Origin: Petrimonas mucosa
GTDB lineage: Bacteria; Bacteroidota; Bacteroidia; Bacteroidales; Dysgonomonadaceae
Assembly (NCBI RefSeq): GCF_900095795.1
Contig: NZ_LT608328.1
Location: forward strand, 3,093,001-3,157,000
Direction: 5' to 3'
DNA length: 64,000 nucleotides
A program made the translations under genes and the position numbers. Shown here piece after piece: positions 1 to 64,000 of this stretch (position 1 is its first letter; the number at the start of each line of letters is the position of its first letter). A model generated the notes under the pieces. The model saw nothing but the letters and a program-made list of their open reading frames with translations, was not told the origin of the DNA and made no database searches.

Positions 1-852
1 GCAACCCCAAGGGCAAACGTGGGGGAAGCGTCAGGCAAGGGCGTGGACATGATGCTGGAATACCAGAAGAGCTGGAACAAGGACTTCTGGACGTCGGCTC
101 GTGCAAATTTCACCTATGCCACCAGCCAGTACGACATATATGAAGAACCGGAGTACAAGGAACCCTGGCGGTCGCGTGTAGGCCTGTCGCTGAATCAGGT
201 AACAGGCTATATTGCAGAACGGCTCTTTGTAGATGATGAAGAAGCAGCCAGTTCGCCACCTCAATACATTGGCACATCCCAATATGGTGGTGGAGATATC
301 AAATATCTGGATGTTAACCGGGACGGCAAAATCACCGAGGCCGACAGGGTACCCATCGGATATCCCACAGTTCCGGAGATCGTTTACGGGTTCGGAATAT
401 CTGTAGGATTTAAAGGATTCGATTTCTCCACATTCTTCCAGGGTGCGGGCCGGCAATCGTTCTGGATCGATGCAGCCAATACGGCCCCTTTCATCAACGA
501 TGCCCAGATTCTCAAGGCATATGCCAACAGTTACTGGTCTGAAGAGAATCAGGATGTGTATGCCCTCTGGCCAAGATTGAGCACGACACTGATCTCAAAC
601 AACACCGCGACAAGTACCTGGTTTATGCGCAACGCCGCTTTCTTGAGACTCAAGCAGCTTGAGTTCGGTTATACCATCCCCAAACGGGTGACCGACAAGG
701 TCGGAATGAACAACCTCCGATTCTACGTCAGCGGAACCAACCTTTTGCTATTCAGCAAGTTCAAGATGTGGGATGTGGAGATGGCCGGCAATGGTCTGGG
801 CTATCCCATTCAGAGGGTAATTAACTTCGGTTTAAACTTAACTTTTAATTGA
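1..852 (+). CDS. SusC/RagA-type TonB-linked outer-membrane protein, C-terminal part
   Basis: The frame is open from base 1, so the 5' part of the gene lies outside the window. The visible 283 residues are the end of a SusC-like beta-barrel: the calcium-site-like stretch DVNRDGKITEADR, the G(Y/F)PT-VPEI-YGFG strand, FLRLKQLEFGYTIPK and a C-terminal strand ending in an aromatic-Asn pair (TFN). SusC proteins form the gated pore through which oligosaccharides bound by SusD enter the periplasm. The stop at 850-852 is 11 bases before the susD start, so the two form one operon. An internal GTG at 19 is only a coincidental start. Confidence 0.93.
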   Translation, partial: ATPRANVGEASGKGVDMMLEYQKSWNKDFWTSARANFTYATSQYDIYEEPEYKEPWRSRVGLSLNQVTGYIAERLFVDDEEAASSPPQYIGTSQYGGGDIKYLDVNRDGKITEADRVPIGYPTVPEIVYGFGISVGFKGFDFSTFFQGAGRQSFWIDAANTAPFINDAQILKAYANSYWSEENQDVYALWPRLSTTLISNNTATSTWFMRNAAFLRLKQLEFGYTIPKRVTDKVGMNNLRFYVSGTNLLLFSKFKMWDVEMAGNGLGYPIQRVINFGLNLTFN

Positions 853-863
853 GGATTAGCAAT

Positions 864-2798
864 ATGAAAAAACATATCGTTCTTCTATTTGTCGCAATAA
901 TGACGCTGTCTACCTGCAGCGATTGGCTGGATGTTGTACCCGACGGTGTTGCCACCCTGGATATGGCATTCAATTCAAGAACACAGGCGCTGAAATATCT
1001 GGCAACCTGCTACTCCTACATGCCGAAAAACGGTGGGTCCGCCGACCCTGCGACGCTGGGAGGAGATGATATCTGGACCCGAAAGACGACCCACTTCTCC
1101 AACCGGTTCTCGCTTGCCGGTCTCGATATAAGTGAAGGGAACCAGAATGCGACCAACCCCGTGCTTCCTAGATGGAACAACATGTACCAGGCGCTGCGCG
1201 TCTGCAACACATTCCTGGAGAATGTCGACAAGGTCCCCGATCTACAGGCCTGGGAACGGGAACAATGGACCGCAGAGGCCAAGGTATTGAAAGCCTATTA
1301 CCACTTCAGCCTGGTGCAGATGTATGGTCCGGTTCCATTGATCCGTGAAAACATGCCGGTAGATGCAGATGTCTACGCGGTCAAGGTGGAACGTGATCCG
1401 GTGGATGAGTGTTTTGACTATATCGTGGAGTTGCTGGATGAAGCCACCGAGGGGGATATGCTCCCCACATTCGTGCTTGACCCGGCAAGCGACTACGGAC
1501 GCATTACCAAACCGATAGCTCTTTCGCTAAAGGCTAAAGTACTGGTAACTGCTGCAAGTCCCCTGTTCAATGGCAACAACGATCAGGCCACCTTGAAAAA
1601 CCATGATGGCACACCGCTCTTCGATACGACATTCAAACCGGAGAAATGGGAAGCGGCAATGAAGGCCTGCAAGGAGGCCATCGATATCTGTCACGAGGCA
1701 GGGATGATGCTCTACAAATATGAGGATGCAGCTAAAAGATACAACGATACTACGGTATTGAATATCACTCTCCGCAATGCATTCAATCTCAGGTCAAACA
1801 GCGAGATAATCTGGGCAAACACGCAAATGATCTCGATTCCGACCAGCGGAGGGATGATTCATGCTTCCATGCCAAAACTGAATCCGGACTATATCAACAG
1901 TAACGACATCTGTAAATGGCTCGGCATGCCGATCAAAATTGCCGAGATGTTCTACACGGAGAATGGTGTTCCATTGGATGAGGACAAGAACAGAAACATC
2001 GGGGATCTTTACAACCTGAGAACGGCCACATCCAAGGATAGGCTTTACATAAGGCAGGGGCGAACCACCGTGGACATGCATTTCGACCGTGAACCTCGAT
2101 TCTATGCCTGGGTGGGCTTTGATGGAGGAGTCTGGTTCGGTGCCGGACAGTACAACGATAAGGATCCATCCTCATTGCGGTACCTTGCATTCAAGATCGG
2201 TGAAACAGACGGTACCGAAGGGCAGGGGAACTGGACTGGCTATATACCAAAAAAATACATCCCCTACGAAGCCCAGCTGAATGCAATCAATAATATATCA
2301 TCACCCAGCTATGCATGGCCCATCATGCGGCTGAGCGACCTCTACCTGCTATATGCCGAAGCTATCAATGAAGCCGAAGGCCCTGCTGGTGCAAACAGTG
2401 CCGACCTGTTCCACTACATCGACCTGGTTCGTGCCCGGGCGGGGCTGCAGGGAGTGAAGGAGTCGTGGGACAACTATACCAACAATCAGAAGTATACCAC
2501 GCAGGCAGGAATGCGGGAGATCATTCAAACGGAAAGATTGATCGAGCTTGCGTTCGAAGGCCACCGCTTCTGGGATATCCGCAGGTGGAAAACGGCTCCC
2601 AGCGAATACCACACTCCGTTGAAGGGTTGGAACATGATGGTATCAACCATCGACGGTACGGAAGAGGAGGTCAACCGGATGATGTATCAACCGCAGCTTC
2701 TTGCAGAGCAGAAGTTCGGTATCCGTGACTATTTCTGGCCTATCAGGACCAGCGATATCGAGGCGAATCCAAACCTGGTACAAAACATTGGATGGTAA
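864..2798 (+). CDS. SusD/RagB family nutrient-binding outer-membrane lipoprotein
   Basis: 644-residue partner of the SusC encoded just upstream. A lipoprotein signal ends at the lipobox LSTC (Cys about residue 18). The rest has the TPR-rich SusD layout: RVCNTFLENVD, LKAYYHFSLVQMYGPVPLI near the N-terminus, and YLLYAEAINEA, LVRARAGL and IIQTERLIELAFEGHRFWD in the C-terminal half. SusD sits as a lid on SusC and binds the glycan at the cell surface. The open frame extends to a TTG at 849, but ATG 864 starts directly at the signal peptide and is preferred. The family is certain; the glycan is not known. Confidence 0.95.
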   Translation: MKKHIVLLFVAIMTLSTCSDWLDVVPDGVATLDMAFNSRTQALKYLATCYSYMPKNGGSADPATLGGDDIWTRKTTHFSNRFSLAGLDISEGNQNATNPVLPRWNNMYQALRVCNTFLENVDKVPDLQAWEREQWTAEAKVLKAYYHFSLVQMYGPVPLIRENMPVDADVYAVKVERDPVDECFDYIVELLDEATEGDMLPTFVLDPASDYGRITKPIALSLKAKVLVTAASPLFNGNNDQATLKNHDGTPLFDTTFKPEKWEAAMKACKEAIDICHEAGMMLYKYEDAAKRYNDTTVLNITLRNAFNLRSNSEIIWANTQMISIPTSGGMIHASMPKLNPDYINSNDICKWLGMPIKIAEMFYTENGVPLDEDKNRNIGDLYNLRTATSKDRLYIRQGRTTVDMHFDREPRFYAWVGFDGGVWFGAGQYNDKDPSSLRYLAFKIGETDGTEGQGNWTGYIPKKYIPYEAQLNAINNISSPSYAWPIMRLSDLYLLYAEAINEAEGPAGANSADLFHYIDLVRARAGLQGVKESWDNYTNNQKYTTQAGMREIIQTERLIELAFEGHRFWDIRRWKTAPSEYHTPLKGWNMMVSTIDGTEEEVNRMMYQPQLLAEQKFGIRDYFWPIRTSDIEANPNLVQNIGW

Positions 2799-2816
2799 CT
2801 ACTAAATTTTCACATC

Positions 2817-4028
2817 ATGAAGAGTAAAATACTATATACCGTAATTTTTCTTGTCTCAGTTATCTGGACCGGTTGCAAGGAAGAGGGGCGCATTGACTTT
2901 ATCGACATGTCGGCTCCTGCTCCGGGACAGGTAAAAGATGTCGTCGTAATAAACAGACCGGGAGGTGCCGTTTTGAAATACACATTGCCCGAAGACAGAA
3001 ACCTGCTCTATGTACGTGCTGAATATGAGATTAAGCCGGGTGTGATCAGGGAGACAAAGTCGTCGTTCTACAAGGATTCACTGGTTCTGGAAGGGTTTGG
3101 CGTTCCAGATACGTACAATGTCAAGCTCTTCTCTGTAGGCAAAAATGAGAAAGAGTCTGCACCAGTAGTCGTTCAGATTAATCCTACAACAGCTCCAGTG
3201 CAACTGGCAACCAAAAGGTTCAGGGATACCTTTGGCGGTGTGGCCATTGACTTCGAAAATCCTGAGAAAGCAAGCCTCGCCATCGTATTGATGGCAGACA
3301 CGGCCAATCTGGGATACAAGAGCGAATTGATCACCTATTACACCTCCATGCCAAAAGGGACTTTCACCTATCGCGGTGTTGACGGTCTGGATCCGGTGGA
3401 GCATGAGTTCTCCATGTATATCAGGGACCGGTGGGGTAACTACTCCGATACCGTAACCGCTACTGTGACACCCTGGTTTGAGGAGTTCATACCCAAAGTA
3501 ACCTGGAGAGACTACACGCTGCCTGGCGATATTCCTCCGGTAAATGCCAGCTACCCGATTACAAGAATATGGGATGAGGAGTATGGCGTTGACGGCTTCC
3601 ACGGCATGGAAACCCAGATGCTTCCTCATACGCTGACCTGGGACCTGGGAAGAACCGTCAAATTGAGCCGCCTGAAATATTGGCCAAGGGGTCATGCCGA
3701 CGACAGATGGAAACGAGGCCATGCAAAGGTATTCGAAATCTGGGGATCCACTTCGCCCAATCCTTCCGGCGAGATGGACGACAGCTGGATACCGCTCGGT
3801 CGATTCGAATGTGTGAAGCCATCTGGCCCCGGAACACAAATTACACAGGAAGATATCGCTTTTGCGGATGCCGGGATCGAATTTGAATTTGGCGTCACCG
3901 ATTTTGCCCCAAATCCATTTACACCGGTCAGGTATATCCGCTTCAGGACCATATCAACCTATGCCAACGCCTCATTTTCTACCGTCCATATCGTGGAATT
4001 GAGTTTTTGGGGAGAAATTGTAAATTAA
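2817..4028 (+). CDS. DUF4959/DUF5126/DUF5000-type surface lipoprotein
   Basis: 403 residues with a lipobox WTGC near residue 20. The N-terminal part looks like DUF4959 (Fn3-like, about 25-125) and the middle like DUF5126. Residues about 228-402 form a discoidin-like DUF5000 domain (TWRDYTLPGD, DDRWKRGHAKVFEIWGS, LGRFECVKPSG, VRYIRFRT). Such proteins follow susCD genes in many Bacteroidetes loci and are thought to bind glycan at the surface. The gene follows susD by 18 bases. Its stop codon TAA (4026-4028) is part of the TTAA at the left end of the downstream insertion sequence, so the protein end is unchanged by the insertion. Domain names are from memory of the families. Confidence 0.88.
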   Translation: MKSKILYTVIFLVSVIWTGCKEEGRIDFIDMSAPAPGQVKDVVVINRPGGAVLKYTLPEDRNLLYVRAEYEIKPGVIRETKSSFYKDSLVLEGFGVPDTYNVKLFSVGKNEKESAPVVVQINPTTAPVQLATKRFRDTFGGVAIDFENPEKASLAIVLMADTANLGYKSELITYYTSMPKGTFTYRGVDGLDPVEHEFSMYIRDRWGNYSDTVTATVTPWFEEFIPKVTWRDYTLPGDIPPVNASYPITRIWDEEYGVDGFHGMETQMLPHTLTWDLGRTVKLSRLKYWPRGHADDRWKRGHAKVFEIWGSTSPNPSGEMDDSWIPLGRFECVKPSGPGTQITQEDIAFADAGIEFEFGVTDFAPNPFTPVRYIRFRTISTYANASFSTVHIVELSFWGEIVN

Positions 4029-4041
4029 CCCACATTGCAGC
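4025..4041 (+). repeat. Left terminal inverted repeat of the IS with flanking TTAA
   Basis: TTAACCCACATTGCAGC, perfectly complementary to 6107-6123. The first four bases may be target duplication. They contain the TAA stop of the upstream lipoprotein gene. The last base is also the first base of the transposase stop codon (read on the minus strand). Confidence 0.92.
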
Positions 4042-5933
4042 TAACCGGAGCTAATTCCCTGTATCCCTGCGTATATATTTTTTTCAAGGTTCAATTGGGG
4101 GACTACAGATTTTTTCCTGATAAATGGTTTTTCATCGTATCCCAACACCTTATATATGATTCTTACTTTGGATTCAGGGAGTGAACATTTTCTAATCGAC
4201 ACACACTCTTCATCGGTATTTACCATGTGCGTTGTCACCATTTTCTGCGTGTTCATGATCCGGACAATCTCTCTCCACTCATGGGTAATCCCAAATTGTT
4301 TCAGTTTGAAACGGATCGTGCTTACCAGCTGGTAGGCCAACAGCCCGAGGTGAAGATGAGCCATTGTCGCCTCATCCGTTTTATGAAACACGGGACGCAG
4401 GTTCAGATCAGTCTTCAGGCAACGAAACGTCGACTCTACTTCTCTTATAGTGTTGTAAATCAGCCAGGTGATCTCCTCTCCATGTACCGACAGGGAAGTA
4501 CGCAAGAAGTATTCCCCATGTCTTGATTCGCTCTTTGCCTCGATTCTCTCCCAGGATATGGATGTGGCATGAATCCCCCTTTCGTCGGGCTCCACATGGA
4601 TCTGATACAGGCGGTGTACCGAAGGGTATTTTTCCTTTAGCCGGCCGATGCGTTCCCACACCTTTTCAAGCTTTTTGGTGCCTCCTTTCTTTTTCAGGGC
4701 TTCGGCTGCCTGGCTCAGTCCACATTCAAAGGCCCGCGTGAAACGGTTTTCCATGGACGCTTCCTTGAGACCCTTGCTATAGCTCTTCACCTTGTAGAAG
4801 CTGTCACTTTCGCCATCCACTTCTACCTGACTGATCTCGATGAGCTGGTTGGATTTATCCCGTATTTCCACAGGGGAAAGGCTTGTTGCACGGTATTCTT
4901 TGAGTTTACCCCGTGAGACACAGATGTAGTCGAAGGATTCCTCTTTCAATATCTTCAGGTTATCATTCGTGGCGATGCCGGCATCCATGACCACCACCTG
5001 CTTTTTATCGGATCTCCCCCTATGGGATTTCATCTTGTCAAGAATATATTGCAGGCTTTCAGGATCAGTCATGTTGCCTTCAAAGATTTGTGACTCCTTC
5101 AGGAAACCTTCCGGGTTGACCACCACAGCCAGCACCACCAGTCTGGTATCGTTACGCTTTTCCTTGCTGCGCCCGAACTTAGCTATCCGACTCTCTCGCA
5201 TGGTTCCCTCAAAATAGGTATTTGTTAAATCATAGATGATAATCTTGTCATCCAAGGAAAAAAGATCGTTCGTGCGGTTAGAAAAATGACGTTCCAAGCC
5301 ATCCTTCTCACCATAAAGCCGGTGAGCCATCTGGTAAAGCTTATCTTTGGTGATGGCCGAAGGATCAACCCCGGTCAGTTCACAAAGCGCCGAGTTCTCC
5401 TTCAACCAACGGCTGGTTTTATACTCCGATGCGGGGTAAACAGCCCGGGCGATGATCTGGGTTAAAGCAAGGGCGATATCTTGTTTCTCCCAGCCGAAAG
5501 TCTCTAAATACTCCGGCAGGAGCAATTGGCGGCAAGCTTGAAGACAAAGCCATTCGCCACCAACCTCCCGGATATCACTGTTCGTTGTCCTGTCAATGTA
5601 CACTTGCTCGATACCAGCCGCCTTCTTCTTTGCCTTTTCTATCTTTTGCGCTTCATGGAGTAGTCCCACGTATTTCGTGCACAGGGCTTCCACCTTGTCA
5701 TCACGAAGCGATGAGATGATGAATGTTTTGCCCTCGAAGTAAACCTGGTTGATGCGTTGACAGAGAAAGGGAATCTTTTCAGGTGGAAGAACTGATTCCA
5801 GGTCACCCAAAGAGAGCAGCGTGCGATTACGGATGAAGCGGCCTTCCCGGTAGCTCTCACACAACCGGTAATGGGTATACTCATGGCCCCCATCCTTTTG
5901 CTTTATGCTTGTCTTGAAAAACATACAACGCAA
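4041..5933 (-). CDS. IS1634-family transposase
   Basis: 630 residues, full length for this DDE transposase family of the IS4 group. An N-terminal region about 1-100 contains the short HEYTHYRLCESYREG stretch common to the family. The catalytic core shows Asp in IIYDLTNTYFEGT (about residue 235), a second Asp in VVMDAGIATNDN (about 315), and a Glu in an E-x6-K block (EVESTFRCLK, about 515). It should cut and paste the element that encloses it. No frameshift or internal stop is seen, so the transposase is probably functional. The start is 186 bp inside the right end; a gap this long could hold the promoter. Confidence 0.93.
   Translation of the reverse strand: MRCMFFKTSIKQKDGGHEYTHYRLCESYREGRFIRNRTLLSLGDLESVLPPEKIPFLCQRINQVYFEGKTFIISSLRDDKVEALCTKYVGLLHEAQKIEKAKKKAAGIEQVYIDRTTNSDIREVGGEWLCLQACRQLLLPEYLETFGWEKQDIALALTQIIARAVYPASEYKTSRWLKENSALCELTGVDPSAITKDKLYQMAHRLYGEKDGLERHFSNRTNDLFSLDDKIIIYDLTNTYFEGTMRESRIAKFGRSKEKRNDTRLVVLAVVVNPEGFLKESQIFEGNMTDPESLQYILDKMKSHRGRSDKKQVVVMDAGIATNDNLKILKEESFDYICVSRGKLKEYRATSLSPVEIRDKSNQLIEISQVEVDGESDSFYKVKSYSKGLKEASMENRFTRAFECGLSQAAEALKKKGGTKKLEKVWERIGRLKEKYPSVHRLYQIHVEPDERGIHATSISWERIEAKSESRHGEYFLRTSLSVHGEEITWLIYNTIREVESTFRCLKTDLNLRPVFHKTDEATMAHLHLGLLAYQLVSTIRFKLKQFGITHEWREIVRIMNTQKMVTTHMVNTDEECVSIRKCSLPESKVRIIYKVLGYDEKPFIRKKSVVPQLNLEKNIYAGIQGISSG
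4078..4107 (+). repeat. Subterminal direct repeat, left copy
   Basis: Seven T, CAA, then TCAATTGGGGGACTACA. It matches 5952-5980 in the same orientation with one gap and a few changes, sharing an uninterrupted TGGGGGACTACA. This copy lies inside the 3' end of the transposase gene. It could be a transposase-binding site, but the same-direction layout is unusual for one. Confidence 0.6.
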
Positions 5934-5951
5934 AAGTAATCAAGGGATACG

Positions 5952-5980
5952 TTTTTTTCAACATCAAATGGGGGACTACA
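5952..5980 (+). repeat. Subterminal direct repeat, right copy
   Basis: Seven T, CAACA, then TCAAATGGGGGACTACA, 18 bases upstream of the transposase start. It is the partner of 4078-4107. The position before the start codon would also suit a control site for transposase expression. Confidence 0.6.
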
Positions 5981-6106
5981 TTCGTGTTTTAAAATAAACC
6001 GACATTGAATATCAGCCTGATACAAAAATTTATGGTCAGCAAACAGACGTAAAACAAGCGGATTTAACGTAAATAGAGGGTAAGTTTAACTTCTATTTAT
6101 AATCGT

Positions 6107-6123
6107 GCTGCAATGTGGGTTAA
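6107..6123 (-). repeat. Right terminal inverted repeat of the IS with flanking TTAA
   Basis: GCTGCAATGTGGGTTAA, exact complement of 4025-4041. Sixteen bases separate it from the start of the next lipoprotein gene, which matches the short spacing expected in the uninterrupted operon. Confidence 0.92.
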
Positions 6124-6139
6124 GAAAAACTAAAGAGTT

Positions 6140-7372
6140 ATGATGAAGAATAATATACTGTTTATCATCTTTATCGTGGTCATTGGGGTATGCACCGGTT
6201 GTGACAGTCAGACCGACATCTATGAGAAGTACATCGTCCCCAACGGACTGATATATCCGGGACCTGCACAGAACCCGGTTGCATATCCGGGAAACAAGCG
6301 GATAAAGATATCCTGGCTGAGAGGTACTGATCCCAGGGTGCAGACGGCAAGAATATTCTGGAACAATTATACCGACTCGGTAGAGTTTATTGTCCCTGCT
6401 GATGTGGATACCGTATCCTATATTATCGACCCGATTGACGAAAATACCTACTCCTTCATGATCCATACCTATGACAACGAAGGCAACAAATCCATACCCA
6501 TCGAGGTATTGGGAGCAGTCTATGGCGATAATTACAGAAACCTGCTGACTAACCGGTTACTGAAGAGCACCTATTACGATGGGCTGGATTTGAAACTCAA
6601 CTGGGGAGTGGCAGGCGATACCGAGGTGGAAACCTTGGTGAACTGGGTCGACACAAATGGCGCGCCCCAAAGCATGGAGGTTGATCCGGCTGAAAGCGAG
6701 ACAGTAGTCCCCAACTTTAACCTGAATGAGCCGTTATCTTACAGCACCATCCACAAACCGGACTCGCTGGCGATCGATATGTTCCAGGCGACACCAAGCG
6801 AAAAGATGATCGACCCGGTGATACTGATTCCCAAAAATACCTGGAGAAGCCTGAGTCTGCCAGGCGATATGGGGATGAATGCAAGTTACCCGTTGACGAA
6901 CCTCTGGGACAACAACACCTCCAACTTTATGCACTCGGTAGACCCGGTGACGCTACCTTGTACTTTTACCTGGGATATGGGGTTAAAGGCGAAACTGAGC
7001 AAGATGAGAATCTGGCCGCGGAAAAGCAACGACGACCGCTGGACCAGGGGACATCCGAGACTGTTCGAAATCTACGGATCACTGGAGCCCAACCCTGACG
7101 GCAGCCTCGACGACAGCTGGATCCTACTGGGAAGATTTGAATGTGTCCAACCATCCGGCAACGGGATAGCCACACCCTGGCAGCTCCCCACGTCAGAGGA
7201 CATCGCGTTGTCCGACAACGGGATAGAATTCGAATTTGTACCCAATGATTCGGTAGATCCAAATACAACTGTCCAATATATCCGATTCAGAAGTCTTGAA
7301 CATTTCAACCCCGCGGCTGCTCCACGCATCCTGCTTGCCGAGATCAGTCTCTGGGGGACCTTGGTGAGATAA
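6140..7372 (+). CDS. DUF4998 + DUF5000-type surface lipoprotein
   Basis: 410 residues with a lipobox CTGC near residue 21. Residues about 30-200 fit DUF4998 (GNKRIKISWLRGTDPRVQTARIFWNN). Residues about 233-408 are a discoidin-like DUF5000 domain closely similar to that of the lipoprotein encoded upstream (LPGDMGMNASYPLTNLWDN, DDRWTRGHPRLFEIYGS, LGRFECVQPSG, QYIRFRS). It is the last gene of the susCD operon and is followed by a strong terminator. The IS now separates it from the operon promoter, so its expression may depend on readthrough or on a promoter in the IS. A double ATG (6140/6143) makes the exact start uncertain by one codon. Confidence 0.88.
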   Translation: MMKNNILFIIFIVVIGVCTGCDSQTDIYEKYIVPNGLIYPGPAQNPVAYPGNKRIKISWLRGTDPRVQTARIFWNNYTDSVEFIVPADVDTVSYIIDPIDENTYSFMIHTYDNEGNKSIPIEVLGAVYGDNYRNLLTNRLLKSTYYDGLDLKLNWGVAGDTEVETLVNWVDTNGAPQSMEVDPAESETVVPNFNLNEPLSYSTIHKPDSLAIDMFQATPSEKMIDPVILIPKNTWRSLSLPGDMGMNASYPLTNLWDNNTSNFMHSVDPVTLPCTFTWDMGLKAKLSKMRIWPRKSNDDRWTRGHPRLFEIYGSLEPNPDGSLDDSWILLGRFECVQPSGNGIATPWQLPTSEDIALSDNGIEFEFVPNDSVDPNTTVQYIRFRSLEHFNPAAAPRILLAEISLWGTLVR

Positions 7373-7395
7373 GATCAGTCTTGACCTTATCTCTT

Positions 7396-7440
7396 AACCC
7401 GGCAGGTATCAATTTTCAATACCTGCCGGGTTCTCTTTTC
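7396..7440 (+). terminator. Rho-independent terminator of the first sus operon
   Basis: Perfect 14-bp stem AACCCGGCAGGTAT / ATACCTGCCGGGTT (7396-7409 and 7419-7432) with a 9-base loop, followed by CTCTTTTC. It lies 23 bases after the last lipoprotein gene. Confidence 0.9.
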
Positions 7441-7505
7441 AGGTAGTCGGTTGACTCCCTGCGCAGAAGTGTGCGCCACCGGGAAAAACAATAGTACAAT
7501 TTTCT

Positions 7506-7536
7506 TTTGCCGTGTTTACAAATTTCCTTAAATTTG
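7506..7536 (+). promoter_or_regulatory. Bacteroidetes sigma-ABfr-type promoter
   Basis: TTTG (7506-7509), 19 bases, then TAAATTTG (7529-7536), an exact match to the TTTG-N19-TAnnTTTG pattern. The predicted RNA starts about 23-25 bases before the downstream ATG. Confidence 0.75.
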
Positions 7537-7565
7537 GGCCGATAATCCTGTAGAACCTATCGACA

Positions 7566-8816
7566 ATGGCAATGAAAGGCATACTTACCGCTATCCTGCT
7601 CTCTATCTGTTTACTCTCCCCGGCACAGGAAAAATTCAAAGAGGGATATATCGTCAATAACCGGCACGAGAAAATTCCCTGCCTCATCAGAAATAGCGGA
7701 GATGAAGAGTCTACTCAATATTTTGAATACCGATTAATGGGGAGTAAAACAACCCAGAGAATCGAATTGTCTACAGTTGAAGAGTTTGGCATTGAGGGAG
7801 AATTCAAATGTATCAGGGCGCTGATATCCATCGACATGTCGCCCGACCGGATAAAGAGCATCAAAGATACCGTACCCCAGTGGGAAAAGGGACACGCTTT
7901 CCTCCACGTGCTGTTTGAGGGGGAACTGGCATCGCTATATTCCTACAATGACCATGGCACGCCCCTCTTCTTTTTCAGCCTGGAAGATTCGGATATCGTC
8001 CCGCTCGTTTATAAAAGGTATCAGGTTGAAACTTCACCCAATATCATCCAGCAAATATTGTACAACAACATGTTCAGGGATCAGCTCGATTTTCACCTGG
8101 CTTGCAACGGCAAAAAAAGCACCGACAGGATCGGCTACTCGAAAAAACAGCTGGTAAGGTATTTTGAAGAGTTCCACAAATGCAGGAACAGCAGCTACAC
8201 CCTGTACCGGAGTGCCCAGACAAGAAAAGGGATACTGTTGTTGAAGCCGGGCATCGGTGTCGGCAGCATGGCACTCGACATACAGAATACAATTGATGCA
8301 GCCCCGAAGATCCGCTTCGACAAGGAGAGCAGCATCGGTTTCGGAATCGGTGCAGAGTATATTTTTCCGTTCAACCGATACAAGTGGGCATTTTTTGCCG
8401 AAGCCAACTACCTGACATACAAAACAGGCAACATTACCGTTGGCAACGAGAAGAATCCGCCCATGTACAGCGGTTATGCCGTAGATTACAGATCGGTGGA
8501 ACTCCCGGTAGGCATAAATTATTATATGAATCTCGACAGGAACAACCGGCTCTTTGTCAAGGCAGCCTTCGTGCCCTATATCATTAGATCAGGATCGCAT
8601 ATCGATTTCAGCGATAGCTACCGGGAAGAGTTCTCCGCCTCCTCCCATACGATGTTTGGTATCGGATACAACTACCGGTCACTGGGGATGGAGTTTGACT
8701 ACTATACCCCGACCAACGTTACGCAGAACATCTACAAGCGAAGCTCCAATCTGGTACGAATTGCCTTGAAGGCATCCTATGCTTTCCAATTGTTTAGCGA
8801 TCGGGGCAAGAGATAG
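7566..8816 (+). CDS. Uncharacterised outer-membrane beta-barrel protein
   Basis: 416 residues with a signal peptide (cleavage near SPAQ, about residue 19). Residues 20-215 are a soluble region of a type seen in Bacteroidetes only (FKEGYIVNN, FEYRLMG, VEEFGIEGEFKCIRA). Residues about 220-416 have the alternating, aromatic-ended strands of a small barrel (FGIGAEYIFPFNRYKWAFFAEANY, ELPVGINYYMNL, FGIGYNYRSLGMEFDYYTP). It is a single-gene unit with its own promoter and is followed by an ECF sigma factor gene. No function can be assigned. Confidence 0.75.
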   Translation: MAMKGILTAILLSICLLSPAQEKFKEGYIVNNRHEKIPCLIRNSGDEESTQYFEYRLMGSKTTQRIELSTVEEFGIEGEFKCIRALISIDMSPDRIKSIKDTVPQWEKGHAFLHVLFEGELASLYSYNDHGTPLFFFSLEDSDIVPLVYKRYQVETSPNIIQQILYNNMFRDQLDFHLACNGKKSTDRIGYSKKQLVRYFEEFHKCRNSSYTLYRSAQTRKGILLLKPGIGVGSMALDIQNTIDAAPKIRFDKESSIGFGIGAEYIFPFNRYKWAFFAEANYLTYKTGNITVGNEKNPPMYSGYAVDYRSVELPVGINYYMNLDRNNRLFVKAAFVPYIIRSGSHIDFSDSYREEFSASSHTMFGIGYNYRSLGMEFDYYTPTNVTQNIYKRSSNLVRIALKASYAFQLFSDRGKR

Positions 8817-8919
8817 ATCATTTTACTAACTCTATTTACAATTTATTACTCACAGGATTCATTATATTGACTTTATTTTATTAATTTGCATATTATAAAA
8901 ATGATATTCCCACAAATCA

Positions 8920-9483
8920 ATGGCCTATTTCTCCTATGTCAAATCAATTTATGAGAAGTATATAGATCAGCTATACGCTTACGCTCTCCATTGGGGATTT
9001 GACAGAAATGTTGCCATGGATGCCATACACGATGTTTTTTACAAACTCTGTTCGAATGGCAATTCATTGGAAAACGTAGCGAACGTAAAGTTCTTTCTTT
9101 TCAGGTCACTTAAAAACAGACTCATCGATATCTACCGGTCAAACAGGGAACATGCGGGAATACTTGCCTCCAACGGTGATGGCGGCAATGAGATGTCGTT
9201 CCGGTTGAATGTAAGCATTGAAGATGATCTGATAGAGGAAGAGGATCGGGAAGAGATACGTCAGAAAGTGGAAAAAATATTGAACCAACTGACCGACAGG
9301 CAGCGTGAAATCATCTATCTTCGCTATGTCCAGGAGTACAGTTATGAAGAGATTGCAGCACTTATGCAGATATCTGTCCTCTCCTGCCGCAATCTCATGA
9401 GCAAGGCGGTAACGCGGATAAGGGAAAGCAACCTTTTCTCCATTTTCCCTGCTCAGGCGATCTGCCTCTTTTCATTTTTTTGA
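8920..9483 (+). CDS. RNA polymerase ECF sigma factor (sigma-70 family)
   Basis: 187 residues. Sigma region 2 is at about 10-75 (YIDQLYAYALHWGFDRN, AIHDVFYKLC, FLFRSLKNRLIDIYRS). Sigma region 4 is at about 125-172 (LTDRQREIIYLRYVQEYSYEEIAALM, HTH ending at RIRE). It resembles the Bacteroidetes ECF sigmas that often act with a FecR anti-sigma and a SusC-like receptor, but no fecR gene lies beside it. The gene stands alone; the next gene has its own promoter. Its target genes are not visible, although the orphan barrel upstream or the sugar genes downstream are candidates. Confidence 0.9.
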   Translation: MAYFSYVKSIYEKYIDQLYAYALHWGFDRNVAMDAIHDVFYKLCSNGNSLENVANVKFFLFRSLKNRLIDIYRSNREHAGILASNGDGGNEMSFRLNVSIEDDLIEEEDREEIRQKVEKILNQLTDRQREIIYLRYVQEYSYEEIAALMQISVLSCRNLMSKAVTRIRESNLFSIFPAQAICLFSFF

Positions 9484-9510
9484 ATTTCTCTCCAAGTTTT
9501 CATATATTTG
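9479..9510 (+). promoter_or_regulatory. Promoter of the Gfo/Idh-DUF1080 pair
   Basis: TTTG (9479-9482, overlapping the sigma-factor stop codon), 20 bases, then TATATTTG (9503-9510). It fits the Bacteroidetes housekeeping pattern. The leader to the ATG at 9581 would be about 65 bases. Confidence 0.65.
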
Positions 9511-9580
9511 AACGATGAAAATCAAGGCAACCGGGCCTATTGGTAGAAACTCACACTATTTTAAATAATTAGAATTAATT

Positions 9581-10834
9581 ATGACCTCCAGAAGAGACTT
9601 TTTAAAAACCCTTGGGGGAGTGACACTCCTCACGGTGGTTCCCAGAAATGTACTGGGTAAGGGGTTTATCGCGCCAAGCGATGAACTGACAAAAGGAATT
9701 ATCGGCGTTGGCGGAATGGGGCGTGGTCACATTCCTTACGACAACACACGCGTGGTAGCCATGTGCGATGTCGATAAGAACCACCTCAACCAGGCTGCTG
9801 CCATGGTAAAAGACAAAATCAATCTCTATCACGATTTTCGTGAACTTATCCTCGACAAGAATGTCGACATCGTTCATATCGCCACCCCGCCCCACTGGCA
9901 CGGGATCATGTCGATTGAGGCGGCCAAGGCAGGAAAAGACATTTTCTGTGAAAAACCGATGACCAGGACCATTGGTGAGAGTAAACGCGTCGTCGAAGCG
10001 ATCCGGCAATACGGCAACATCTTCAGGCTGAATACTTGGTTCCGTTTCAAGGATCAGTTCTACGGACTAGGAACACCGGTAAAACCGCTCAAGAAACTTG
10101 TCGATAGCGGACTCCTTGGTTGGCCGCTGAAAGTCACCATCAGCAAACATACCGGTTTCGACTGGAAATTCTACTGGGTGGGAAAAACTCATCTTGAACC
10201 GCAGTCCATACCCCAGGAACTCGATTACGACATGTGGCTGGGCCCTGCCCCATACAAACCATACAATGCCCATCGCGTCCACTCAACCTTCCGCGGGTAC
10301 TGGGATTACGACGGCGGAGGTCTTGGCGATATGGGACAACACTATATCGATCCTGTTCAATATCTGCTCGGCAAGGATAATACCAGTCCGGTAAAGGTAG
10401 AGGTTGACGCCCCGCAACAGCACCCCGATGCAGTGGGTACCTGGCGCTCCATCACCTATACTTACGACGACGGTTGCCAGATTATCCTCTGGGGAGGTGA
10501 CTACGGCGAACCCAACACCCCATACATCGCCGGTCCAAACGGAAATGTATACAAGAACTTCGTATGCGACATCCCCGACTGGCAAAAGAAACTGGCCGAC
10601 TTCCCCGAACCGGAGGAACAGAATGCCAATTTCATCGAGTGTGTCCGCAACCGGCAGAAGTTTGCACTGAATGAACTGAATGGTCACCGCTCCGCAACCA
10701 TCGTGAATATGGGTGCAGTAGCACTCCGATTAAACAGGACACTCGAGTATGACCCTGTAAAAGAGATGTTTGTAAACGATGAAGAGGCCAATCGCCTGAT
10801 CGATCAGCCGATGCGAGCTCCATGGAGTATTTAA
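9581..10834 (+). CDS. Tat-exported Gfo/Idh/MocA family oxidoreductase
   Basis: 417 residues. A twin-arginine signal TSRRDFLKTLGG begins at residue 2, so the folded enzyme with its NAD(P) should be exported to the periplasm. The Rossmann loop is GVGGMGRG (about 42-50), followed by VAMCDVD and the family EKP motif (DIFCEKPMTR, about 125-134). The C-terminal part has the GFO_IDH_MocA substrate domain. The next gene, 18 bases downstream, encodes a DUF1080 protein. Together they fit the 3-keto-glycoside pathway, where the oxidoreductase oxidises C3 of a glycoside and a DUF1080 enzyme then splits the bond. The exact substrate is not known. Confidence 0.92.
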   Translation: MTSRRDFLKTLGGVTLLTVVPRNVLGKGFIAPSDELTKGIIGVGGMGRGHIPYDNTRVVAMCDVDKNHLNQAAAMVKDKINLYHDFRELILDKNVDIVHIATPPHWHGIMSIEAAKAGKDIFCEKPMTRTIGESKRVVEAIRQYGNIFRLNTWFRFKDQFYGLGTPVKPLKKLVDSGLLGWPLKVTISKHTGFDWKFYWVGKTHLEPQSIPQELDYDMWLGPAPYKPYNAHRVHSTFRGYWDYDGGGLGDMGQHYIDPVQYLLGKDNTSPVKVEVDAPQQHPDAVGTWRSITYTYDDGCQIILWGGDYGEPNTPYIAGPNGNVYKNFVCDIPDWQKKLADFPEPEEQNANFIECVRNRQKFALNELNGHRSATIVNMGAVALRLNRTLEYDPVKEMFVNDEEANRLIDQPMRAPWSI

Positions 10835-10852
10835 CCTATAAAATGTCAGAAA

Positions 10853-13800
10853 ATGAAAGCTATTAGACTCATCATAATCTGCTTGCTGATAGCAGGCGGA
10901 CTTCAGGCCCAACTGCCGCAGGGCAGAACCAAAGCCACAATCATTGCAGATGCATTGGCTCAACTTCCGGCCGACAATCAAACCCAATACAGTCAAACAA
11001 TGACCGATCTGGTTTCTACCGGTGAGGAGGGCTTGCTGGAACTGATCGGACGAATGAATCCTCCGGGCAACCAGAGCAACGAGCGGTTAGACTACGCCAT
11101 CAGCGGTTGGACCAATTTTGTGGCAAACGATGAAGCCAGACGAGCGGTTGCTGCAGACGCTTTTGGAAAAGCTCTCGGCCAGTCGCTCGACAACGAGGTG
11201 AAAGCCTTTGTCATCCGTCAACTTGGCCAGATAGGCACCGACCAGCATGTGGAGAGCCTCGCCGCACTGCTGAAAGAGGAGCAGCTCTCCGCTCCGGCAG
11301 CACAGGCACTGGTCTCCATTGGAAGCGAAAAAGCCAAGGAGGCCATCGCTGCCGAACTTTCAGCGAGCCGGTCGGAAAAACTGAAGATCAATCTGATCAA
11401 CGCATTGGGTCAGGCAAGATATAGCCCGGCAGAACAGATATTGCTATCCGAACTGGGAGAGAATCCATCGGAGGAAATTGCCAATTCAGTGCTGGCCACT
11501 CTGGGCAGTATGGGAACCAGAAATGCAATTGTTCCGCTGAAGAACGCTGCAAAAAAGGTCAACTACTCCTATCAGGGTGCCAACGGTGCAACTGCGGCCT
11601 ATATTTCACTGCTGAAGCGGTTGGTCAAGAGCGATCCGAAAGAGGTGGCAAAAGAGGGCGAACAGCTGCTCGCTTTTGCCGTCAAACAGAATCGTCCCGA
11701 TTTAAAGGTGGCCGCATCACAACTGCTGCTGGAAGTCCCCTCCGTGAATAAGGGCAAACTCCTCAACAGTGCATTGAAGGATGGCGATATCAAATATCTC
11801 ACCCGTTTGCTGGAGGCATATCCGTTCCACAACGACCGAAAAGCGACCGAAAAGATCGTTAAGGAGCTGACACCGAAGGCTTCTGCCGGAAAGCAGGCCG
11901 CCCTTATCTACTGGATAGGTAACCACAAGATTGCAAATGGAGCCACCCTGCTTTCGGGTTACGCCACATCAGGGAACAGGATGGTACAGAAGGCTGCCAT
12001 CTCTTCACTTGCAAAGATCGGTAACGAACAGGCCATGCTGGTTCTGGCCGGACTCTTGAAAAACCGGGACGATGAAACCGTATCACTGGCAAAGGATGCC
12101 TTGTCGACCTACAAGGGTGACATCTCCTACACCCTCGCTTCGGTTTTCAATGAGTGCGGCGATGCCGGGAAAAAAGCCATCCTGCAACTTATCGCCAACC
12201 GGAAAATGGAATCGCAATACAACCTGGTGTACAACCAGCTGTTTACCGACAACAGCGTCATTAAGGCCGAGGCTGCCAATACGCTGCAACACGTGGTGAC
12301 CGACAAGCAACTGGACGATCTCTTCAATCTGCTAGAACAGTCGGATGCCGCTTATCTTCCCGCACTGCAACAGGCTGTCAATGCCGCCCTTTCCGCACTT
12401 CCGGCCGGTGAGCAGATGAAACTGGTATCTGACAGGATGGGAAGATCGGCCAACAAACACCTCTATTATACCGCCCTGGCCAACAGCGGTACTCCCGAGG
12501 CGATGGCGATGATTACCAAAGCATACGGTTCAGAGAGTGGCAAGAATAAAAGTGCTGCCCTGGATGCTCTGATCAACTGGAAATCCTTTTCGGCCATCTA
12601 CCCGATGCTCGATATCGCCCGTAGCAGTAACGATAAGGGTGAGCTGGGCAAGCTGACCGATGCCATCGTTGCCACCATCGCCAAATCTGACCAGACCGAT
12701 GCCGTCAAGTATCTCTATCTGCGTGAGGCGATGCAGTTTGCACAAACCGACAAGCAGAAGAACGAGATCCTCCGCCAGTTGGGGAATACCGGCCAGTACC
12801 AGGCCATGCTCTTCGTGGCCCCCTTCATGGATAATGCGGCATTGAGTGAAAATGCAGCGCTGGCGGCCATGAACATCGCCCTGAACAACCCAAGTTTTGC
12901 AGGTGCTGAAACCACACGCATCCTGGAGAAGGTGAGCAAGACGCTGAAAAATCCCGATGCCGGATATCAGCGTGAATCGATCAAGAAGTTCCTGAACGAG
13001 AATCCGCAGACGGGTGGATATCTCTCCATCTTTAACGGCAAGAACCTCGACGGCTGGAAAGGCCTGGTAGAGAACCCCATCAAGCGCGCCAAAATGTCGG
13101 CCAAGGAGCTGGCTGCTGCACAGAAGAAGGCCGATGCAGTGGCAAAAACCGGCTGGATTGTTGAAGATGGGATACTGCTCTTCACCGGTAAAGGGGACAA
13201 CCTCTGCACCGAAAAACAGTATGGCGACTTCGAGATGCTGGTCGACTGGAAACTCTATCCCGGACCGGAGCCCGATGCCGGCATCTACCTGCGCGGCACT
13301 CCCCAGGTCCAGATCTGGGATACCGCCCGCGTGAACGTTGGTGCACAGGTTGGATCGGGAGGTTTGTACAACAACCAGAAAAACCCGAGCAAACCGCTGA
13401 AGGTGGCAGACCAGAAGGTGGGTGAATGGAACACCTTCCGCATCCGGATGGTGGGCGAAAGGGTTTCGGTATGGCTCAATGGCGAACTGGTTACCGACAA
13501 TGTAATCCTGGAGAACTACTGGGATCGCAGCCAGCCGATCTTCCCGATCGAACAGATCGAACTACAGGCACACGGCAGCAAGGTGGCCTACCGCGACATC
13601 TTCATCAAGGAGATCGAACGGCCCGAACCTTTCCAGTTGTCTGACGAGGAGAAGAAGGAGGGCTTCCGCATCCTCTTCGACGGGACCAACCTCGACCAGT
13701 GGATCGGCAACAAGAGAGACTATGTGGTGGAGAGTGGCAATATCGTACTCTATCCCAGCCAGAACTTCGGCGGCAACCTCTACACCAAGGAGCAGTTCGA

Positions 13801-14236
13801 CAATTTTGTCTTCCGCTTCGAGTTCATGCTTACGCCGGGAGCCAACAACGGTCTGGGTATCCGTACCCCCCTGGAGGGCGACGCCGCCTATGTGGGGATG
13901 GAGCTGCAGATTCTCGACAACGATGCCCCCATCTACAAGGATCTCCAGGCATACCAGTACCACGGTTCGGTCTATGGTGTCATCCCGGCCAAACGGGGAT
14001 ACCTGAAACCCACCGGCGAATGGAATTACCAGGAGGTGATTGCCGATGGCGACAACATCAAGGTGATCCTCAACGGTACCACCATCCTCGATGGTAACAT
14101 CCGCGAGGCATCCAAGAACGGTACGATGGATAAGCGTGAACATCCCGGACTGCTTAACAAGACCGGACATATCGGTTTTCTGGGTCACGGTTCGGAGGTG
14201 AAATTCAGAAATATCCGGATCAAGGAGTTGAAATAG
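10853..14236 (+). CDS. HEAT-repeat protein with two DUF1080 (3-keto-disaccharide hydrolase) domains
   Basis: 1127 residues, far longer than single-domain DUF1080 proteins (about 200-270). A signal peptide (cleaved near GLQA, residue 19) is followed by about 650 residues of alpha-helical HEAT-like repeats (for example LIGRMNPPG, VRQLGQIGTDQHVESLAALL, ISSLAKIGNEQAMLVLAGLL). DUF1080 domain 1 is at about 721-920 (FNGKNLDGWKG, PDAGIYLRG) and domain 2 at about 935-1127 (LFDGTNLDQWIG, NNGLGIRTP). The fold of DUF1080 is a concanavalin-like sandwich; family members hydrolyse 3-keto-glycosides. It forms an operon with the oxidoreductase upstream and ends at a clear terminator. One of the two domains could be binding only. 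Confidence 0.9.
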   Translation: MKAIRLIIICLLIAGGLQAQLPQGRTKATIIADALAQLPADNQTQYSQTMTDLVSTGEEGLLELIGRMNPPGNQSNERLDYAISGWTNFVANDEARRAVAADAFGKALGQSLDNEVKAFVIRQLGQIGTDQHVESLAALLKEEQLSAPAAQALVSIGSEKAKEAIAAELSASRSEKLKINLINALGQARYSPAEQILLSELGENPSEEIANSVLATLGSMGTRNAIVPLKNAAKKVNYSYQGANGATAAYISLLKRLVKSDPKEVAKEGEQLLAFAVKQNRPDLKVAASQLLLEVPSVNKGKLLNSALKDGDIKYLTRLLEAYPFHNDRKATEKIVKELTPKASAGKQAALIYWIGNHKIANGATLLSGYATSGNRMVQKAAISSLAKIGNEQAMLVLAGLLKNRDDETVSLAKDALSTYKGDISYTLASVFNECGDAGKKAILQLIANRKMESQYNLVYNQLFTDNSVIKAEAANTLQHVVTDKQLDDLFNLLEQSDAAYLPALQQAVNAALSALPAGEQMKLVSDRMGRSANKHLYYTALANSGTPEAMAMITKAYGSESGKNKSAALDALINWKSFSAIYPMLDIARSSNDKGELGKLTDAIVATIAKSDQTDAVKYLYLREAMQFAQTDKQKNEILRQLGNTGQYQAMLFVAPFMDNAALSENAALAAMNIALNNPSFAGAETTRILEKVSKTLKNPDAGYQRESIKKFLNENPQTGGYLSIFNGKNLDGWKGLVENPIKRAKMSAKELAAAQKKADAVAKTGWIVEDGILLFTGKGDNLCTEKQYGDFEMLVDWKLYPGPEPDAGIYLRGTPQVQIWDTARVNVGAQVGSGGLYNNQKNPSKPLKVADQKVGEWNTFRIRMVGERVSVWLNGELVTDNVILENYWDRSQPIFPIEQIELQAHGSKVAYRDIFIKEIERPEPFQLSDEEKKEGFRILFDGTNLDQWIGNKRDYVVESGNIVLYPSQNFGGNLYTKEQFDNFVFRFEFMLTPGANNGLGIRTPLEGDAAYVGMELQILDNDAPIYKDLQAYQYHGSVYGVIPAKRGYLKPTGEWNYQEVIADGDNIKVILNGTTILDGNIREASKNGTMDKREHPGLLNKTGHIGFLGHGSEVKFRNIRIKELK

Positions 14237-14264
14237 GTATCCAACAGATAAAGAGTAGAGACAG

Positions 14265-14310
14265 AGAACCATTAGCGGAATGACCCGGCTAATGGTTCTT
14301 CTCTTTTTTC
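14265..14310 (+). terminator. Rho-independent terminator after the DUF1080 gene
   Basis: 12-bp stem AGAACCATTAGC / GCTAATGGTTCT (14265-14276 and 14288-14299), 11-base loop, then TCTCTTTTTT. Confidence 0.88.
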
Positions 14311-14384
14311 CGCAAAATGAAACCGATTCACTCAAGCTCAAACCGGAAGTCAGGATTTGGATTACCGTTAAAAAATGAGTGAAA

Positions 14385-14417
14385 TTGCAGGTTATTCGCA
14401 ATATTATACTATTTTTG
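14385..14417 (+). promoter_or_regulatory. Possible promoter of the ECF-S/TonB/ferredoxin operon
   Basis: TTG (14385-14387) and TATTTTTG (14410-14417), with 22 bases between them. The -7 element is exact; the -33 element and spacing are weaker. The rest of 14311-14485 shows no riboswitch that I recognise: no B12-box or thi-box-like core was found. Confidence 0.45.
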
Positions 14418-14485
14418 TTTCGTATGGTGCAAACCTTGCGCAGAGACAAAAAAAGAGAATCACAAAATCATAAAACCATCAGATT

Positions 14486-14995
14486 ATGGCAACAACAGCT
14501 AAACTCTATTCACTCAGTCTGAACAACACAAGAACCTATCTGTTTGCAACCCTTTTTGTGCTGGGCAATCTGCTCCTGCCGCAACTGGCGCATCTGGTGC
14601 CCCAGGGAGGTCTCATCCTTCTCCCCATCTATTTCTTTACGCTTGTTGCAGCTTACAAATATGGGATTCATGTCGGCCTCCTGACGGCGATCCTGTCGCC
14701 GTTGGCCAATCATCTGCTGTTCGGCATGCCCCCTGCCACCATGCTGCCGATCATCATGATCAAATCGGCGATCCTGGCAGTGGCGGCATCCATGGTGGCC
14801 AAATATTCAGGAAAAGTATCCTTCTTTGGTATCCTTTTAGCTATCATAGCCTATCAGGTGATCGGAACGGGGATAGAGTGGGCGATGACCCGGAACTTCT
14901 TCATCGCAGTGCAGGATTTCCGTATCGGTATTCCCGGCATGCTCCTTCAACTGACAGCCGGATACTTCGTATTGAAAGCCCTCGCTAAAGTGTAG
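14486..14995 (+). CDS. ECF-transporter S component-like membrane protein
   Basis: 169 residues, almost entirely hydrophobic, with about five or six membrane helices (YLFATLFVLGNLLLPQL, LILLPIYFFTLVAAYKYG, GLLTAILSPLANHLLFG, ILAVAASMVAKYSG, ISFFGILLAIIAYQVIG region). The pattern, with a short loop after LSPLANHLLFGMPP, is that of the substrate-binding S subunits of energy-coupling-factor vitamin transporters. No EcfA/EcfT genes are nearby, so it would use a shared module or act alone. It heads an operon with a TonB receptor, which suggests two-step uptake across both membranes. The substrate is not evident. Confidence 0.72.
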   Translation: MATTAKLYSLSLNNTRTYLFATLFVLGNLLLPQLAHLVPQGGLILLPIYFFTLVAAYKYGIHVGLLTAILSPLANHLLFGMPPATMLPIIMIKSAILAVAASMVAKYSGKVSFFGILLAIIAYQVIGTGIEWAMTRNFFIAVQDFRIGIPGMLLQLTAGYFVLKALAKV

Positions 14996-15004
14996 AGAGC
15001 CACA

Positions 15005-15403
15005 ATGAACAGAAAATCATTTGAAGAGGTTTTGCAACGGTTTCGCGAGATTGAATTCAACGAGAGTTTCGACATGATCGTAGCGATCGCCAACGGCGGA
15101 ATTATCCCTGCCGCCATCCTGAATCAACGGTTGAACAGGGAGATATATCTGCTGAAAATCAATCTTCGCGATCCTTTCCAACAACCAAAATACGATACTC
15201 CACGACTGGTATCGCCCATCGATTTCGATTTCCACGACAAGCGTATTCTTCTGGTGGAGGATCGCATCAAAACAGGGGCGACTGTCAAATTCGCCATCGA
15301 TCTCTTACAAGGTGCCAGAGAGGTGAAGACCTTCGCGGTAAATGGAAATGCCGATTATGCGCTATACAACGAAGCCTGTTTCAAATTTCCCTGGATTGTA
15401 TGA
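15005..15403 (+). CDS. Small phosphoribosyltransferase-family protein
   Basis: 132 residues, shorter than usual type I PRTases (about 170-200). The PRPP-binding loop is recognisable as ILLVEDRIKTGATVK (about 79-93), preceded by the family strand MIVAIANGGIIPAAIL (about 20-35). A substrate-covering hood is short or missing. It starts 9 bases after the S-component gene, and its stop overlaps the start of the TonB receptor gene (ATGA). The context suggests it phosphoribosylates, or simply binds, the compound imported by its neighbours. Binding of a nucleobase is one option; I cannot name the substrate. Confidence 0.8.
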   Translation: MNRKSFEEVLQRFREIEFNESFDMIVAIANGGIIPAAILNQRLNREIYLLKINLRDPFQQPKYDTPRLVSPIDFDFHDKRILLVEDRIKTGATVKFAIDLLQGAREVKTFAVNGNADYALYNEACFKFPWIV

Positions 15404-17286
15404 ACCGGTTAGCTCTACTGCTCTGCTCCTGTCTGGCTCTCTTCCCATCTGTTTATGCCGATGGGGAGCAACCACCGCAGATTGGCGACTCGATACGCCT
15501 CGATGAGGTGATTGTCACCGGTACAATGCCGAAGGTAAACCTGAGGAACTTGCCGATGAGCGTCTCCATCGTTGGGGAGGGTGAGATCCGGAACCGGTTG
15601 GAACCTTCGCTCCTTCCGCTGCTTACCGAAGAGGTGCCCGGACTCTTCATCACCCAACGTGGAACCATGGGGTACGGTGTAGCCGCCGGTGCTGCCGGCG
15701 GAATGAGTATCCGCGGAATCGGTGGAACTCCCACATCGGGCCTGCTGGTGCTTATTGACGGTCATCCGCAATTCATGGGCCTGATGGGACACCCGCTGGC
15801 CGACAGCTACCAGTCTGTCATGACAGAACGGGTGGAGGTGGTCAGAGGCCCTGCATCGGTACTCTACGGATCCAATGCAATGGGCGGGGTGATCAACATC
15901 ATCACCAGAAAGCCGAAACAGGAGGGCACACACCACTCGGTCCGCTTCATGTACGGAAGTCACCAGACACTCAGTAGCGAAGCATACGGCGGGTGGAAGG
16001 GAGAGAGGCTCTACCTCAACGGAAATATCGGTCTCAACCGCTCCGAAGGACACCGTGAGAATATGGGGTTCGAACAGTTGTCGGGATACGGGAAAGCGGG
16101 ATACAATATCAACCCCAACTGGAGCAGTTTTGTCGACTTCAATATCTCGAATACACAATCCTCCAATCCGGGAACAGTTTCATCCCCCCTGTCCGACAAC
16201 GATGCCGACGTCACTCGCGGGATGAGCTCTTTTTCCATTGAAAATGAATACGACAGAACCTCCGGCGCAATCCGGTTCTACTACAATTTCGGAAGACACA
16301 AGATCAACGACGGCTATCTGGCAGGAGAGCCACCCAAGCCATACCGCTTCCACTCTACAGACCGGATGCTGGGATTCTCGCTCTTCCAGTCCTACACCCT
16401 TTTCGAAGGGAACAAGACCACCGCAGGCGTCGATTTCCAACGGTTCGGCGGGAAGGCGGAGAACAGGTATAGCAACGGATCCAACAACGCAGTGCTGGCA
16501 GATATCCAACTGGACAATATTGCCGGATACCTGAATCTGCAACAGAGCCTGCTGGAAAACAGCCTTACGCTGAATGTCGGAATCCGCCTCGACAATCACG
16601 AGGAGAACGGTAGCGAATGGATACCGCAACTGGGGTTGAGCTATACCCCCTCGCCGACCTCCGTAATCAAGGGGATTGTCAGCAAGGGATTCCGAAACCC
16701 AACCATCCGAGAGATGTACATGTTCCCCCCGCAGAATCCCGATCTGCTTCCGGAACGGCTGATGAACTACGAACTCTCCTTTATGCATGCGCTGCCCGGG
16801 AACCGCCTTGATTTTGGGATAAACCTCTACTATATCAAGGGGGAGAACATGATCCAGGCAGTTCCGGTCGAGGGGAGACCGATGAACCTGAATGCAGGAA
16901 GAGTGGAGAACAGAGGAATCGAGATCAATGCCCGCTACCTGGCCAGCCGCGAAATCAGGTTGAGTGCCAACTACAGTCTGCTGGAGATGACCCATAAACT
17001 GTTGGCAGCTCCCGAACATAAACTGCATCTCGGTGCCACCTACACGAAACGGAAATGGAATCTCTCCACCGGACTCCAATACATCGGCAACCTCTATATA
17101 GCTATAACACCGCAACCGGTCAGGGAGAGCTTTCTCCTCTGGAACGCCCGTATCCATTACCGGGCTCTCGACTGGCTGACCCTCTTCCTGAAAGGTGAAA
17201 ACCTGCTAGGAGAGGAGTATGAGATAAACGCCGGATACCCGATGCCGAAAACTACTGCATTCGGCGGGTTCCAGTTGCAATTTTAA
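15400..17286 (+). CDS. TonB-dependent outer-membrane receptor
   Basis: 628 residues with a signal peptide (about 1-20). A TonB-box-like stretch DEVIVTGTMPK (about 35-45) is followed by a plug domain (LPMSVSIVGEGEIRNR, GMSIRGIGG, VEVVRGPASVLYGSNAMGGVINIITRKPK, about 50-170) and a 22-strand barrel. The C-terminus ends in an aromatic residue (FQLQF), as needed for barrel insertion. It has no SusD partner and no carboxypeptidase-like N-terminal domain, so it is of the siderophore/vitamin (BtuB/FepA) kind rather than SusC. It overlaps the phosphoribosyltransferase gene by 4 bases and is translationally coupled to it. Confidence 0.93.
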   Translation: MNRLALLLCSCLALFPSVYADGEQPPQIGDSIRLDEVIVTGTMPKVNLRNLPMSVSIVGEGEIRNRLEPSLLPLLTEEVPGLFITQRGTMGYGVAAGAAGGMSIRGIGGTPTSGLLVLIDGHPQFMGLMGHPLADSYQSVMTERVEVVRGPASVLYGSNAMGGVINIITRKPKQEGTHHSVRFMYGSHQTLSSEAYGGWKGERLYLNGNIGLNRSEGHRENMGFEQLSGYGKAGYNINPNWSSFVDFNISNTQSSNPGTVSSPLSDNDADVTRGMSSFSIENEYDRTSGAIRFYYNFGRHKINDGYLAGEPPKPYRFHSTDRMLGFSLFQSYTLFEGNKTTAGVDFQRFGGKAENRYSNGSNNAVLADIQLDNIAGYLNLQQSLLENSLTLNVGIRLDNHEENGSEWIPQLGLSYTPSPTSVIKGIVSKGFRNPTIREMYMFPPQNPDLLPERLMNYELSFMHALPGNRLDFGINLYYIKGENMIQAVPVEGRPMNLNAGRVENRGIEINARYLASREIRLSANYSLLEMTHKLLAAPEHKLHLGATYTKRKWNLSTGLQYIGNLYIAITPQPVRESFLLWNARIHYRALDWLTLFLKGENLLGEEYEINAGYPMPKTTAFGGFQLQF

Positions 17287-17316
17287 TGACAGAACTAAAA
17301 ACTGACACAATAGACT

Positions 17317-18255
17317 ATGGACAGACGAAAATTTTTAAAAGCGGTAGCCCTCACCGGCGCTGCAGCCACTACCATCAAAGAAGCAGACGCGATGAGCCTG
17401 TTGACCCAGTCGTTCCAGACTGCCAGTGCAACCAGATATGATCTGGTTGCCGTGATGGGAGGCGAACCCGAAGTGATGTTCCGTAAGGCCATTGCTGAGC
17501 TGGGTGGAATCCAGAATTTCATCAGCAAGGGCGACAAGATCTGCATCAAGCCAAATATCGGATGGGACAAGACCCCCGAAATGGCTGCCAACACCAATCC
17601 TAAGCTTGTAACGGAGATAATCAGACAATGTTTTGATGCCGGGGCACGCGAGGTGACGGTTTTCGACCACACCTGCGACGACTGGCGCAAATGTTACGCC
17701 AGCAGCGGAATCGAGGAGGCTGCCAAAGCTGCCGGTGCAAAGGTTCTTCCAGCCCATCAGGAATCCTACTACCGGAGCGTCTCCTTGCCTAAAGGCAGAA
17801 GCCTGAAGGAGACCAAGATCCATCAGGCCATTCTCGATGCCGACAAGTGGATCAACGTGCCTATCCTCAAGAATCATGGCGGGGCCCAATTGACTATCTC
17901 GATGAAGAACTACATGGGCATCGTATGGGACAGGGGGTTCTTCCATGCCAACGACCTGCAACAGTGTATCGCCGACGTATGTACCTATGCAAAACGGCCC
18001 GTCCTGAACGTAGTAGATGCCTACCGGTTGATGAAAACCAGCGGACCGAGAGGAAAATCTGAAGCCGACGTGGTATTGTCGAAGGCACTCTTCATCTCGC
18101 AGGACATTGTAGCGGTTGATACTGCTGCCGCCAACTTCTTTAACCAGGTCAGGGAGATGCCGCTGGAAAAGGTAGGCCACCTGGCAAAAGGCGAGGAGCT
18201 GGGCATCGGCACGATGAAACTCGATAAATTGAACATCCGAAGGGTAAAAATCTGA
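17317..18255 (+). CDS. Tat-exported DUF362 protein
   Basis: 312 residues. A Tat signal MDRRKFLKAVALTGAAA leads into a DUF362 domain (about 45-290): ISKGDKICIKPNIGWDK, VTVFDHTCDDWRKCY, WINVPILKNHGGAQLTISMKNYMG, VVDAYRLMKTSGPRG. DUF362 proteins are of unknown biochemical role and are often fused to or encoded with 4Fe-4S ferredoxins, as here. The gene for a membrane polyferredoxin starts 14 bases downstream. The pair therefore probably acts on the outer face of the inner membrane in an electron-transfer reaction. Confidence 0.9.
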   Translation: MDRRKFLKAVALTGAAATTIKEADAMSLLTQSFQTASATRYDLVAVMGGEPEVMFRKAIAELGGIQNFISKGDKICIKPNIGWDKTPEMAANTNPKLVTEIIRQCFDAGAREVTVFDHTCDDWRKCYASSGIEEAAKAAGAKVLPAHQESYYRSVSLPKGRSLKETKIHQAILDADKWINVPILKNHGGAQLTISMKNYMGIVWDRGFFHANDLQQCIADVCTYAKRPVLNVVDAYRLMKTSGPRGKSEADVVLSKALFISQDIVAVDTAAANFFNQVREMPLEKVGHLAKGEELGIGTMKLDKLNIRRVKI

Positions 18256-18269
18256 AAATCTGACAGGTC

Positions 18270-19796
18270 ATGTTGAGAAAAATCCGGATAACCCTCTCCA
18301 TTGTTCTTTTTTCGTTAATAACATTTTACTTCCTGGACTTTGCAGAGCTGCTGCCCCCGGGCTTTAGCCTGTTGGCCGATATCCAGTTCGTTCCGGCACT
18401 GTTGGCGCTCAATGTGGTGGTGCTTGTCGCCCTGGTGGCAGCGACCCTTCTTCTGGGCAGGGTCTACTGCTCTGCCATCTGCCCGATGGGGATCTTTCAG
18501 GATATCGTAGCCTGGTTTTCCAAAAAGCTGAAGAGGCGAAAGAGGTACACCCACAGCAAGGCAAAGGGGCTTCTCAGGTGGAGCATCCTGGGAGCTACCG
18601 TTATCGCCTTTTTGTGCGGCTTCACTTTTCTGTTGGGATTGCTGGATCCTTACGGTGCTTACGGGCGGTTTGTCACCCACCTGTTCCGACCGCTATACCT
18701 GGCCGGGAACAATTTGTTGGAAACGATATTCATTTCGTTCAACAACTACAGCCTTTATCGGGTGGGCATCTACTCGCTGGGACTCTTCTCACTGTTACTC
18801 GCATTGGGCACCCTGCTCGGCATCGGCATGCTGGCCTGGTTGAACGGCAGGACCTACTGCAACACTGTCTGCCCGGTAGGCACCCTGCTCGGTTTTCTGA
18901 GCCGCTTCTCACTGCTCAAGATCCAGTTTGTGGAGGAGAAGTGCAACGGATGCGGCCTCTGCTCCATGAAGTGCAAGGCATCCTGTATCGACACGGAAAA
19001 CCGGAAGATCGACTACAGCCGCTGCGTCAACTGTTTCAACTGCATCGATATCTGCAAGCACAATGGCATACGATATGCTCCGGTCGGGCTGGGAGATAGA
19101 TCCACCCAGAGGGAAGAAGTGAAGCAGCCGGATGGATCAAAGCGCCGTTTCCTCTCTGCCCTGCTGCTCACCGGGGTGGCAGCCGGTAAGGTGATGGCTC
19201 AAAACGGTGCCGCTTCATTACTGACAAGACGTGAGTTGAAACGTCAGACACCCATTGCCCCGCCGGGAGCCATCAGTTTCGACCATTTCCGGGAGAAGTG
19301 CATTTCATGCCACCTTTGCGTAAGCAAATGTCCGTCGCATGTAATCAAGCCATCTTTCCTGGAGTATGGTCCGGGTGGCATGATGCAACCGAAGCTCTAC
19401 TTCGATCACGGATTCTGCAATTACGACTGTACGGTCTGTTGTGATATCTGTCCCACCGATGCGCTGGTTAAACTCAGCCGGGAGGAGAAGCACCATACCC
19501 AGATGGGACAGGTAAACTTCATCCGGGAAAACTGCATCGTCTACTACGACGAGACAAGTTGCGGCGCCTGTTCGGAGCACTGCCCCACACAGGCGGTATA
19601 CATGGTTCCCTACAAAGGATCGCTAACCATCCCGGAGACAAACCCCGATATCTGTGTCGGTTGCGGCGGATGCGAATATGTCTGTCCGGCAATCCCCCAC
19701 AAGGCCATATATGTGGAAGGACTTCCCGCCCACAATACCATCGAGATAAAGGAGGTGAAGGCGGAGGAGGTGATTGTCGACGAGTTCGGGTTCTGA
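18270..19796 (+). CDS. NapH/NapG-like membrane polyferredoxin
   Basis: 508 residues. About five membrane helices fill residues 5-215, with paired cysteine motifs in the loops (YCSAICPMG and YCNTVCPVG), as in NapH/NosR/YccM. Then follow CNGCGLCSMKCKASC and CVNCFNCIDICKHNG (about 228-262), a linker with an A-rich segment (LLLTGVAAGKVMAQ), and a NapG/MauM-like part with CISCHLCVSKCPSH, CNYDCTVCCDICPTDA, CGACSEHCPTQA and CVGCGGCEYVCPA. It looks like a fusion of membrane quinol-ferredoxin and periplasmic-type ferredoxin modules. It probably passes electrons between the quinone pool and the DUF362 partner. Confidence 0.9.
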   Translation: MLRKIRITLSIVLFSLITFYFLDFAELLPPGFSLLADIQFVPALLALNVVVLVALVAATLLLGRVYCSAICPMGIFQDIVAWFSKKLKRRKRYTHSKAKGLLRWSILGATVIAFLCGFTFLLGLLDPYGAYGRFVTHLFRPLYLAGNNLLETIFISFNNYSLYRVGIYSLGLFSLLLALGTLLGIGMLAWLNGRTYCNTVCPVGTLLGFLSRFSLLKIQFVEEKCNGCGLCSMKCKASCIDTENRKIDYSRCVNCFNCIDICKHNGIRYAPVGLGDRSTQREEVKQPDGSKRRFLSALLLTGVAAGKVMAQNGAASLLTRRELKRQTPIAPPGAISFDHFREKCISCHLCVSKCPSHVIKPSFLEYGPGGMMQPKLYFDHGFCNYDCTVCCDICPTDALVKLSREEKHHTQMGQVNFIRENCIVYYDETSCGACSEHCPTQAVYMVPYKGSLTIPETNPDICVGCGGCEYVCPAIPHKAIYVEGLPAHNTIEIKEVKAEEVIVDEFGF

Positions 19797-19812
19797 AAAG
19801 AGAGAGGCAAGC

Positions 19813-20262
19813 CTATCCCAGAAGTTTCTTCACCATTTCCGAGATAGCCTTGCCTTCTGCCTTACCGGCCAGTTGACGGGTTGCCAGACCCATCACCTTT
19901 CCCATCTCTTTCAGAGACTGGGCTCCGGTTTCGGCAATAATCGCCTTTACGGCCGCCTCCAGCTCTTCCGGCGAAAGCTGTTTCGGCAAGAACTCCTGAA
20001 TCACCCGTAACTGGGCCAGTTCATCTTGCGCCAGGTCTGTTCTGCCCTGTGAGGTATAGATCTCGGCGCTATCCTTACGCTGTTTCACCATCTTCTGCAA
20101 GATCGCCATGGCTGTTTCTTCGGGAAGTTCATCCGATGCCCCTTTGGCCGTTTTGGCCTCCAGGAACTCCTTTTTTACACCCCGTAACGCCTCCAGGCGA
20201 ACTTTGTCCTTGGCAAGCATCGCTTTCTTTATCTCATCACTGATTGTGTCAAACAGATTCAT
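19813..20262 (-). CDS. GatB/YqeY domain-containing protein
   Basis: 149 residues, the full length of free-standing YqeY proteins, which resemble the tail domain of the GatB amidotransferase subunit. Typical blocks are LFDTISDEIKKAMLAKDKVRLEALR, EFLPKQLSPEELEAAVKAII and MGKVMGLATRQLAGKAEGK. A tRNA-related role is assumed for the family but not proven. It lies 90 bases behind ftsZ on the same strand, a common location in Bacteroidales, and converges with the ferredoxin gene, 16 bases apart. Confidence 0.92.
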   Translation of the reverse strand: MNLFDTISDEIKKAMLAKDKVRLEALRGVKKEFLEAKTAKGASDELPEETAMAILQKMVKQRKDSAEIYTSQGRTDLAQDELAQLRVIQEFLPKQLSPEELEAAVKAIIAETGAQSLKEMGKVMGLATRQLAGKAEGKAISEMVKKLLG

Positions 20263-20352
20263 ACTCTATATTTTTTTATTGTCAACTCAACATTCGCAAC
20301 CATCCGCTATCATTTCCATCATCAGCAAGGTGCGGATGGGACTGGATTACCA

Positions 20353-21642
20353 CTAGTCAAACAATGACCCGGGCAAACGGCTCTCTACCCTGAATGCCCG
20401 TGGATTGAACTCCCTGTCGCGTTTGAAAACCGGGGTCTTCTCAAGCGCTTCCAATACCTTGTCGTCGTCAAGTTCATCCATCGACAGGATAATCGGTTCA
20501 AATTTATAGCTGCTTGCCGAGAGCATCTTCAGGCCCAATGTCCCGTAATACTTGTCGATCAGCCGTTGCTCCTCTTCCTCCTCCTTTCGCCGCTGGTCCT
20601 CCTTGATTTTCCGTTCCAGCTCTTCCGCTTTCGACTGTGCCCTGTGCTGCTCCTCAATTCCGGGAACATCGGTGATCGAAAAGCCGGTAGCCAGCAGGGT
20701 GACCTTGACCTCTTCTCCCAAATCCTTCTCCACGGCTGCTCCCCAGATAACTTCGATTTCGTGGCTGAACTTCGACATAAAATCGTGCAGCGCATTCATC
20801 TCCTCCATCATCAGCGGATTCTCTTCACCAAATGAGAGGTTGATCAATATCTTCTTCGCGCTGAATACGTCGTTATTGTTAAGCAACGGCGAGTTGATAG
20901 CATCTTCGATGGCCCTGTTCACCCGATCCTTTCCTGAACCTATTCCACGGCTCATAATGGCTACACCCCCATCCTTCAGGGTAGTCTCCACATCTGCAAA
21001 GTCGAGATTCACATGTCCATGGATCGTAATGATCTCGGCAATGCTCTTGGCAGCGGTAGCCAAGGTATCATCTGCACGGGCAAAGGCATTGAGCATGGTC
21101 AGGTCGTGATAGATATCCCTCAGCCGTTCATTATTGATCACCAGCAAGGCATCCACATTTGCCGCAATCTGTTCCACCCCCTTCAGCGCCTGTACAATTT
21201 TACGCTGCCCCTCGAAAACAAAAGGAATGGTTACAATTCCCACCGTAAGGATACCCATCTCCTTGGCGATGCGCGCCACCACGGGTGCGGCACCTGTTCC
21301 GGTTCCACCCCCCATTCCTGCCGTGATGAATGCCATCCGCGTGCCATCACTCAACAGATCCTGTATCAGTTCGACACTCTCCTCTGCGGCCCGTTGAGCC
21401 ACATCGGGCTTGTTACCGGCTCCGAGCCCCCCTGTTGTCTGTTGTCCCAACTGTATCTTTACAGGCACGGGTGAACTTATCAGCGCCTGGTTATCGGTAT
21501 TGCACAATGCAAACGAGACATCATGTATCCCTTCCCTGAACATGTGGTTGACGGCATTCCCGCCACCACCTCCCACACCTATCACTTTGATTATCGCTTC
21601 GGTGCGGCTGCTTACTTGAAGATCCAATATATCGGAATCCAT
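20353..21642 (-). CDS. ftsZ: Cell division protein FtsZ
   Basis: 429 residues; tubulin-like GTPase that forms the division ring. The GTP-binding signature [10 protein letters not shown] is at about residue 109, preceded by [15 protein letters not shown] (about 21-35) and CNTDNQAL. The C-terminal half carries a Bacteroidetes-type charged linker ([15 protein letters not shown], about 345-360). The tail ends in [13 protein letters not shown] instead of the proteobacterial tail motif. It is the last division gene of the cluster, 19 bases after ftsA. Confidence 0.98.
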
Positions 21643-21661
21643 AATGTAACTGCTTTTTTAT

Positions 21662-23035
21662 TTACTGATCATCATCTTCTTCCTCAAACATGGTCGAAAA
21701 CATGTTCTTCATCTTTCCTCCCAGATTGATCGATTTATTCTCCTTGTTCGGCTGTCTGGAAGGATCTTTCCGCCCACCTTTCCGGTCGGTCTGCTCTTTA
21801 TACTCCTTATCTCCACCCCGATCACCGAAAAAAGTATCCCAAACCGACGACCCTTTTGTTTTTTTCTCCTCGGTTTTAAGCGGCTCCTCTTCAATCATCT
21901 TCTCGCAATTTTCACTGGCAAACAGCAACATGCCCAATGCAGATGTCAGGGCAGGATCGTTGGCATACTCCGGCGAATTGTTCACCAGGGTTTTCCGTGA
22001 AGCGGCCTTGCGGACCGGCATGCCCAACTTCTGGGTGAGGTACTCATCCAGATTTCTCAGCTGTGATGCCCCGCCGGTGATGACAACTCCCGCTCCCAGC
22101 TGCTCCTGATAACCTGAAAGCCGGATCTGCTCCTTGATGTTGGCTGTGATTTCGTCGAGCCGCATCACGATCACCCGGTTCAGTTCCACCAGATCGATAT
22201 CCGGCTTCATCAGAAAGGGAGAGGAGAAAGGCGAGCTTTCACTGCTTTCCCTGGCCTTGCCAAACTTTATCTTGTATTGTTCCGCATCACTCTCCACAAA
22301 ATTGAGCTCGGCGATATCCCGTGTGATGTTTCTTCCTCCAAAGGGGATGGTTACCATACGGCGCAGAATGCCACCCTTGTAGATCGACAGCGCCGTTGTT
22401 CCGGCACCGAAATCGATAAAGGCGCACCCCAGCTCCTTCTCCTCTTCCGTCAGTGCAATTGCGGCAGATGCCAGCGGTCCTACGACGAGCCCCGCAATCT
22501 GGAGGCGTCCCTTGTCGGTGATGGTCTTCTCGATATTCAACGCCAGGTTTGGCCTTCCCACCACTACCTGATATTCCGCCTCAATTGTGGAGCAGGCAAC
22601 CCCCACCGGATTTTTCTCCGGTTTATCGTCCAGAAAATACTCCACGTCGCCGATGCCATATTTCTGTTTCAAATCAGGTTTATACTGCTCCGCAACTTTT
22701 CGGAGCTGTGCCACCACCTCTTCGGTAACAATCCCGGAAGCGGACAGCTGTTTCGATTCACGGATCACCTCCGTGTGCACCGATTGACCGCCGAGTGAGA
22801 CATATACTTTCCCGATCTTCTGGCCCTGTGCGTTTTCCAGCATGCTAACCAGCTTCCTTACAATTGCACCGGCCTTGTCGATATTATAAATCGTTCCACG
22901 ACGGATACTGTTCTCCGAAGGCAGGGAGACACACTCCAGAATCGAGATAACGTTGTTCTCGTTTTTACGCCCGATAACGCCGGTAATTTTGGAAGTTCCC
23001 AAATCTATGGCTGCTATAAATCCTGATTGAGTCAT
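21662..23035 (-). CDS. ftsA: Cell division protein FtsA
   Basis: 457 residues; actin-like ATPase that tethers FtsZ to the membrane. Phosphate 1 motif AAIDLGTSKITGVIG (about 8-22), the SHS2/1C region (GKVYVSLGGQSVHTEV), phosphate 2 CAFIDFGAGTTALSIY and adenosine motif VVITGGASQL. A long low-complexity, charged C-terminal stretch (about 375-457) ends in an amphipathic segment near GGKMKNMFSTMF, which should be the membrane-targeting helix. It is encoded 12 bases after ftsQ. Confidence 0.97.
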   Translation of the reverse strand: MTQSGFIAAIDLGTSKITGVIGRKNENNVISILECVSLPSENSIRRGTIYNIDKAGAIVRKLVSMLENAQGQKIGKVYVSLGGQSVHTEVIRESKQLSASGIVTEEVVAQLRKVAEQYKPDLKQKYGIGDVEYFLDDKPEKNPVGVACSTIEAEYQVVVGRPNLALNIEKTITDKGRLQIAGLVVGPLASAAIALTEEEKELGCAFIDFGAGTTALSIYKGGILRRMVTIPFGGRNITRDIAELNFVESDAEQYKIKFGKARESSESSPFSSPFLMKPDIDLVELNRVIVMRLDEITANIKEQIRLSGYQEQLGAGVVITGGASQLRNLDEYLTQKLGMPVRKAASRKTLVNNSPEYANDPALTSALGMLLFASENCEKMIEEEPLKTEEKKTKGSSVWDTFFGDRGGDKEYKEQTDRKGGRKDPSRQPNKENKSINLGGKMKNMFSTMFEEEDDDQ

Positions 23036-23047
23036 ATATATTCTTAT

Positions 23048-23779
23048 CTATCTCTTTGTACAAACCACTTGGTTGTCGTATTTCAAACTGATCATCGAGT
23101 ACCTGTCCCAACCCACCACATTCAATCCTTTCTCGATAAAGAGGGCAAACCGGTCAAACTTTTCGGAAAAGTTCTCCAGTTTTCCGAACGCTATCCTGAA
23201 ATCTCCGGCACGGGGAATCAGCTCCACCTCTCTGTTGGGTCTCACCACGATCTGATCTACCCATGCGTTCCACTCGGGATTTTCACTCAGATAGCGTGCA
23301 AAATCATAAAGTTCCCTCCTCGCAAACTCCTCATCTATAGCCCCGGTAGCCAGGGGGACATAGACCGTAAAATTGGTCGACACCGGCATCGGTTCGCGGT
23401 TGTCATCGATATAGAAACTCCCTTTCGTATCGGAAATCACACGCAGAACCGGCTCGCGCTGATAAATATGGGCAATGACCGATCCGTTCTGTGCCGTATA
23501 GACCTTTGCCGATTTCACCAGCCGGTTGGTCAAAATCGTATCCTGGATCTGCAATGTATTGATTTCGCCCATCTTCTTTCCCACCGGATAGATCTTCTTT
23601 CTCTTCAGTAGATCCTCGATATCGGACTGTCGGATGAACCGGACATATGTACTATCCTTCAGTACAACCTCAAAATTGTTGCACACCACATTCCTGGATG
23701 AGTTGCTGAAGTAGATCACCGAGAAAACAACATAACCGGTTACCAGTAACGAAGCCAATATGATGGACAATTTTTTCAT
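23048..23779 (-). CDS. ftsQ: Cell division protein FtsQ/DivIB
   Basis: 243 residues with one N-terminal membrane helix (about 5-25) and a periplasmic region. Residues about 38-110 fit the POTRA-like part (FVRFIRQSDIEDLLKRKK, VKSAKVYTAQNGSVIAHIYQREPVLRV) and the rest fits the FtsQ beta domain. The sequence is poorly conserved, as in most Bacteroidetes; placement between murC and ftsA supports the name. Confidence 0.88.
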   Translation of the reverse strand: MKKLSIILASLLVTGYVVFSVIYFSNSSRNVVCNNFEVVLKDSTYVRFIRQSDIEDLLKRKKIYPVGKKMGEINTLQIQDTILTNRLVKSAKVYTAQNGSVIAHIYQREPVLRVISDTKGSFYIDDNREPMPVSTNFTVYVPLATGAIDEEFARRELYDFARYLSENPEWNAWVDQIVVRPNREVELIPRAGDFRIAFGKLENFSEKFDRFALFIEKGLNVVGWDRYSMISLKYDNQVVCTKR

Positions 23780-23813
23780 TTATGCAAAGATACAAATTGT
23801 ATCTGATTTATTT

Positions 23814-25190
23814 TCAGACTCCCCGTTTTTCCAACATCTCCCTGATCGCCGGCAACAGATGTTCAATGTCTCCCGCACCTAGGGTAACCAACACATCCAG
23901 CTTCTTTTGCTGAAGAAAATCGAGCAATTCACCCTTTTTCAGAAGTACCTTCTCCTTCGAGCTGATCTTATCGAAGATGATTTCGGAGGTAACACCCGGT
24001 ATAGGCTCCTCACGCGCCGGATAGATATCGAGCAAGATCACATCGTCGAGCAACGAAAGGCTGCGGGCAAAATCATCGGCAAAGTCACGCGTACGTGAAT
24101 AGAGGTGGGGCTGGAACACACCGGTAATCTTTCGTTCCGGGTATAACTGCCTGATCGAACGGATAGAGGCAGCTACCTCTTGCGGATGGTGTGCATAATC
24201 GTCGATAAAGACAATATCGGGCCTTTTCAGCTGGAAATCGAACCGCCGTTTTGCACCGCCGAAGCTTTTCATTGCCTGGCGAATCTCATCGGGCCCTACG
24301 CCGCACAGGAGTGCTGCAGCAATTGCCGCCACCGCATTTTCGATGTTCACCCTCACCGGCACGCCCAGTTGAATGCCGGCAATCCGGCTGTCGGGTGCTA
24401 CGAAGTCGAATATGATCTCACCATTGCCGATAGAGATGTTTTCCGCATGGAAATCGCCCCTCGACTCGGAGTAGGTAAAAATTTTCACCGATGCATCGGT
24501 ATGCGGCGTCACCGGTGCACCCTCCTTCAATATCAGGTATCCCCCCTTCCGGATGAGAGAGGTGAAGTGTTCAAAACTTTCGCGATAAGCCTCCTCCGTT
24601 CCGTAAATATCCAGGTGGTCGGGATCGGCCGAGGTGATAACCGCAATCCAGGGTCGCAACCAATGGAACGAGCGATCATACTCATCCGCTTCGGCTACGG
24701 TAATGTGGCTTTTATCCGACAACAGCAGGTTGGTACCGTAATTTTTCAGGATTCCACCCAGGAATGCGTTGCAGTCTACCTCAGATTGCCTGAGAAGGTG
24801 GGCTATCATGCTCGAGACAGTAGTCTTCCCATGGGTCCCCGCCACACAAACAGCATCGCTCGTACGGGTCACCTCTCCCAGGAGTTGGGCCCGTTTCATG
24901 GCTGTAAAACCGTTCTGCAGGAAGTATTGCAACTCGCTATGGGTGACCGGTACCGCAGGCGTGTAGACTACAAGGGTCTTTTCCTTGTCGAGAAACTCCA
25001 CGGGAATTGAGCTGACGGCATCCTCATAATGGATCTGCGCACCTTCGGCGACCAGCGCCCGGATCAGCTGAGTCTCCGTCCGGTCATAACCGGCAACCTT
25101 TTTCCCCTTCAACATGAAGTAACGGGCCAGGTTGCTCATGCCGATACCTCCGATACCTATAAAATATATCGATTCAAAATCCATAATCAT
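23814..25190 (-). CDS. murC: UDP-N-acetylmuramate--L-alanine ligase MurC
   Basis: 458 residues; ATP-dependent ligase that adds L-Ala to UDP-MurNAc. Rossmann-like start YFIGIGGIGMSNLARYF (about 9-25), ATP loop AGTHGKTTVSSMI (about 118-130), and C-terminal block VFQPHLYSRTRDF. Two in-frame ATGs (25190 and 25184) are close together and the start is uncertain by two codons. One base separates it from the murG stop. Confidence 0.97.
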   Translation of the reverse strand: MIMDFESIYFIGIGGIGMSNLARYFMLKGKKVAGYDRTETQLIRALVAEGAQIHYEDAVSSIPVEFLDKEKTLVVYTPAVPVTHSELQYFLQNGFTAMKRAQLLGEVTRTSDAVCVAGTHGKTTVSSMIAHLLRQSEVDCNAFLGGILKNYGTNLLLSDKSHITVAEADEYDRSFHWLRPWIAVITSADPDHLDIYGTEEAYRESFEHFTSLIRKGGYLILKEGAPVTPHTDASVKIFTYSESRGDFHAENISIGNGEIIFDFVAPDSRIAGIQLGVPVRVNIENAVAAIAAALLCGVGPDEIRQAMKSFGGAKRRFDFQLKRPDIVFIDDYAHHPQEVAASIRSIRQLYPERKITGVFQPHLYSRTRDFADDFARSLSLLDDVILLDIYPAREEPIPGVTSEIIFDKISSKEKVLLKKGELLDFLQQKKLDVLVTLGAGDIEHLLPAIREMLEKRGV

Positions 25191-25191
25191 G

Positions 25192-26310
25192 CTAATGAGC
25201 GTAAATTTTCGCTATCTCATCCACAATGCGCCGAGCCGAACCGGGTTGAGCCAACTTCAATATATTCCGGCTCAATTCATCCAACCGGCTATCATCTTTA
25301 ACCAGACGCAGGGCTGTTTCAAACAGACACCCCTTTGCCTCGGCATCGGTCACCATTACGGCTGCATCATTTCTTACCAACGCCATCGCATTCTGCGTTT
25401 GATGATCTTCCGCAACATTGGGCGATGGAACCAGAACGACCGGTTTCCCCAACAGTGAGAATTCAGAGATGGAGCCGGCTCCTGCGCGCGAAATAACCAG
25501 ATCGGCTACCGAGTAGGCATAATCCATGCGGGTGAGAAAATCAAACAGATGTACGTTGCCGGGAATCACTCCCTGCTCCCTCAGGGCAGAGATCTCTTTA
25601 AAATAGTAGTTGCCGCATTGCCAAAGGAGCTGTACCCCCGACTGTTCTATTGAGGCAAGTGAAGCGATGACACTCTCGTTAAGCGTACGGGCACCCAGGC
25701 TTCCACCTACCAGGAGAATCGTCTTCAGTTCAGGATTTAGTCCGAAGTGTGCGTAGCCGCTCTTTCGGTTCTCCTCCGAGACCACCAGATCCTGGCGGGT
25801 AGGGTTGCCGGTCAGCACGATCTTCTCTTTCGGGAAGAACCGCTCCATCCCTTCATACGCCACACAAATCCTGGCCGCTTTCCGTGCCAGGATCTTGTTG
25901 GTTACCCCGGCATAGGAGTTCTGTTCCTGCAATAGTGTAGGAACGCCGGCTGCTGCTGCAGCCCTGAGGGTAGGTCCACTGGCATAACCTCCCACCCCAA
26001 CTGCAATGTCCGGTTTGAACGAAGTGACGATCTTTTTTGCCTTTAGCATGCTTTTCATCAACTTTATGGCAACCGGAATGTTTCTCAACGGATTTCTCCT
26101 GTCGAAACCCGCAACGGGAAGTCCCACAATCGAATAGCCTGCAGCTGGCACACGTTCCATCTCCATCCGGTTCTCGGCACCGACAAAGAGGATTTCGGCA
26201 TCCGGCCATCGATCCATTATCGCGTTAGCTATAGAGATGGCAGGAAAAATATGTCCGCCGGTACCGCCTCCACTGATGATTACCCGCGGTGAACGTAATG
26301 GTGATGTCAT
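25192..26310 (-). CDS. murG: N-acetylglucosaminyltransferase MurG
   Basis: 372 residues; transfers GlcNAc to lipid I to make lipid II on the inner face of the membrane. Glycine-rich motif ISGGGTGGHIFPAISIA (about 12-28), VGVGGYASGP (about 105-114), and the UDP-GlcNAc site SRAGAGSISEFSLLGKPVVLVPSP (in part, about 270-293). The start overlaps the ftsW stop by 4 bases. Confidence 0.97.
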   Translation of the reverse strand: MTSPLRSPRVIISGGGTGGHIFPAISIANAIMDRWPDAEILFVGAENRMEMERVPAAGYSIVGLPVAGFDRRNPLRNIPVAIKLMKSMLKAKKIVTSFKPDIAVGVGGYASGPTLRAAAAAGVPTLLQEQNSYAGVTNKILARKAARICVAYEGMERFFPKEKIVLTGNPTRQDLVVSEENRKSGYAHFGLNPELKTILLVGGSLGARTLNESVIASLASIEQSGVQLLWQCGNYYFKEISALREQGVIPGNVHLFDFLTRMDYAYSVADLVISRAGAGSISEFSLLGKPVVLVPSPNVAEDHQTQNAMALVRNDAAVMVTDAEAKGCLFETALRLVKDDSRLDELSRNILKLAQPGSARRIVDEIAKIYAH

Positions 26311-27653
26311 ACCTGAATAATTTCAAATTCCACTTTCTCTTCCAGTTTATCGATCACTTCCGATACCATCGTTTCATTTTCCTCGTCGCTTTGATCGGGA
26401 TTATCGGCTCCCTTCTTTCCCCTCTTCTTGCCAATCCCGAACCGGTCAGCACTCAAAATCAATCCGAAATAGGCACTGGTAATAAGCAACGAGGTTCCTC
26501 CCCTGCTGATAAGCGGCAGTGGCTGGCCGGTAACCGGGATAAGGTTTACCGCTACCGCCATGTTGATAAATGCCTGCATCGACAACATAAGTGCCGAACC
26601 GAGGACAAGGTATTTTGGAAAGAGCTTTTCGATTTTCCGGGCAATCATCCCCGACCTGATCAGGATGATGATATAGAGCAGCAACACAAAGACTCCTCCA
26701 ATGATCCCCATCTCCTCGATAATTATCGCGTAGATGAAGTCGGAATAAGCCTGGGGAAGGAAGTCGCGCTCGGTACTGTTTCCCGGGAACTTGCCAAAGA
26801 TGCCGCCGTTTGCGATGGCAATCTTGGCATGAGCCACCTGATAGTTGTCGTCAGTAATCGTATAGTAAGTCTCATCCGACACCTCCTTATGGCTGCCAAA
26901 CTCGTCGAGCCGGCTCTGCCAGGTTCCTACACGGCTTAATGGTCCGGAGTTGGTCCACTCGGGCGGTATCACCTTCAGCATCACGATAAAGAGTGCCAGA
27001 AAGGCAATGCCTGTAACGGCCACCTTCAGGAGCCTACTCAGCTTCACGTTTCCTATGAACATCAACAGGAAGCAGACCGTAAAGAGCAGTACCGCAGTTG
27101 AGAGGTTGTCCAGGGCGATGATACCGCAAACCACCACCATCAGTCCGATCATCCATTTGAAGAGCAGGCCGTCGTTCATGCCGTTCTGTTTGCTGAGCAG
27201 AAAGGCGATCGTCCCCATCAACGATATCTTGGCAATCTCGGAGGGCTGAATGGTAAATCCAAAGATCGAGATCCACCGGTCGGCCCCGTTGATGGTTGTC
27301 CCGATAACCGGAGTGAGCAGCAGCAGAATAATCGAACCGATAAGCACAAAGATAAGGGAAGAGAAGTAACGATACGGAATATTGTGGATCAAGACGATAA
27401 TCCCCACCCCGCCGATCAGGAACATGGTGTGCCGCAGGATTGGTCCCCACTGGTTCTGTTGCCTGTAGACAATGGTGCTGGTAGCACTGAAGATCTCTAC
27501 CAGCGAAATCACACAGAGGATAACAAATACCAGCCAGATCACCTTGTCACCCTTGAAGATCTTGCTTCCCAGTTTAGCCAGGGTCGACCGGGAATTCTCC
27601 ATATCTTCCTGAAAATTGGACGATTCTATCGCATCCTTTAACTTGTCGAGCAT
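26307..27653 (-). CDS. ftsW: Lipid II polymerase / division protein FtsW
   Basis: 448 residues of the SEDS family with about ten membrane helices. Visible family blocks include GADRWISIFGFTIQPSEIAKI (about 120-140, in part) and PVTGQPLPLISRGGTSLL near 375. It has an extra hydrophilic C-terminus of about 45 residues (KKRGKKGADNPDQSDEENE). FtsW polymerises lipid II with its partner transpeptidase FtsI, which is encoded upstream in this cluster. Confidence 0.96.
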   Translation of the reverse strand: MLDKLKDAIESSNFQEDMENSRSTLAKLGSKIFKGDKVIWLVFVILCVISLVEIFSATSTIVYRQQNQWGPILRHTMFLIGGVGIIVLIHNIPYRYFSSLIFVLIGSIILLLLTPVIGTTINGADRWISIFGFTIQPSEIAKISLMGTIAFLLSKQNGMNDGLLFKWMIGLMVVVCGIIALDNLSTAVLLFTVCFLLMFIGNVKLSRLLKVAVTGIAFLALFIVMLKVIPPEWTNSGPLSRVGTWQSRLDEFGSHKEVSDETYYTITDDNYQVAHAKIAIANGGIFGKFPGNSTERDFLPQAYSDFIYAIIIEEMGIIGGVFVLLLYIIILIRSGMIARKIEKLFPKYLVLGSALMLSMQAFINMAVAVNLIPVTGQPLPLISRGGTSLLITSAYFGLILSADRFGIGKKRGKKGADNPDQSDEENETMVSEVIDKLEEKVEFEIIQV

Positions 27654-27705
27654 ATCTTCTACTGTTTACTTTCAATACTGTTATCCTAAGAGCTATATTC
27701 TATAT

Positions 27706-29043
27706 TCATAACCGTCTCACGCAATCCTTGAACTGGTTGCCCCGGTCTTCATAATTTTGAAAGAGGTCGAAACTGGCACAACAGGGCGACAACAAGACGG
27801 TATCTCCCTTTTTTGCCAACCTGTAAGCGGCATCTACGGCCTCCTTCATCGATCCGGCATCTTCAATAGAGGGCACTATGCCATCGAAATAGGCATGCAG
27901 CTTGCTGTTGTCCTTACCCAAAAAGATCAATGCCCTCACTTTCTGCCTTACCAGATCCTCAATCTCTGAATAGTCGTTTCCTTTGTCGGTACCTCCAAGA
28001 ATCAGTACCACTTTCGTGCGCATGCTTTGAAGTGCATACCAACAGGAGTTTACATTGGTTGCCTTGGAATCATTGATATATTGGACTCCCCTCACCGACG
28101 CCACCTTCTCCAACCGGTGAGGAACACCCTTGAAGTCCGACAGGGCCAGACGCAGATTGTCGTCGGATATGTCGAGCAGCTTCGCTACAATCCCCGACGC
28201 CATCGAGTTATAGAGATTATGCATCCCCTGTAACGCCAGCAGTTCCAGCTCCATGTCAAAAAGAGTCCCTTTCGTTTGTATATACATTTTATTGCCCTCC
28301 GAATAAGCGGTAGCCAAGTGATTATTTTTTTCAGTAAAAGAGTAGATATCTGATGCGGGTTTAAGCTTTTCAAGCTCTTTCGTCACTACCGGGTCATCCA
28401 TCCAGTAAATGAAGGAATCACCCATCTTATGGTTGCGAACAATCCGCATCTTGGCATCCACATACTTCTGCATATCGTGATCGTAACGGTCTAGATGATC
28501 TGGCGTGATATTCATCAACACGGCAATATCCGCCTTGAAGTCATACACACCTTCTAGCTGGAAACTACTCAATTCCAGCACATAATAGTCGTAATGCTCC
28601 TCTGCCACCTGTCTGGCAAAGCTCCGTCCGATGTTTCCACCTAATCCCACATTCAGTCCCGCCGATTTCAGGATGTGATAAATCAGACTGGCTGTGGTTG
28701 TCTTTCCGTTGCTGCCGGTAATGCAGATCATTCTGGCATTGGTATACCTGCCAGCAAACTCAATCTCGGAAATCACCCGTATCCCCTTCTCTCGGATCTT
28801 CCGCATCAGGGGGGTAGTGTCAGGGATACCTGGACTCTTCACCACCTCACTTGCCTGTAGAATCTTCTCTTCGGAGTGGCCTCCCTCTTCGAAATCGATT
28901 CCATGGTCGAGAAGCGTTTTACGATGCTCCTCCTTCAGCAGCCCGGAGTCGGAAAGGAAGACACTGAGTCCTTTTACCTTGGCCAGGATTGCACTGCCTA
29001 CACCCGATTCTCCACCTCCTAATACAACCAGTTCATCATTCAT
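27706..29043 (-). CDS. murD: UDP-N-acetylmuramoyl-L-alanine--D-glutamate ligase MurD
   Basis: 445 residues. N-terminal UDP-binding start VVLGGGESGVGSAILA, ATP loop TGSNGKTTTASLIYHIL (about 110-126), Mur ligase centre NITPDHLDRYD (about 178-188) and C-terminal SPCCASFDLFQNYEDRG. It adds D-Glu to UDP-MurNAc-L-Ala. Located between mraY and ftsW, 13 bases after mraY. Confidence 0.97.
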   Translation of the reverse strand: MNDELVVLGGGESGVGSAILAKVKGLSVFLSDSGLLKEEHRKTLLDHGIDFEEGGHSEEKILQASEVVKSPGIPDTTPLMRKIREKGIRVISEIEFAGRYTNARMICITGSNGKTTTASLIYHILKSAGLNVGLGGNIGRSFARQVAEEHYDYYVLELSSFQLEGVYDFKADIAVLMNITPDHLDRYDHDMQKYVDAKMRIVRNHKMGDSFIYWMDDPVVTKELEKLKPASDIYSFTEKNNHLATAYSEGNKMYIQTKGTLFDMELELLALQGMHNLYNSMASGIVAKLLDISDDNLRLALSDFKGVPHRLEKVASVRGVQYINDSKATNVNSCWYALQSMRTKVVLILGGTDKGNDYSEIEDLVRQKVRALIFLGKDNSKLHAYFDGIVPSIEDAGSMKEAVDAAYRLAKKGDTVLLSPCCASFDLFQNYEDRGNQFKDCVRRL

Positions 29044-29056
29044 AATATCTGCCGAT

Positions 29057-30316
29057 TTATCTCATCTTCAGTGTGGCAACAGCAATTACCGCCAGGATCA
29101 TGCCTATCAGCCAGAAACGCGACACAAGCTTGGGTTCGGTGATCGGAACCAGCGGTTTTTGAATCAGCGCATCAATACCTGCATTTCCCGCCTTTTGAAA
29201 ATGGTGATGCAGGGGGGTCATCTTGAAGACCCGTTTTCCCACACCCGTTTTTTTCTTTGTATATTTGAAATAGGAGACCTGCAGGATTACCGAGAGAGCC
29301 TCTACAAAAAAGACTCCGCAAAGAATGGGCAGCAGCAGCTCCTTATGGATCAGCACGGCAAAAACCCCGATGATTCCTCCCAGTGTAAGGCTGCCGGTAT
29401 CACCCATAAAGACCTGGGCAGGATAGGCGTTATACCAGAGGAATCCGACAGTGGCCCCGACAAAAGCCGCTGCAAACACCATCAGCTCGTCACTTCCGGG
29501 AATATACATGATATTGAGGTAGGAGGCAAAGTCGACGCGGCCCGAAACATAAGCCAGGACTCCCAACGCCACACCGATGACCGCCGATGACCCCGAAGCG
29601 AGGCCATCCAGACCATCCGTCAAATTGGCGCTGTTTGAGACAGCCGTAACGATCAGAATCACAGCGAGGACAAAAACAACCCAGACGGCAACATCGGCAA
29701 AATCTCCCATCCAGGAGACCAGCCAGCGGTAATCAAAATTGTTGTTCTTTACAAAAGGAATGGTAGTTTTCGTGGTCTTTACATCCTGTCCCTTGTACTG
29801 AACCTGTTCGATTACGTTGTTAACCCTCACCTCAGTATTCTCACGGGAAACAATATCGGGGCTCATATACATGATCAGGCCGACAATCAGCCCGAGTCCC
29901 ACCTGTGCCACCACCTTGATTTTCCCTTTCAACCCCTCTTTCTCTCTCTTGAGTACCTTGATATAATCGTCGGCGAAGCCCAAAGCACCCAACCATACGG
30001 TGCTTATTATCATGATGATAATATAGATATTTTCAAGTTTCCCCATCAGCAGGATCGCCACCAGGATGGAGACAATGATGATAACACCACCCATGGTGGG
30101 TGTGCCCCGTTTACTGTATTGCCCCTCCAGATCGAGGTTGCGGATCGTCTCCCCGATCTGATTCTTCTGCAGTGCACGAATGATCCTTGCACCTACAATG
30201 ACTGAGAAGAGCAACGAAATAATGGCGGCAAGCGAGGCCCGGAATGTAACATACTGAAACATACCGGCACCGGGAACATCCAGTTTGTCCAAATATTGAA
30301 AAAGATAGTAGAGCAT
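29057..30316 (-). CDS. mraY: Phospho-MurNAc-pentapeptide-transferase MraY
   Basis: 419 residues with about ten membrane helices; makes lipid I from UDP-MurNAc-pentapeptide and undecaprenyl phosphate. Active-site blocks: GFADDYIKV (about 116-124), NLTDGLDGLASG (about 232-243), MGDTGSLTLGG and TPLHHHFQ (about 370-377). An insert of about 50 residues between helices (around 170-215, with VKTTKTTIPFVKNN) makes it longer than E. coli MraY (360) and is usual for Bacteroidetes. Confidence 0.97.
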   Translation of the reverse strand: MLYYLFQYLDKLDVPGAGMFQYVTFRASLAAIISLLFSVIVGARIIRALQKNQIGETIRNLDLEGQYSKRGTPTMGGVIIIVSILVAILLMGKLENIYIIIMIISTVWLGALGFADDYIKVLKREKEGLKGKIKVVAQVGLGLIVGLIMYMSPDIVSRENTEVRVNNVIEQVQYKGQDVKTTKTTIPFVKNNNFDYRWLVSWMGDFADVAVWVVFVLAVILIVTAVSNSANLTDGLDGLASGSSAVIGVALGVLAYVSGRVDFASYLNIMYIPGSDELMVFAAAFVGATVGFLWYNAYPAQVFMGDTGSLTLGGIIGVFAVLIHKELLLPILCGVFFVEALSVILQVSYFKYTKKKTGVGKRVFKMTPLHHHFQKAGNAGIDALIQKPLVPITEPKLVSRFWLIGMILAVIAVATLKMR

Positions 30317-30337
30317 AATCAGTCTAGGAGAAAATAT

Positions 30338-31816
30338 TTATGAATTGAGCGTGTTGGGGAGTAAACCATGGAATATCTTTTCCAGCTCCTCCTTGTCGTC
30401 GAAGTGATGCTTCACCCCCTTAATTTCCTGATAATCTTCGTGCCCTTTACCGGCAACGAGTATGACATCGCCCGGCTTGGCCAGCGCACAGGCTGTTTTT
30501 ATCGCTTCACGCCTGTCCACGATAGAAAGTGTGGTGCGGCGTTGTTCATCGTCAAGTCCTGCCACCATATCGTCAATGATATCCTGCGGCTCTTCAAACC
30601 GCGGATTGTCGGAAGTCAGGATTACCTTGTTACTTAATTCAACCGCTTCACGAGCCATTAATGGCCGTTTGGTCTTGTCGCGGTTTCCGCCGCAACCCAC
30701 CACCGTAATGATATCGCCTCTCTGTTCCAGCACTTCATTGATGGCATTCAGCACATTGGTCAGGGCATCCGGTGTATGGGCATAATCCACTATTGCAGTA
30801 AAACCTGCGGGCGATCGCAACGTCTGGAAACGCCCTGCCACCGGTTTCAGGAGAGTCAGGATCCTGAGCAGCTCGTCGGGTTGTTGCCCGAGGAGAACGG
30901 CCGTACCATATACCGCCAGCAGATTGTAAACATTGAAGACTCCCACAAACTGCACAATCAGCTCTTTTCCGTTGATCTCGATCTCAGTACCGTCGAAATG
31001 CTTCTCGAAAATCCGGGCCTTGAAATCACCCATCCCCTTTACAGAGTAGGTATATTTTCTTGCCACACTGTTCTGAAGCATTACCGCCCCATTCTTATCG
31101 TCGGAGTTGGTGATGGCAAAAGCGGATTCGGGCAGTGAATCGAAAAATGCCTTTTTCACATTCCGGTATTCCAGCATGTTTTTGTGATAGTCCAGGTGAT
31201 CCTGTGTGAGGTTTGTAAAGACTCCCCCCTCGAAGCGGAGTCCATACACCCGTTTTTGATGGATGGCATGAGAGCTCACCTCCATAAAGGCATACTGGCA
31301 ACCTGCATCTACCATTTTACGCAGGAAAGCGTTGAGGGTAATGGGATCGAGGGTGGTATGCGTGGTTGGGAAACTGTCGTCATTTACATAGTTGGCCACC
31401 GTAGAGAGCAGTCCTGCACCGTAACCCAACGTCCTGAAAGTTCTGTGCAGCAATGTAGCCACCGTTGTCTTTCCGTTCGTTCCGGTTACGCCCACCAACT
31501 TCAGGTGCTCCGACGGATTCCCAAACCAGGCAGAAGCTATTTGAGCCAGCGCTATGGCCGAATTTTCGACCTGGACATAAGTTACTCTGGAGAAATATTC
31601 CTCGAACATCGGTTTATCGTAAACCACAACCTGTACATCCTGTTCTATGGCTTTACCGATATAATCGTGTCCGTCGGTATTGATACCCTCCACGGCGATG
31701 AAAAGCGAACCCTTCTGCACCTGTCGGGAATCTGAAGTGATGTTTTCAACCTCGACATTCTCCTCCCCGTGAATAGCCACGATTTTGCACTTTTCTAGAA
31801 GTTGACTCAGTCTCAT
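30338..31816 (-). CDS. murE: UDP-MurNAc-tripeptide synthetase MurE
   Basis: 492 residues from the ATG at 31816; the open frame continues 11 codons upstream to 31849, but the homologous start MRLSQLLEK favours the shorter form. ATP loop VTGTNGKTTVATLLHRTF (about 110-127), centre TNLTQDHLDYHKN. The DNPR motif (about residue 400) is the meso-diaminopimelate signature, so the peptide stem is expected to contain meso-DAP. The next gene is mraY; no murF is present in the cluster. Confidence 0.96.
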   Translation of the reverse strand: MRLSQLLEKCKIVAIHGEENVEVENITSDSRQVQKGSLFIAVEGINTDGHDYIGKAIEQDVQVVVYDKPMFEEYFSRVTYVQVENSAIALAQIASAWFGNPSEHLKLVGVTGTNGKTTVATLLHRTFRTLGYGAGLLSTVANYVNDDSFPTTHTTLDPITLNAFLRKMVDAGCQYAFMEVSSHAIHQKRVYGLRFEGGVFTNLTQDHLDYHKNMLEYRNVKKAFFDSLPESAFAITNSDDKNGAVMLQNSVARKYTYSVKGMGDFKARIFEKHFDGTEIEINGKELIVQFVGVFNVYNLLAVYGTAVLLGQQPDELLRILTLLKPVAGRFQTLRSPAGFTAIVDYAHTPDALTNVLNAINEVLEQRGDIITVVGCGGNRDKTKRPLMAREAVELSNKVILTSDNPRFEEPQDIIDDMVAGLDDEQRRTTLSIVDRREAIKTACALAKPGDVILVAGKGHEDYQEIKGVKHHFDDKEELEKIFHGLLPNTLNS

Positions 31817-31872
31817 TTTTTCTATCCGATTTATTACCATTTTTCTCATTCATTCTATCCTCGTCCGGTCCC

Positions 31873-34074
31873 TCATCTCAGCGTGATGCTGATGGTGGTA
31901 CCTTTCACCACCCTGCTTCCCGGCGCAAACGATTGTGACACAACTTTCCCCGAACCGGTCAGGTTAACCCGCAGTCCCGATTTCTCGAGCAGATAAACGG
32001 CATCCCGGGCACCCATCCCCAACACGTCGGGTACCGAATTGTCGGCTATTGCCAAAGCGTGAGGGCGATAGGCAACAGAGTCGAATTCAATCTTTACCCA
32101 ATCTGAAGCAGACTTCATAATGGAAGTTTTGAGATCCAACATCGAAAGGACACTCCTGCCATACTCCCAGTTTCCATTTTTCAGGGGTGGTCTTTTCTGC
32201 GGTTCCGGATCATCAACCAGGGCCTGTTCGGGAGAGAGCCTTGTTCGCTTTACAAAGGTCTGCTCCGCAATATTCTTGAAGACCATACCGGCCTGTCCAC
32301 CACCCGAAGGGACACCTTTCGGTTTTCTGATCCCTACAAAACAGGTGTAGAGCGGATCGTCCGCAGGAAAGTAGCCACAAAACGAGACATAGTAGTCGCT
32401 ATATCCACCGCCGCTGGCAATCTGTGCCGTACCGGTCTTTCCCGCGATGGAGAAATAGTCCGATTTCACTACCTTGGCTGTTCCATTCTCCACTACCCCC
32501 AGCAACATATCCTGTATCTGGACCAGCGTGCTCTCCTTGCACATCTGTTCGTTGACCACCTCCGCCTTGTACTCCTTTACAACCCTTCCGTCCTTCAGCA
32601 GTTTTTTTGCAATAAAGGGCTTGATCATCTTGCCACCATTGGCTATCCCGTTGTAGAACATCAACATGTAGATGGGCGGCACCTTCGTTTCGTAACCGAA
32701 CGACATCCAGGGCAGCGTTGTCTTGGACCAGTAGTTTGTCTTGTCATCGGGGAAGCGGATAGAGGAGGTCCCCTCAATTCCGTTTAGCGGGACATCCCAA
32801 GTAAGCTTCTTCCTCAGTCCGATCCGGTCGATTCCCTTCACAAACTTGGCAGGATCGTCACCATATGCCTTGAGTACGATTTTACTCATCACCACGTTCG
32901 AGGAGAGCTCGATCCCCTCCTTTACAGTAAGATATCCCCTGTCGCGACCCTGCCGCCAATAGTGGTCGCGCACCCACTTCCCATTGTACTGGTACAGCCC
33001 GTTGCCCACATGGAAAGAGTCGGTAGGGGTTATCACCCCGTCATCAAGCGCTACCATCACCGTAACGGTCTTGAAGGTAGATCCCGGCTCGTTCATATAG
33101 GAGAAGGCATTGGGGTTACCCTCCGCATAGCTTCCGTTACTCAACCTGTCGAGGTTGGCGACCCCCTTGATCTCCCCGGTTTTGGTCTCCATGATGATCG
33201 CCGTTCCCGATTCCGCGGCAGTCTCCTCAAGCTTGGCCCGGAGGGCTCGTTCCGTAACTTCCTGTATGTCGGCATCGAGAGTAGTTACAATATCGTATCC
33301 ATCCTTGGCTGCAATCTCCTCAATATCTGTCCAGCGGCCCTGGATCTTTTGCCGGCTTTTCACTCCTTCCACACCTCTCAGCAGCGAATCGTACTTCAGT
33401 TCCAGTCCGCTTGCTCCCCCTTTTTCAAGGTCCTTATAGACATTCCCCACTGTCCGGTTGGCCAGGTTTCCAAAGGGGCGTTTTCGGGCATTCTTCTCTT
33501 CGGCAATCAGTCCGCTGCGGTTGGAACGCTGGTTGAAAAACGGATAGGTGCGTATCTCCTTCAGATCCACATATGAGATGTCGGGCCTGAGAATACGCAC
33601 GTAACGCGATTTCAACTTCACCTTCCTGTCGACACCTTTTTCCGCATTCTCCTTCATCTGTCGCTCTTCCTTCTCCCGGAGCTTCCATCCGTTGAGAATG
33701 ACCGACTTATATTGGGAAGCTGTCCGGTCGGGGAATTTTCTGGCTAATGCCACCGAAAGTTCATCAACATATTTCATCAATGTATCCTTCCTCATCCCTT
33801 CCGCCCAGAAATCCATATAGATACTGTAGAGCGGCTCGCTGGTAGCCAGGAGTTTTCCGTCGTAAGTATAAATGTTTCCCCGCTTGGGCAGAATGACACG
33901 ATCCTTGATGATGGTCTCCCTCTCCCCAACTTCACGCCACTTTTTCCCTTCCGCCGAGAAGGCAATCTTTCCTGCCGAGAAGATAATCATCACCCCAACC
34001 CCAAGAAGGAAGAAGACAATCAGACCGTAACGGTTTAAAATCCTCCTTTTATTCTCTTCGGCTCTCTTTCCCAT
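31873..34074 (-). CDS. ftsI: Peptidoglycan transpeptidase FtsI/PBP3-type with PASTA domain
   Basis: 733 residues. One N-terminal membrane helix (about 15-35), a dimerisation domain, then the transpeptidase domain with active-site STFK (about 330; GSTFKTVTV), SSN (LSSNVVMSK) and KTG (IAGKTGTAQIA). A single C-terminal PASTA domain (about 670-733: VPDVLGMGARDAVYLLEKSGLRV) is typical for Bacteroidetes FtsI/PBP2 but absent in E. coli. It cross-links septal murein together with FtsW. One base separates it from the ftsL stop. Confidence 0.96.
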   Translation of the reverse strand: MGKRAEENKRRILNRYGLIVFFLLGVGVMIIFSAGKIAFSAEGKKWREVGERETIIKDRVILPKRGNIYTYDGKLLATSEPLYSIYMDFWAEGMRKDTLMKYVDELSVALARKFPDRTASQYKSVILNGWKLREKEERQMKENAEKGVDRKVKLKSRYVRILRPDISYVDLKEIRTYPFFNQRSNRSGLIAEEKNARKRPFGNLANRTVGNVYKDLEKGGASGLELKYDSLLRGVEGVKSRQKIQGRWTDIEEIAAKDGYDIVTTLDADIQEVTERALRAKLEETAAESGTAIIMETKTGEIKGVANLDRLSNGSYAEGNPNAFSYMNEPGSTFKTVTVMVALDDGVITPTDSFHVGNGLYQYNGKWVRDHYWRQGRDRGYLTVKEGIELSSNVVMSKIVLKAYGDDPAKFVKGIDRIGLRKKLTWDVPLNGIEGTSSIRFPDDKTNYWSKTTLPWMSFGYETKVPPIYMLMFYNGIANGGKMIKPFIAKKLLKDGRVVKEYKAEVVNEQMCKESTLVQIQDMLLGVVENGTAKVVKSDYFSIAGKTGTAQIASGGGYSDYYVSFCGYFPADDPLYTCFVGIRKPKGVPSGGGQAGMVFKNIAEQTFVKRTRLSPEQALVDDPEPQKRPPLKNGNWEYGRSVLSMLDLKTSIMKSASDWVKIEFDSVAYRPHALAIADNSVPDVLGMGARDAVYLLEKSGLRVNLTGSGKVVSQSFAPGSRVVKGTTISITLR

Positions 34075-34075
34075 T

Positions 34076-34417
34076 TCATTTTTTCCCTTTCTGAATGCGA
34101 TAAACCGGTTGGTTGTTTATTTTCAATTCCAACCCCGACTCCTCTACCCTTTTCTCGATCTGTCCCTGGCGGCTGGCCTCTGTCAGATCGGACGAAATGG
34201 TTAGCGACTCATACTTGGCATCTTTCAGTTCGACCTTCAGTCGCTCCATCTCTGCTATCCGCTGAAGGACGGTATATCTGTGGCTGATAAAGAGAATCAT
34301 GATGATAACCAAAACCACGATAAAGGTGAGGTTCCTGACAAAAAAGTTCTCCGTCAGCACATTTCCTCCGAAAACATGCACGAACGATTTTCTTACACTG
34401 TCAATTTTTACTTTCAT
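34076..34417 (-). CDS. FtsL-like cell division protein
   Basis: 113 residues with a single membrane helix (about 28-48, FIVVLVIIMILFISHRY) followed by a periplasmic coiled coil (AEMERLKVELKDAKYE). This is the FtsL/FtsB-like layout and position, between rsmH and ftsI. In Bacteroidetes this gene is often named only as a conserved FtsL-like protein (DUF4134/FtsL-type labels vary). Identification rests on topology and place rather than motif. Confidence 0.82.
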   Translation of the reverse strand: MKVKIDSVRKSFVHVFGGNVLTENFFVRNLTFIVVLVIIMILFISHRYTVLQRIAEMERLKVELKDAKYESLTISSDLTEASRQGQIEKRVEESGLELKINNQPVYRIQKGKK

Positions 34418-34444
34418 CGCTTTACCGATTACAACAATCTGCCA

Positions 34445-35341
34445 CTATAATTTCTCCGCAATTCTCAGCTTGGCACTTCTCGATCGGGGATTGTTCACCT
34501 GCTCCTCTTCCGTCGGAACAATCACTTTTCGGTTGATCAGTTCAAACGGAGTCTTTCTGTTTCCAAAAAAATCCTCGGCAACCACCCCTTCTACGTTCCC
34601 GGCTCTGAAAAAATTCTTCACCAGCCGATCCTCCAGCGAATGGTAAGAGATGATACTGAACCGTCCTCCCGGCTTCAACATCTGCAATCCTTGCATCAAC
34701 ATCTCTTCCAGCGCCTTCAGCTCGTCATTCACTTCAATGCGCAACGCCTGAAACGCCTGAGCCAAGGTTTTGTTCTCCTTCTCACGAAAAGTGAATGGCT
34801 TCATGATTTCCAGAAAATCGGAAACAGCATCGATCTTTTTCGATCGACGGTAAGAGGCGACTGCAGCAGCAATCTTTCTCGCACTTTTCAACTCGCCATA
34901 GAAGAAGAAGATATCAGACAACCTCTCCTCGGAATATTCGTTCAGAATATCTGCCGCACTCTTTCTGGCCAGCCGGTTCATCCGCATATCGAGATCTCCC
35001 GGCATCCTGAAGGAAAATCCGCGACTTGAATCGTCGAAATGGTGCGACGACACCCCCAGATCGGCGAGAATCCCATCCACCTCATCTACCCGATGATAGC
35101 GCATGAAATTCTTCAAAAAACGAAAGTTGCTTTTTACAAACGTGAAACGGGGGTCCAGGATATGGTTTTGGTAAGCATCTTCATCCTGATCAAAGGCAAA
35201 CAACCTGCCTTTTTCACCCAATCGTCTCAATATCTCCCTCGAGTGCCCGCCTCCGCCGAATGTAACATCAACATACACCCCGTCGGGATGAATATTCAGT
35301 CCGTCCACACTCTCCTGAAGCAATGCCGGTATGTGATACAT
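34445..35341 (-). CDS. rsmH: 16S rRNA (cytosine-1402-N4)-methyltransferase RsmH
   Basis: 298 residues; methylates N4 of C1402 in 16S rRNA. SAM-binding block VYVDVTFGGGGHSREIL (about 23-39), DGILADLGVSSHHFD (about 88-102) and C-terminal GGRFSIISYHSLEDRLVK. Also known as mraW. Second gene of the cluster, 44 bases after mraZ. Confidence 0.97.
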   Translation of the reverse strand: MYHIPALLQESVDGLNIHPDGVYVDVTFGGGGHSREILRRLGEKGRLFAFDQDEDAYQNHILDPRFTFVKSNFRFLKNFMRYHRVDEVDGILADLGVSSHHFDDSSRGFSFRMPGDLDMRMNRLARKSAADILNEYSEERLSDIFFFYGELKSARKIAAAVASYRRSKKIDAVSDFLEIMKPFTFREKENKTLAQAFQALRIEVNDELKALEEMLMQGLQMLKPGGRFSIISYHSLEDRLVKNFFRAGNVEGVVAEDFFGNRKTPFELINRKVIVPTEEEQVNNPRSRSAKLRIAEKL

Positions 35342-35385
35342 CTCAGTAATCCGTAAATATTTGCATCATCTAACACATTGACATA

Positions 35386-35829
35386 TCAGGACATCAGCTC
35401 TTGCAATCTAGCAGAAAACTCCGTCGGATCAACCAATGGCTTTTCCAGCTTTTCTTTCGCCCATATCTCAATAGTGTTGTCCACTCCCAGAAAACGAACA
35501 TCAGATTCGATGCCCACCAGCACCAAGTAGCGTTTCGGAATCAAGATCCTTCCGCTCGCATCCATTTCAAGTCGTTCGGCATCAAGCACAAACTGGCGAA
35601 AAACCTGCTGTTGTTCCCTGTTCCATTTATTCAGCCGACTCCTGAGCGTCTCAATCTCGTTTTCCCAGACCGAACCGGGATAAAGCACCAGACAATCCTG
35701 AAAAATATCCTTGCGAAGCACCAGGAAATCTTCATCAGCGCCCTGAAGACGCTTACGAAAAACGGCCGGAACAAAGATTCGCCCTTTTGCATCGGCTTTA
35801 GCTTCGATATTTCCCAGAAATTGCAACAC
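35386..35829 (-). CDS. mraZ: Transcriptional regulator MraZ
   Basis: 147 residues with two AbrB-like DNA-binding repeats (DAKGRIFVPAVFR about 13-25, DASGRILIPKRYL about 87-99). MraZ is the first gene of the murein/division cluster and in other bacteria represses it. The start is GTG at 35829; no in-frame ATG precedes it before a stop, and the family N-terminus (FLGNIEAKADAKGR) begins three codons later. The upstream region has no clear TGGGN repeats of the E. coli type. Confidence 0.95.
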   Translation of the reverse strand: MLQFLGNIEAKADAKGRIFVPAVFRKRLQGADEDFLVLRKDIFQDCLVLYPGSVWENEIETLRSRLNKWNREQQQVFRQFVLDAERLEMDASGRILIPKRYLVLVGIESDVRFLGVDNTIEIWAKEKLEKPLVDPTEFSARLQELMS

Positions 35830-36231
35830 GATTATCTCTGTATCTACAACTATTTTGTTCTACATCTTTTCACTTTCCCAAACCATGTACGGCATCAGCC
35901 CCACTTATCCTCAACTGCCACTCAGTGCAACTTCAACAATCCTCGAATCGGGCTGCAGACCTAAAGAAAAAATCAAGATTTTATCACCCAATCTGCTGCA
36001 TACATGATTTTTGCGGTAAAATTACAAAATAAATCCACTTTCCCCCACTTTTCCACACACAATTTTCAATAAAGTTATCAACACTTCCACTAATATTTGA
36101 TTTACTGTACTTTAACCATTCTTTCACTTCAAAACGGAAAACATTTATTATTGCCGTTCCAAAGAAATAGGAATAGCCCCTCCAATTTTCATAATTAATT
36201 TTGTATTTTTGTCGGTTGTAGGAAAGTCATT
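35830..36231. other. Intergenic region between divergent dcw and glycine-lipid genes
   Basis: 402 bases with no gene. It must contain the promoter of the whole murein cluster on the minus strand, but no exact TAnnTTTG box is seen there. The centre (36030-36130) is AT-rich and has TTTTCCACA (36049-36057) and TTATCAACA (36075-36083), each one base from the DnaA box TTATCCACA. The right end carries the likely glsA promoter. Confidence 0.5.
36204..36211 (+). promoter_or_regulatory. -7 element of the glsA-glsB promoter
   Basis: TATTTTTG fits TAnnTTTG, 20 bases before the glsA ATG. No good TTTG lies at the expected -33 distance (only AT-rich sequence), so the call rests on one element. Confidence 0.45.
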
Positions 36232-37104
36232 ATGTCAGAAAAAACTGATTTCAAACTGGATATTGATGCTGTTTTGCGGGAAAAGGCAAAAAAACAGTAC
36301 AAGAAGATCCCCAAATTTTTCATCAACTATCTGAAGCGCACCATCCGCCAGGAGGAGTTGAATGCAATTATCGAGCGCAACCGCGACAAGCAGGGCGTTG
36401 ACTTCATGCGAGCACTGGTAGATAAAGAGTTCAAGGTCAAGCTGAAAATCCATGGGGAGGAGAACATTCCTGCCAGCGGGAAAGGACGGTACATCTTTGC
36501 CTCCAACCACCCGCTGGGGGGACTGGATGGCATTTGCCTGTCGGCCTATCTGGGAGAGAGGTACAATGGAAAAATCAAATACCTGGTAAACGATGTATTG
36601 CTGAACATCCGGAATCTTGAATCGATATTTGTTCCGGTAAACAAATACGGTTCACAGGCCAAAATGTCGGCCGCGGTCATCAACGAGGCATACGCATCCG
36701 GAAACCAGATCATCACCTTCCCCGCAGGATTGTGCTCCAGGAAGCAGAAAGGGGAGATCAGGGATCTACAGTGGATGAAAAACTTCGTCGTCAAGGCTGT
36801 CGAATATCAACGGGATATCATACCCATCCATTTCGGCGCCAGGAACTCCAACTTCTTTTACAACTTTGCCAACATAAGAAAAGCGCTGGGCATCAAGTTC
36901 AATATCGAACTGATCTATCTGCCCGGTGAGATGTTTAAAAACAAAGGAGAGACATTCCACATCACCTTCGGAAAGCCGATACCCTGGCAATCTCTGGACA
37001 AATCGAAAAGTCCGGCGCAGTGGGCAGAAGAGATAAAAACGGTTGTTTACAATTTACCCAAACAGAGAACTAGCAAGTATGGAAAAAATCATCGACCCGG
37101 TTGA
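36232..37104 (+). CDS. glsA: Glycine-lipid O-acyltransferase GlsA-like (PlsC family)
   Basis: 290 residues. The acyltransferase block ASNHPLGGLDG (about 84-94) holds the His and Asp of the catalytic motif, with five residues between instead of the usual four; a second block is ITFPAGLCSRK (about 161-171). It is homologous in layout to the O-acyltransferases that turn an N-acyl amino acid into the diacylated glycine (or ornithine) lipid. In Bacteroides the gene is paired with glsB, as here. The two genes overlap by 26 bases. A soluble, membrane-associated enzyme is expected. Confidence 0.87.
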   Translation: MSEKTDFKLDIDAVLREKAKKQYKKIPKFFINYLKRTIRQEELNAIIERNRDKQGVDFMRALVDKEFKVKLKIHGEENIPASGKGRYIFASNHPLGGLDGICLSAYLGERYNGKIKYLVNDVLLNIRNLESIFVPVNKYGSQAKMSAAVINEAYASGNQIITFPAGLCSRKQKGEIRDLQWMKNFVVKAVEYQRDIIPIHFGARNSNFFYNFANIRKALGIKFNIELIYLPGEMFKNKGETFHITFGKPIPWQSLDKSKSPAQWAEEIKTVVYNLPKQRTSKYGKNHRPG

Positions 37105-38071
37105 TAAAGACCTTATAAAAAACGAACTGACTGTAGGAAAGAGAGTTCGCACCACCAACAAGGCCAATAACGAGATCTACATCTTCACCGCTCACGATTC
37201 ACCAAACCTGATGCGGGAAGTAGGGAGGCTGCGAGAGATCGCTTTCCGTTACTACGGTGGGGGAACAGGTCTAGAGGCGGATATCGACAAGTATGACCTG
37301 ATGAAGAATCCGTATCATCAACTCATAGTATGGGACCCCGAAAAAGAGGAGATACTGGGCGGTTACCGATTCATCATGGGCAAACAGGTCGACTTCGACG
37401 AGAAGGGAAAACCGATGCTTGCCACCGCTCATCTGTTGAACTTTTCCGACGACTTTCTGAAAAACTATCTCCCCTATACCGTTGAACTGGGCCGATCGTT
37501 CGTCTCTCTCGAATACCAGTCCACCCTCCACAGCCGCAAGGGCATCTTTGCCCTCGACAACCTGTGGGACGGTTTGGGGGCACTGACAGTAATCGATCCC
37601 TCAATGAAGTACTTTTTCGGAAAAGTAACCATGTACGGGACATACAACAAAGAGGCCAGGAACATGATTCTCTATTTCATGCATCTCCATTTTCCCGATC
37701 CCGACAAGCTGGTGACTCCCATCACGCAGCTTGTCACCAACACCGACATCGATAAGATGAGGCAACTCTTCAAGGGGAAGAGTTTCAAGGAGGATTACCG
37801 GGTGCTGAACAAGGAGGTGCGCAGTTTCGGACTGAATATCCCACCGCTCATCAACGCATACATGGGGTTGTCGCCCTCCATGCGTTTCTTCGGGACATCG
37901 ATCAACGACGAATTTGGCGATGTGGAAGAGTCGGGTATTCTCATCGAGATCAATCAGATCCTGGAGGAGAAAAAGCAACGGCATATCGAATCATACATAA
38001 AATCCAAGCCGAGCAGACGCTTCCTGCTCGGGTTAAGGCAGGCCATTTCCGGAAAAGCGAGAAAGCGATAG
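37079..38071 (+). CDS. glsB: Glycine N-acyltransferase GlsB-like (GNAT/OlsB family)
   Basis: 330 residues from ATG 37079; the open frame extends 12 codons further but would lie inside glsA. N-terminal acyl-homoserine-lactone-synthase-like fold: LREIAFRYYGGGTG (about 53-66), DKYDLMKNPYHQLIVWDPE, ILGGYRFIMG, ELGRSFVSLEYQ. OlsB-family enzymes transfer a 3-hydroxy fatty acid from acyl carrier protein to an amino acid; in Bacteroidetes the acceptor is glycine. With GlsA it makes glycine lipids, linked to stress survival in Bacteroides. Confidence 0.88.
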   Translation: MEKIIDPVDKDLIKNELTVGKRVRTTNKANNEIYIFTAHDSPNLMREVGRLREIAFRYYGGGTGLEADIDKYDLMKNPYHQLIVWDPEKEEILGGYRFIMGKQVDFDEKGKPMLATAHLLNFSDDFLKNYLPYTVELGRSFVSLEYQSTLHSRKGIFALDNLWDGLGALTVIDPSMKYFFGKVTMYGTYNKEARNMILYFMHLHFPDPDKLVTPITQLVTNTDIDKMRQLFKGKSFKEDYRVLNKEVRSFGLNIPPLINAYMGLSPSMRFFGTSINDEFGDVEESGILIEINQILEEKKQRHIESYIKSKPSRRFLLGLRQAISGKARKR

Positions 38072-38128
38072 CCACTTTTTTACGACTTGCCGAAACCAGG
38101 GATGCAACTTCATCTTTGAAGCAAAAAA

Positions 38129-38159
38129 TTTGCATCGATGGAACTAAATGCTACCTTTG
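38129..38159 (+). promoter_or_regulatory. Promoter of the flavodoxin gene
   Basis: TTTG (38129-38132), 19 bases, TACCTTTG (38152-38159): an exact Bacteroidetes-type promoter, about 35 bases before the start codon. Confidence 0.78.
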
Positions 38160-38193
38160 CAGAATCATCATTTAATTAAACGTGTCATATCAT

Positions 38194-38700
38194 ATGAAGT
38201 CAATCGCAATCATATACGGGTCAAGTACGGAGAACACCAAAAGAGCTGCCGAGAAAATCGCTGAAAGGTTATCTGAATACTCTCCCGCTCTGGTAGACAT
38301 CTACGACGGGGATGAAGGGGCATTTCATGCAAACGAGGTTCTGATTCTTGGTGTCTCAACCTGGGGGGTCAAGGATCTGCAAGACGACTGGTCCGACTTC
38401 TACCACAAACTGGAAAAAATGGACCTTACCGGCAAGACCGTAGCCCTCTTCGGGTTGGGTGACTCGTTTATCTATCCCGACTCGTTTGTGGATGCCATGG
38501 GCATCTTGTACGAAACGGTTTCGGAGAGGGGTGCCACAGTCGTAGGTGAAGTTTCGCCCGAAGGGTATCAGTTCGATTTCTCCAGGGCATTGAAGAACGG
38601 TCAGTTTGTAGGGTTACCGCTGGACGAAGACAATGACGCCGACCTCACCGATGAACGGATCGACAAATGGGTGGAGTCGCTGAAGAAATACCTGGATTGA
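38194..38700 (+). CDS. Flavodoxin
   Basis: 168 residues from ATG 38194 (a GTG four codons earlier is less likely because the fold begins MKSIAIIYGSSTENTK). The FMN-phosphate loop YGSSTENTKRA is at about 7-17, and GVSTWGVKDLQDDWSDF and FGLGDSFIYPDSFVDAMG match the two isoalloxazine loops of long-chain flavodoxins. It carries single electrons at low potential in the cytoplasm. It is a single-gene unit with its own promoter; no redox partner gene is adjacent. Confidence 0.96.
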   Translation: MKSIAIIYGSSTENTKRAAEKIAERLSEYSPALVDIYDGDEGAFHANEVLILGVSTWGVKDLQDDWSDFYHKLEKMDLTGKTVALFGLGDSFIYPDSFVDAMGILYETVSERGATVVGEVSPEGYQFDFSRALKNGQFVGLPLDEDNDADLTDERIDKWVESLKKYLD

Positions 38701-38726
38701 CCTGCCGGTAAAGCCTCTTTTCGGTC

Positions 38727-38750
38727 CGGGAGCGCCTTCGGTCGCGCCCG
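38727..38750 (+). terminator. Possible weak terminator hairpin after flavodoxin
   Basis: CGGGAGCG / CGCGCCCG can form an 8-bp stem with one mismatch around a TTCG-containing loop. It is followed by TAAATTGTC, which is a poor T-tract, so the hairpin may only slow RNA decay. Confidence 0.35.
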
Positions 38751-38787
38751 TAAATTGTCATGCTTCAAATCATACAATTGAGAGACT

Positions 38788-40044
38788 ATGTCGACAAACA
38801 GGCTTACCTTAAATGTTCAATCGGAAATCGGGAAGCTGGAAGCGGTGATGCTGCACTACCCAGGTCCCGAAGTGGAGAACATGACGCCCAAAAACGCACA
38901 ACGGGCGCTATACAACGATATTCTCAACCTCGCCATCGCACAGAAGGAGTATGCCCAACTGAAAGGGGTATTGGAGAAATACTCCAGGGTATACGAAGTT
39001 TCCGACCTGCTGGAAAAGGTGGTTGAAATACCCCGACAACGAGCCATACTGCTCCAGAAGATCTGTTCCGCCGAAAAGGTGCAGGATTACTTCGAATATC
39101 TCATGGAGCTCTCCTCGCATCAACTGGCACGGGTATTGATAGAAGGGCTCCCGATGCAGGTGAAGACCTTGACCGACTTTCTGAAGGAGGAGTATTATGC
39201 ATTACAGCCGCTCTACAATTTCTACTTCACACGCGACACGTCGGTGGTCATCGGAAACAGATCACTGGTCTGCAAGATGGCCAATGCTGTCCGCATGCGG
39301 GAGTCGTTCATCATGGATGCGATCTTCAACAGTGGACTTTTTTTCAATACGCAAGTCTCAAATATGTACGACCTGTCGCACAACAACGATCCCGTCACCA
39401 TTGAGGGGGGCGATGTACTGGTTGCACGGGAAGATGTTCTGCTGGTTGGCAGCGGGGCAAGAACCACTCCGCAGGCCATCGACCTGTTGATACGGGAACT
39501 GTGTGGCGAGAAGTCGTGCAGGAAGCATGTCATTGTGCAGCAACTGCCTGAAGCTCCAGAATCTTTTATCCACCTGGATATGGTGTTCACCTTTCTCGAC
39601 AGCAACACCGCCATGGTATACAAACCACTGATTATAAACAGCAATCCCTACAAGACCGTACATATACAGATCGAAAACGGCAGGGTGATCAAGATATCCC
39701 AAACAAACAATATCCCCACTGCACTGAAAAAACTCGGCATGGAGATCGAGCCGGTCATTTGTGGGGGAAAGGCGGACGACTGGGATCAGGAACGGGAGCA
39801 GTGGCACAGCGGGGCCAATTTTCTGGCAATTGCACCCGGGAAGGTACTCTCCTATGCCCGGAACATCAATACGCTGGAAGAGCTGAACAAGAAGGGATTC
39901 GAGATTGTACCGGCCGAAGATGTGATCAATGGAAAAATTGATCTGGAGAGGGTTGGAAAATGTGTGGTAACACTCGATGGATCTGAACTTCCCCGAGGCG
40001 GTGGAGGCCCCAGATGCATGACCATGCCTCTGCGGAGAGGGTAA
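38788..40044 (+). CDS. arcA: Arginine deiminase
   Basis: 418 residues; hydrolyses L-arginine to citrulline and ammonia. Family blocks: KLEAVMLHYPGPEVENM (about 16-32), FTRDTSVVIGN (about 149-159), EGGDVLVAREDVLLVGSGARTT (in part, about 206-227), FIHLDMVFTFLD (about 260-271) and the C-terminal catalytic Cys in RCMTMPLRRG. No ornithine carbamoyltransferase, carbamate kinase or antiporter is beside it, so the classical ATP-producing operon is not here. Its stop is one base from the stop of the convergent phosphatase gene. Confidence 0.96.
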   Translation: MSTNRLTLNVQSEIGKLEAVMLHYPGPEVENMTPKNAQRALYNDILNLAIAQKEYAQLKGVLEKYSRVYEVSDLLEKVVEIPRQRAILLQKICSAEKVQDYFEYLMELSSHQLARVLIEGLPMQVKTLTDFLKEEYYALQPLYNFYFTRDTSVVIGNRSLVCKMANAVRMRESFIMDAIFNSGLFFNTQVSNMYDLSHNNDPVTIEGGDVLVAREDVLLVGSGARTTPQAIDLLIRELCGEKSCRKHVIVQQLPEAPESFIHLDMVFTFLDSNTAMVYKPLIINSNPYKTVHIQIENGRVIKISQTNNIPTALKKLGMEIEPVICGGKADDWDQEREQWHSGANFLAIAPGKVLSYARNINTLEELNKKGFEIVPAEDVINGKIDLERVGKCVVTLDGSELPRGGGGPRCMTMPLRRG

Positions 40045-40045
40045 T

Positions 40046-40738
40046 TTACAAAATTGTCTTTATCTGCTCCAATCTTGAAACGGTGTAAGTAGGTTCAAAT
40101 CCGGCTGGGGAAAGGTTGGCGGGATTAAACCATATCTGCGCAATACGGCTCTGTTGCGCCCCTGTAATATCGGCATCCCAACTGTCACCGATCATTACAG
40201 TCTGGTCGCGTCGGGAGTTGGTATTCTTGAGTGCATAGGTGAAGATCTCCGGATGCGGCTTGTTCACTCCTGCATCCTCCGAAAGGATAATCTTATCGAA
40301 ATAGGGCTTCAGCCCGGAGTTTTCAATCTTCTTGTATTGAACTTCTCTAAAACCGTTACTGAGGATATGCATCCTATACCTCGGTTTCAAGTAATCGAGC
40401 AGATCCAGCGCACCCTCAATCAACCTTGTCTTGTGGGTAGTACGCTCAAGAAAGTCGTCGCTCAACTTCCGGGCATATTCCGGATCGTCAATCCCGAACT
40501 TCCTCACCGGCACCAGAAAGCGCTCCACGATCAGCTCCTCCTTCCGGATCTCCCCCAAACGGTATAAATTCCAGAGATGGTGATTGGAGGGCATATAAAC
40601 GTTGTAATAGTCTTCGAACGTAGGATAAAAACGGCTGTATCCGTAATCCAGATAGATCTCCTCAAGGCACTCCCTGCCGTTCTGGTGTATATCCCACAAC
40701 GTATCGTCCAAATCGATAAAAAGGTTCTTGTAACTCAT
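40046..40738 (-). CDS. HAD-superfamily phosphatase, YjjG/YfnB type
   Basis: 230 residues from ATG 40738 (the longer frame to 40777 adds a non-homologous 13 residues). HAD motif 1 DLDDTLWDIH (about 7-16), motif 2 HILSNGFREVQ, motif 3/4 NKPHPEIFTYAL and GDSWDADITGA. The pattern matches the YjjG/YfnB nucleotidase group, which dephosphorylates non-standard pyrimidine nucleotides. The substrate is inferred from family only. Confidence 0.9.
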   Translation of the reverse strand: MSYKNLFIDLDDTLWDIHQNGRECLEEIYLDYGYSRFYPTFEDYYNVYMPSNHHLWNLYRLGEIRKEELIVERFLVPVRKFGIDDPEYARKLSDDFLERTTHKTRLIEGALDLLDYLKPRYRMHILSNGFREVQYKKIENSGLKPYFDKIILSEDAGVNKPHPEIFTYALKNTNSRRDQTVMIGDSWDADITGAQQSRIAQIWFNPANLSPAGFEPTYTVSRLEQIKTIL

Positions 40739-40768
40739 TATCCGGCAACAATAATCGTAACTCCATCT

Positions 40769-40804
40769 AAAAAGCATCCTGAACGGTAGTAACGTCCAGG
40801 ATGC
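40769..40804 (-). terminator. Rho-independent terminator for the lipoprotein gene
   Basis: Stem GCATCCTG / CAGGATGC extended by ACG/CGT across one mismatch (40774-40804). Read on the minus strand it is followed by TTTTT. It lies 28 bases beyond the stop of the coiled-coil lipoprotein gene and just before the phosphatase start. Confidence 0.75.
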
Positions 40805-40831
40805 ACAATATTATACTCCCCGCTGCTTCAC

Positions 40832-41698
40832 TCAGTTCACCTCAATGATCAGGTATTTGGTGAGGGTCCAGAATCGTTGTGTATCGGTGATATGGAATGT
40901 GAGGTTATCGTTGGCTCCCTTCACAAACTCGTAAGTCCCTTCGGGGTGTGTCGACCAGAGTTTTGCTTTGGGAGCGTACAACGGGATTTCAGTCACCTCG
41001 CGGATGTCAATTTGCAGGAAATAGTCCTTGTTGAAAGTCTCCTGCATCACCCGGGTAGCCTTCAGGAATCCTCCCGAAAGAATCTTCTGCTCTTTCAGTT
41101 CACTGGCTGTCCCGAAAACGTAATAGGCGGTATGCAATGTTTTGTCCTGCTCCCTGATTGTTGCCGACTGCTGTTCGGCATGTTGAGCCAATTCACTGAT
41201 ATCTCCCGACAACTGGGCAATGGTCTCATCCTTCTTGGCCAGTTCGCTCTGCAGGGCGACCAGTCTGGCGGAACTCTCCTGCATCTCCTTGTTTAGCCGG
41301 TCGATCGTATTTTGCATCGATTTCACCTGCTTGTTGCTGGCGGCATATTTCCGGTTCAATTCGGCCAACTGGGTTTTGTTGCGTTTCAGGATCTCCTGAA
41401 TCATCTGGAAATTATCGTTAACTCTCTTCTTGGTATCCTGACTCATCTCGCCATTCTGTGCCGACTGGGTAGAGATATACTTCTCCGCTTCGCGGATCTT
41501 GTCGAAGTTTGCTTCAACTTCACTGATTACGGCCATCATCTCCTGGGTTTCGGCATCCGACGTCCTCAAGACCGTTTCCAATGAATCTCGTTCTGCCAGA
41601 AGTTTCCGATATTCTTCAGACTCGGTTACTTTCTTTCCAGTATTGGTACAAGAGAACAAGACCCCTGCGCCGAGTAATAGAACGAATACTTTTTTCAT
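40832..41698 (-). CDS. Coiled-coil lipoprotein of unknown function
   Basis: 288 residues. A lipoprotein signal ends at LFSC (Cys about 17). Residues about 25-190 are one long heptad-rich coiled coil (KQVKSMQNTIDRLNKEMQE region, LQSELAKKDETIAQLSGDI). A globular C-terminal domain of about 100 residues begins at YYVFGTASELKEQKIL and ends with FHITDTQRFWTLTKYLIIEV. It should be anchored to a membrane and project into the periplasm. Similar proteins are frequent in Bacteroidetes; none that I know has an assigned role. It is a single-gene unit with its own terminator. Confidence 0.8.
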   Translation of the reverse strand: MKKVFVLLLGAGVLFSCTNTGKKVTESEEYRKLLAERDSLETVLRTSDAETQEMMAVISEVEANFDKIREAEKYISTQSAQNGEMSQDTKKRVNDNFQMIQEILKRNKTQLAELNRKYAASNKQVKSMQNTIDRLNKEMQESSARLVALQSELAKKDETIAQLSGDISELAQHAEQQSATIREQDKTLHTAYYVFGTASELKEQKILSGGFLKATRVMQETFNKDYFLQIDIREVTEIPLYAPKAKLWSTHPEGTYEFVKGANDNLTFHITDTQRFWTLTKYLIIEVN

Positions 41699-41774
41699 AA
41701 TTCAATACTTTTATTGTTAATAAACGATTTCAACCCAAAATAGTTTGATTGAGGCGGAAGAGTTCGTCCGTTGT

Positions 41775-42449
41775 CTATACCGATTTTCCTTCCACAACGA
41801 TTACAAACTCGCCTTTGGGTTCGTGGATCTCGAAATGGGCAACAAGTTCCGACAGCTTTCCACGGACAGTCTCCTCGAACTTCTTGGATATCTCCCTTGA
41901 AACTGAGGCTCTTCTCTCCGCACCGAGGAATTCGGCCAGTTGCGCCAACGTCTTTACCACCCGGTAAGGTGATTCATAAAAGATCAATGTTCGCTGCTCC
42001 TCGGCCAGCTCCTTCAGGCGAGTTTGCCGTCCCTTCTTCTGGGGCAGGAAACCTTCAAAACAGAAGCGGTCGTTGGGGAGTCCCGACATCACCAGTGCCG
42101 GGACAAACGCCGTTGCGCCGGGTAGGCACTCCACTTCGATCCCCTCCTCTACACAGGTACGAACCAGTAGAAATCCAGGATCGGAAATTGCGGGCGTACC
42201 GGCATCCGACACAAGCGCCACGGTTTCACCCGCCTTGATGCGCTCGGCAACCTGTTTTGCGGTATGATGTTCGTTGAATTTATGATGCGACTGCATCCTG
42301 GTCTCGATACCGAAATGTTTCAATAGGAAACCGGTTGTCCGGGTATCTTCGGCAAGGATCAGGTCACAACTCTTCAACACCTGAATTGCACGAAACGTCA
42401 TATCGTCAAGGTTTCCGACAGGTGTCGGCACTACCACCAGCTTAGCCAT
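41775..42449 (-). CDS. rsmI: 16S rRNA (cytidine-1402-2'-O)-methyltransferase RsmI
   Basis: 224 residues; adds the 2'-O-methyl to C1402, the same base that RsmH modifies. TP-methylase blocks: VVPTPVGNLDDMTFRAIQVL (about 5-24), ILAEDTRTT (about 33-41), VALVSDAGTPAISDPG (about 76-91), ALVMSGLPNDRFCFEGFLP. At 224 residues it lacks the extra C-terminal domain of E. coli RsmI (286), as is common in this phylum. Confidence 0.96.
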   Translation of the reverse strand: MAKLVVVPTPVGNLDDMTFRAIQVLKSCDLILAEDTRTTGFLLKHFGIETRMQSHHKFNEHHTAKQVAERIKAGETVALVSDAGTPAISDPGFLLVRTCVEEGIEVECLPGATAFVPALVMSGLPNDRFCFEGFLPQKKGRQTRLKELAEEQRTLIFYESPYRVVKTLAQLAEFLGAERRASVSREISKKFEETVRGKLSELVAHFEIHEPKGEFVIVVEGKSV

Positions 42450-42464
42450 GTTGATTACTGCAAA

Positions 42465-43172
42465 CTACTCGAACCCTTTCTTCAGCAGGGCCAGAAAATT
42501 TTTCACCTTCTCATCGTCAAAATCCCACGAGGTCTCTTCCCGTAAATAGCGCTCTACATCCACATAATTGTCGAATGCATTCAATCTGGCCATCATGCCA
42601 TTCATTGCCTCACGATCGTTGTCGAACAGCTCCCGCTGAAAGTAGAAACGGTCGTTCAGGCTCAACCCGCGCCTGATGTCCAGTCTGGGAGAGGGCGCCT
42701 GTATCATGTCGTTCAATGATCGGGGATTTGCAAGTATCTCCTCAACCGGTTTTTCCCGCTTTGGTTTCGAAATCTTGGGATTGGAATAGGAGGGCAAATC
42801 TACACCCTCTGCATATAGATTTTTCCGAGGTGATGCCGGTTCCACCACAGCTTCAATTGACGGCAATCGGGGTTTTTCCGGTTTGACCTCTTCAACAGGC
42901 TTGACCACCTCAACAGGCTTGGCCTCCTCGGCCGATTTTTTATTCTCGCTTTCCGACAGGAACATCAACAGTTTACCCATCTGATGTTTCATCTCTTCTA
43001 TCTGGGACATCTCCAGTTCATGAAGCAGTTTCATCACCTCCTGTCCTGACTGAAATGCTTCACGAAAAAAAGAGAATGAAACGGACTCCTCACGTTTTAT
43101 GGCAGACACCATTGCTTCAAGATTGTGCAATTGGTGAAGCAACTTGTCGATATACTCCTCTTTTCTTTCCAT
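42465..43172 (-). CDS. Conserved Bacteroidetes protein of unknown function
   Basis: 235 residues, no signal peptide or membrane helix. N-terminal 80 residues are helical, likely coiled coil. The middle (about 85-150) is low-complexity, rich in Lys, Glu, Pro and Val (EVVKPVEEVKPEKPR). The last 85 residues form a conserved helical domain (LSLNDRFYFQRELFDNDREAMN, YLREETSWDFDDEKVKNFLALL) that I recognise from other unnamed Bacteroidetes proteins. It lies between the helicase and rsmI genes on the same strand. No function is proposed. Confidence 0.82.
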   Translation of the reverse strand: MERKEEYIDKLLHQLHNLEAMVSAIKREESVSFSFFREAFQSGQEVMKLLHELEMSQIEEMKHQMGKLLMFLSESENKKSAEEAKPVEVVKPVEEVKPEKPRLPSIEAVVEPASPRKNLYAEGVDLPSYSNPKISKPKREKPVEEILANPRSLNDMIQAPSPRLDIRRGLSLNDRFYFQRELFDNDREAMNGMMARLNAFDNYVDVERYLREETSWDFDDEKVKNFLALLKKGFE

Positions 43173-43233
43173 AATTACCCGGTTTGAGCTGTTTTTGTGT
43201 TAAAACGGGATAAATCGACCACAAAAGTAATCA

Positions 43234-44658
43234 TTATTTGTTTGGCTCAATAAAATCGTTTGGCAAATTCACAAGATATAACATTTGTGAACTTCTTGTA
43301 ATTGAAGTGTAAAGCCATCTGTAGAAGTTGTCACCCATGTGCGATTCATTGAGATATCCGAGATCCAGAAAGACGTTTTTCCACTCACCGCCCTGGGCTT
43401 TATGACAGGTTACCGCATACCCGTACTTTACGAGAAGGGCGTTGAAATAAGGATTTTCCTTCACTTTCTTGTATCTTGCACTTTTCCGGGAGATATCTGC
43501 ATAATCTTCCATTACGGCAGTGAAGAGTTGATCGCTCTGTTCACGGGTCAGGCCCGGCACTTCGGTATGCAGGCTGTCGAGGTTGATTTTCGCTTCAAAT
43601 TCCACACCATAATCGTTATGCCGAAGCAGGACATTGCAGAAACGGAATCCATACATCGTTTCCTGACGGCGTACCCGAACCACCTCCACAAATTCACCGT
43701 TGGCCAGAAAGTCGATATCCTCAATCCCGCCAGCCCAATGATAATTGTTTTTCGTGATCATCAGCAGATCCCCAGGAGAAAGCTCCTCCTCACGGTAAAG
43801 GACCCTATTCCTGATCCCATTGTTGTAGGCATTCACCCGTTTGTTGGAGCGTGAGATCACGATGGTCTCCTCAATCCCGTCCCGATGGTAGGCAGACGAA
43901 ATCTCCTCGATAAGTTCGGTGCCAGATATTCGCATCACATCGTTGAAGGCATGAAGATTGATTTTGGGAAACCTCTTCGTATCATTGTTCCGCAAGGCGT
44001 TCCTCAACAGGGTTGCATTCATCAGGATGCCCGAGTTCTCAGATTGCCGCACGATTTCGGTAAGTGTACATGAGACCACCTCCAACAGATAAGAGCTTAT
44101 GGTCTGCTCATCGAGAGCCGGGCTGAACTCTTGCTGTACGGGTGGCAACTGGGCCGTGTCGCCAATCAGCAACAACCGGTTTCCATCGCCCGAATATACA
44201 TACTCTATCAGATCATCCAACAACCTGCCCGAGCCAAAAATGGAAAATTCACGGTTATCGTTGCTGATCATCGAGGCCTCGTCAACAAGAAACAGCGTCT
44301 GTCTATGCCTGTTTTCGGCCAGTGAGAAAACGCCTGGGCCTTCAGTAAATTTATCCATCCGATAAATCTTCTTGTGAACGGTGAATGCGGGCTGACCTGC
44401 ATAAGCAGAGAATACCTTTGCAGCCCTTCCCGTTGGAGCCATCAATACCGTTTTCTGGTTAAACTGCGACATCGTTCTTACCAGACTCCCGATAAGGGAT
44501 GATTTGCCGGTTCCGGCATATCCTTTTAGCAAAAAGAGCTGGTTATTTGATCGCGAATAAAGAAAATCAACTATCTTTGCGATCGCAGCGTATTGATCGG
44601 CAGTAAGATCGAAAGCAAAATTCTCTTTGATTTTTTCGATAAAGTACCGATTTACCAT
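43234..44658 (-). CDS. RecD-like ATP-dependent DNA helicase (superfamily 1)
   Basis: 474 residues. Walker A GYAGTGKSSLIGSLV (about 47-61), Walker B LFLVDEASM (about 125-133), motif III IGDTAQLPPV (about 166-175), and C-terminal UvrD-like motifs VTCHKAQGGEWKNVF (about 421-435) and YTSITRS. It resembles the short RecD2/Pif1-type AAA_30 helicases of Bacteroidetes that lack an N-terminal extension. A role in DNA repair or replication-fork processing is likely. It is divergent from the hypothetical gene at 44773. Confidence 0.92.
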   Translation of the reverse strand: MVNRYFIEKIKENFAFDLTADQYAAIAKIVDFLYSRSNNQLFLLKGYAGTGKSSLIGSLVRTMSQFNQKTVLMAPTGRAAKVFSAYAGQPAFTVHKKIYRMDKFTEGPGVFSLAENRHRQTLFLVDEASMISNDNREFSIFGSGRLLDDLIEYVYSGDGNRLLLIGDTAQLPPVQQEFSPALDEQTISSYLLEVVSCTLTEIVRQSENSGILMNATLLRNALRNNDTKRFPKINLHAFNDVMRISGTELIEEISSAYHRDGIEETIVISRSNKRVNAYNNGIRNRVLYREEELSPGDLLMITKNNYHWAGGIEDIDFLANGEFVEVVRVRRQETMYGFRFCNVLLRHNDYGVEFEAKINLDSLHTEVPGLTREQSDQLFTAVMEDYADISRKSARYKKVKENPYFNALLVKYGYAVTCHKAQGGEWKNVFLDLGYLNESHMGDNFYRWLYTSITRSSQMLYLVNLPNDFIEPNK

Positions 44659-44708
44659 TTTTTTGAGTTATTTTTGTGGTAAATGTAGCACATTTATTAT
44701 TCTTTTTC

Positions 44709-44716
44709 TAAATTTG
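44709..44716 (+). promoter_or_regulatory. -7 element upstream of the 44.8-kb operon
   Basis: TAAATTTG fits TAnnTTTG, 56 bases before the ATG at 44773. No TTTG is present at the expected -33 distance. Confidence 0.45.
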
Positions 44717-44772
44717 TACTCTAAAATCGAAAGTAATATTTCAAAACTAAATAAAAAAATAAAAAGACATCC

Positions 44773-45474
44773 ATGAAAGTTGTAGCAAGAGTGCTTTTAG
44801 TAGCAGCCATTATCCTATTAGTTTTCCTTTGCTGGAAAAGTATTCAGGGTCCTATTGACTTCAATGCGGAGGTAAAACGTCGTGACAACGCAGTTATTCA
44901 ACGACTGGTTGATATCCGCACAACACAGGTTGCTTACCGTGCACAAAAAGGGACATATACGGCCGACTTCAATGAATTGGCCGAGTTCATCAAAAACGGC
45001 AAAGTGGCATCTGTGGCACGGTCGGGAGACCTCACCGAGGAGCAATTGGAAGCTGGGATGACCGAAGCGAAAGCAATGAGTATCATCCGTACCGGAAATG
45101 AAAAAGCAATACGTGCTGCCGGCTTGTGGGACGAAACCAAGAATGCTCCCCAGCTCATGCGTGACTCTATCTTTGCACCTGCTGCTGAAGTACTTTTCCC
45201 GAACAGGAAAATCAATCCCGATTCGTTGGCATATGTTCCTTATGGAAAAGGGGCAAAATTTGAGATGGCGGTTGATTCACTGATAACTGCCTCGGGTTAT
45301 CCGGTACAGGTGTTTGAAGTCAAAACGCCATACACAGTTTATTTGGGAGATTTGGACAAGAAACTGTTGAGCCAGAAAATCCAGGAGGTATTGGATCGTC
45401 CCGGCGACAGATATCCAGGCTTGATGGTGGGTTCACTGAAGGTGGCTAACAACAACGCTGGAAACTGGGAATAA
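44773..45474 (+). CDS. Membrane-anchored conserved protein of unknown function
   Basis: 233 residues. A single N-terminal helix (about 5-23, VLLVAAIILLVFLCW) anchors an otherwise soluble protein. The part after the helix (RRDNAVIQRLVDIRTTQVAYRAQKGTYTADFNELAEFIK) resembles the start of pilin-like or pseudopilin proteins, with a long helix followed by a Phe/Leu loop, but no prepilin peptidase site is seen. It is widespread in Bacteroidales next to the DUF3822 and rsmD genes, as here. No function is known to me. Confidence 0.8.
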   Translation: MKVVARVLLVAAIILLVFLCWKSIQGPIDFNAEVKRRDNAVIQRLVDIRTTQVAYRAQKGTYTADFNELAEFIKNGKVASVARSGDLTEEQLEAGMTEAKAMSIIRTGNEKAIRAAGLWDETKNAPQLMRDSIFAPAAEVLFPNRKINPDSLAYVPYGKGAKFEMAVDSLITASGYPVQVFEVKTPYTVYLGDLDKKLLSQKIQEVLDRPGDRYPGLMVGSLKVANNNAGNWE

Positions 45475-45502
45475 CTTCAGCAGTAAATCGCTGTGAAGAT
45501 CT

Positions 45503-46312
45503 ATGTTTTTACCTGAGAATATTGATTTAGCTCAATCTGAAAAGTATACATTATCCATCCGGCTAATACCGGATGGATTTTCTTTTTGTATCTATTCCAC
45601 CGCCGACAGATCGGTATTTCACTACCAGGAAAAGAGGTTCAGTAAAACCCTCTCCCAGATCGGAAATATCGAGAAAATATTTTTTGAGGTCAATTTTTTC
45701 TCTCATCCATTTCAGAAAGTAGAGGTAACGGTTGTGTCACCCCGATACACCACCGTTCCGGATGCCTATTTCGAAAAAAAGAGAGCCGGCGAACTGTTCA
45801 CATTCAATATACATGGTGAGCATGGAAAGGTGCTGAACAATCTCGTTTCTGAAACTGGATATCACATCCTTTTCGATCTCGACGAGGAGCTCTACTCCTT
45901 CTTGTGCCGCAATCTGTGGAATCCTGCTTTTTACAGCCATCAGGCCAGGCTACACCCCTTTCTCTCCAACTACCGGAATGAGGGGAACCGGAAAAGGTGC
46001 TTTGTGGATTTCCACGACGAGATGGTTTCCGTAACCTGTTTCTACGGAACCAGGCTGCTTTCATCCAATACCTATCCTGCCAGGGAGAGGTATGAGGCGT
46101 TGTTCAATATCGCCAATGTGTGGGAGCATCAATCCCTAGATCAGAATACAGACCTGCTGGTGCTTTCAGGCAATTTGCGGGAGAACAGCGAAAGTGCCGA
46201 TACGCTGCGAAGACTCATAAGAAACGTGGAGGAGCTGAAGCCCGATACTCCGAATGGATATCTCTCTCTTCCTACCGACATCCTTTTGGCATTGAATAGT
46301 GTTGAATCTTAA
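45503..46312 (+). CDS. DUF3822 family protein
   Basis: 269 residues, soluble, no signal peptide. The order of blocks (YTLSIRLIPDGFSFCIYS at the start, FNIHGEHGKVLNNL, KRCFVDFHDEMVSVTCFYGTRLLSSNTYP) fits DUF3822, a Bacteroidetes family with a probable actin/ASKHA-like fold. It lies 15 bases before rsmD and 28 after the membrane-anchored protein; the three probably form an operon. The function is unknown. Confidence 0.85.
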   Translation: MFLPENIDLAQSEKYTLSIRLIPDGFSFCIYSTADRSVFHYQEKRFSKTLSQIGNIEKIFFEVNFFSHPFQKVEVTVVSPRYTTVPDAYFEKKRAGELFTFNIHGEHGKVLNNLVSETGYHILFDLDEELYSFLCRNLWNPAFYSHQARLHPFLSNYRNEGNRKRCFVDFHDEMVSVTCFYGTRLLSSNTYPARERYEALFNIANVWEHQSLDQNTDLLVLSGNLRENSESADTLRRLIRNVEELKPDTPNGYLSLPTDILLALNSVES

Positions 46313-46327
46313 CTTCTCAAATCCTGT

Positions 46328-46876
46328 ATGCGGATAATCAGTGGAAAATATAAATCGAGGCGGATTCCTGTACCGGCTAACCTGAAAGCAAGGCCTACTA
46401 CCGATTTTGCAAGGGAGAGCCTCTTCAACGTGCTCAACAACCTGATAGAGTGGGAGGAGACAACAGCTTTGGATCTATTCTCCGGTACTGGAAGCGTGGC
46501 CCTTGAACTTGTGTCGCGCGGTTGTCCCTATGTGGTGAACGTTGAGATGAATGCCAACCATTACAACTTCATCTGCAAGGCAAAAGAGTTATTGGGAGCA
46601 AAGGAGCTATTTCCGATAAGAGGAGATGTATTCAAATACCTTCAGTCGGTTCATCAGCAGTTCGATCTGATCTTTGCCGATCCACCATACGATCTTCCTG
46701 AACTGGGAACAGTTCCGTTGCTTGTCCTCGAAAAGAACTTGCTGAAAGAGGGTGGAATCTTCGTGATGGAACACTCCAAGGAGTACAACTTCTCACATCT
46801 TCCCCTCTTCAAGGAGGAGCGAAAGTATGGCAGTGTCCATTTCACTTTTTTCGAGAAGAGGGAGGAGAGGCCCTGA
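46328..46876 (+). CDS. rsmD: 16S rRNA (guanine-966-N2)-methyltransferase RsmD
   Basis: 182 residues. N-terminal MRIISGKYKSRRIPVP and RPTTDFARESLFNVL, SAM loop ALDLFSGTGSVALEL (about 47-61) and the catalytic DPPYD motif (about 118-122). It methylates G966 of 16S rRNA. Its stop is 13 bases from the stop of the convergent malic enzyme gene, with no clear terminator between them. Confidence 0.96.
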   Translation: MRIISGKYKSRRIPVPANLKARPTTDFARESLFNVLNNLIEWEETTALDLFSGTGSVALELVSRGCPYVVNVEMNANHYNFICKAKELLGAKELFPIRGDVFKYLQSVHQQFDLIFADPPYDLPELGTVPLLVLEKNLLKEGGIFVMEHSKEYNFSHLPLFKEERKYGSVHFTFFEKREERP

Positions 46877-46889
46877 ACATATCCACCCC

Positions 46890-49190
46890 CTACTCTACCC
46901 TTTTCAGTCTATTCACGCTGATATTCTCCTCCACGATGGCATCAATGACTGCAATAACAGTCATGTTTACGATGTCTCGTACCGACATGCCCACGTCGAG
47001 GATGTGAACGGGCTTGTTCAGTCCCATCTGGATCGGCCCAATAATATCACCCACACCAGTCTCAAGCAGGAGCTTGTAGGCCGTGTTTGCCGAACTCAGG
47101 TTGGGAAAAACCAGTGTATTCACACTCTTCCCCCTCAGTTTTGTAAAGGGAAATTTCTCGTCCCTGAACTCCTTGTTCAGCGCCACATTCACCTGCATCT
47201 CGCCATCCACCACCATATCCGGATAATCTCGATGGAGTGTCTCCACCACCTTGTGGACGCTGGCTGGGCTTCCCACCTTGTCGTCGCCGAAATTGGAGTA
47301 GGAAAGCATTGCAATAACGGGGTCATGAGCAAACAGTTTTACCGTCGAGTTGGCCAGCCGGGCAATATCGATCAATGCATCGGCCGAAGGGTGCCGGTTG
47401 AAGAGCGTGTCGGCAAGGAAGAGCACCCCTTTCTTTGAATTGACGATATGCATGGCCGCTATATGGTTCAGTCCCTTTCTGATGCCGATAATATCCTTGG
47501 CCAGGTTGATAGTGTCGAGGTACTTTCCGAAGACGCCGGTAATGAGCGCATCGGCATCGCCCGACTCCACCATCATCATCCCGAAGGAGTCGCGGTTGAA
47601 CATCTGCTCGGCTGCCTCATGGAAGGTATAACCCTCACGGCATCGTTTATCGGAAAGCAGTTTGGCATATCGCAGACGCCTTGACTCCTCCCTGTCGTGT
47701 CGAAGATTCACAATCTCCACCCCTTCCAGATTGATCTGGTTCTCGGCTGCAATATTGGCGATCTTCTCTTCATTGCCCAACAGTATCGGATAACAGATAC
47801 CTTCACTGACACAGGTCTCTACAGCCTTGAGCATGTTCAGGTGATTCGACTCCGAGAAGACCACCCGTTTGGGGTTCTGTTTGGCCATTTCGTAGAAGCG
47901 ACGCAGCATCTTGTTGTCCAACCCCATCCTTTCAAGAAGTATCTCATTGTATTCGTCCCAGTCGGTTATGGTCTTCCGGGCAACTCCAGAGGCAATGGCA
48001 GCTTTGGCAACAGCTGGCGCTACCGCTGTCAACAGCCTGTTATCTAAAGGTTTAGGAATGATGTAGTCTCGTCCGAAACTCAACCTTTTCAGATTGTATG
48101 CGGCATTCACCACATCGGGGACCGCTTTTTTGGCCAGATCGGCAATCGCGCGGACAGCTGCAATCTTCATCTCCTCATTGATACAGGTGGCACGAACATC
48201 CAGCGCCCCCCTGAAGATGTAGGGGAAACCCAGCACGTTGTTTATCTGGTTGGGATGATCGGAACGGCCGGTTGCAAAGATTATATCCTTGCGGGAAGAG
48301 ATTGCCAGCTCGTACGATATTTCAGGGTTGGGATTGGCCAATGCAAAAACGATCGGGTTCTCGTTCATCGATTGCACCATTTCAACAGTCAGCACATCGG
48401 CTACTGAAAGCCCGAGAAAAACATCAGCCCCTACAAGTGCCTCCTCCAGGGTGGAGATGTTCCGATCGGTTGCAAACGGCCTTTTCCGTTCGTTCAGGTC
48501 GTTCCGGTATTTCGATATCACTCCCTTGGAGTCGAGCATCACAATATTCTCCAATTTGGCTCCCAGGGCAATGTAAAGTTTTGTACAGGAGTTGGCAGCA
48601 GCACCTGCTCCATTCACCACAATCTTCACCTCTTCGATCTTCTTGCCGGTCAACTCCAACGCATTTAGCAGACCTGCCGCGGAAATGATGGCGGTACCGT
48701 GTTGATCGTCGTGCATGATGGGGATATCCAGTTCCGCCTTGAGTCGCTCCTCAATTTCAAAGCATTCCGGCGCCTTGATATCTTCCAGGTTGATGCCACC
48801 AAAAGTGGGCGAGATGGCCTTGACCACCTGAATGAATTTCTCCGGATCCTTCTCGTTGATCTCAATGTCGAAGACATCGATTCCGGCGAAGATCTTGAAG
48901 AGCAGTCCCTTTCCCTCCATCACCGGTTTCCCGGCAACTGCACCAATATCACCCAGGCCGAGCACAGCCGTACCGTTAGAAATAACTGCCACCAGGTTAC
49001 CTTTGGAGGTATATTCGTAAGCTTTCTGCTCATCCTTCTCGATCTCGAGGCAAGGCTCGGCCACCCCCGGCGAATATGCCAGCGACAAGTCGTGTTGGGA
49101 ACTATAGGGTTTGGAGGGGACTACCTCAATCTTACCGGGACGCCCTTCGGCATGATACCTCAGGGCCTCTTCGCGCAATTTAGTTGACAT
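46890..49190 (-). CDS. maeB: NADP-dependent malic enzyme with C-terminal phosphotransacetylase-like domain
   Basis: 766 residues, the length of MaeB (759 in E. coli). Residues 1-420 are the malic enzyme part ([32 protein letters not shown] with the NAD(P) fold after it at [15 protein letters not shown]). Residues about 430-760 form a PTA_PTB domain ([35 protein letters not shown]), which in the family mostly senses acetyl-CoA rather than catalysing. It converts malate to pyruvate, CO2 and NADPH. Confidence 0.97.
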
Positions 49191-49226
49191 TGTTCAGGAT
49201 TTTCTATATAACCTAAATAAAATGTA

Positions 49227-49234
49227 CAAATTTA
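49227..49234 (-). promoter_or_regulatory. -7 element upstream of the malic enzyme gene
   Basis: On the minus strand TAAATTTG fits TAnnTTTG, about 37 bases before the start codon. No matching -33 element is seen at 19-20 bases. Confidence 0.45.
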
Positions 49235-49282
49235 GGCAATCCAATCGAATAAATGAAAGAATAGGGGAGATTTATATAACGG

Positions 49283-49843
49283 CTATACCTTCAACAACCC
49301 GCGAAACCCTCTGGCGGCATAATAGGATTCAGCGCCGTTATGATAGATAAAAACCCTATCGTAACGCCGGTCACCGAGAATGGCTCCCCCAAGCTGCCGG
49401 ATCGCGGATGGTGTAGCAATCCAGCTGGAGGTTTTGGTATCGAACCTCCCCAGTTGCTGAAGTTCCCGGTACTGCTCCTCATTCAGCAGCGAGATTCCCA
49501 TCTCTTCTGCCATTCCTATGGCACTCTGCCGGGGTTTGTGCTCTTTTCTCGACTGTAACGCCTCTGGATCATAGCATAGACTCCTACGCCCTTTGGGACT
49601 TTCAGGAGCACAATCGCAAAAGATGAATTCTCCGGTATTTTTGTCGCGACCGATGACATCGGGTTCCCCTCCCGTCTCTTCCATTGCCCGCAGCGACCAC
49701 AATTTTTCGGGATGCTCTTCAAGACGCCGCAGCACCTCATCCCATTGCAATCCGGGATGGCGCCCCATATTCCCAGCAAAACGCCTGCTTAAAACGTCGA
49801 GCAGCAGGTCCTTCTGTTCCGGTTCAATGATGTTACTCTCCAT
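49283..49843 (-). CDS. DUF4256 domain-containing protein
   Basis: 186 residues, covering the whole DUF4256 family: LLDVLSRRFAGNMGRHPGLQWDEV, MEETGGEPDVIGRDKNTGEFIFCDCAPESPKGRRSLCYD (in part), SWIATPSAIRQLGGAILGDRRYDRVFIYHNGAESYYAARGFRGLL near the C-terminus. The family is found in many bacteria and occurs as a single soluble domain with no known reaction. Two conserved acidic/Cys clusters (FCDCAPES) might bind metal. First of a row of small minus-strand genes. Confidence 0.88.
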   Translation of the reverse strand: MESNIIEPEQKDLLLDVLSRRFAGNMGRHPGLQWDEVLRRLEEHPEKLWSLRAMEETGGEPDVIGRDKNTGEFIFCDCAPESPKGRRSLCYDPEALQSRKEHKPRQSAIGMAEEMGISLLNEEQYRELQQLGRFDTKTSSWIATPSAIRQLGGAILGDRRYDRVFIYHNGAESYYAARGFRGLLKV

Positions 49844-49862
49844 ATCCTGATAATTTTCCGGT

Positions 49863-50216
49863 TCACTTTCTCAGTATCTTCTCCATGCTCTTCCCCTTAG
49901 CCAGTTCATCAATCAATTTATCGAGATATCTCACCTTCTGAACTATCTCATCCTCAATCTCCTCAACACGGTAACCGCAGATTATCCCTTTTATCTTTGA
50001 GGCATTTGGATGGATCTCCGGCGCCTGCCTGAAGAAGGTTTCAAAATTGATGTCGCTCTCCAAGATGGCCTTTAACTCATCTTTACCGTATCCTGTCAGC
50101 CAGCAGATGATCTCATCCACCTCCTCCCTGCTTCTGCCTTTTCGTTCAGCTTTCCCTACATAATAAGGGTAGACGCCGGCAACAGACATCTTGTATATCT
50201 TTTCGCTATTTTTCAT
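49863..50216 (-). CDS. DUF2200 domain-containing protein
   Basis: 117 residues, family length. Typical blocks are KIYKMSVAGVYPYYVGKAERKGRS (in part, about 6-29), VDEIICWLTGYGKDELKAIL and INFETFFRQAPEIHPNASKIKGIICGYRVEEIEDEIVQKVRYLDKLIDELAKGK (in part). The function of the family is unknown. Its start overlaps the end of the acetyltransferase gene upstream by 11 bases, so the two are translationally coupled. Confidence 0.9.
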   Translation of the reverse strand: MKNSEKIYKMSVAGVYPYYVGKAERKGRSREEVDEIICWLTGYGKDELKAILESDINFETFFRQAPEIHPNASKIKGIICGYRVEEIEDEIVQKVRYLDKLIDELAKGKSMEKILRK

Positions 50217-50742
50217 GTTTCAGTTTGCTGTATACCTCCAGGTCTGTAAAAAAACCGTTGGAAAGGAGTTCACCTTCTCGCTCAATCCCTTCAAATATGA
50301 ATCCCAGCCTCTTCGGGATATTGCTGCTTGCGCTGTTTCCAACTGCACATTTTATCTGAATCCGGTTTATGCCCAACTCATTAAAAGCAAAATCACAGAG
50401 CCGCTCTACCGACCTTGTCACAATCCCCTGTTTCTGATATTGCTCGCAGAGCCAGTAACCGATCTCCGTTTTTCTGTTTTGCCTGTCGGTATCCTTAAAG
50501 CCTATCAGGCCTACAAACCGACCACACTTCCTGATAGTAAAGAGATATTCAAACCGATCGGCCGGGGCATTCACCACCGAATCCACAAACCCTTGCGAGT
50601 CTGAGATATCCAGGGTATAAGCCACAAAGGGCAACCATCTTCCCAGATATTCCCGTTGCTGGTCGATCGTTTCGAAAATCGCCTCAGCGTCGGAACGTTC
50701 CAATTGTCTCAATGTTATTTCCGAATCAATTTCCAGTATCAT
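50206..50742 (-). CDS. GNAT-family N-acetyltransferase (RimL-like)
   Basis: 178 residues of the Acetyltransf_3 group: LRQLERSDAEAIFETID at the N-terminus, FVGLIGFKDTDRQNRKTEIGYWL in the middle (in part), the acetyl-CoA loop QYQKQGIVTRSVERLCDFAF (about 120-139) and LGFIFEGIEREGELLSNGFFTD at the end. It resembles the acetyltransferases that act on ribosomal protein N-termini (RimL/RimJ) or on small amines. The real substrate cannot be told from sequence. Confidence 0.9.
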   Translation of the reverse strand: MILEIDSEITLRQLERSDAEAIFETIDQQREYLGRWLPFVAYTLDISDSQGFVDSVVNAPADRFEYLFTIRKCGRFVGLIGFKDTDRQNRKTEIGYWLCEQYQKQGIVTRSVERLCDFAFNELGINRIQIKCAVGNSASSNIPKRLGFIFEGIEREGELLSNGFFTDLEVYSKLKHEK

Positions 50743-50817
50743 ATATTTGTCTTATAGTCACTCTCCTTCCATGTTTAGCGAAATCATCTTCCCCTGTCGG
50801 GTTCCTGCGGGCCCATC

Positions 50818-51246
50818 TTATTGCTTGCCGTAGGTCTCCTCCAGGAATGATACTGTTGAACGGATAATCTTCCGCAACAGATCAGGATCGATATCCGACA
50901 ACCTTTTCACATAGATGCACCCCTTACCCATTTTGAACTTACCCAGTCTGGCAAGCAACTGCTCCTGTTCCGGAGTACCTGCATAGACATAAAGGGAGAT
51001 GGCGGCCTTTCGTGGCGAGAAGCCTACAAGCATCCAGTCACCCTCCTGACGGCTACGCTCCGACTTGTAATGGTACTTCCCGAAACCGATTATCGAGTCG
51101 CCCCACATCTTCGGCTCATAACCCGTTGCCTCGCGCATCAGCTCCAGCAAGGCGAAACTGTCGTCCAGCTTCTGTTCGGTGTCGGCATGGTTACGGATAA
51201 AATGCGCCACATCGCCGTCATGTTCTCTAGTCTTCAGTTCTGCCAT
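50818..51246 (-). CDS. DUF1801 domain-containing protein
   Basis: 142 residues from ATG 51246. The open frame extends 26 codons upstream, but these are basic and non-homologous and would overlap the start side of the YciI gene. DUF1801 (YdhG-like) blocks: FALLELMREATGYEPKMWGDSIIGFGKYHY (in part, about 30-60), FSPRKAAISLYVY, LGKFKMGKGCIYVKRLSDID. Small alpha/beta proteins of this family are of unknown function; one member (YdhG/CyaY-like fold) has been proposed to bind iron. Confidence 0.85.
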   Translation of the reverse strand: MAELKTREHDGDVAHFIRNHADTEQKLDDSFALLELMREATGYEPKMWGDSIIGFGKYHYKSERSRQEGDWMLVGFSPRKAAISLYVYAGTPEQEQLLARLGKFKMGKGCIYVKRLSDIDPDLLRKIIRSTVSFLEETYGKQ

Positions 51247-51259
51247 ATATTTTAGATAA

Positions 51260-51733
51260 TCAGGGTTGCTTTTTCCATATTTTGTCCGCCTGCTCCAGGT
51301 ATAGCGGCAGGGCAGCCGAGCCATACCATTGATAGAGATCGGCGGCCAACAGTTTCTCCCTTACTGCCGGATCACTCTCCAACAATTTTTCTGCCTCCTC
51401 CGTTGTATCCACACTGAGAATGAAGATCCCGCGGTAGTGCTGCTCATTCTTCGCCAACGGACCGGCCACCACCAGTTTACCTTCTTTCACCAGACGATTG
51501 ATATTCTCCATGTGCCCCCTGAAACACTCCGACACCAAAGCGGCGTCGGCAGTAGTGTTGGGTCCTGTCTTCAGAATTACCAGCACAAAACTCTTCATCC
51601 CATAATCATCAGCTCCCAGCTTTTTTGCCAGGGCTGCATCGTACGCAGGGTTAACGGTTGTTGTCTCTGCCTTTGCCTTCTTCCCCCTCTCCTGTAAAAC
51701 GGAGTGGAAAGAGGCGAAAGCAGGATATGTCAA
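51260..51733 (-). CDS. YciI-like protein; signal peptide split off by a frameshift
   Basis: 157 residues as an open frame from TTG 51733. The YciI-like (ferredoxin-like alpha/beta) domain is at about 45-150 (FVLVILKTGPNT, HMENINRLVKEGKLVVAGPL, FILSVDTTEEAEKLLESDP). The TTG start falls in the middle of a signal peptide: the frame upstream from ATG 51773 gives MKSILSFF, and removing one base from the A6 run (51750-51755, plus strand) joins it to LALTYPAFA. The intact gene would be 51260-51773 and exported. Either the gene is broken, switches phase, or the run was misread. YciI relatives include muconolactone isomerase-like enzymes and their function here is open. Confidence 0.7.
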   Translation of the reverse strand: MTYPAFASFHSVLQERGKKAKAETTTVNPAYDAALAKKLGADDYGMKSFVLVILKTGPNTTADAALVSECFRGHMENINRLVKEGKLVVAGPLAKNEQHYRGIFILSVDTTEEAEKLLESDPAVREKLLAADLYQWYGSAALPLYLEQADKIWKKQP

Positions 51734-52046
51734 CGCAAGAAAGAGGATGAAAAAACGACAAGATTGACTTCATACGATTTCAGTTTTTATCTTGGACGGA
51801 TCAAAAACTTGCATTGATCATGCTCTTGCGTAAGCGCAGGAACATCGACACCCTGCAAATCAGAATCAACAGTTTAACACACAAAAAAAGAATTTGTTTT
51901 GGAAGAGCAGTAGCGAAACTGTCAAAAAAGGATTCTACCCCGTTAAAAAGCTGAAAAGAGAGTAAGTTGCAAAACAATATCGCGCGTAAAGCTGTTACCT
52001 ATGGATACAATCTACTAAATTAATCAAAAACAGCGGAAAAAATTTT
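51734..52046. other. Intergenic region left of the VOC gene
   Basis: 313 bases. The first 40 hold the frameshifted start of the YciI-like gene (ATG at 51773, minus strand). I see no gene, clear terminator or exact promoter in the rest, which is AT-rich near 51890-51960. Confidence 0.5.
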
Positions 52047-52550
52047 ATGGAGAAATATACAATTCCTGCACAAGCACGCATCGGACATATCCATCTGAAG
52101 GTGTCTGACCTTAACCGTGCACTCTCCTTTTATCGCGACCTGCTAGGGTTCGAGGTAACCATGATGTACGGCAAACAGGCTGCCTTTCTCTCCGCAGGCG
52201 GTTATCATCATCATATCGGATTGAATACCTGGCATAGCCAGGGGATGCCGGAGGCGCCACTTGAGGGGGTGGGACTTTACCACACTGCCATCGCCTACCC
52301 TACCCGACGCGATTTGGCACTGATATTGAAACGTTTACTCGAAGTAAACTATCCACTCACCGGAGCAAGTGACCACGGAGTATCTGAAGCCATCTACATG
52401 GATGATCCCGATGGCAACGGTGTGGAGCTCTATTGGGACAAGCCCAGGGAGCAGTGGCCGGTGGAGGCGGACGGATCGCTCACCATGTACACCAGGGCCC
52501 TTAACGTAAGGGATCTGTTGCATGAAGCCGAAAAGGAACCGGCACACTGA
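52047..52550 (+). CDS. VOC-family protein (glyoxalase/extradiol dioxygenase-like)
   Basis: 167 residues with two beta-alpha-beta-beta-beta units. Metal-site candidates are His in IGHIHLKVSDLNRALSFYRDLLG (about 9-30, in part), His in YHTAIAYPTR (about 78) and Glu in DPDGNGVELYWDKPREQW (about 118-135). The pattern is close to the catechol-2,3-dioxygenase-like proteins (CatE type) of Firmicutes and Bacteroidetes. The reaction is not determined. Single gene followed by a hairpin terminator. Confidence 0.9.
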   Translation: MEKYTIPAQARIGHIHLKVSDLNRALSFYRDLLGFEVTMMYGKQAAFLSAGGYHHHIGLNTWHSQGMPEAPLEGVGLYHTAIAYPTRRDLALILKRLLEVNYPLTGASDHGVSEAIYMDDPDGNGVELYWDKPREQWPVEADGSLTMYTRALNVRDLLHEAEKEPAH

Positions 52551-52572
52551 GGCACGGAATAGAAATTAAGGC

Positions 52573-52628
52573 AGAAGAGCCACCGGCCACTGCTCCCTGG
52601 AAGGGAGAAGCCGATGGCTCTTCTTTAT
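52573..52628 (+). terminator. Terminator after the VOC gene (possibly bidirectional)
   Basis: Outer stem AGAAGAGCCA / TGGCTCTTCT (52573-52582 and 52615-52624) with an inner CCC/GGG stem, then TTTAT. The minus-strand permease gene ends 15 bases beyond it, so it may also serve that operon. Confidence 0.75.
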
Positions 52629-52642
52629 CGATTACGGCCGTA

Positions 52643-53707
52643 TCACCTCGAGCGGATCTCCCGCCGCATAAAGGCAAGATATGAGAGGATAAAACAGAGG
52701 AAGGTCAGCGCGATCAGTCCGGTAAGTTGCGGCCAAACCAGCAACAGGCTCTGTCCAAGTGGCAGGGGACCCGGGATGGCACCCTCCATCTGCTCCATGG
52801 TAAGTGGGCCCAGACTTCGCACGGAAGGAACCAGCAATGTAGAGGTAGCCTGGCTGTAAAGCTCATTGGGCATTGCCTGCATCAGCAGAAACCTGAACCG
52901 CTCAAACAGGTAGATCGTTCTACCCGACGCATAAGGCGACGGCGTTGCAGCCTTGATCAGCAGGTTGGCAATCAACGGGTAGAACACCGTAAAGAAGAGC
53001 CATACAGCAATACCGGCCAAAGCGGAGGTAGCAGGCTGCCGGAAACGGACAGAAAAAAAGACCGACAGATTGAGCCACAGCGCCACATACACAATGCTCA
53101 GCAGCGTGAATGAGAGGATACGCATAAACTCGGACGGAGTGGGTGGAACACCAAGTGCTACCAGACCAGCACCTATCACTGCAAAACTCAGTACGAAAAA
53201 GAGCAGCGAGATCACCAGCAAGGCTGCAACAAACTTGGTATTGATCACATAATCACGCGGGATGGGCTGTGCCAGCAAGCGACTTAACGTACCCCTGTTT
53301 TGTTCCGAGTTGACTGCATCGAATCCGAGACTGATACCTAAAAGCGGGCCCAAAAATCCGATGAAGACAAAAAAGGGCGGCAGACTACCGTCGGAAAGGG
53401 TAAAAAGATGCAGGAAAAAGAAGAGATCATCGTTGTTTCCCGTGCTTCCAGCATTGCCGATTGCAGTCAGGGAGGTATAAAGCGAACCTATACAGGTAAG
53501 CAGGATAAGTCCCATCAGGATAACCACCCGCCAGCTACGGATATGATCACTTACTTCCTTCAGCACCATTGACCGGAACACTCCGGGGGTTGCCCCCGAT
53601 TTCCGGTAAGCGCTGCACAGATTACGCAATTCCGGTACAATCCGGCGCAATTGCTCCTCCCAATACCCACGTGTAAGAAATCTATGCTGAATCGCTGTTA
53701 TCTTCAT
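52643..53707 (-). CDS. ABC-2 type transporter permease
   Basis: 354 residues from ATG 53707, which follows a strong Shine-Dalgarno-like GGAGGAGAAAGG; the longer open frame to 53803 lies inside the ATPase gene. Six membrane helices: one near residue 65 ([20 protein letters not shown]), then a large loop with the ABC-2 signature region ([32 protein letters not shown] in part), and four more toward the C-terminus. It is the membrane partner of the ATP-binding protein encoded upstream, overlapping its gene by 26 bases. Confidence 0.92.
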
Positions 53708-54473
53708 TCCTTTCTCCTCCTTCAAAATAACGGTAATAAATATCTTCCAGACCATATTCACGGCCGTTCTGCTCTTCACTCTCCGCAAAGAGTTGACGGG
53801 CAAGTGAAGTGATGTCGCCTTGCGCCAGCAGGCGTCCTTTCACGAAGATTCCTACCCGGTCGCACACCTGTTGTACCTGGTGCAGGTGATGCGACGAGAA
53901 GAGTACCGTAATACCCTCTTCCCGGCTCAACGATACGATCAGCCCCAGGAAATCCCTAATACCTGACGGGTCGATACCCAATGTGGGCTCATCGAGGATG
54001 ATCACCTCAGGGTTCTTTATCAATACATCTGCCAGCCCAAGGCGCTGCCGCATTCCCCGGGAGTACTTGCCTACCTTCTTGTTTATCTCTCCATCAAGAC
54101 CTACACGCTCTAAAAGCCGGAATGCCCTCTCCTCAGCATCCTTATCGGGAATGGCATTCAGTCGAGCCGTATAGATCAGGTTTTCGGGACCGGTCAGATC
54201 GTCGTAAAACCCCACATCCTCGGGCAGGTATCCTACCCTTCTCTTCACCTCGATAGGCTGGGATACAGGGTTCAGACCACATACCTGTACCGTTCCGGAG
54301 GTGGGTTCGGTCAGCCCCATCAGCATCAGGATAGTGGTCGACTTGCCCGCGCCATTGGGGCCAAGCAGACCAAAGACCTCCCCTTTGCCAATGGAAAGAG
54401 TAAGATTATCCACCGCCGTAAAATCGCCATACTTCTTGGTGAGATTACAGATTTCAATGGTTGGTGATTGCAT
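53682..54473 (-). CDS. ABC transporter ATP-binding protein
   Basis: 263 residues. Walker [17 protein letters not shown] (about 35-50), Q-loop [12 protein letters not shown], signature [15 protein letters not shown] (about 137-151), Walker [14 protein letters not shown] (about 157-169) and H-loop FSSHHL. It belongs to the CcmA/NatA-like group that powers ABC-2 permeases in export. It starts 3 bases after the NEW3 protein gene ends, so the three genes form one operon. The exported compound is unknown. Confidence 0.95.
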
Positions 54474-54476
54474 AGA

Positions 54477-55625
54477 CTACCTCCTCCCATATTTGCGGAA
54501 CAGCCAATATACTGTACCAATCGCACCAAAGATAATCAGAATACCCAGCCAACCCCAGAGCAGGGGGGTCCTGACCGACATCCGGAACGAAGCGTCGGAC
54601 TTAACTTCAGGTGTCTGTGCGGTAAGGTTGACTACATAATCACCCGGGATGGCCTTTCCGTAAGCTTTTATCTCTGCTTTCACCTGGGCTGTCTCACCTG
54701 CCGCAATGAAAGGAATGGTATCGGGAGAAAAAGTTGCCTCCCAACCGCGTGGATTGTTTGCACTCATACGCACGCTGCTCAGGTCGGTAGAACCGCTGTT
54801 TCTCACCACCAGATCGATCTTTTTCCTTCTGCCGGCGGTTATCTTCTCGCTGAGTCTACCCTCCGGCGTGGTCAGTTCAATGCCATAGGTCCCTGATATA
54901 TCAGCCTCAAGTTCCAACTGGGCAGAAGAGGATCCGGTAGTAGCCATCACCGGGATGGTATATTTTCCTGCTTTCACGTTATAGGGAGGCTTGATCTCGA
55001 TTGTGATATCCTTGCTCTGACCCGGTTCAATTTCAACCGATGTAGCCTGCTGGTAATTGGGCTTAAACACCACCGTCCATCCGCGCGGGGCGTGCGAAGA
55101 GAGTGCATAAAGCTGTTTCTCGCCGGTCTGGTTCTCCAGTTTTGTCCTGAAGTTAAAATCTGAGGTTGCGTGACCTTGCATGTTGCTCTGGTCGGCAGTG
55201 AATTCGGTCTTTACTGTTCCTTTTTCGGAAACCTCTATGGTGATGGGCAAAACAGTGTAATTTTTGGCCAATACCCGGAACGTGTAGCTCCCTTTATCTA
55301 TATCGTAGGGCAATTCAACTTTCAGGTTAACAGTTTTCTTCTCTTTGGGCAGTACCGAAATGCGGCGCGCGCTCCAACCTCCGGAGCGGAGCGAGTATGT
55401 CCAGGTGTCGGGAATTCCCTCAACGGCAATTTCAGCCGTGGCAACCGATCCGCCGTCATTGATCAGGTCGATGGTGTAGTCAATCTTCTCTCCCGGAGGA
55501 ACCACAATTTCGGGATAAGGTGTGTAGAGGCGAAGGCTCTGTGCAGTAGTTGTTGAAAAGCCTGCTAGCGTAAGCAGAAGGAATGGCAGAAAAATTCGGG
55601 TTAAACTCTGCTTGCAACTCAACAT
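54477..55625 (-). CDS. NEW3-domain membrane-anchored exported protein
   Basis: 382 residues from ATG 55625, which follows AAAGGAGA at a good distance; the open frame runs 47 codons further. A signal peptide (SLTRIFLPFLLLTLAGFS) is followed by three repeats of an Ig-like/NEW3 fold (VEGIPDTWTYSLRSGGWSA about 60-80; SSHAPRGWTVVFKPNYQQA about 180; MSANNPRGWEATFSPDTIP about 295). A C-terminal membrane helix (LLWGWLGILIIFGAIGTVYW) is followed by RKYGRR. It is a periplasmic protein anchored at the C-terminus. Genes of this type are often paired with an ABC-2 exporter, as here. Confidence 0.87.
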   Translation of the reverse strand: MLSCKQSLTRIFLPFLLLTLAGFSTTTAQSLRLYTPYPEIVVPPGEKIDYTIDLINDGGSVATAEIAVEGIPDTWTYSLRSGGWSARRISVLPKEKKTVNLKVELPYDIDKGSYTFRVLAKNYTVLPITIEVSEKGTVKTEFTADQSNMQGHATSDFNFRTKLENQTGEKQLYALSSHAPRGWTVVFKPNYQQATSVEIEPGQSKDITIEIKPPYNVKAGKYTIPVMATTGSSSAQLELEADISGTYGIELTTPEGRLSEKITAGRRKKIDLVVRNSGSTDLSSVRMSANNPRGWEATFSPDTIPFIAAGETAQVKAEIKAYGKAIPGDYVVNLTAQTPEVKSDASFRMSVRTPLLWGWLGILIIFGAIGTVYWLFRKYGRR

Positions 55626-55847
55626 AAATAATTCTCCTTTCATAGCTTCACAAAAATCGAATAATAAACTTTTAAAATGGTTATGTATAATAAAAAATGC
55701 CGGTCGGCCCCAACGAAACGAGATCCGGGTAAAGTCTGTTTTTTTCATTCCGGTGGAGGCCGGCACAGTATGGGGGATAAGGTTTTCCCAAACACAAAAT
55801 TAAGGAAAATGATCTCTCCTAATCAAACATTTGACAAAATTTAACAG

Positions 55848-55878
55848 CTGTAGCTCTTGCTGGCAGCAAGAGCTACAG
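55848..55878 (-). terminator. Hairpin after the subtilase/inhibitor gene pair
   Basis: Perfect 14-bp stem CTGTAGCTCTTGCT / AGCAAGAGCTACAG with a 3-base loop. On the minus strand it is followed by CTGTTAAATTTTG, a weak T-tract. It lies 26 bases past the stop of the small I9-like gene. Confidence 0.65.
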
Positions 55879-55904
55879 CCGGTCGACGGATTCAGATCCG
55901 TTAC

Positions 55905-56135
55905 TTATTGAATATCCTCCCCTGGGGGTGGAATTTCAGCCTCCTTTTCATCTCTCAGTGAAGCAATCTCCTTGCGATGACGGATTTTATCGATGGTTGT
56001 CTCTTCGGCATATCCGATAATCACTCCAAACTCGTAGAGCCGGGTTATCGTCACCCCTTCCTCCCGGAGGTTCTCCGCCACAACGTCTAACCGGTCGAGA
56101 TAGTAAGCAGATACGGTAATAACAATTTGTTTCAT
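55905..56135 (-). CDS. Small I9-inhibitor-like protein co-encoded with a subtilase
   Basis: 76 residues from ATG 56135. The predicted order is beta-alpha-beta-beta-alpha-beta: MKQIVITVSAYYLDRLDVV, GVTITRLYEFGVIIGYA, TIDKIRHRKEIASLRDE, then a Pro-rich tail PPPGEDIQ. This matches the layout of the I9 propeptide/inhibitor fold of subtilases (as in POIA1). From memory, short proteins with this kind of tail are found next to S8 peptidases and are often misannotated as ketohydroxyglutarate aldolase. The start overlaps the subtilase stop (ATGA), so the two are made together. It probably inhibits, folds or recruits the protease; the longer open frame to 56456 is inside the protease gene and is not used. 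Confidence 0.82.
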   Translation of the reverse strand: MKQIVITVSAYYLDRLDVVAENLREEGVTITRLYEFGVIIGYAEETTIDKIRHRKEIASLRDEKEAEIPPPGEDIQ

Positions 56136-57388
56136 GGCGCTAAAGGGAGTCCTGCACCTACATCCTGTGCAGGTGACGTTAAACTGCCTGCCGTCCGGAT
56201 CAACTCCTGTCCGATCATCGCGGGCGTGGCATCGGGAAACTTTTCGCACAGCAGGGCAGTTATTCCTGCCACATGCGGTGTAGCCATGCTGGTACCGGAA
56301 AGGGTACGGTACCTCGCAGGCATGGGCCAGGATGAGTAGATCGCCACGCCTGGTGCGGCCAGATCCACCAGTCCCTCCTGATTGATTGCACGGTTTGAGA
56401 AATCGGCCACCTGCAGCGCTGAGTCTACCGCACCCACCGCGAGGATGGAAGGACAATCGGCGGGGCTGCTCACCGGGCTGAACCGATTTTCGGATCGCCT
56501 GCTGTCATTTCCTGCTGCAGCCACGACGAGCGTTCCTTTTGAAAGTGCGAACCGGGCAGCCCTTTCGTAGGCAATGTCGTAACTTTGTCCCGGGAGGACT
56601 TTCGATCCCAGTGACATCGACAATACGCGACACCCGTTGTTCGCTGCCCAGGTCATCCCGTCCAGAATCCAGGCCTGCGCCCCTCTTCCCCCGTTGTTCA
56701 ACACTTTTCCTGCGTAAATCTGAACCCCCGGAGCCACACCGTACCGCACCCCCTGCTGATCGGACGAACCACAGGCAATCCCGATACAATGCGTTCCATG
56801 CCCGTGGAGATCTTCCGCAGTTTCATCGGGAACAAACGAGAAGGTCGTCAGGTTTCTTCCTTTAAAATCGGGGTGTCTTACATCGAAACCGGTATCCAGC
56901 ACAGCCAGCTTGACGCCTTCACCGGTATAGACCGACTCGTGTGCCCTTACAGCCTTAATGCCCCAGGAGGATTCTACCACTGTATCGACAGTAACATCGT
57001 CCGGGATATAAACTACTTTCTCCGGTTCCACAGTATAATCGGCATCTACAGGGTGCAACAGCTCCATACTGTCGTCATCCACCGCCACAAGAGCTATCCC
57101 CAGTTCATTGTAGAAGAGTACATCTGCATCCTTTATCCTGCTTTCACACATGGTTTCCGTAATAAAATCGGCCGTATTGGCAACCGTCAAGCCCCATTTT
57201 GTCTCGAGCAGCCGGGTAGTTTTCACCACCTCCCTCTTCCCATTCCGGAGAATGAGCAGATGTCGTCCGGTATAAAAGGGGGTGACCTCCAGATCACTTG
57301 CCGCAGCCTCACGATACATCTCACTCGAACTACTATCAGATGCAGGGTGATCCCAAAAGACCCTTTTTCCTAGAAATGGAGGTTTCAT
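56132..57388 (-). CDS. Subtilisin-like S8 serine peptidase, apparently cytoplasmic
   Basis: 418 residues from ATG 57388 (a GTG start at 57427 is possible). The catalytic triad is intact: Asp165 in LAVLDTGFD, His197 in HGHGTHC, Ser367 in SGTSMATPHVAG, with the oxyanion Asn294 in AAAGND. Residues about 38-130 look like an I9-type propeptide domain. There is no signal peptide or membrane helix, so the enzyme should stay in the cytoplasm unless exported another way. It overlaps the gene for a small inhibitor-like protein and follows by 69 bases a membrane protein gene on the same strand. Confidence 0.92.
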   Translation of the reverse strand: MKPPFLGKRVFWDHPASDSSSSEMYREAAASDLEVTPFYTGRHLLILRNGKREVVKTTRLLETKWGLTVANTADFITETMCESRIKDADVLFYNELGIALVAVDDDSMELLHPVDADYTVEPEKVVYIPDDVTVDTVVESSWGIKAVRAHESVYTGEGVKLAVLDTGFDVRHPDFKGRNLTTFSFVPDETAEDLHGHGTHCIGIACGSSDQQGVRYGVAPGVQIYAGKVLNNGGRGAQAWILDGMTWAANNGCRVLSMSLGSKVLPGQSYDIAYERAARFALSKGTLVVAAAGNDSRRSENRFSPVSSPADCPSILAVGAVDSALQVADFSNRAINQEGLVDLAAPGVAIYSSWPMPARYRTLSGTSMATPHVAGITALLCEKFPDATPAMIGQELIRTAGSLTSPAQDVGAGLPLAP

Positions 57389-57457
57389 TGTCAGTTCATT
57401 TATATACCGTTTTTCAACTCCCTGCACATTCCGTTCAGGGATCTCTCAATAGATTGC

Positions 57458-58234
57458 TCAATCTTCCTGCAGCAACCTCAACACCTCCTCGTCGATAATC
57501 CGCCAGGATCTCTTCCCGGGTGAGCTCTCTACAACTCCCTTCGCAAGCAGTACGTTCAAAGCGGCACTATCATCGTGGCTAAGTCGGCCAAGAGTACCCT
57601 CCTCCCTGATCCGCTGCAACATTGCTTTCTCCTGACCGGTGAGAGATTCGAACCTGGAAGAGAGGCCAGATCCGCCGGAAGCTGAAAACAAAATTTGTCC
57701 CCCTTTCCTCCAGATGGCAGTCTCCGCCCTGAGAATACTGTTCTCTTCCATAATTGAAAAGAGGGTGGGCAAGAAAATCCGGGTATAGTAATAGCCCGAT
57801 AGAAATCCGGCAATAAAGAAATAGACGAGAAGTGAAACGATCACCGGACCGGCAAGATGGCAATCCTGGCCGGCACAGCTACTGTTGGCGGTGACGTAGT
57901 CTGCGATGCCCTGCAGGTAATCGGGAATCTTGGCAAGCTGAGTCAGCGTAATTCCGATAATGATCTTGGTCAACCAATCCGATACATCTTCGAGGTTTGT
58001 GTTGGGCAAATACTTGGTGGTCCGTCCATAATCTTCCCTCGGGTCGTAGTTGCGGTTCAACCGTGGAACCCCGAACAGAAAACCCAACAGGGCCCCACTA
58101 AGCATGGAGGCCAGTGAGATGATCAGAAGCAATCCGAAAAAACTCCAGTAATGGTGGGAAATGGCAGCACCTATGGCAGTAGCTCCTATTCCGGCAACCA
58201 CGATGGCAAGGGGCCACAGATGTTTTACATTCAT
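57458..58234 (-). CDS. Membrane protein with C-terminal winged-helix-like domain
   Basis: 258 residues. About four membrane helices: 7-25, 31-52 (FFGLLLIISLASMLSGALL), 88-106 (IIIGITLTQLAKIPDYL) and 127-150 (VIVSLLVYFFIAGFLSGYYY). Between helices 2 and 3 is the distinct stretch GFLFGVPRLNRNYDP and KYLPNTNLEDVSDWLTKIII, which I know from other bacterial proteins of no assigned function. The cytoplasmic C-terminus (about 185-258) has a helix-turn-helix-like pattern ending VVESSPGKRSWRIIDEEVLRLL. First gene of the protease cassette. Confidence 0.78.
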   Translation of the reverse strand: MNVKHLWPLAIVVAGIGATAIGAAISHHYWSFFGLLLIISLASMLSGALLGFLFGVPRLNRNYDPREDYGRTTKYLPNTNLEDVSDWLTKIIIGITLTQLAKIPDYLQGIADYVTANSSCAGQDCHLAGPVIVSLLVYFFIAGFLSGYYYTRIFLPTLFSIMEENSILRAETAIWRKGGQILFSASGGSGLSSRFESLTGQEKAMLQRIREEGTLGRLSHDDSAALNVLLAKGVVESSPGKRSWRIIDEEVLRLLQED

Positions 58235-58554
58235 TGTTGTCCAGGTAAAGTTATCCTTTCGTTTCCTTCAGATAGATATTCCTCTCCTCAGCTGGGGCTT
58301 ACCCCTGCAGATGCAGGTCCACAGGATCCGCACAGACCTTGGAATCGAGTGCGGCCAATCATATTATTCAACAGATAGGCAAGTTAATAAAAACTTTTGA
58401 AACAGGCAAACTCTTGAAGAGATTTCACCATGATAACCCCAATGTAAACAGCATAAACAATTAACTGTTTGATACCAGATAAAGTTTATCTCAAAAAAAG
58501 GGGCGGACTCTCAATCCGCCCCAAATAATGAAACATATCAATCCTTAAAATAGT
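58235..58554. other. Intergenic region between sus locus 2 and the protease cassette
   Basis: 320 bases. Its left side should hold the minus-strand promoter of the membrane-protein gene, but no exact TAnnTTTG element is seen. Its right end carries the terminator of the second sus operon (minus strand). Nothing else recognised. Confidence 0.5.
58493..58522 (-). terminator. Rho-independent terminator of sus locus 2
   Basis: 8-bp GC stem GGGGCGGA / TCCGCCCC (58500-58507 and 58515-58522), 7-base loop, then TTTTTTT when read on the minus strand. It lies 32 bases after the susD stop. Confidence 0.92.
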
Positions 58555-60153
58555 CTAATATCCAGGGTTCTGAATTAGTCCCGGCTCCACTTTCAGACTG
58601 TTCTCATGGAAAGGCCATAAGTAGTTGTGAGGTTTAAATGACCGGTCCTCCACCTTCAATGTGACCTTTCTACCATCAACAATTCTGGTATGTCCTTCGG
58701 CCGGTTTATTTAAAACAACCTCTGCAATCCTCCAGCGTATGATGTCGTCATAACGTTGCCCCTCTCCTGCAAGTTCAATCCTCCGTTCATTCCTGATCAG
58801 ATCAATCCACTGTTGCTGGGTATAGGAATTATATTCCGGAAGGGTGACATCAGCATAGTTCATATCCAGACCGGCCCTTCTTCTGACATCATTGATGCAT
58901 TTCTTGGTCAGCTCATCAATTTGATTCAGCATTATCTTTGCCTCTGCATATGTCAACAACACCTCTGCATAACGCAGCAACGGGAAGTCCATATTGCCTC
59001 CGCTTTTAAAGGCATCTGTCTCATCCACAAATTTCCTGAACCAGAAGCCTGTCCTGCTTGACCTCAGATTTTGATAAAACATGGGAGAGTTCTCATTGTA
59101 GATATCAATCTCCTCACCATAGAAGAGGTCTCCATGCCCCATGATCGATGCACTGTAACGGGGATCCCTGTTCAGAGAAGGCGTTAATTCATACTCCTCT
59201 TTGGAGTGTAAGGGGCATTTGTCTATAGGTCTGCCTTGTGCAGTCCAATATGTATCCACCAATGCTTTGGTTGGCACGCAGTATGATTGTCCGGGACCCG
59301 TCCGGTAATGAGGTCCCAGGTGTTGGAATGACTGTGTGGCACTATTGTTGTGACTTGCCATGTCAAACCACATGATGAACTCGTTGTTCACCTTTGAACC
59401 TTTATAATTGAATAGGTCCTCATATACGGGATAGAGTGAATACTTCTTGCTGTCAATGATCTCCTTGGCCAGTTTAGCCGCCAATTCATACCTGCCGTTA
59501 TAGAGGGCATAACGCATGGTAAGTGCCTTAAATGAATACCTGTTGAACATGTATTTATCCGAAGTGTATTCATCAGGTGGCAATTTTGCGGCTATCTCAT
59601 CGGCCAGGATGAACAGGGTATTCAAGATCTCCTCTTTGGGTGTGGCCGGTTGACGGGCGGTCTCCAGGTCTGCCGGCTCCAATACGAACGGGACATTTCC
59701 CCACCGCATGGTCAGCCTGAAATAATGCCATACCCTCAACGCTTCAAGAATACCATGATATTTGCCCCTGACACTCTCATCCTCCACATAGGGCACATCC
59801 ACATTGGCAATAAACGTATTCAAACGTCCCAAATGCTTCATGTATAACTCATAATAATAGAGAAAATCGTAAGTGTTACTGTTGAAGTTCCCGTTGGCGA
59901 TATTCTGATGCCTGTCATCTGCAAGCCTGCTGTATGCGTTATCTGACTTGGCCTCATCCATGTAGAATATGATTGGTCTGGACGTAGGATTTGTAAAGAC
60001 ATCCAGATAACTGCTGTATACTACTCGCCGAAGATCCTCCTCATCATTGAAAAACTCAACAAATGATGTGGCCGTTGGATCTCTTTTATCCAAAAAGTCA
60101 TCACAACCAATCAGGAAAGTCAGTATCAATATCGGATATAATAATCTTTTCAT
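58555..60153 (-). CDS. SusD/RagB family nutrient-binding lipoprotein (locus 2)
   Basis: 532 residues. Lipobox LIGC (Cys about 16). SusD blocks: YYYELYMKHLGRLNTFIANVD, LEALRVWHYFRLTMRWGNVPFVL near residue 150, LRYAEVLLTYAEAKIML, INDVRRRAGLDM and IRNERRIELAGEGQRYDDIIRW in the C-terminal third. It follows the susC gene by 19 bases and ends at a strong terminator, so the operon has just these two genes. The low sequence similarity to the first SusD suggests a different glycan. Confidence 0.96.
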   Translation of the reverse strand: MKRLLYPILILTFLIGCDDFLDKRDPTATSFVEFFNDEEDLRRVVYSSYLDVFTNPTSRPIIFYMDEAKSDNAYSRLADDRHQNIANGNFNSNTYDFLYYYELYMKHLGRLNTFIANVDVPYVEDESVRGKYHGILEALRVWHYFRLTMRWGNVPFVLEPADLETARQPATPKEEILNTLFILADEIAAKLPPDEYTSDKYMFNRYSFKALTMRYALYNGRYELAAKLAKEIIDSKKYSLYPVYEDLFNYKGSKVNNEFIMWFDMASHNNSATQSFQHLGPHYRTGPGQSYCVPTKALVDTYWTAQGRPIDKCPLHSKEEYELTPSLNRDPRYSASIMGHGDLFYGEEIDIYNENSPMFYQNLRSSRTGFWFRKFVDETDAFKSGGNMDFPLLRYAEVLLTYAEAKIMLNQIDELTKKCINDVRRRAGLDMNYADVTLPEYNSYTQQQWIDLIRNERRIELAGEGQRYDDIIRWRIAEVVLNKPAEGHTRIVDGRKVTLKVEDRSFKPHNYLWPFHENSLKVEPGLIQNPGY

Positions 60154-60172
60154 CGTTGCAACTATTTTTAGG

Positions 60173-63139
60173 TTAGAATAATGTTACCTGAAAACCAATG
60201 CTGTAGGCTGCCATCCTGGGATATGCCCCATTTCCGCCATCCCGCTCAGGCTCAAGCCCCTCCCATTTTGTAAAGGTGAGGAAGTCCTGAGCATTGAAAT
60301 ATAATCTGAGATTTCTCATATTGTGCCTTATTTTAGGTATCGTATAACCCACCTGGAGCGACTTGATACGGAAGAAAGAGGCATCACTCAACCATACATC
60401 GCTCAAATATGTATTTGTACTGGTTCCGGTCCATACACGCGGGAAACGGCTATTGGGTGTTTCCGGGGTCCAACGGTTATCAGCATAATACTGACGGGGT
60501 GCACCCAAGTTGTTACTTCCTCCATCAACAAAGACCGGATAACCTTCCTGACCACCCAATCTGCCTACCCTTTTACCTACACCTTGACCAAGCAGGCTGA
60601 AATCCCACTTTTTATACCGCAGATCGAACGTCACAGAATAGTTATAATGGGGAGCTGTATCACCCAGGAAAATCCTGTCTTCATCATTCAATACCCCGTC
60701 ACCGTTCTGGTCCACATACTTGATATCACCAGGGAGTGTATTGGGAAATTTCGCCGGTGTTGCATCAATCTCTTCCTGGTTCTGGAAATAACCATCAGTT
60801 TCGAAACCATAATAGTTATTGATGGGAATACCTCTGAACCAGATCCGGTCATTTGTCCCCTTGAATATCAGCGTGTCTGAGGCACTGTATCCGGCTTTCA
60901 GGACCTGATTCTTATTGTCGAACAACATTCCTCCAATGCTGTAAGAGAGATCTCCAATCTTATCCTGCCATTTTGCAGAAACCTCCCATCCTTTGTTTTC
61001 CACCTCTCCGATATTGACTGAAGAGGTCAGATAGTAGGATCCGGTCAAGGGTGGAACCGGGAAATCGGAATATATGAGGTCAAATGAGTGCTTTTTATAA
61101 ACATCTGCAGTAACTGTCAGGCGATTATTAAGCATACCCAGGTCAAGGCCGATATTTCCCTGATTCTGTTTTTCCCACGTGAAATCGGGATTAGGAACAC
61201 GCATTGTCCAACCCCAGGTATTCACCACCTCTTGCCACAAATAGGGACCCACATTCTCATTTCCAATTCTCCCCCATGAAAACCTCATTTTCAGATTGGA
61301 GATCGCTCCAGACTCCTTTAAACTCTCCATGAAAGATTCATTGTGTGCATTCCATCCAAAGGAGGCTGAAGGGAAGACACCCCATTGGTGACCCGGGGCA
61401 AACTTGCTGCTTCCATCGGATCTGACGGTGGTCTCAAGCAAATATTTGTTTTCCAAAGAGTAATTCAATTTTGCGAAAAACGAAGCTTTGGTTATCTCCC
61501 GATAATCTGTAAAGATATAGGACATCACTTCTGATCCGCCAACGGCATAAAGCTTATCTCTGCCATCTCTTAACTCTTTTTCAAAATTCAACAGTGCTCT
61601 ACCAGTCAATTGACTCTCGCTTACATTCTGCTCGGCACCAATATCGTTTCCCCACGTTGTAACCGGCTTCCCGTCTCCATCATAAAATTTATAGGTCAGA
61701 CGTCTCCACTTGCTCGCCGATTTGTCAATCGTGTAAGATACATTTCCCTCAAAATTCAGATCATCAGTAATATAATATCGCGGACGCAGATTGATAGTGC
61801 TCTTGTCATACATATTATTCCAAGTTCCTCCCTTTTCAATAAATGCTACAGGATTTAGGTCATTATGGAGTATATAATGATTGGGAATATCAGAGTTCTC
61901 ATAATATATCCCCTGGGTAGGGTTCATCCTCCAGGCTATCTGATACAATCCATGCCCGTCATTGTTGCGACGCAGCCTGTCTACCTTCAATCGATGGGCG
62001 TAAAAATCAGCCAGTAGGATAAATCGGTCGGCAATATTGATGTTTGTATTGAAACGGGCACTGAATTTGTCGGAACCTTCAATTCTATTCAATCCATTTT
62101 CTTCAATATAGCCAAGCATGAGGTTAAAAGTACCTACACCACCGCCTCCTGAAATACTCGCGGTTGTGTTATAGGCAGATGCAGGCCTTTCCATGATCGC
62201 CTTTACCCAATCTGTATTTGGCGTGACGCCCTCTTCTGCCAGTCTGATATCTTCATCACTATAGAGCAGGGGTTGACCCTGAATTGCATGAGCCTCATTT
62301 CTGAGCCGCATAAAGTCGGCGGAGTTCACGAACTTGGGCAGATTGAGCGGACTATGTATAGCAAACCATGAGTTCAGATTCACCCTGAATTCTCCGGTTG
62401 TTCCCCTGTTTGTCTCGATAATGATGACCCCGTTGGCACCTCGTGAACCATACATAGAGGCAGCAGCGGCATCCTTCAGAATGTTGACACTTTTGATCTG
62501 ATTGGGATCAATATCTGACAGTGGCTGCTCCATTCCATCCACAATTACCAGCGGAGCTGCATTTTGGAGTGTACTGACACCCCTGATAGAGATACTGCCA
62601 GGGATAGATCCAGGGAGGTTACTTCCTCGAAGCATCGTCACACCGGGAACAGTTCCTGAAAAAATCTCCTCCAGCTTGACAATAGGCCTGGTAATAACCC
62701 TTTCAACATCAACAGATTCAATGGAAGAAGCCAAATGCCTCCTCTCAACTGTATTATATCCGGTCACAACCACCTCCTCCAACCTCACGTTGCTCTCTAG
62801 CAGGACAACGTCTATCCTTGTTTTTCCGGTGGTAACCTCTTCATGGTCGTTGAAACCCATGTAACTGAAGATCAATGTAACATCTCCATCCACATTAATC
62901 TCATAGACCCCATTTTCATCAGTAGTCGTACCAACGTTGGTACCCTTGACAATCACATTGACATAGGGCAATGTCTCACCATTCTGGTCGGTAACAGTCC
63001 CATACACCCTTTTCTGTTGTTCTACAACAGAGCTGTTGAAATGTAAATGAGAGACTTCTCCTTTTGCTCCTTTTACATTTGGGCATAACAACAAAGAGCA
63101 AATAACAAAAAAAGTAGTGAAAGAACTTAATTTAACCAT
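60173..63139 (-). CDS. SusC/RagA family TonB-linked outer-membrane protein (locus 2)
   Basis: 988 residues, full length. A signal peptide (about 1-24) is followed by a carboxypeptidase D-like domain (GTVTDQNGETLPYVNVIVKGTN in part, about 46-115), the TonB box region LEEVVVTGYNTVERRHL, the plug (GVSTLQNAAPLVIVDGMEQPL in part, ILKDAAAASMYGSRGANGVIII) and the barrel, ending in the strand SIGFQVTLF. It imports the oligosaccharide handed over by SusD. There is no glycoside hydrolase or sulfatase gene in the operon, so the enzymes for this locus must lie elsewhere. Confidence 0.97.
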   Translation of the reverse strand: MVKLSSFTTFFVICSLLLCPNVKGAKGEVSHLHFNSSVVEQQKRVYGTVTDQNGETLPYVNVIVKGTNVGTTTDENGVYEINVDGDVTLIFSYMGFNDHEEVTTGKTRIDVVLLESNVRLEEVVVTGYNTVERRHLASSIESVDVERVITRPIVKLEEIFSGTVPGVTMLRGSNLPGSIPGSISIRGVSTLQNAAPLVIVDGMEQPLSDIDPNQIKSVNILKDAAAASMYGSRGANGVIIIETNRGTTGEFRVNLNSWFAIHSPLNLPKFVNSADFMRLRNEAHAIQGQPLLYSDEDIRLAEEGVTPNTDWVKAIMERPASAYNTTASISGGGGVGTFNLMLGYIEENGLNRIEGSDKFSARFNTNINIADRFILLADFYAHRLKVDRLRRNNDGHGLYQIAWRMNPTQGIYYENSDIPNHYILHNDLNPVAFIEKGGTWNNMYDKSTINLRPRYYITDDLNFEGNVSYTIDKSASKWRRLTYKFYDGDGKPVTTWGNDIGAEQNVSESQLTGRALLNFEKELRDGRDKLYAVGGSEVMSYIFTDYREITKASFFAKLNYSLENKYLLETTVRSDGSSKFAPGHQWGVFPSASFGWNAHNESFMESLKESGAISNLKMRFSWGRIGNENVGPYLWQEVVNTWGWTMRVPNPDFTWEKQNQGNIGLDLGMLNNRLTVTADVYKKHSFDLIYSDFPVPPLTGSYYLTSSVNIGEVENKGWEVSAKWQDKIGDLSYSIGGMLFDNKNQVLKAGYSASDTLIFKGTNDRIWFRGIPINNYYGFETDGYFQNQEEIDATPAKFPNTLPGDIKYVDQNGDGVLNDEDRIFLGDTAPHYNYSVTFDLRYKKWDFSLLGQGVGKRVGRLGGQEGYPVFVDGGSNNLGAPRQYYADNRWTPETPNSRFPRVWTGTSTNTYLSDVWLSDASFFRIKSLQVGYTIPKIRHNMRNLRLYFNAQDFLTFTKWEGLEPERDGGNGAYPRMAAYSIGFQVTLF

Positions 63140-63144
63140 AGCAT

Positions 63145-63384
63145 TTACTTTATTGTTGTAATTTTGAACTCACTTTCCCAAGCCTTACTCTATTACACAA
63201 ACAGGACCTTTGCTGCCTTCCTGTAACGAGATAGGGCAGCCCTGACAGAACTGGATTTAATCGTTCTCACAGGTATCATCACGGTTTCGCCAATCTTTAA
63301 ACTTAATAGTGTATCGGGTATCGATATTTTTGTGACCGGTTTTATGGTATTTAACTGATTATTAAATCTCAAGGGATGGGACAA
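63145..63384 (-). pseudogene. Possible decayed small DNA-binding-like gene before susC 2
   Basis: An open frame of 63 codons (63193-63384) reads KISIPDTLLSLKIGETVMIP and SSVRAALSRYRKAAKVLFV, then two adjacent stops (TAA TAG at 63190-63195), then continues in the same frame as SKAWESEFKITTIK to a stop at 63145, five bases before the susC start. Small Bacteroidetes proteins with a GE-V-x-P start, a helix and a C-terminal ITVTRIK-like strand are known to me from memory, and the tail after the double stop fits that pattern. It might also be chance. Its 5' end overlaps the HTH gene. Confidence 0.35.
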
Positions 63385-63699
63385 ACCAAATTTGAGGAGA
63401 TGGTCGGTTTTTCGCGTGGATATATCAGTAAATTAAAATCTTCAATAGGAGCAGAAAAACTCTCCAATATAGTTAAGGTTTTCCCAAACCTTAACCTGGA
63501 TTGGCTAATTATGGAGAAAGGCGAGATGTTAAACACCTCCTGCCCTTCCAACCTCAACAGTCAGACTGCCGATATAATGGACAAAGAGAGAACAGAATAT
63601 AAAAACAGATACTTTGAAATATTGGAAGAGAATCGAATGCTACGTTTAGAAATAGAAAAACTCCGTAATGGTCCTGGAGCAGACATCAACAGCTTATAG
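63376..63699 (+). CDS. Short HTH regulator (XRE/CI-like) with leucine-rich tail
   Basis: 107 residues. The start TKFEEMVGFSRGYISKLKSSIGAEKLSNIV (in part, about 4-33) and the FPNLNLDWLIMEKGEML block (about 36-52) match the CI-type HTH regulators common in Bacteroidetes. The rest (about 70-100) is a coiled coil (NRYFEILEENRMLRLEIEKLR) suited to dimer formation. Family members normally have about 15 more residues in front. The seven codons upstream (LIIKSQG) fit that missing part, but the frame is then cut by TAA at 63352. So the N-terminus is either shortened or uses a rare start codon. It is divergent from susC 2. Confidence 0.7.
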   Translation: MGQTKFEEMVGFSRGYISKLKSSIGAEKLSNIVKVFPNLNLDWLIMEKGEMLNTSCPSNLNSQTADIMDKERTEYKNRYFEILEENRMLRLEIEKLRNGPGADINSL

Positions 63700-63716
63700 C
63701 AATAATTTTACCTGTC

Positions 63717-63926
63717 TCATTTTTCCCCCGCAATCCGATGAAAACTGCCTGATATAACTACAGGCTTTACGTATCACCACTCGCTCAGCGATCTGTCGAG
63801 ATAGCCGGTGCTGTTGAGCGACTCTTCCGGTATCGGCAACACTTCGAAATCTGAAACTGCAGCCCGTGCAGGATGAATGGCCAACAGGCAGCATAAAATA
63901 AAGAGTGCACCGTATCTTTTGTTTAT
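63717..63926 (-). pseudogene. Possible inactivated small exported protein
   Basis: An open frame (63774-63926) encodes a convincing signal peptide, NKRYGALFILCCLLAIHPARAA, shown here only as residues 2-23 (LFILCCLLA core), followed by VSDFEVLPIPEESLNSTGYLDRSLSEW in part. It lacks ATG, GTG or TTG: the codon before NKR is ATA. After SLSEW comes TGA, then the frame stays open for 18 codons (YVKPVVISGSFHRIAGEK). A change of ATA to ATG and TGA to TGG would restore a protein of about 69 residues. This is an inference from pattern; no family is recognised. Confidence 0.35.
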
Positions 63927-63936
63927 CCTAGTCTCG

Positions 63937-64000
63937 CTATTTTTTCACTATTGTAATACTGTTTTCGCCTTTCAATTCCGCGTTTTTCAAGGTAAGTACG
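63937..64000 (-). CDS. C-terminal end of a gene extending beyond the window
   Basis: The last 20 codons of a frame open from the right edge, ending LTLKNAELKGENSITIVKK and a TAG stop at 63937-63939. The alternating pattern looks like a terminal beta-strand pair of an exported protein. Too short to assign; the stop lies 10 bases before the putative small exported gene. Confidence 0.45.
   Translation of the reverse strand, partial: VLTLKNAELKGENSITIVKK

Follow-up and report, generated by a model that had tools for sequence, protein, structure and literature searches.

We have analysed a 64,000-nucleotide stretch of the Petrimonas mucosa genome (the window) and describe here an operon in which a cytoplasmic subtilase is probably restrained by a dedicated I9-type inhibitor from a separate, neighbouring gene and, in Dysgonomonadaceae, is coupled to a membrane protein. 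Subtilases, I9 prodomains and stand-alone I9 inhibitors are already known; what is new is the occurrence of a subtilase and a downstream I9-like gene as a cross-phylum pair, together with a rule for how the small protein ends. If this is true, bacteria of several phyla use a dedicated inhibitor, acting in trans, to restrain a potent cytosolic subtilase, and there would be a testable function for genes annotated as 'S8 family serine peptidase' and 'hypothetical protein'.

The genome carrying the operon is a single contig of 3.7 Mb, with Petrimonas and Proteiniphilum as the recorded names of its closest relatives. The operon occupies 55905-58234 on the minus strand of the window, and by ORF calls its order of transcription is membrane protein (gene 1), subtilase (gene 2) and 76-residue small protein (gene 3). 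Its features are as follows.

55847..55879, minus strand: terminator-like hairpin with 16-bp arms, directly 3' of gene 3 (RNA fold -36.8 kcal/mol, z -6.58)
55905..56135, minus strand: gene 3, stand-alone I9-like protein, 76 aa (ORF, fold match, profile match)
55908..55931, minus strand: C-terminal tail PPPGEDIQ, gene 3 residues 69-76 (alignment A5; BPN' register)
56132..57427, minus strand: gene 2, subtilase (S8), 431 aa from the GTG at 57427 (ORF; Pfam PF00082)
56135..56959, minus strand: catalytic domain of gene 2, residues 157-415 (phmmer alignment to subtilisin)
56288-56290, 56798-56800 and 56894-56896, minus strand: catalytic codons S380, H210 and D178 of gene 2 (alignment to subtilisin)
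56957..57280, minus strand: N-terminal domain of gene 2, residues 50-157 (TGRxLLI...EPEKVVY), about 108 aa (model, hhalign)
57458..58234, minus strand: gene 1, membrane protein, 258 aa (ORF)
57461..57676, minus strand: winged-helix (ArsR-like fold) tail, gene 1 residues 187-258 (fold search)
57965..58003, minus strand: NTNLEDVSDWLTK motif, gene 1 residues 78-90 (alignments A4, A10)

A first-pass annotation of this DNA had reported three genes on one strand, all of which are present as ORFs on the minus strand, and a protease stop overlapping the start of the small gene, which is the ATGA at 56132-56135. The hairpin that closes the operon and the N-terminal domain of the subtilase had been overlooked. 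No TAnnTTTG promoter was found in the 466 bases scanned 5' of gene 1. With family names read off the sequence, the upstream flank holds a pair of SusC/SusD-like genes, and the downstream flank encodes a membrane-anchored repeat protein and an ABC transporter. A small protein encoded near the operon (51260-51733) resembles one encoded near a distant relative of the membrane gene (L053:6646-7104), both carrying DDYGMK..VxxLKTGxNT; the likeness probably reflects a common family and coincidence.

The small protein of the window has no match in Pfam (E 10), NCBIfam or PADLOC, and the I9 identity that had been proposed for it gains support from its predicted fold, the profile of its family and the length of its tail. 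Compared with the gene of L022, gene 3 has 7, 7 and 49 changes at codon positions 1, 2 and 3, a distribution by which it is under protein-level selection. AlphaFold2 modelling was done on a natural fusion of protease and small protein (L010), for which the mean pLDDT is 52 and the model is good in the small domain only; there, the chain is predicted to follow a b-a-b-b-a-b order with pLDDT about 90-93. The best PDB match of this domain is pro-subtilisin E (3whi, Z 9.6, 1.5 A over 62 aa), and the top matches are subtilisin prosegments (Z 8-9.6; 1spb_P, Z 8.2), with the fungal inhibitor POIA1 (1v5i_B, 1itp) lower in the list. As the same list includes NapD (Z 8.5) and EF-G (about 7.5), the ferredoxin-like fold is widespread and the I9-like fold alone is no proof of identity. 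Among 20 small proteins from several phyla, Inhibitor_I9 is the commonest Pfam family, matched by four with a best E of 0.035; since none lies above the Pfam cut-off, gene 3, with its predicted prosegment fold, is filed as I9-like and not as a formal I9 member. A profile built from these 20 proteins finds a protease prodomain in the PDB (8c4x_B, E 0.0029) behind two designed helical proteins at better E, and Tk-subtilisin propeptides at E 0.3-1.2; a profile of the Dysgonomonadaceae proteins alone gave chance-level matches only against PDB sequences. When 393 Bacteroidales genomes were searched with the small-protein profile, matches were limited to the own genome and three weak ones.

How the small protein ends is informative. 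The last residue of a subtilisin prosegment occupies P1 after cleavage, and subtilisins cut poorly before proline. In an alignment of the small proteins with what we take to be the sequence of the BPN' prosegment, the latter has six residues from the Asp71 column to its last residue. Nine distant small proteins without a tail end close to the same point (+6 after the D71 column in seven, +5 in one and +7 in one), and for the paralogues found in the same genus the end lies, by eye, at about +6 or +7. Tailed small proteins have proline at +7, the predicted P1', in six of seven distant members and in 18/18 close relatives, where the predicted P2' is also proline; the two residues are the invariant P70 and P71 of gene 3 (alignment A5). 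One protein, L070, fits neither class. The simplest reading is that the tail is substrate-like, so that it either ends already as a product or would resist cutting, and the rule suggests a trans-acting inhibitor that is a product mimic or is guarded by proline. Put as a stop at P1 or a proline at P1', it predicts precisely what a simple biochemical assay should show. Glu69 and Asp71 have a helix-capping role (PMC6993865).

Gene 2 belongs to a single Pfam family, Peptidase_S8 (PF00082, E 3.6e-59). Its D178, H210 and S380 and its oxyanion residue N307 align with D32, H64, S221 and N155 of subtilisin (phmmer), in agreement with the earlier description of an intact Asp-His-Ser triad and placing the triad in an S8 domain. 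The start kept among relatives is the ATG at 57388, giving 418 aa compared with 431 aa from the GTG. The N-terminus has no hydrophobic leader (no 15-residue segment among its first 60 residues exceeds a Kyte-Doolittle mean of 0.72), so the lack of a signal peptide noted before holds and there is no indication of a secreted protease; on hydropathy alone, gene 2 is cytoplasmic in the same way as the ISPs of Bacillus. The LIP[YF] motif of ISPs is absent from residues 1-157, where a domain of ~108 aa stands in place of a short propeptide. This domain also occurs in subtilases of other phyla, and in the model of the fusion it has the secondary structure b-a-b-b-a-b with pLDDT 55-80. Since an hhalign comparison with the small-protein profile gave E 0.0015 but a probability of 17%, it is only possible that the domain is a second, in-cis I9-like domain. 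Phage S8 proteins retrieved with the protease were partial subtilisin-like matches. The IetAS defence system was considered and rejected, as the operon neighbours of gene 2 are the membrane protein and the I9-like gene, with no IetA AAA ATPase, and the checked flanks match no PADLOC model.

The pairing of protease and small protein extends well beyond Bacteroidales. A tblastn search of plasmids, with both proteins as queries, found adjacent relatives of the two on a Methylobacterium plasmid, and reading of neighbours showed the same pair on plasmids of Rhizobium, Palleronia, Streptomyces, Deinococcus, Vibrio and Hymenobacter; it also occurs in genomes sampled from three phyla, in ordinary chromosomal contexts. 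Altogether, 18 non-exported subtilases (the window's included) from Bacteroidota, Pseudomonadota, Actinomycetota and Deinococcota have an I9-like gene of 67-94 aa directly downstream, and 14 other subtilases from the same searches have none, most of these with an exported-type N-terminus or a long C-terminal extension; as the subtilases were grouped after looking, this contrast describes a pattern and is no test of a pre-set hypothesis, and the ambiguous L074 stands outside it. In the loci seen outside Dysgonomonadaceae, no membrane gene lies beside the pair, so its control role is not general. On the Vibrio alfacsensis plasmid pSEA2 (L069), the pair is flanked by a DndB homologue (PADLOC E 3.4e-30) on one side and by a DNA cytosine methyltransferase on the other.

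Within the family, the three genes stay together. A search with the membrane protein brought up twenty close relatives (Petrimonas, Proteiniphilum and kin), and all three genes occur in the same order in 18/18 loci with complete flanks; the other two contigs stop at the membrane gene. Spacing consists of overlaps or short gaps, often with a translationally coupled small gene. Searching 60 relatives whole, we found the membrane gene in six, and 6/6 also have the other two genes. Conversely, protease matches above 70% identity in 36 relatives all sit with the membrane gene, the remaining matches being paralogues of roughly 40% identity or other subtilases. Pairwise distances are correlated among the three proteins (r 0.83, 0.90 and 0.76, with 0.90 for membrane protein and protease), and 0/2000 permutations reached values as high, as expected for genes inherited together. 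The co-conservation that the first-pass annotation had proposed to check is thus borne out. In about half of the relatives, murF- and rlmI-like genes form part of a shared cluster upstream of the operon, in most of these cases with rimP-nusA-infB-like genes downstream as well (names by sequence reading); in the others, the window included, the operon lies at different sites, and its presence is patchy inside the genus. This distribution implies that the operon was mostly inherited in place, with some relocation.

The membrane protein was modelled by AlphaFold2 (pLDDT 84, pTM 0.68) with main helices at residues 7-25, 27-55, 81-116 and 125-186. The conserved stretch pointed out earlier is NTNLEDVSDWLTK, the most conserved part of the family across phyla, of which L81, E82, S85, D86, W87, L88, T89 and K90 are invariant in 30 sequences. 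The winged-helix-like tail is likewise recovered in the model: residues 187-258 (pLDDT about 90) resemble ArsR-type regulators, with HlyU (3jth_B, Z 9.0, 2.6 A over 72 aa) as the best PDB match, and the structural matches listed for gene 1 span the winged helix and no transmembrane part. The tail is missing from the Proteiniphilum acetatigenes subgroup (alignment A1, in which L015 lacks it). A pair of cysteines, residues 120 and 125 in a loop predicted to be extracytoplasmic, is frequent among relatives that have a winged helix (alignments A1, A10) and missing in the subgroup without one (L031, L035); the association is not strict, since L039 has the tail without the cysteine pair.

The membrane family is rare, being found in 7/345 Bacteroidota genomes (two of them weak), 2/300 Burkholderiales and 1/296 Actinomycetota, each count taking in the centre genome. 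Viral contigs gave one locus, and the phages searched with a pYEATS-tailed relative gave no match. Distant members share a GFLFGIP...NTNLEEVSDWLTK core and carry different tails (alignments A4, A10): that of L048 is pYEATS (PF20305, E 1e-9), that of L054 is a sub-threshold pYEATS match, and the remaining ones are pYEATS-like in a few cases and otherwise HEAT-like or TPR-like, as named by sequence reading. Their direct neighbours include a caspase-domain protein (L040), a patatin (L042) and a peptidoglycan-binding protein (L059), and in L056 a papain-like protease lies two genes away; other distant members have no such neighbour. Gene 1 thus shares a homologous membrane domain with the pYEATS-tailed proteins, some of which are near caspase, patatin or papain-like genes, but ends in a winged helix and has a subtilase and an inhibitor gene as partners. 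To treat the family as a 'membrane partner of hydrolases' would be a lead, hinting at a possible shared membrane coupling of destructive enzymes, and the members with pYEATS, repeat or other tails (L040, L042, L048, L054, L056 and L059) look worth a survey of their own.

How the three proteins may work together can be outlined as follows. The small protein would bind the substrate cleft like a subtilisin propeptide, its tail occupying the non-primed sites; members without a tail would correspond to a ready-cut product, and in tailed members the proline that follows P1 would prevent cutting. In Dysgonomonadaceae, the pair would act together with a membrane protein of four helices and a cytoplasmic winged helix; most likely this protein anchors the protease, or senses and controls its release, or serves as its substrate, this being the weakest step. 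Inhibition by the small protein and control by the membrane protein are both what we infer. The 'switchable proteolysis' that had been proposed is plausible, and it is only the winged-helix tail and the relatives beside other hydrolases that suggest a 'membrane sensor'. A broader version, in which the subtilase locked by a product-mimic or proline-guarded inhibitor is a widespread, undescribed module with lineage-specific triggers, and a membrane event releases proteolysis here through a protein whose family elsewhere lies near caspase, patatin and papain-like enzymes, seems to us rather unlikely.

Several known systems resemble parts of this arrangement. Plasmodium SUB1-ProM is a stand-alone propeptide-like protein with a predicted I9 fold that acts in trans on the subtilase beside it, but it is eukaryotic and secreted to the parasitophorous vacuole, has no membrane partner gene, and no Pro-Pro tail is noted for it (PMC6993865). 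Stand-alone I9 inhibitors are on record from fungi, plants and protists, and the passage of PMC6993865 that lists POIA1, YIB2 and their relatives names no bacterial one; POIA1, which is among our structural matches, and the yeast proteinase B inhibitor YIB2 share the small stand-alone I9 fold of gene 3 and differ in being eukaryotic. The prosegment of subtilisin BPN'/E is alike in fold and in the distance from the D71 column to the C-terminus; it acts in cis and is cleaved off and degraded, whereas here a separate gene encodes a protein with, in many members, a proline-guarded tail. A bacterial stand-alone I9-like inhibitor beside its own cytoplasmic subtilase, present in several phyla and following the tail rule, is absent from the open-access papers searched, and open-access literature on pYEATS, anti-phage I9 and antiphage subtilisin-like proteases holds nothing on this system.

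Inhibition may not be the main task of the small protein. In secreted subtilisins the I9 prosegment has two functions in cis, folding and inhibition, and the small gene directly follows the protease and is often coupled to it in translation, as would suit a trans-acting prodomain that folds the subtilase like an intramolecular chaperone, with inhibition secondary or absent. We consider this quite unlikely: the protease's own conserved N-terminal domain could serve folding, the conserved Pro-Pro past the predicted P1 fits cleavage resistance better, and the known stand-alone I9 proteins are inhibitors (PMC6993865). That the protease serves housekeeping quality control or stationary phase like Bacillus ISP, its inhibitor being encoded separately and the membrane protein being an anchor, is possible though not likely. 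It would agree with the cytoplasmic location, with the chromosomal site conserved in many relatives, and with ISPs of Bacillus and Planococcus, cytoplasmic subtilases regulated by a bound peptide or a separate protein: they act in stationary phase, held off by a short propeptide that inhibits through a proline-containing LIPY/F motif (PMC6220982), and Bacillus has a separate ISP inhibitor, IPI (PMC3901451). However, gene 2 has a long N-terminal domain with no such motif, presence is patchy even within the genus, and the inhibitor fold is I9-like and not the Ig-like fold that PMC3901451 gives for IPI; the LIPY/F motif and the proline-guarded tail are a similar idea in a different structure. We take the most likely function to be that of a cytosolic protease held by its dedicated inhibitor, with the membrane protein as the point of control in this family; a stationary-phase or envelope-stress role would fit too.

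The first-pass annotation had suggested a switchable proteolysis system, perhaps a stress or anti-phage response; co-conservation of the genes, non-export of the protease and the I9 identity are supported, and the anti-phage part is not supported. A module for defence or programmed death, in which the membrane protein senses damage or phage, the inhibitor is freed and the protease cuts cell proteins, could be argued from the distant membrane genes with pYEATS tails or near the caspase, patatin and papain-like genes, from the rare and patchy membrane family, from the Vibrio plasmid pair and from the scores of gene 2 on PADLOC subtilase and IetS profiles. These scores arise because the S8 domain is common, and the other cross-phylum pairs are in ordinary contexts. 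The defence reading is further weakened because the operon has a fixed housekeeping-gene site in about half of the relatives and six window neighbours have no PADLOC match, and we judge it unlikely; a defence-island check of a subset of neighbours found no defence genes or mobile elements. The layout with a small overlapping partner gene also fits a toxin-antitoxin pair. Finally, the membrane gene might be a bystander travelling in the operon, given that the pair occurs without it in other phyla and that one subgroup's membrane protein has no winged helix; its 18/18 co-conservation across several distinct genomic sites and its divergence correlated with that of the protease make this quite improbable.

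In a metagenome-assembled relative, a single frame of 483 codons encodes both protease and small protein, the protease part lacking its last 11 residues (L010:8350-9801; also L020), and this fusion may be functional, degenerate or an assembly error. Near its C-terminus the protease part of L010/L020 is almost identical to that of the window, which suggests recombination between these relatives. The genus also has a paralogous operon (L111, L112, L107, L110; a similar one in L100) in which a subtilase sharing about 43% identity with that of the window, and an I9-like protein of 67-70 aa, are encoded together with a DUF2589-like protein and two unknown proteins, so that its partner genes differ from those of the window operon. 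In the own genome (L113; G000:C1 872001-882000), an inserted element that carries two transposition-type genes interrupts the paralogous protease gene.
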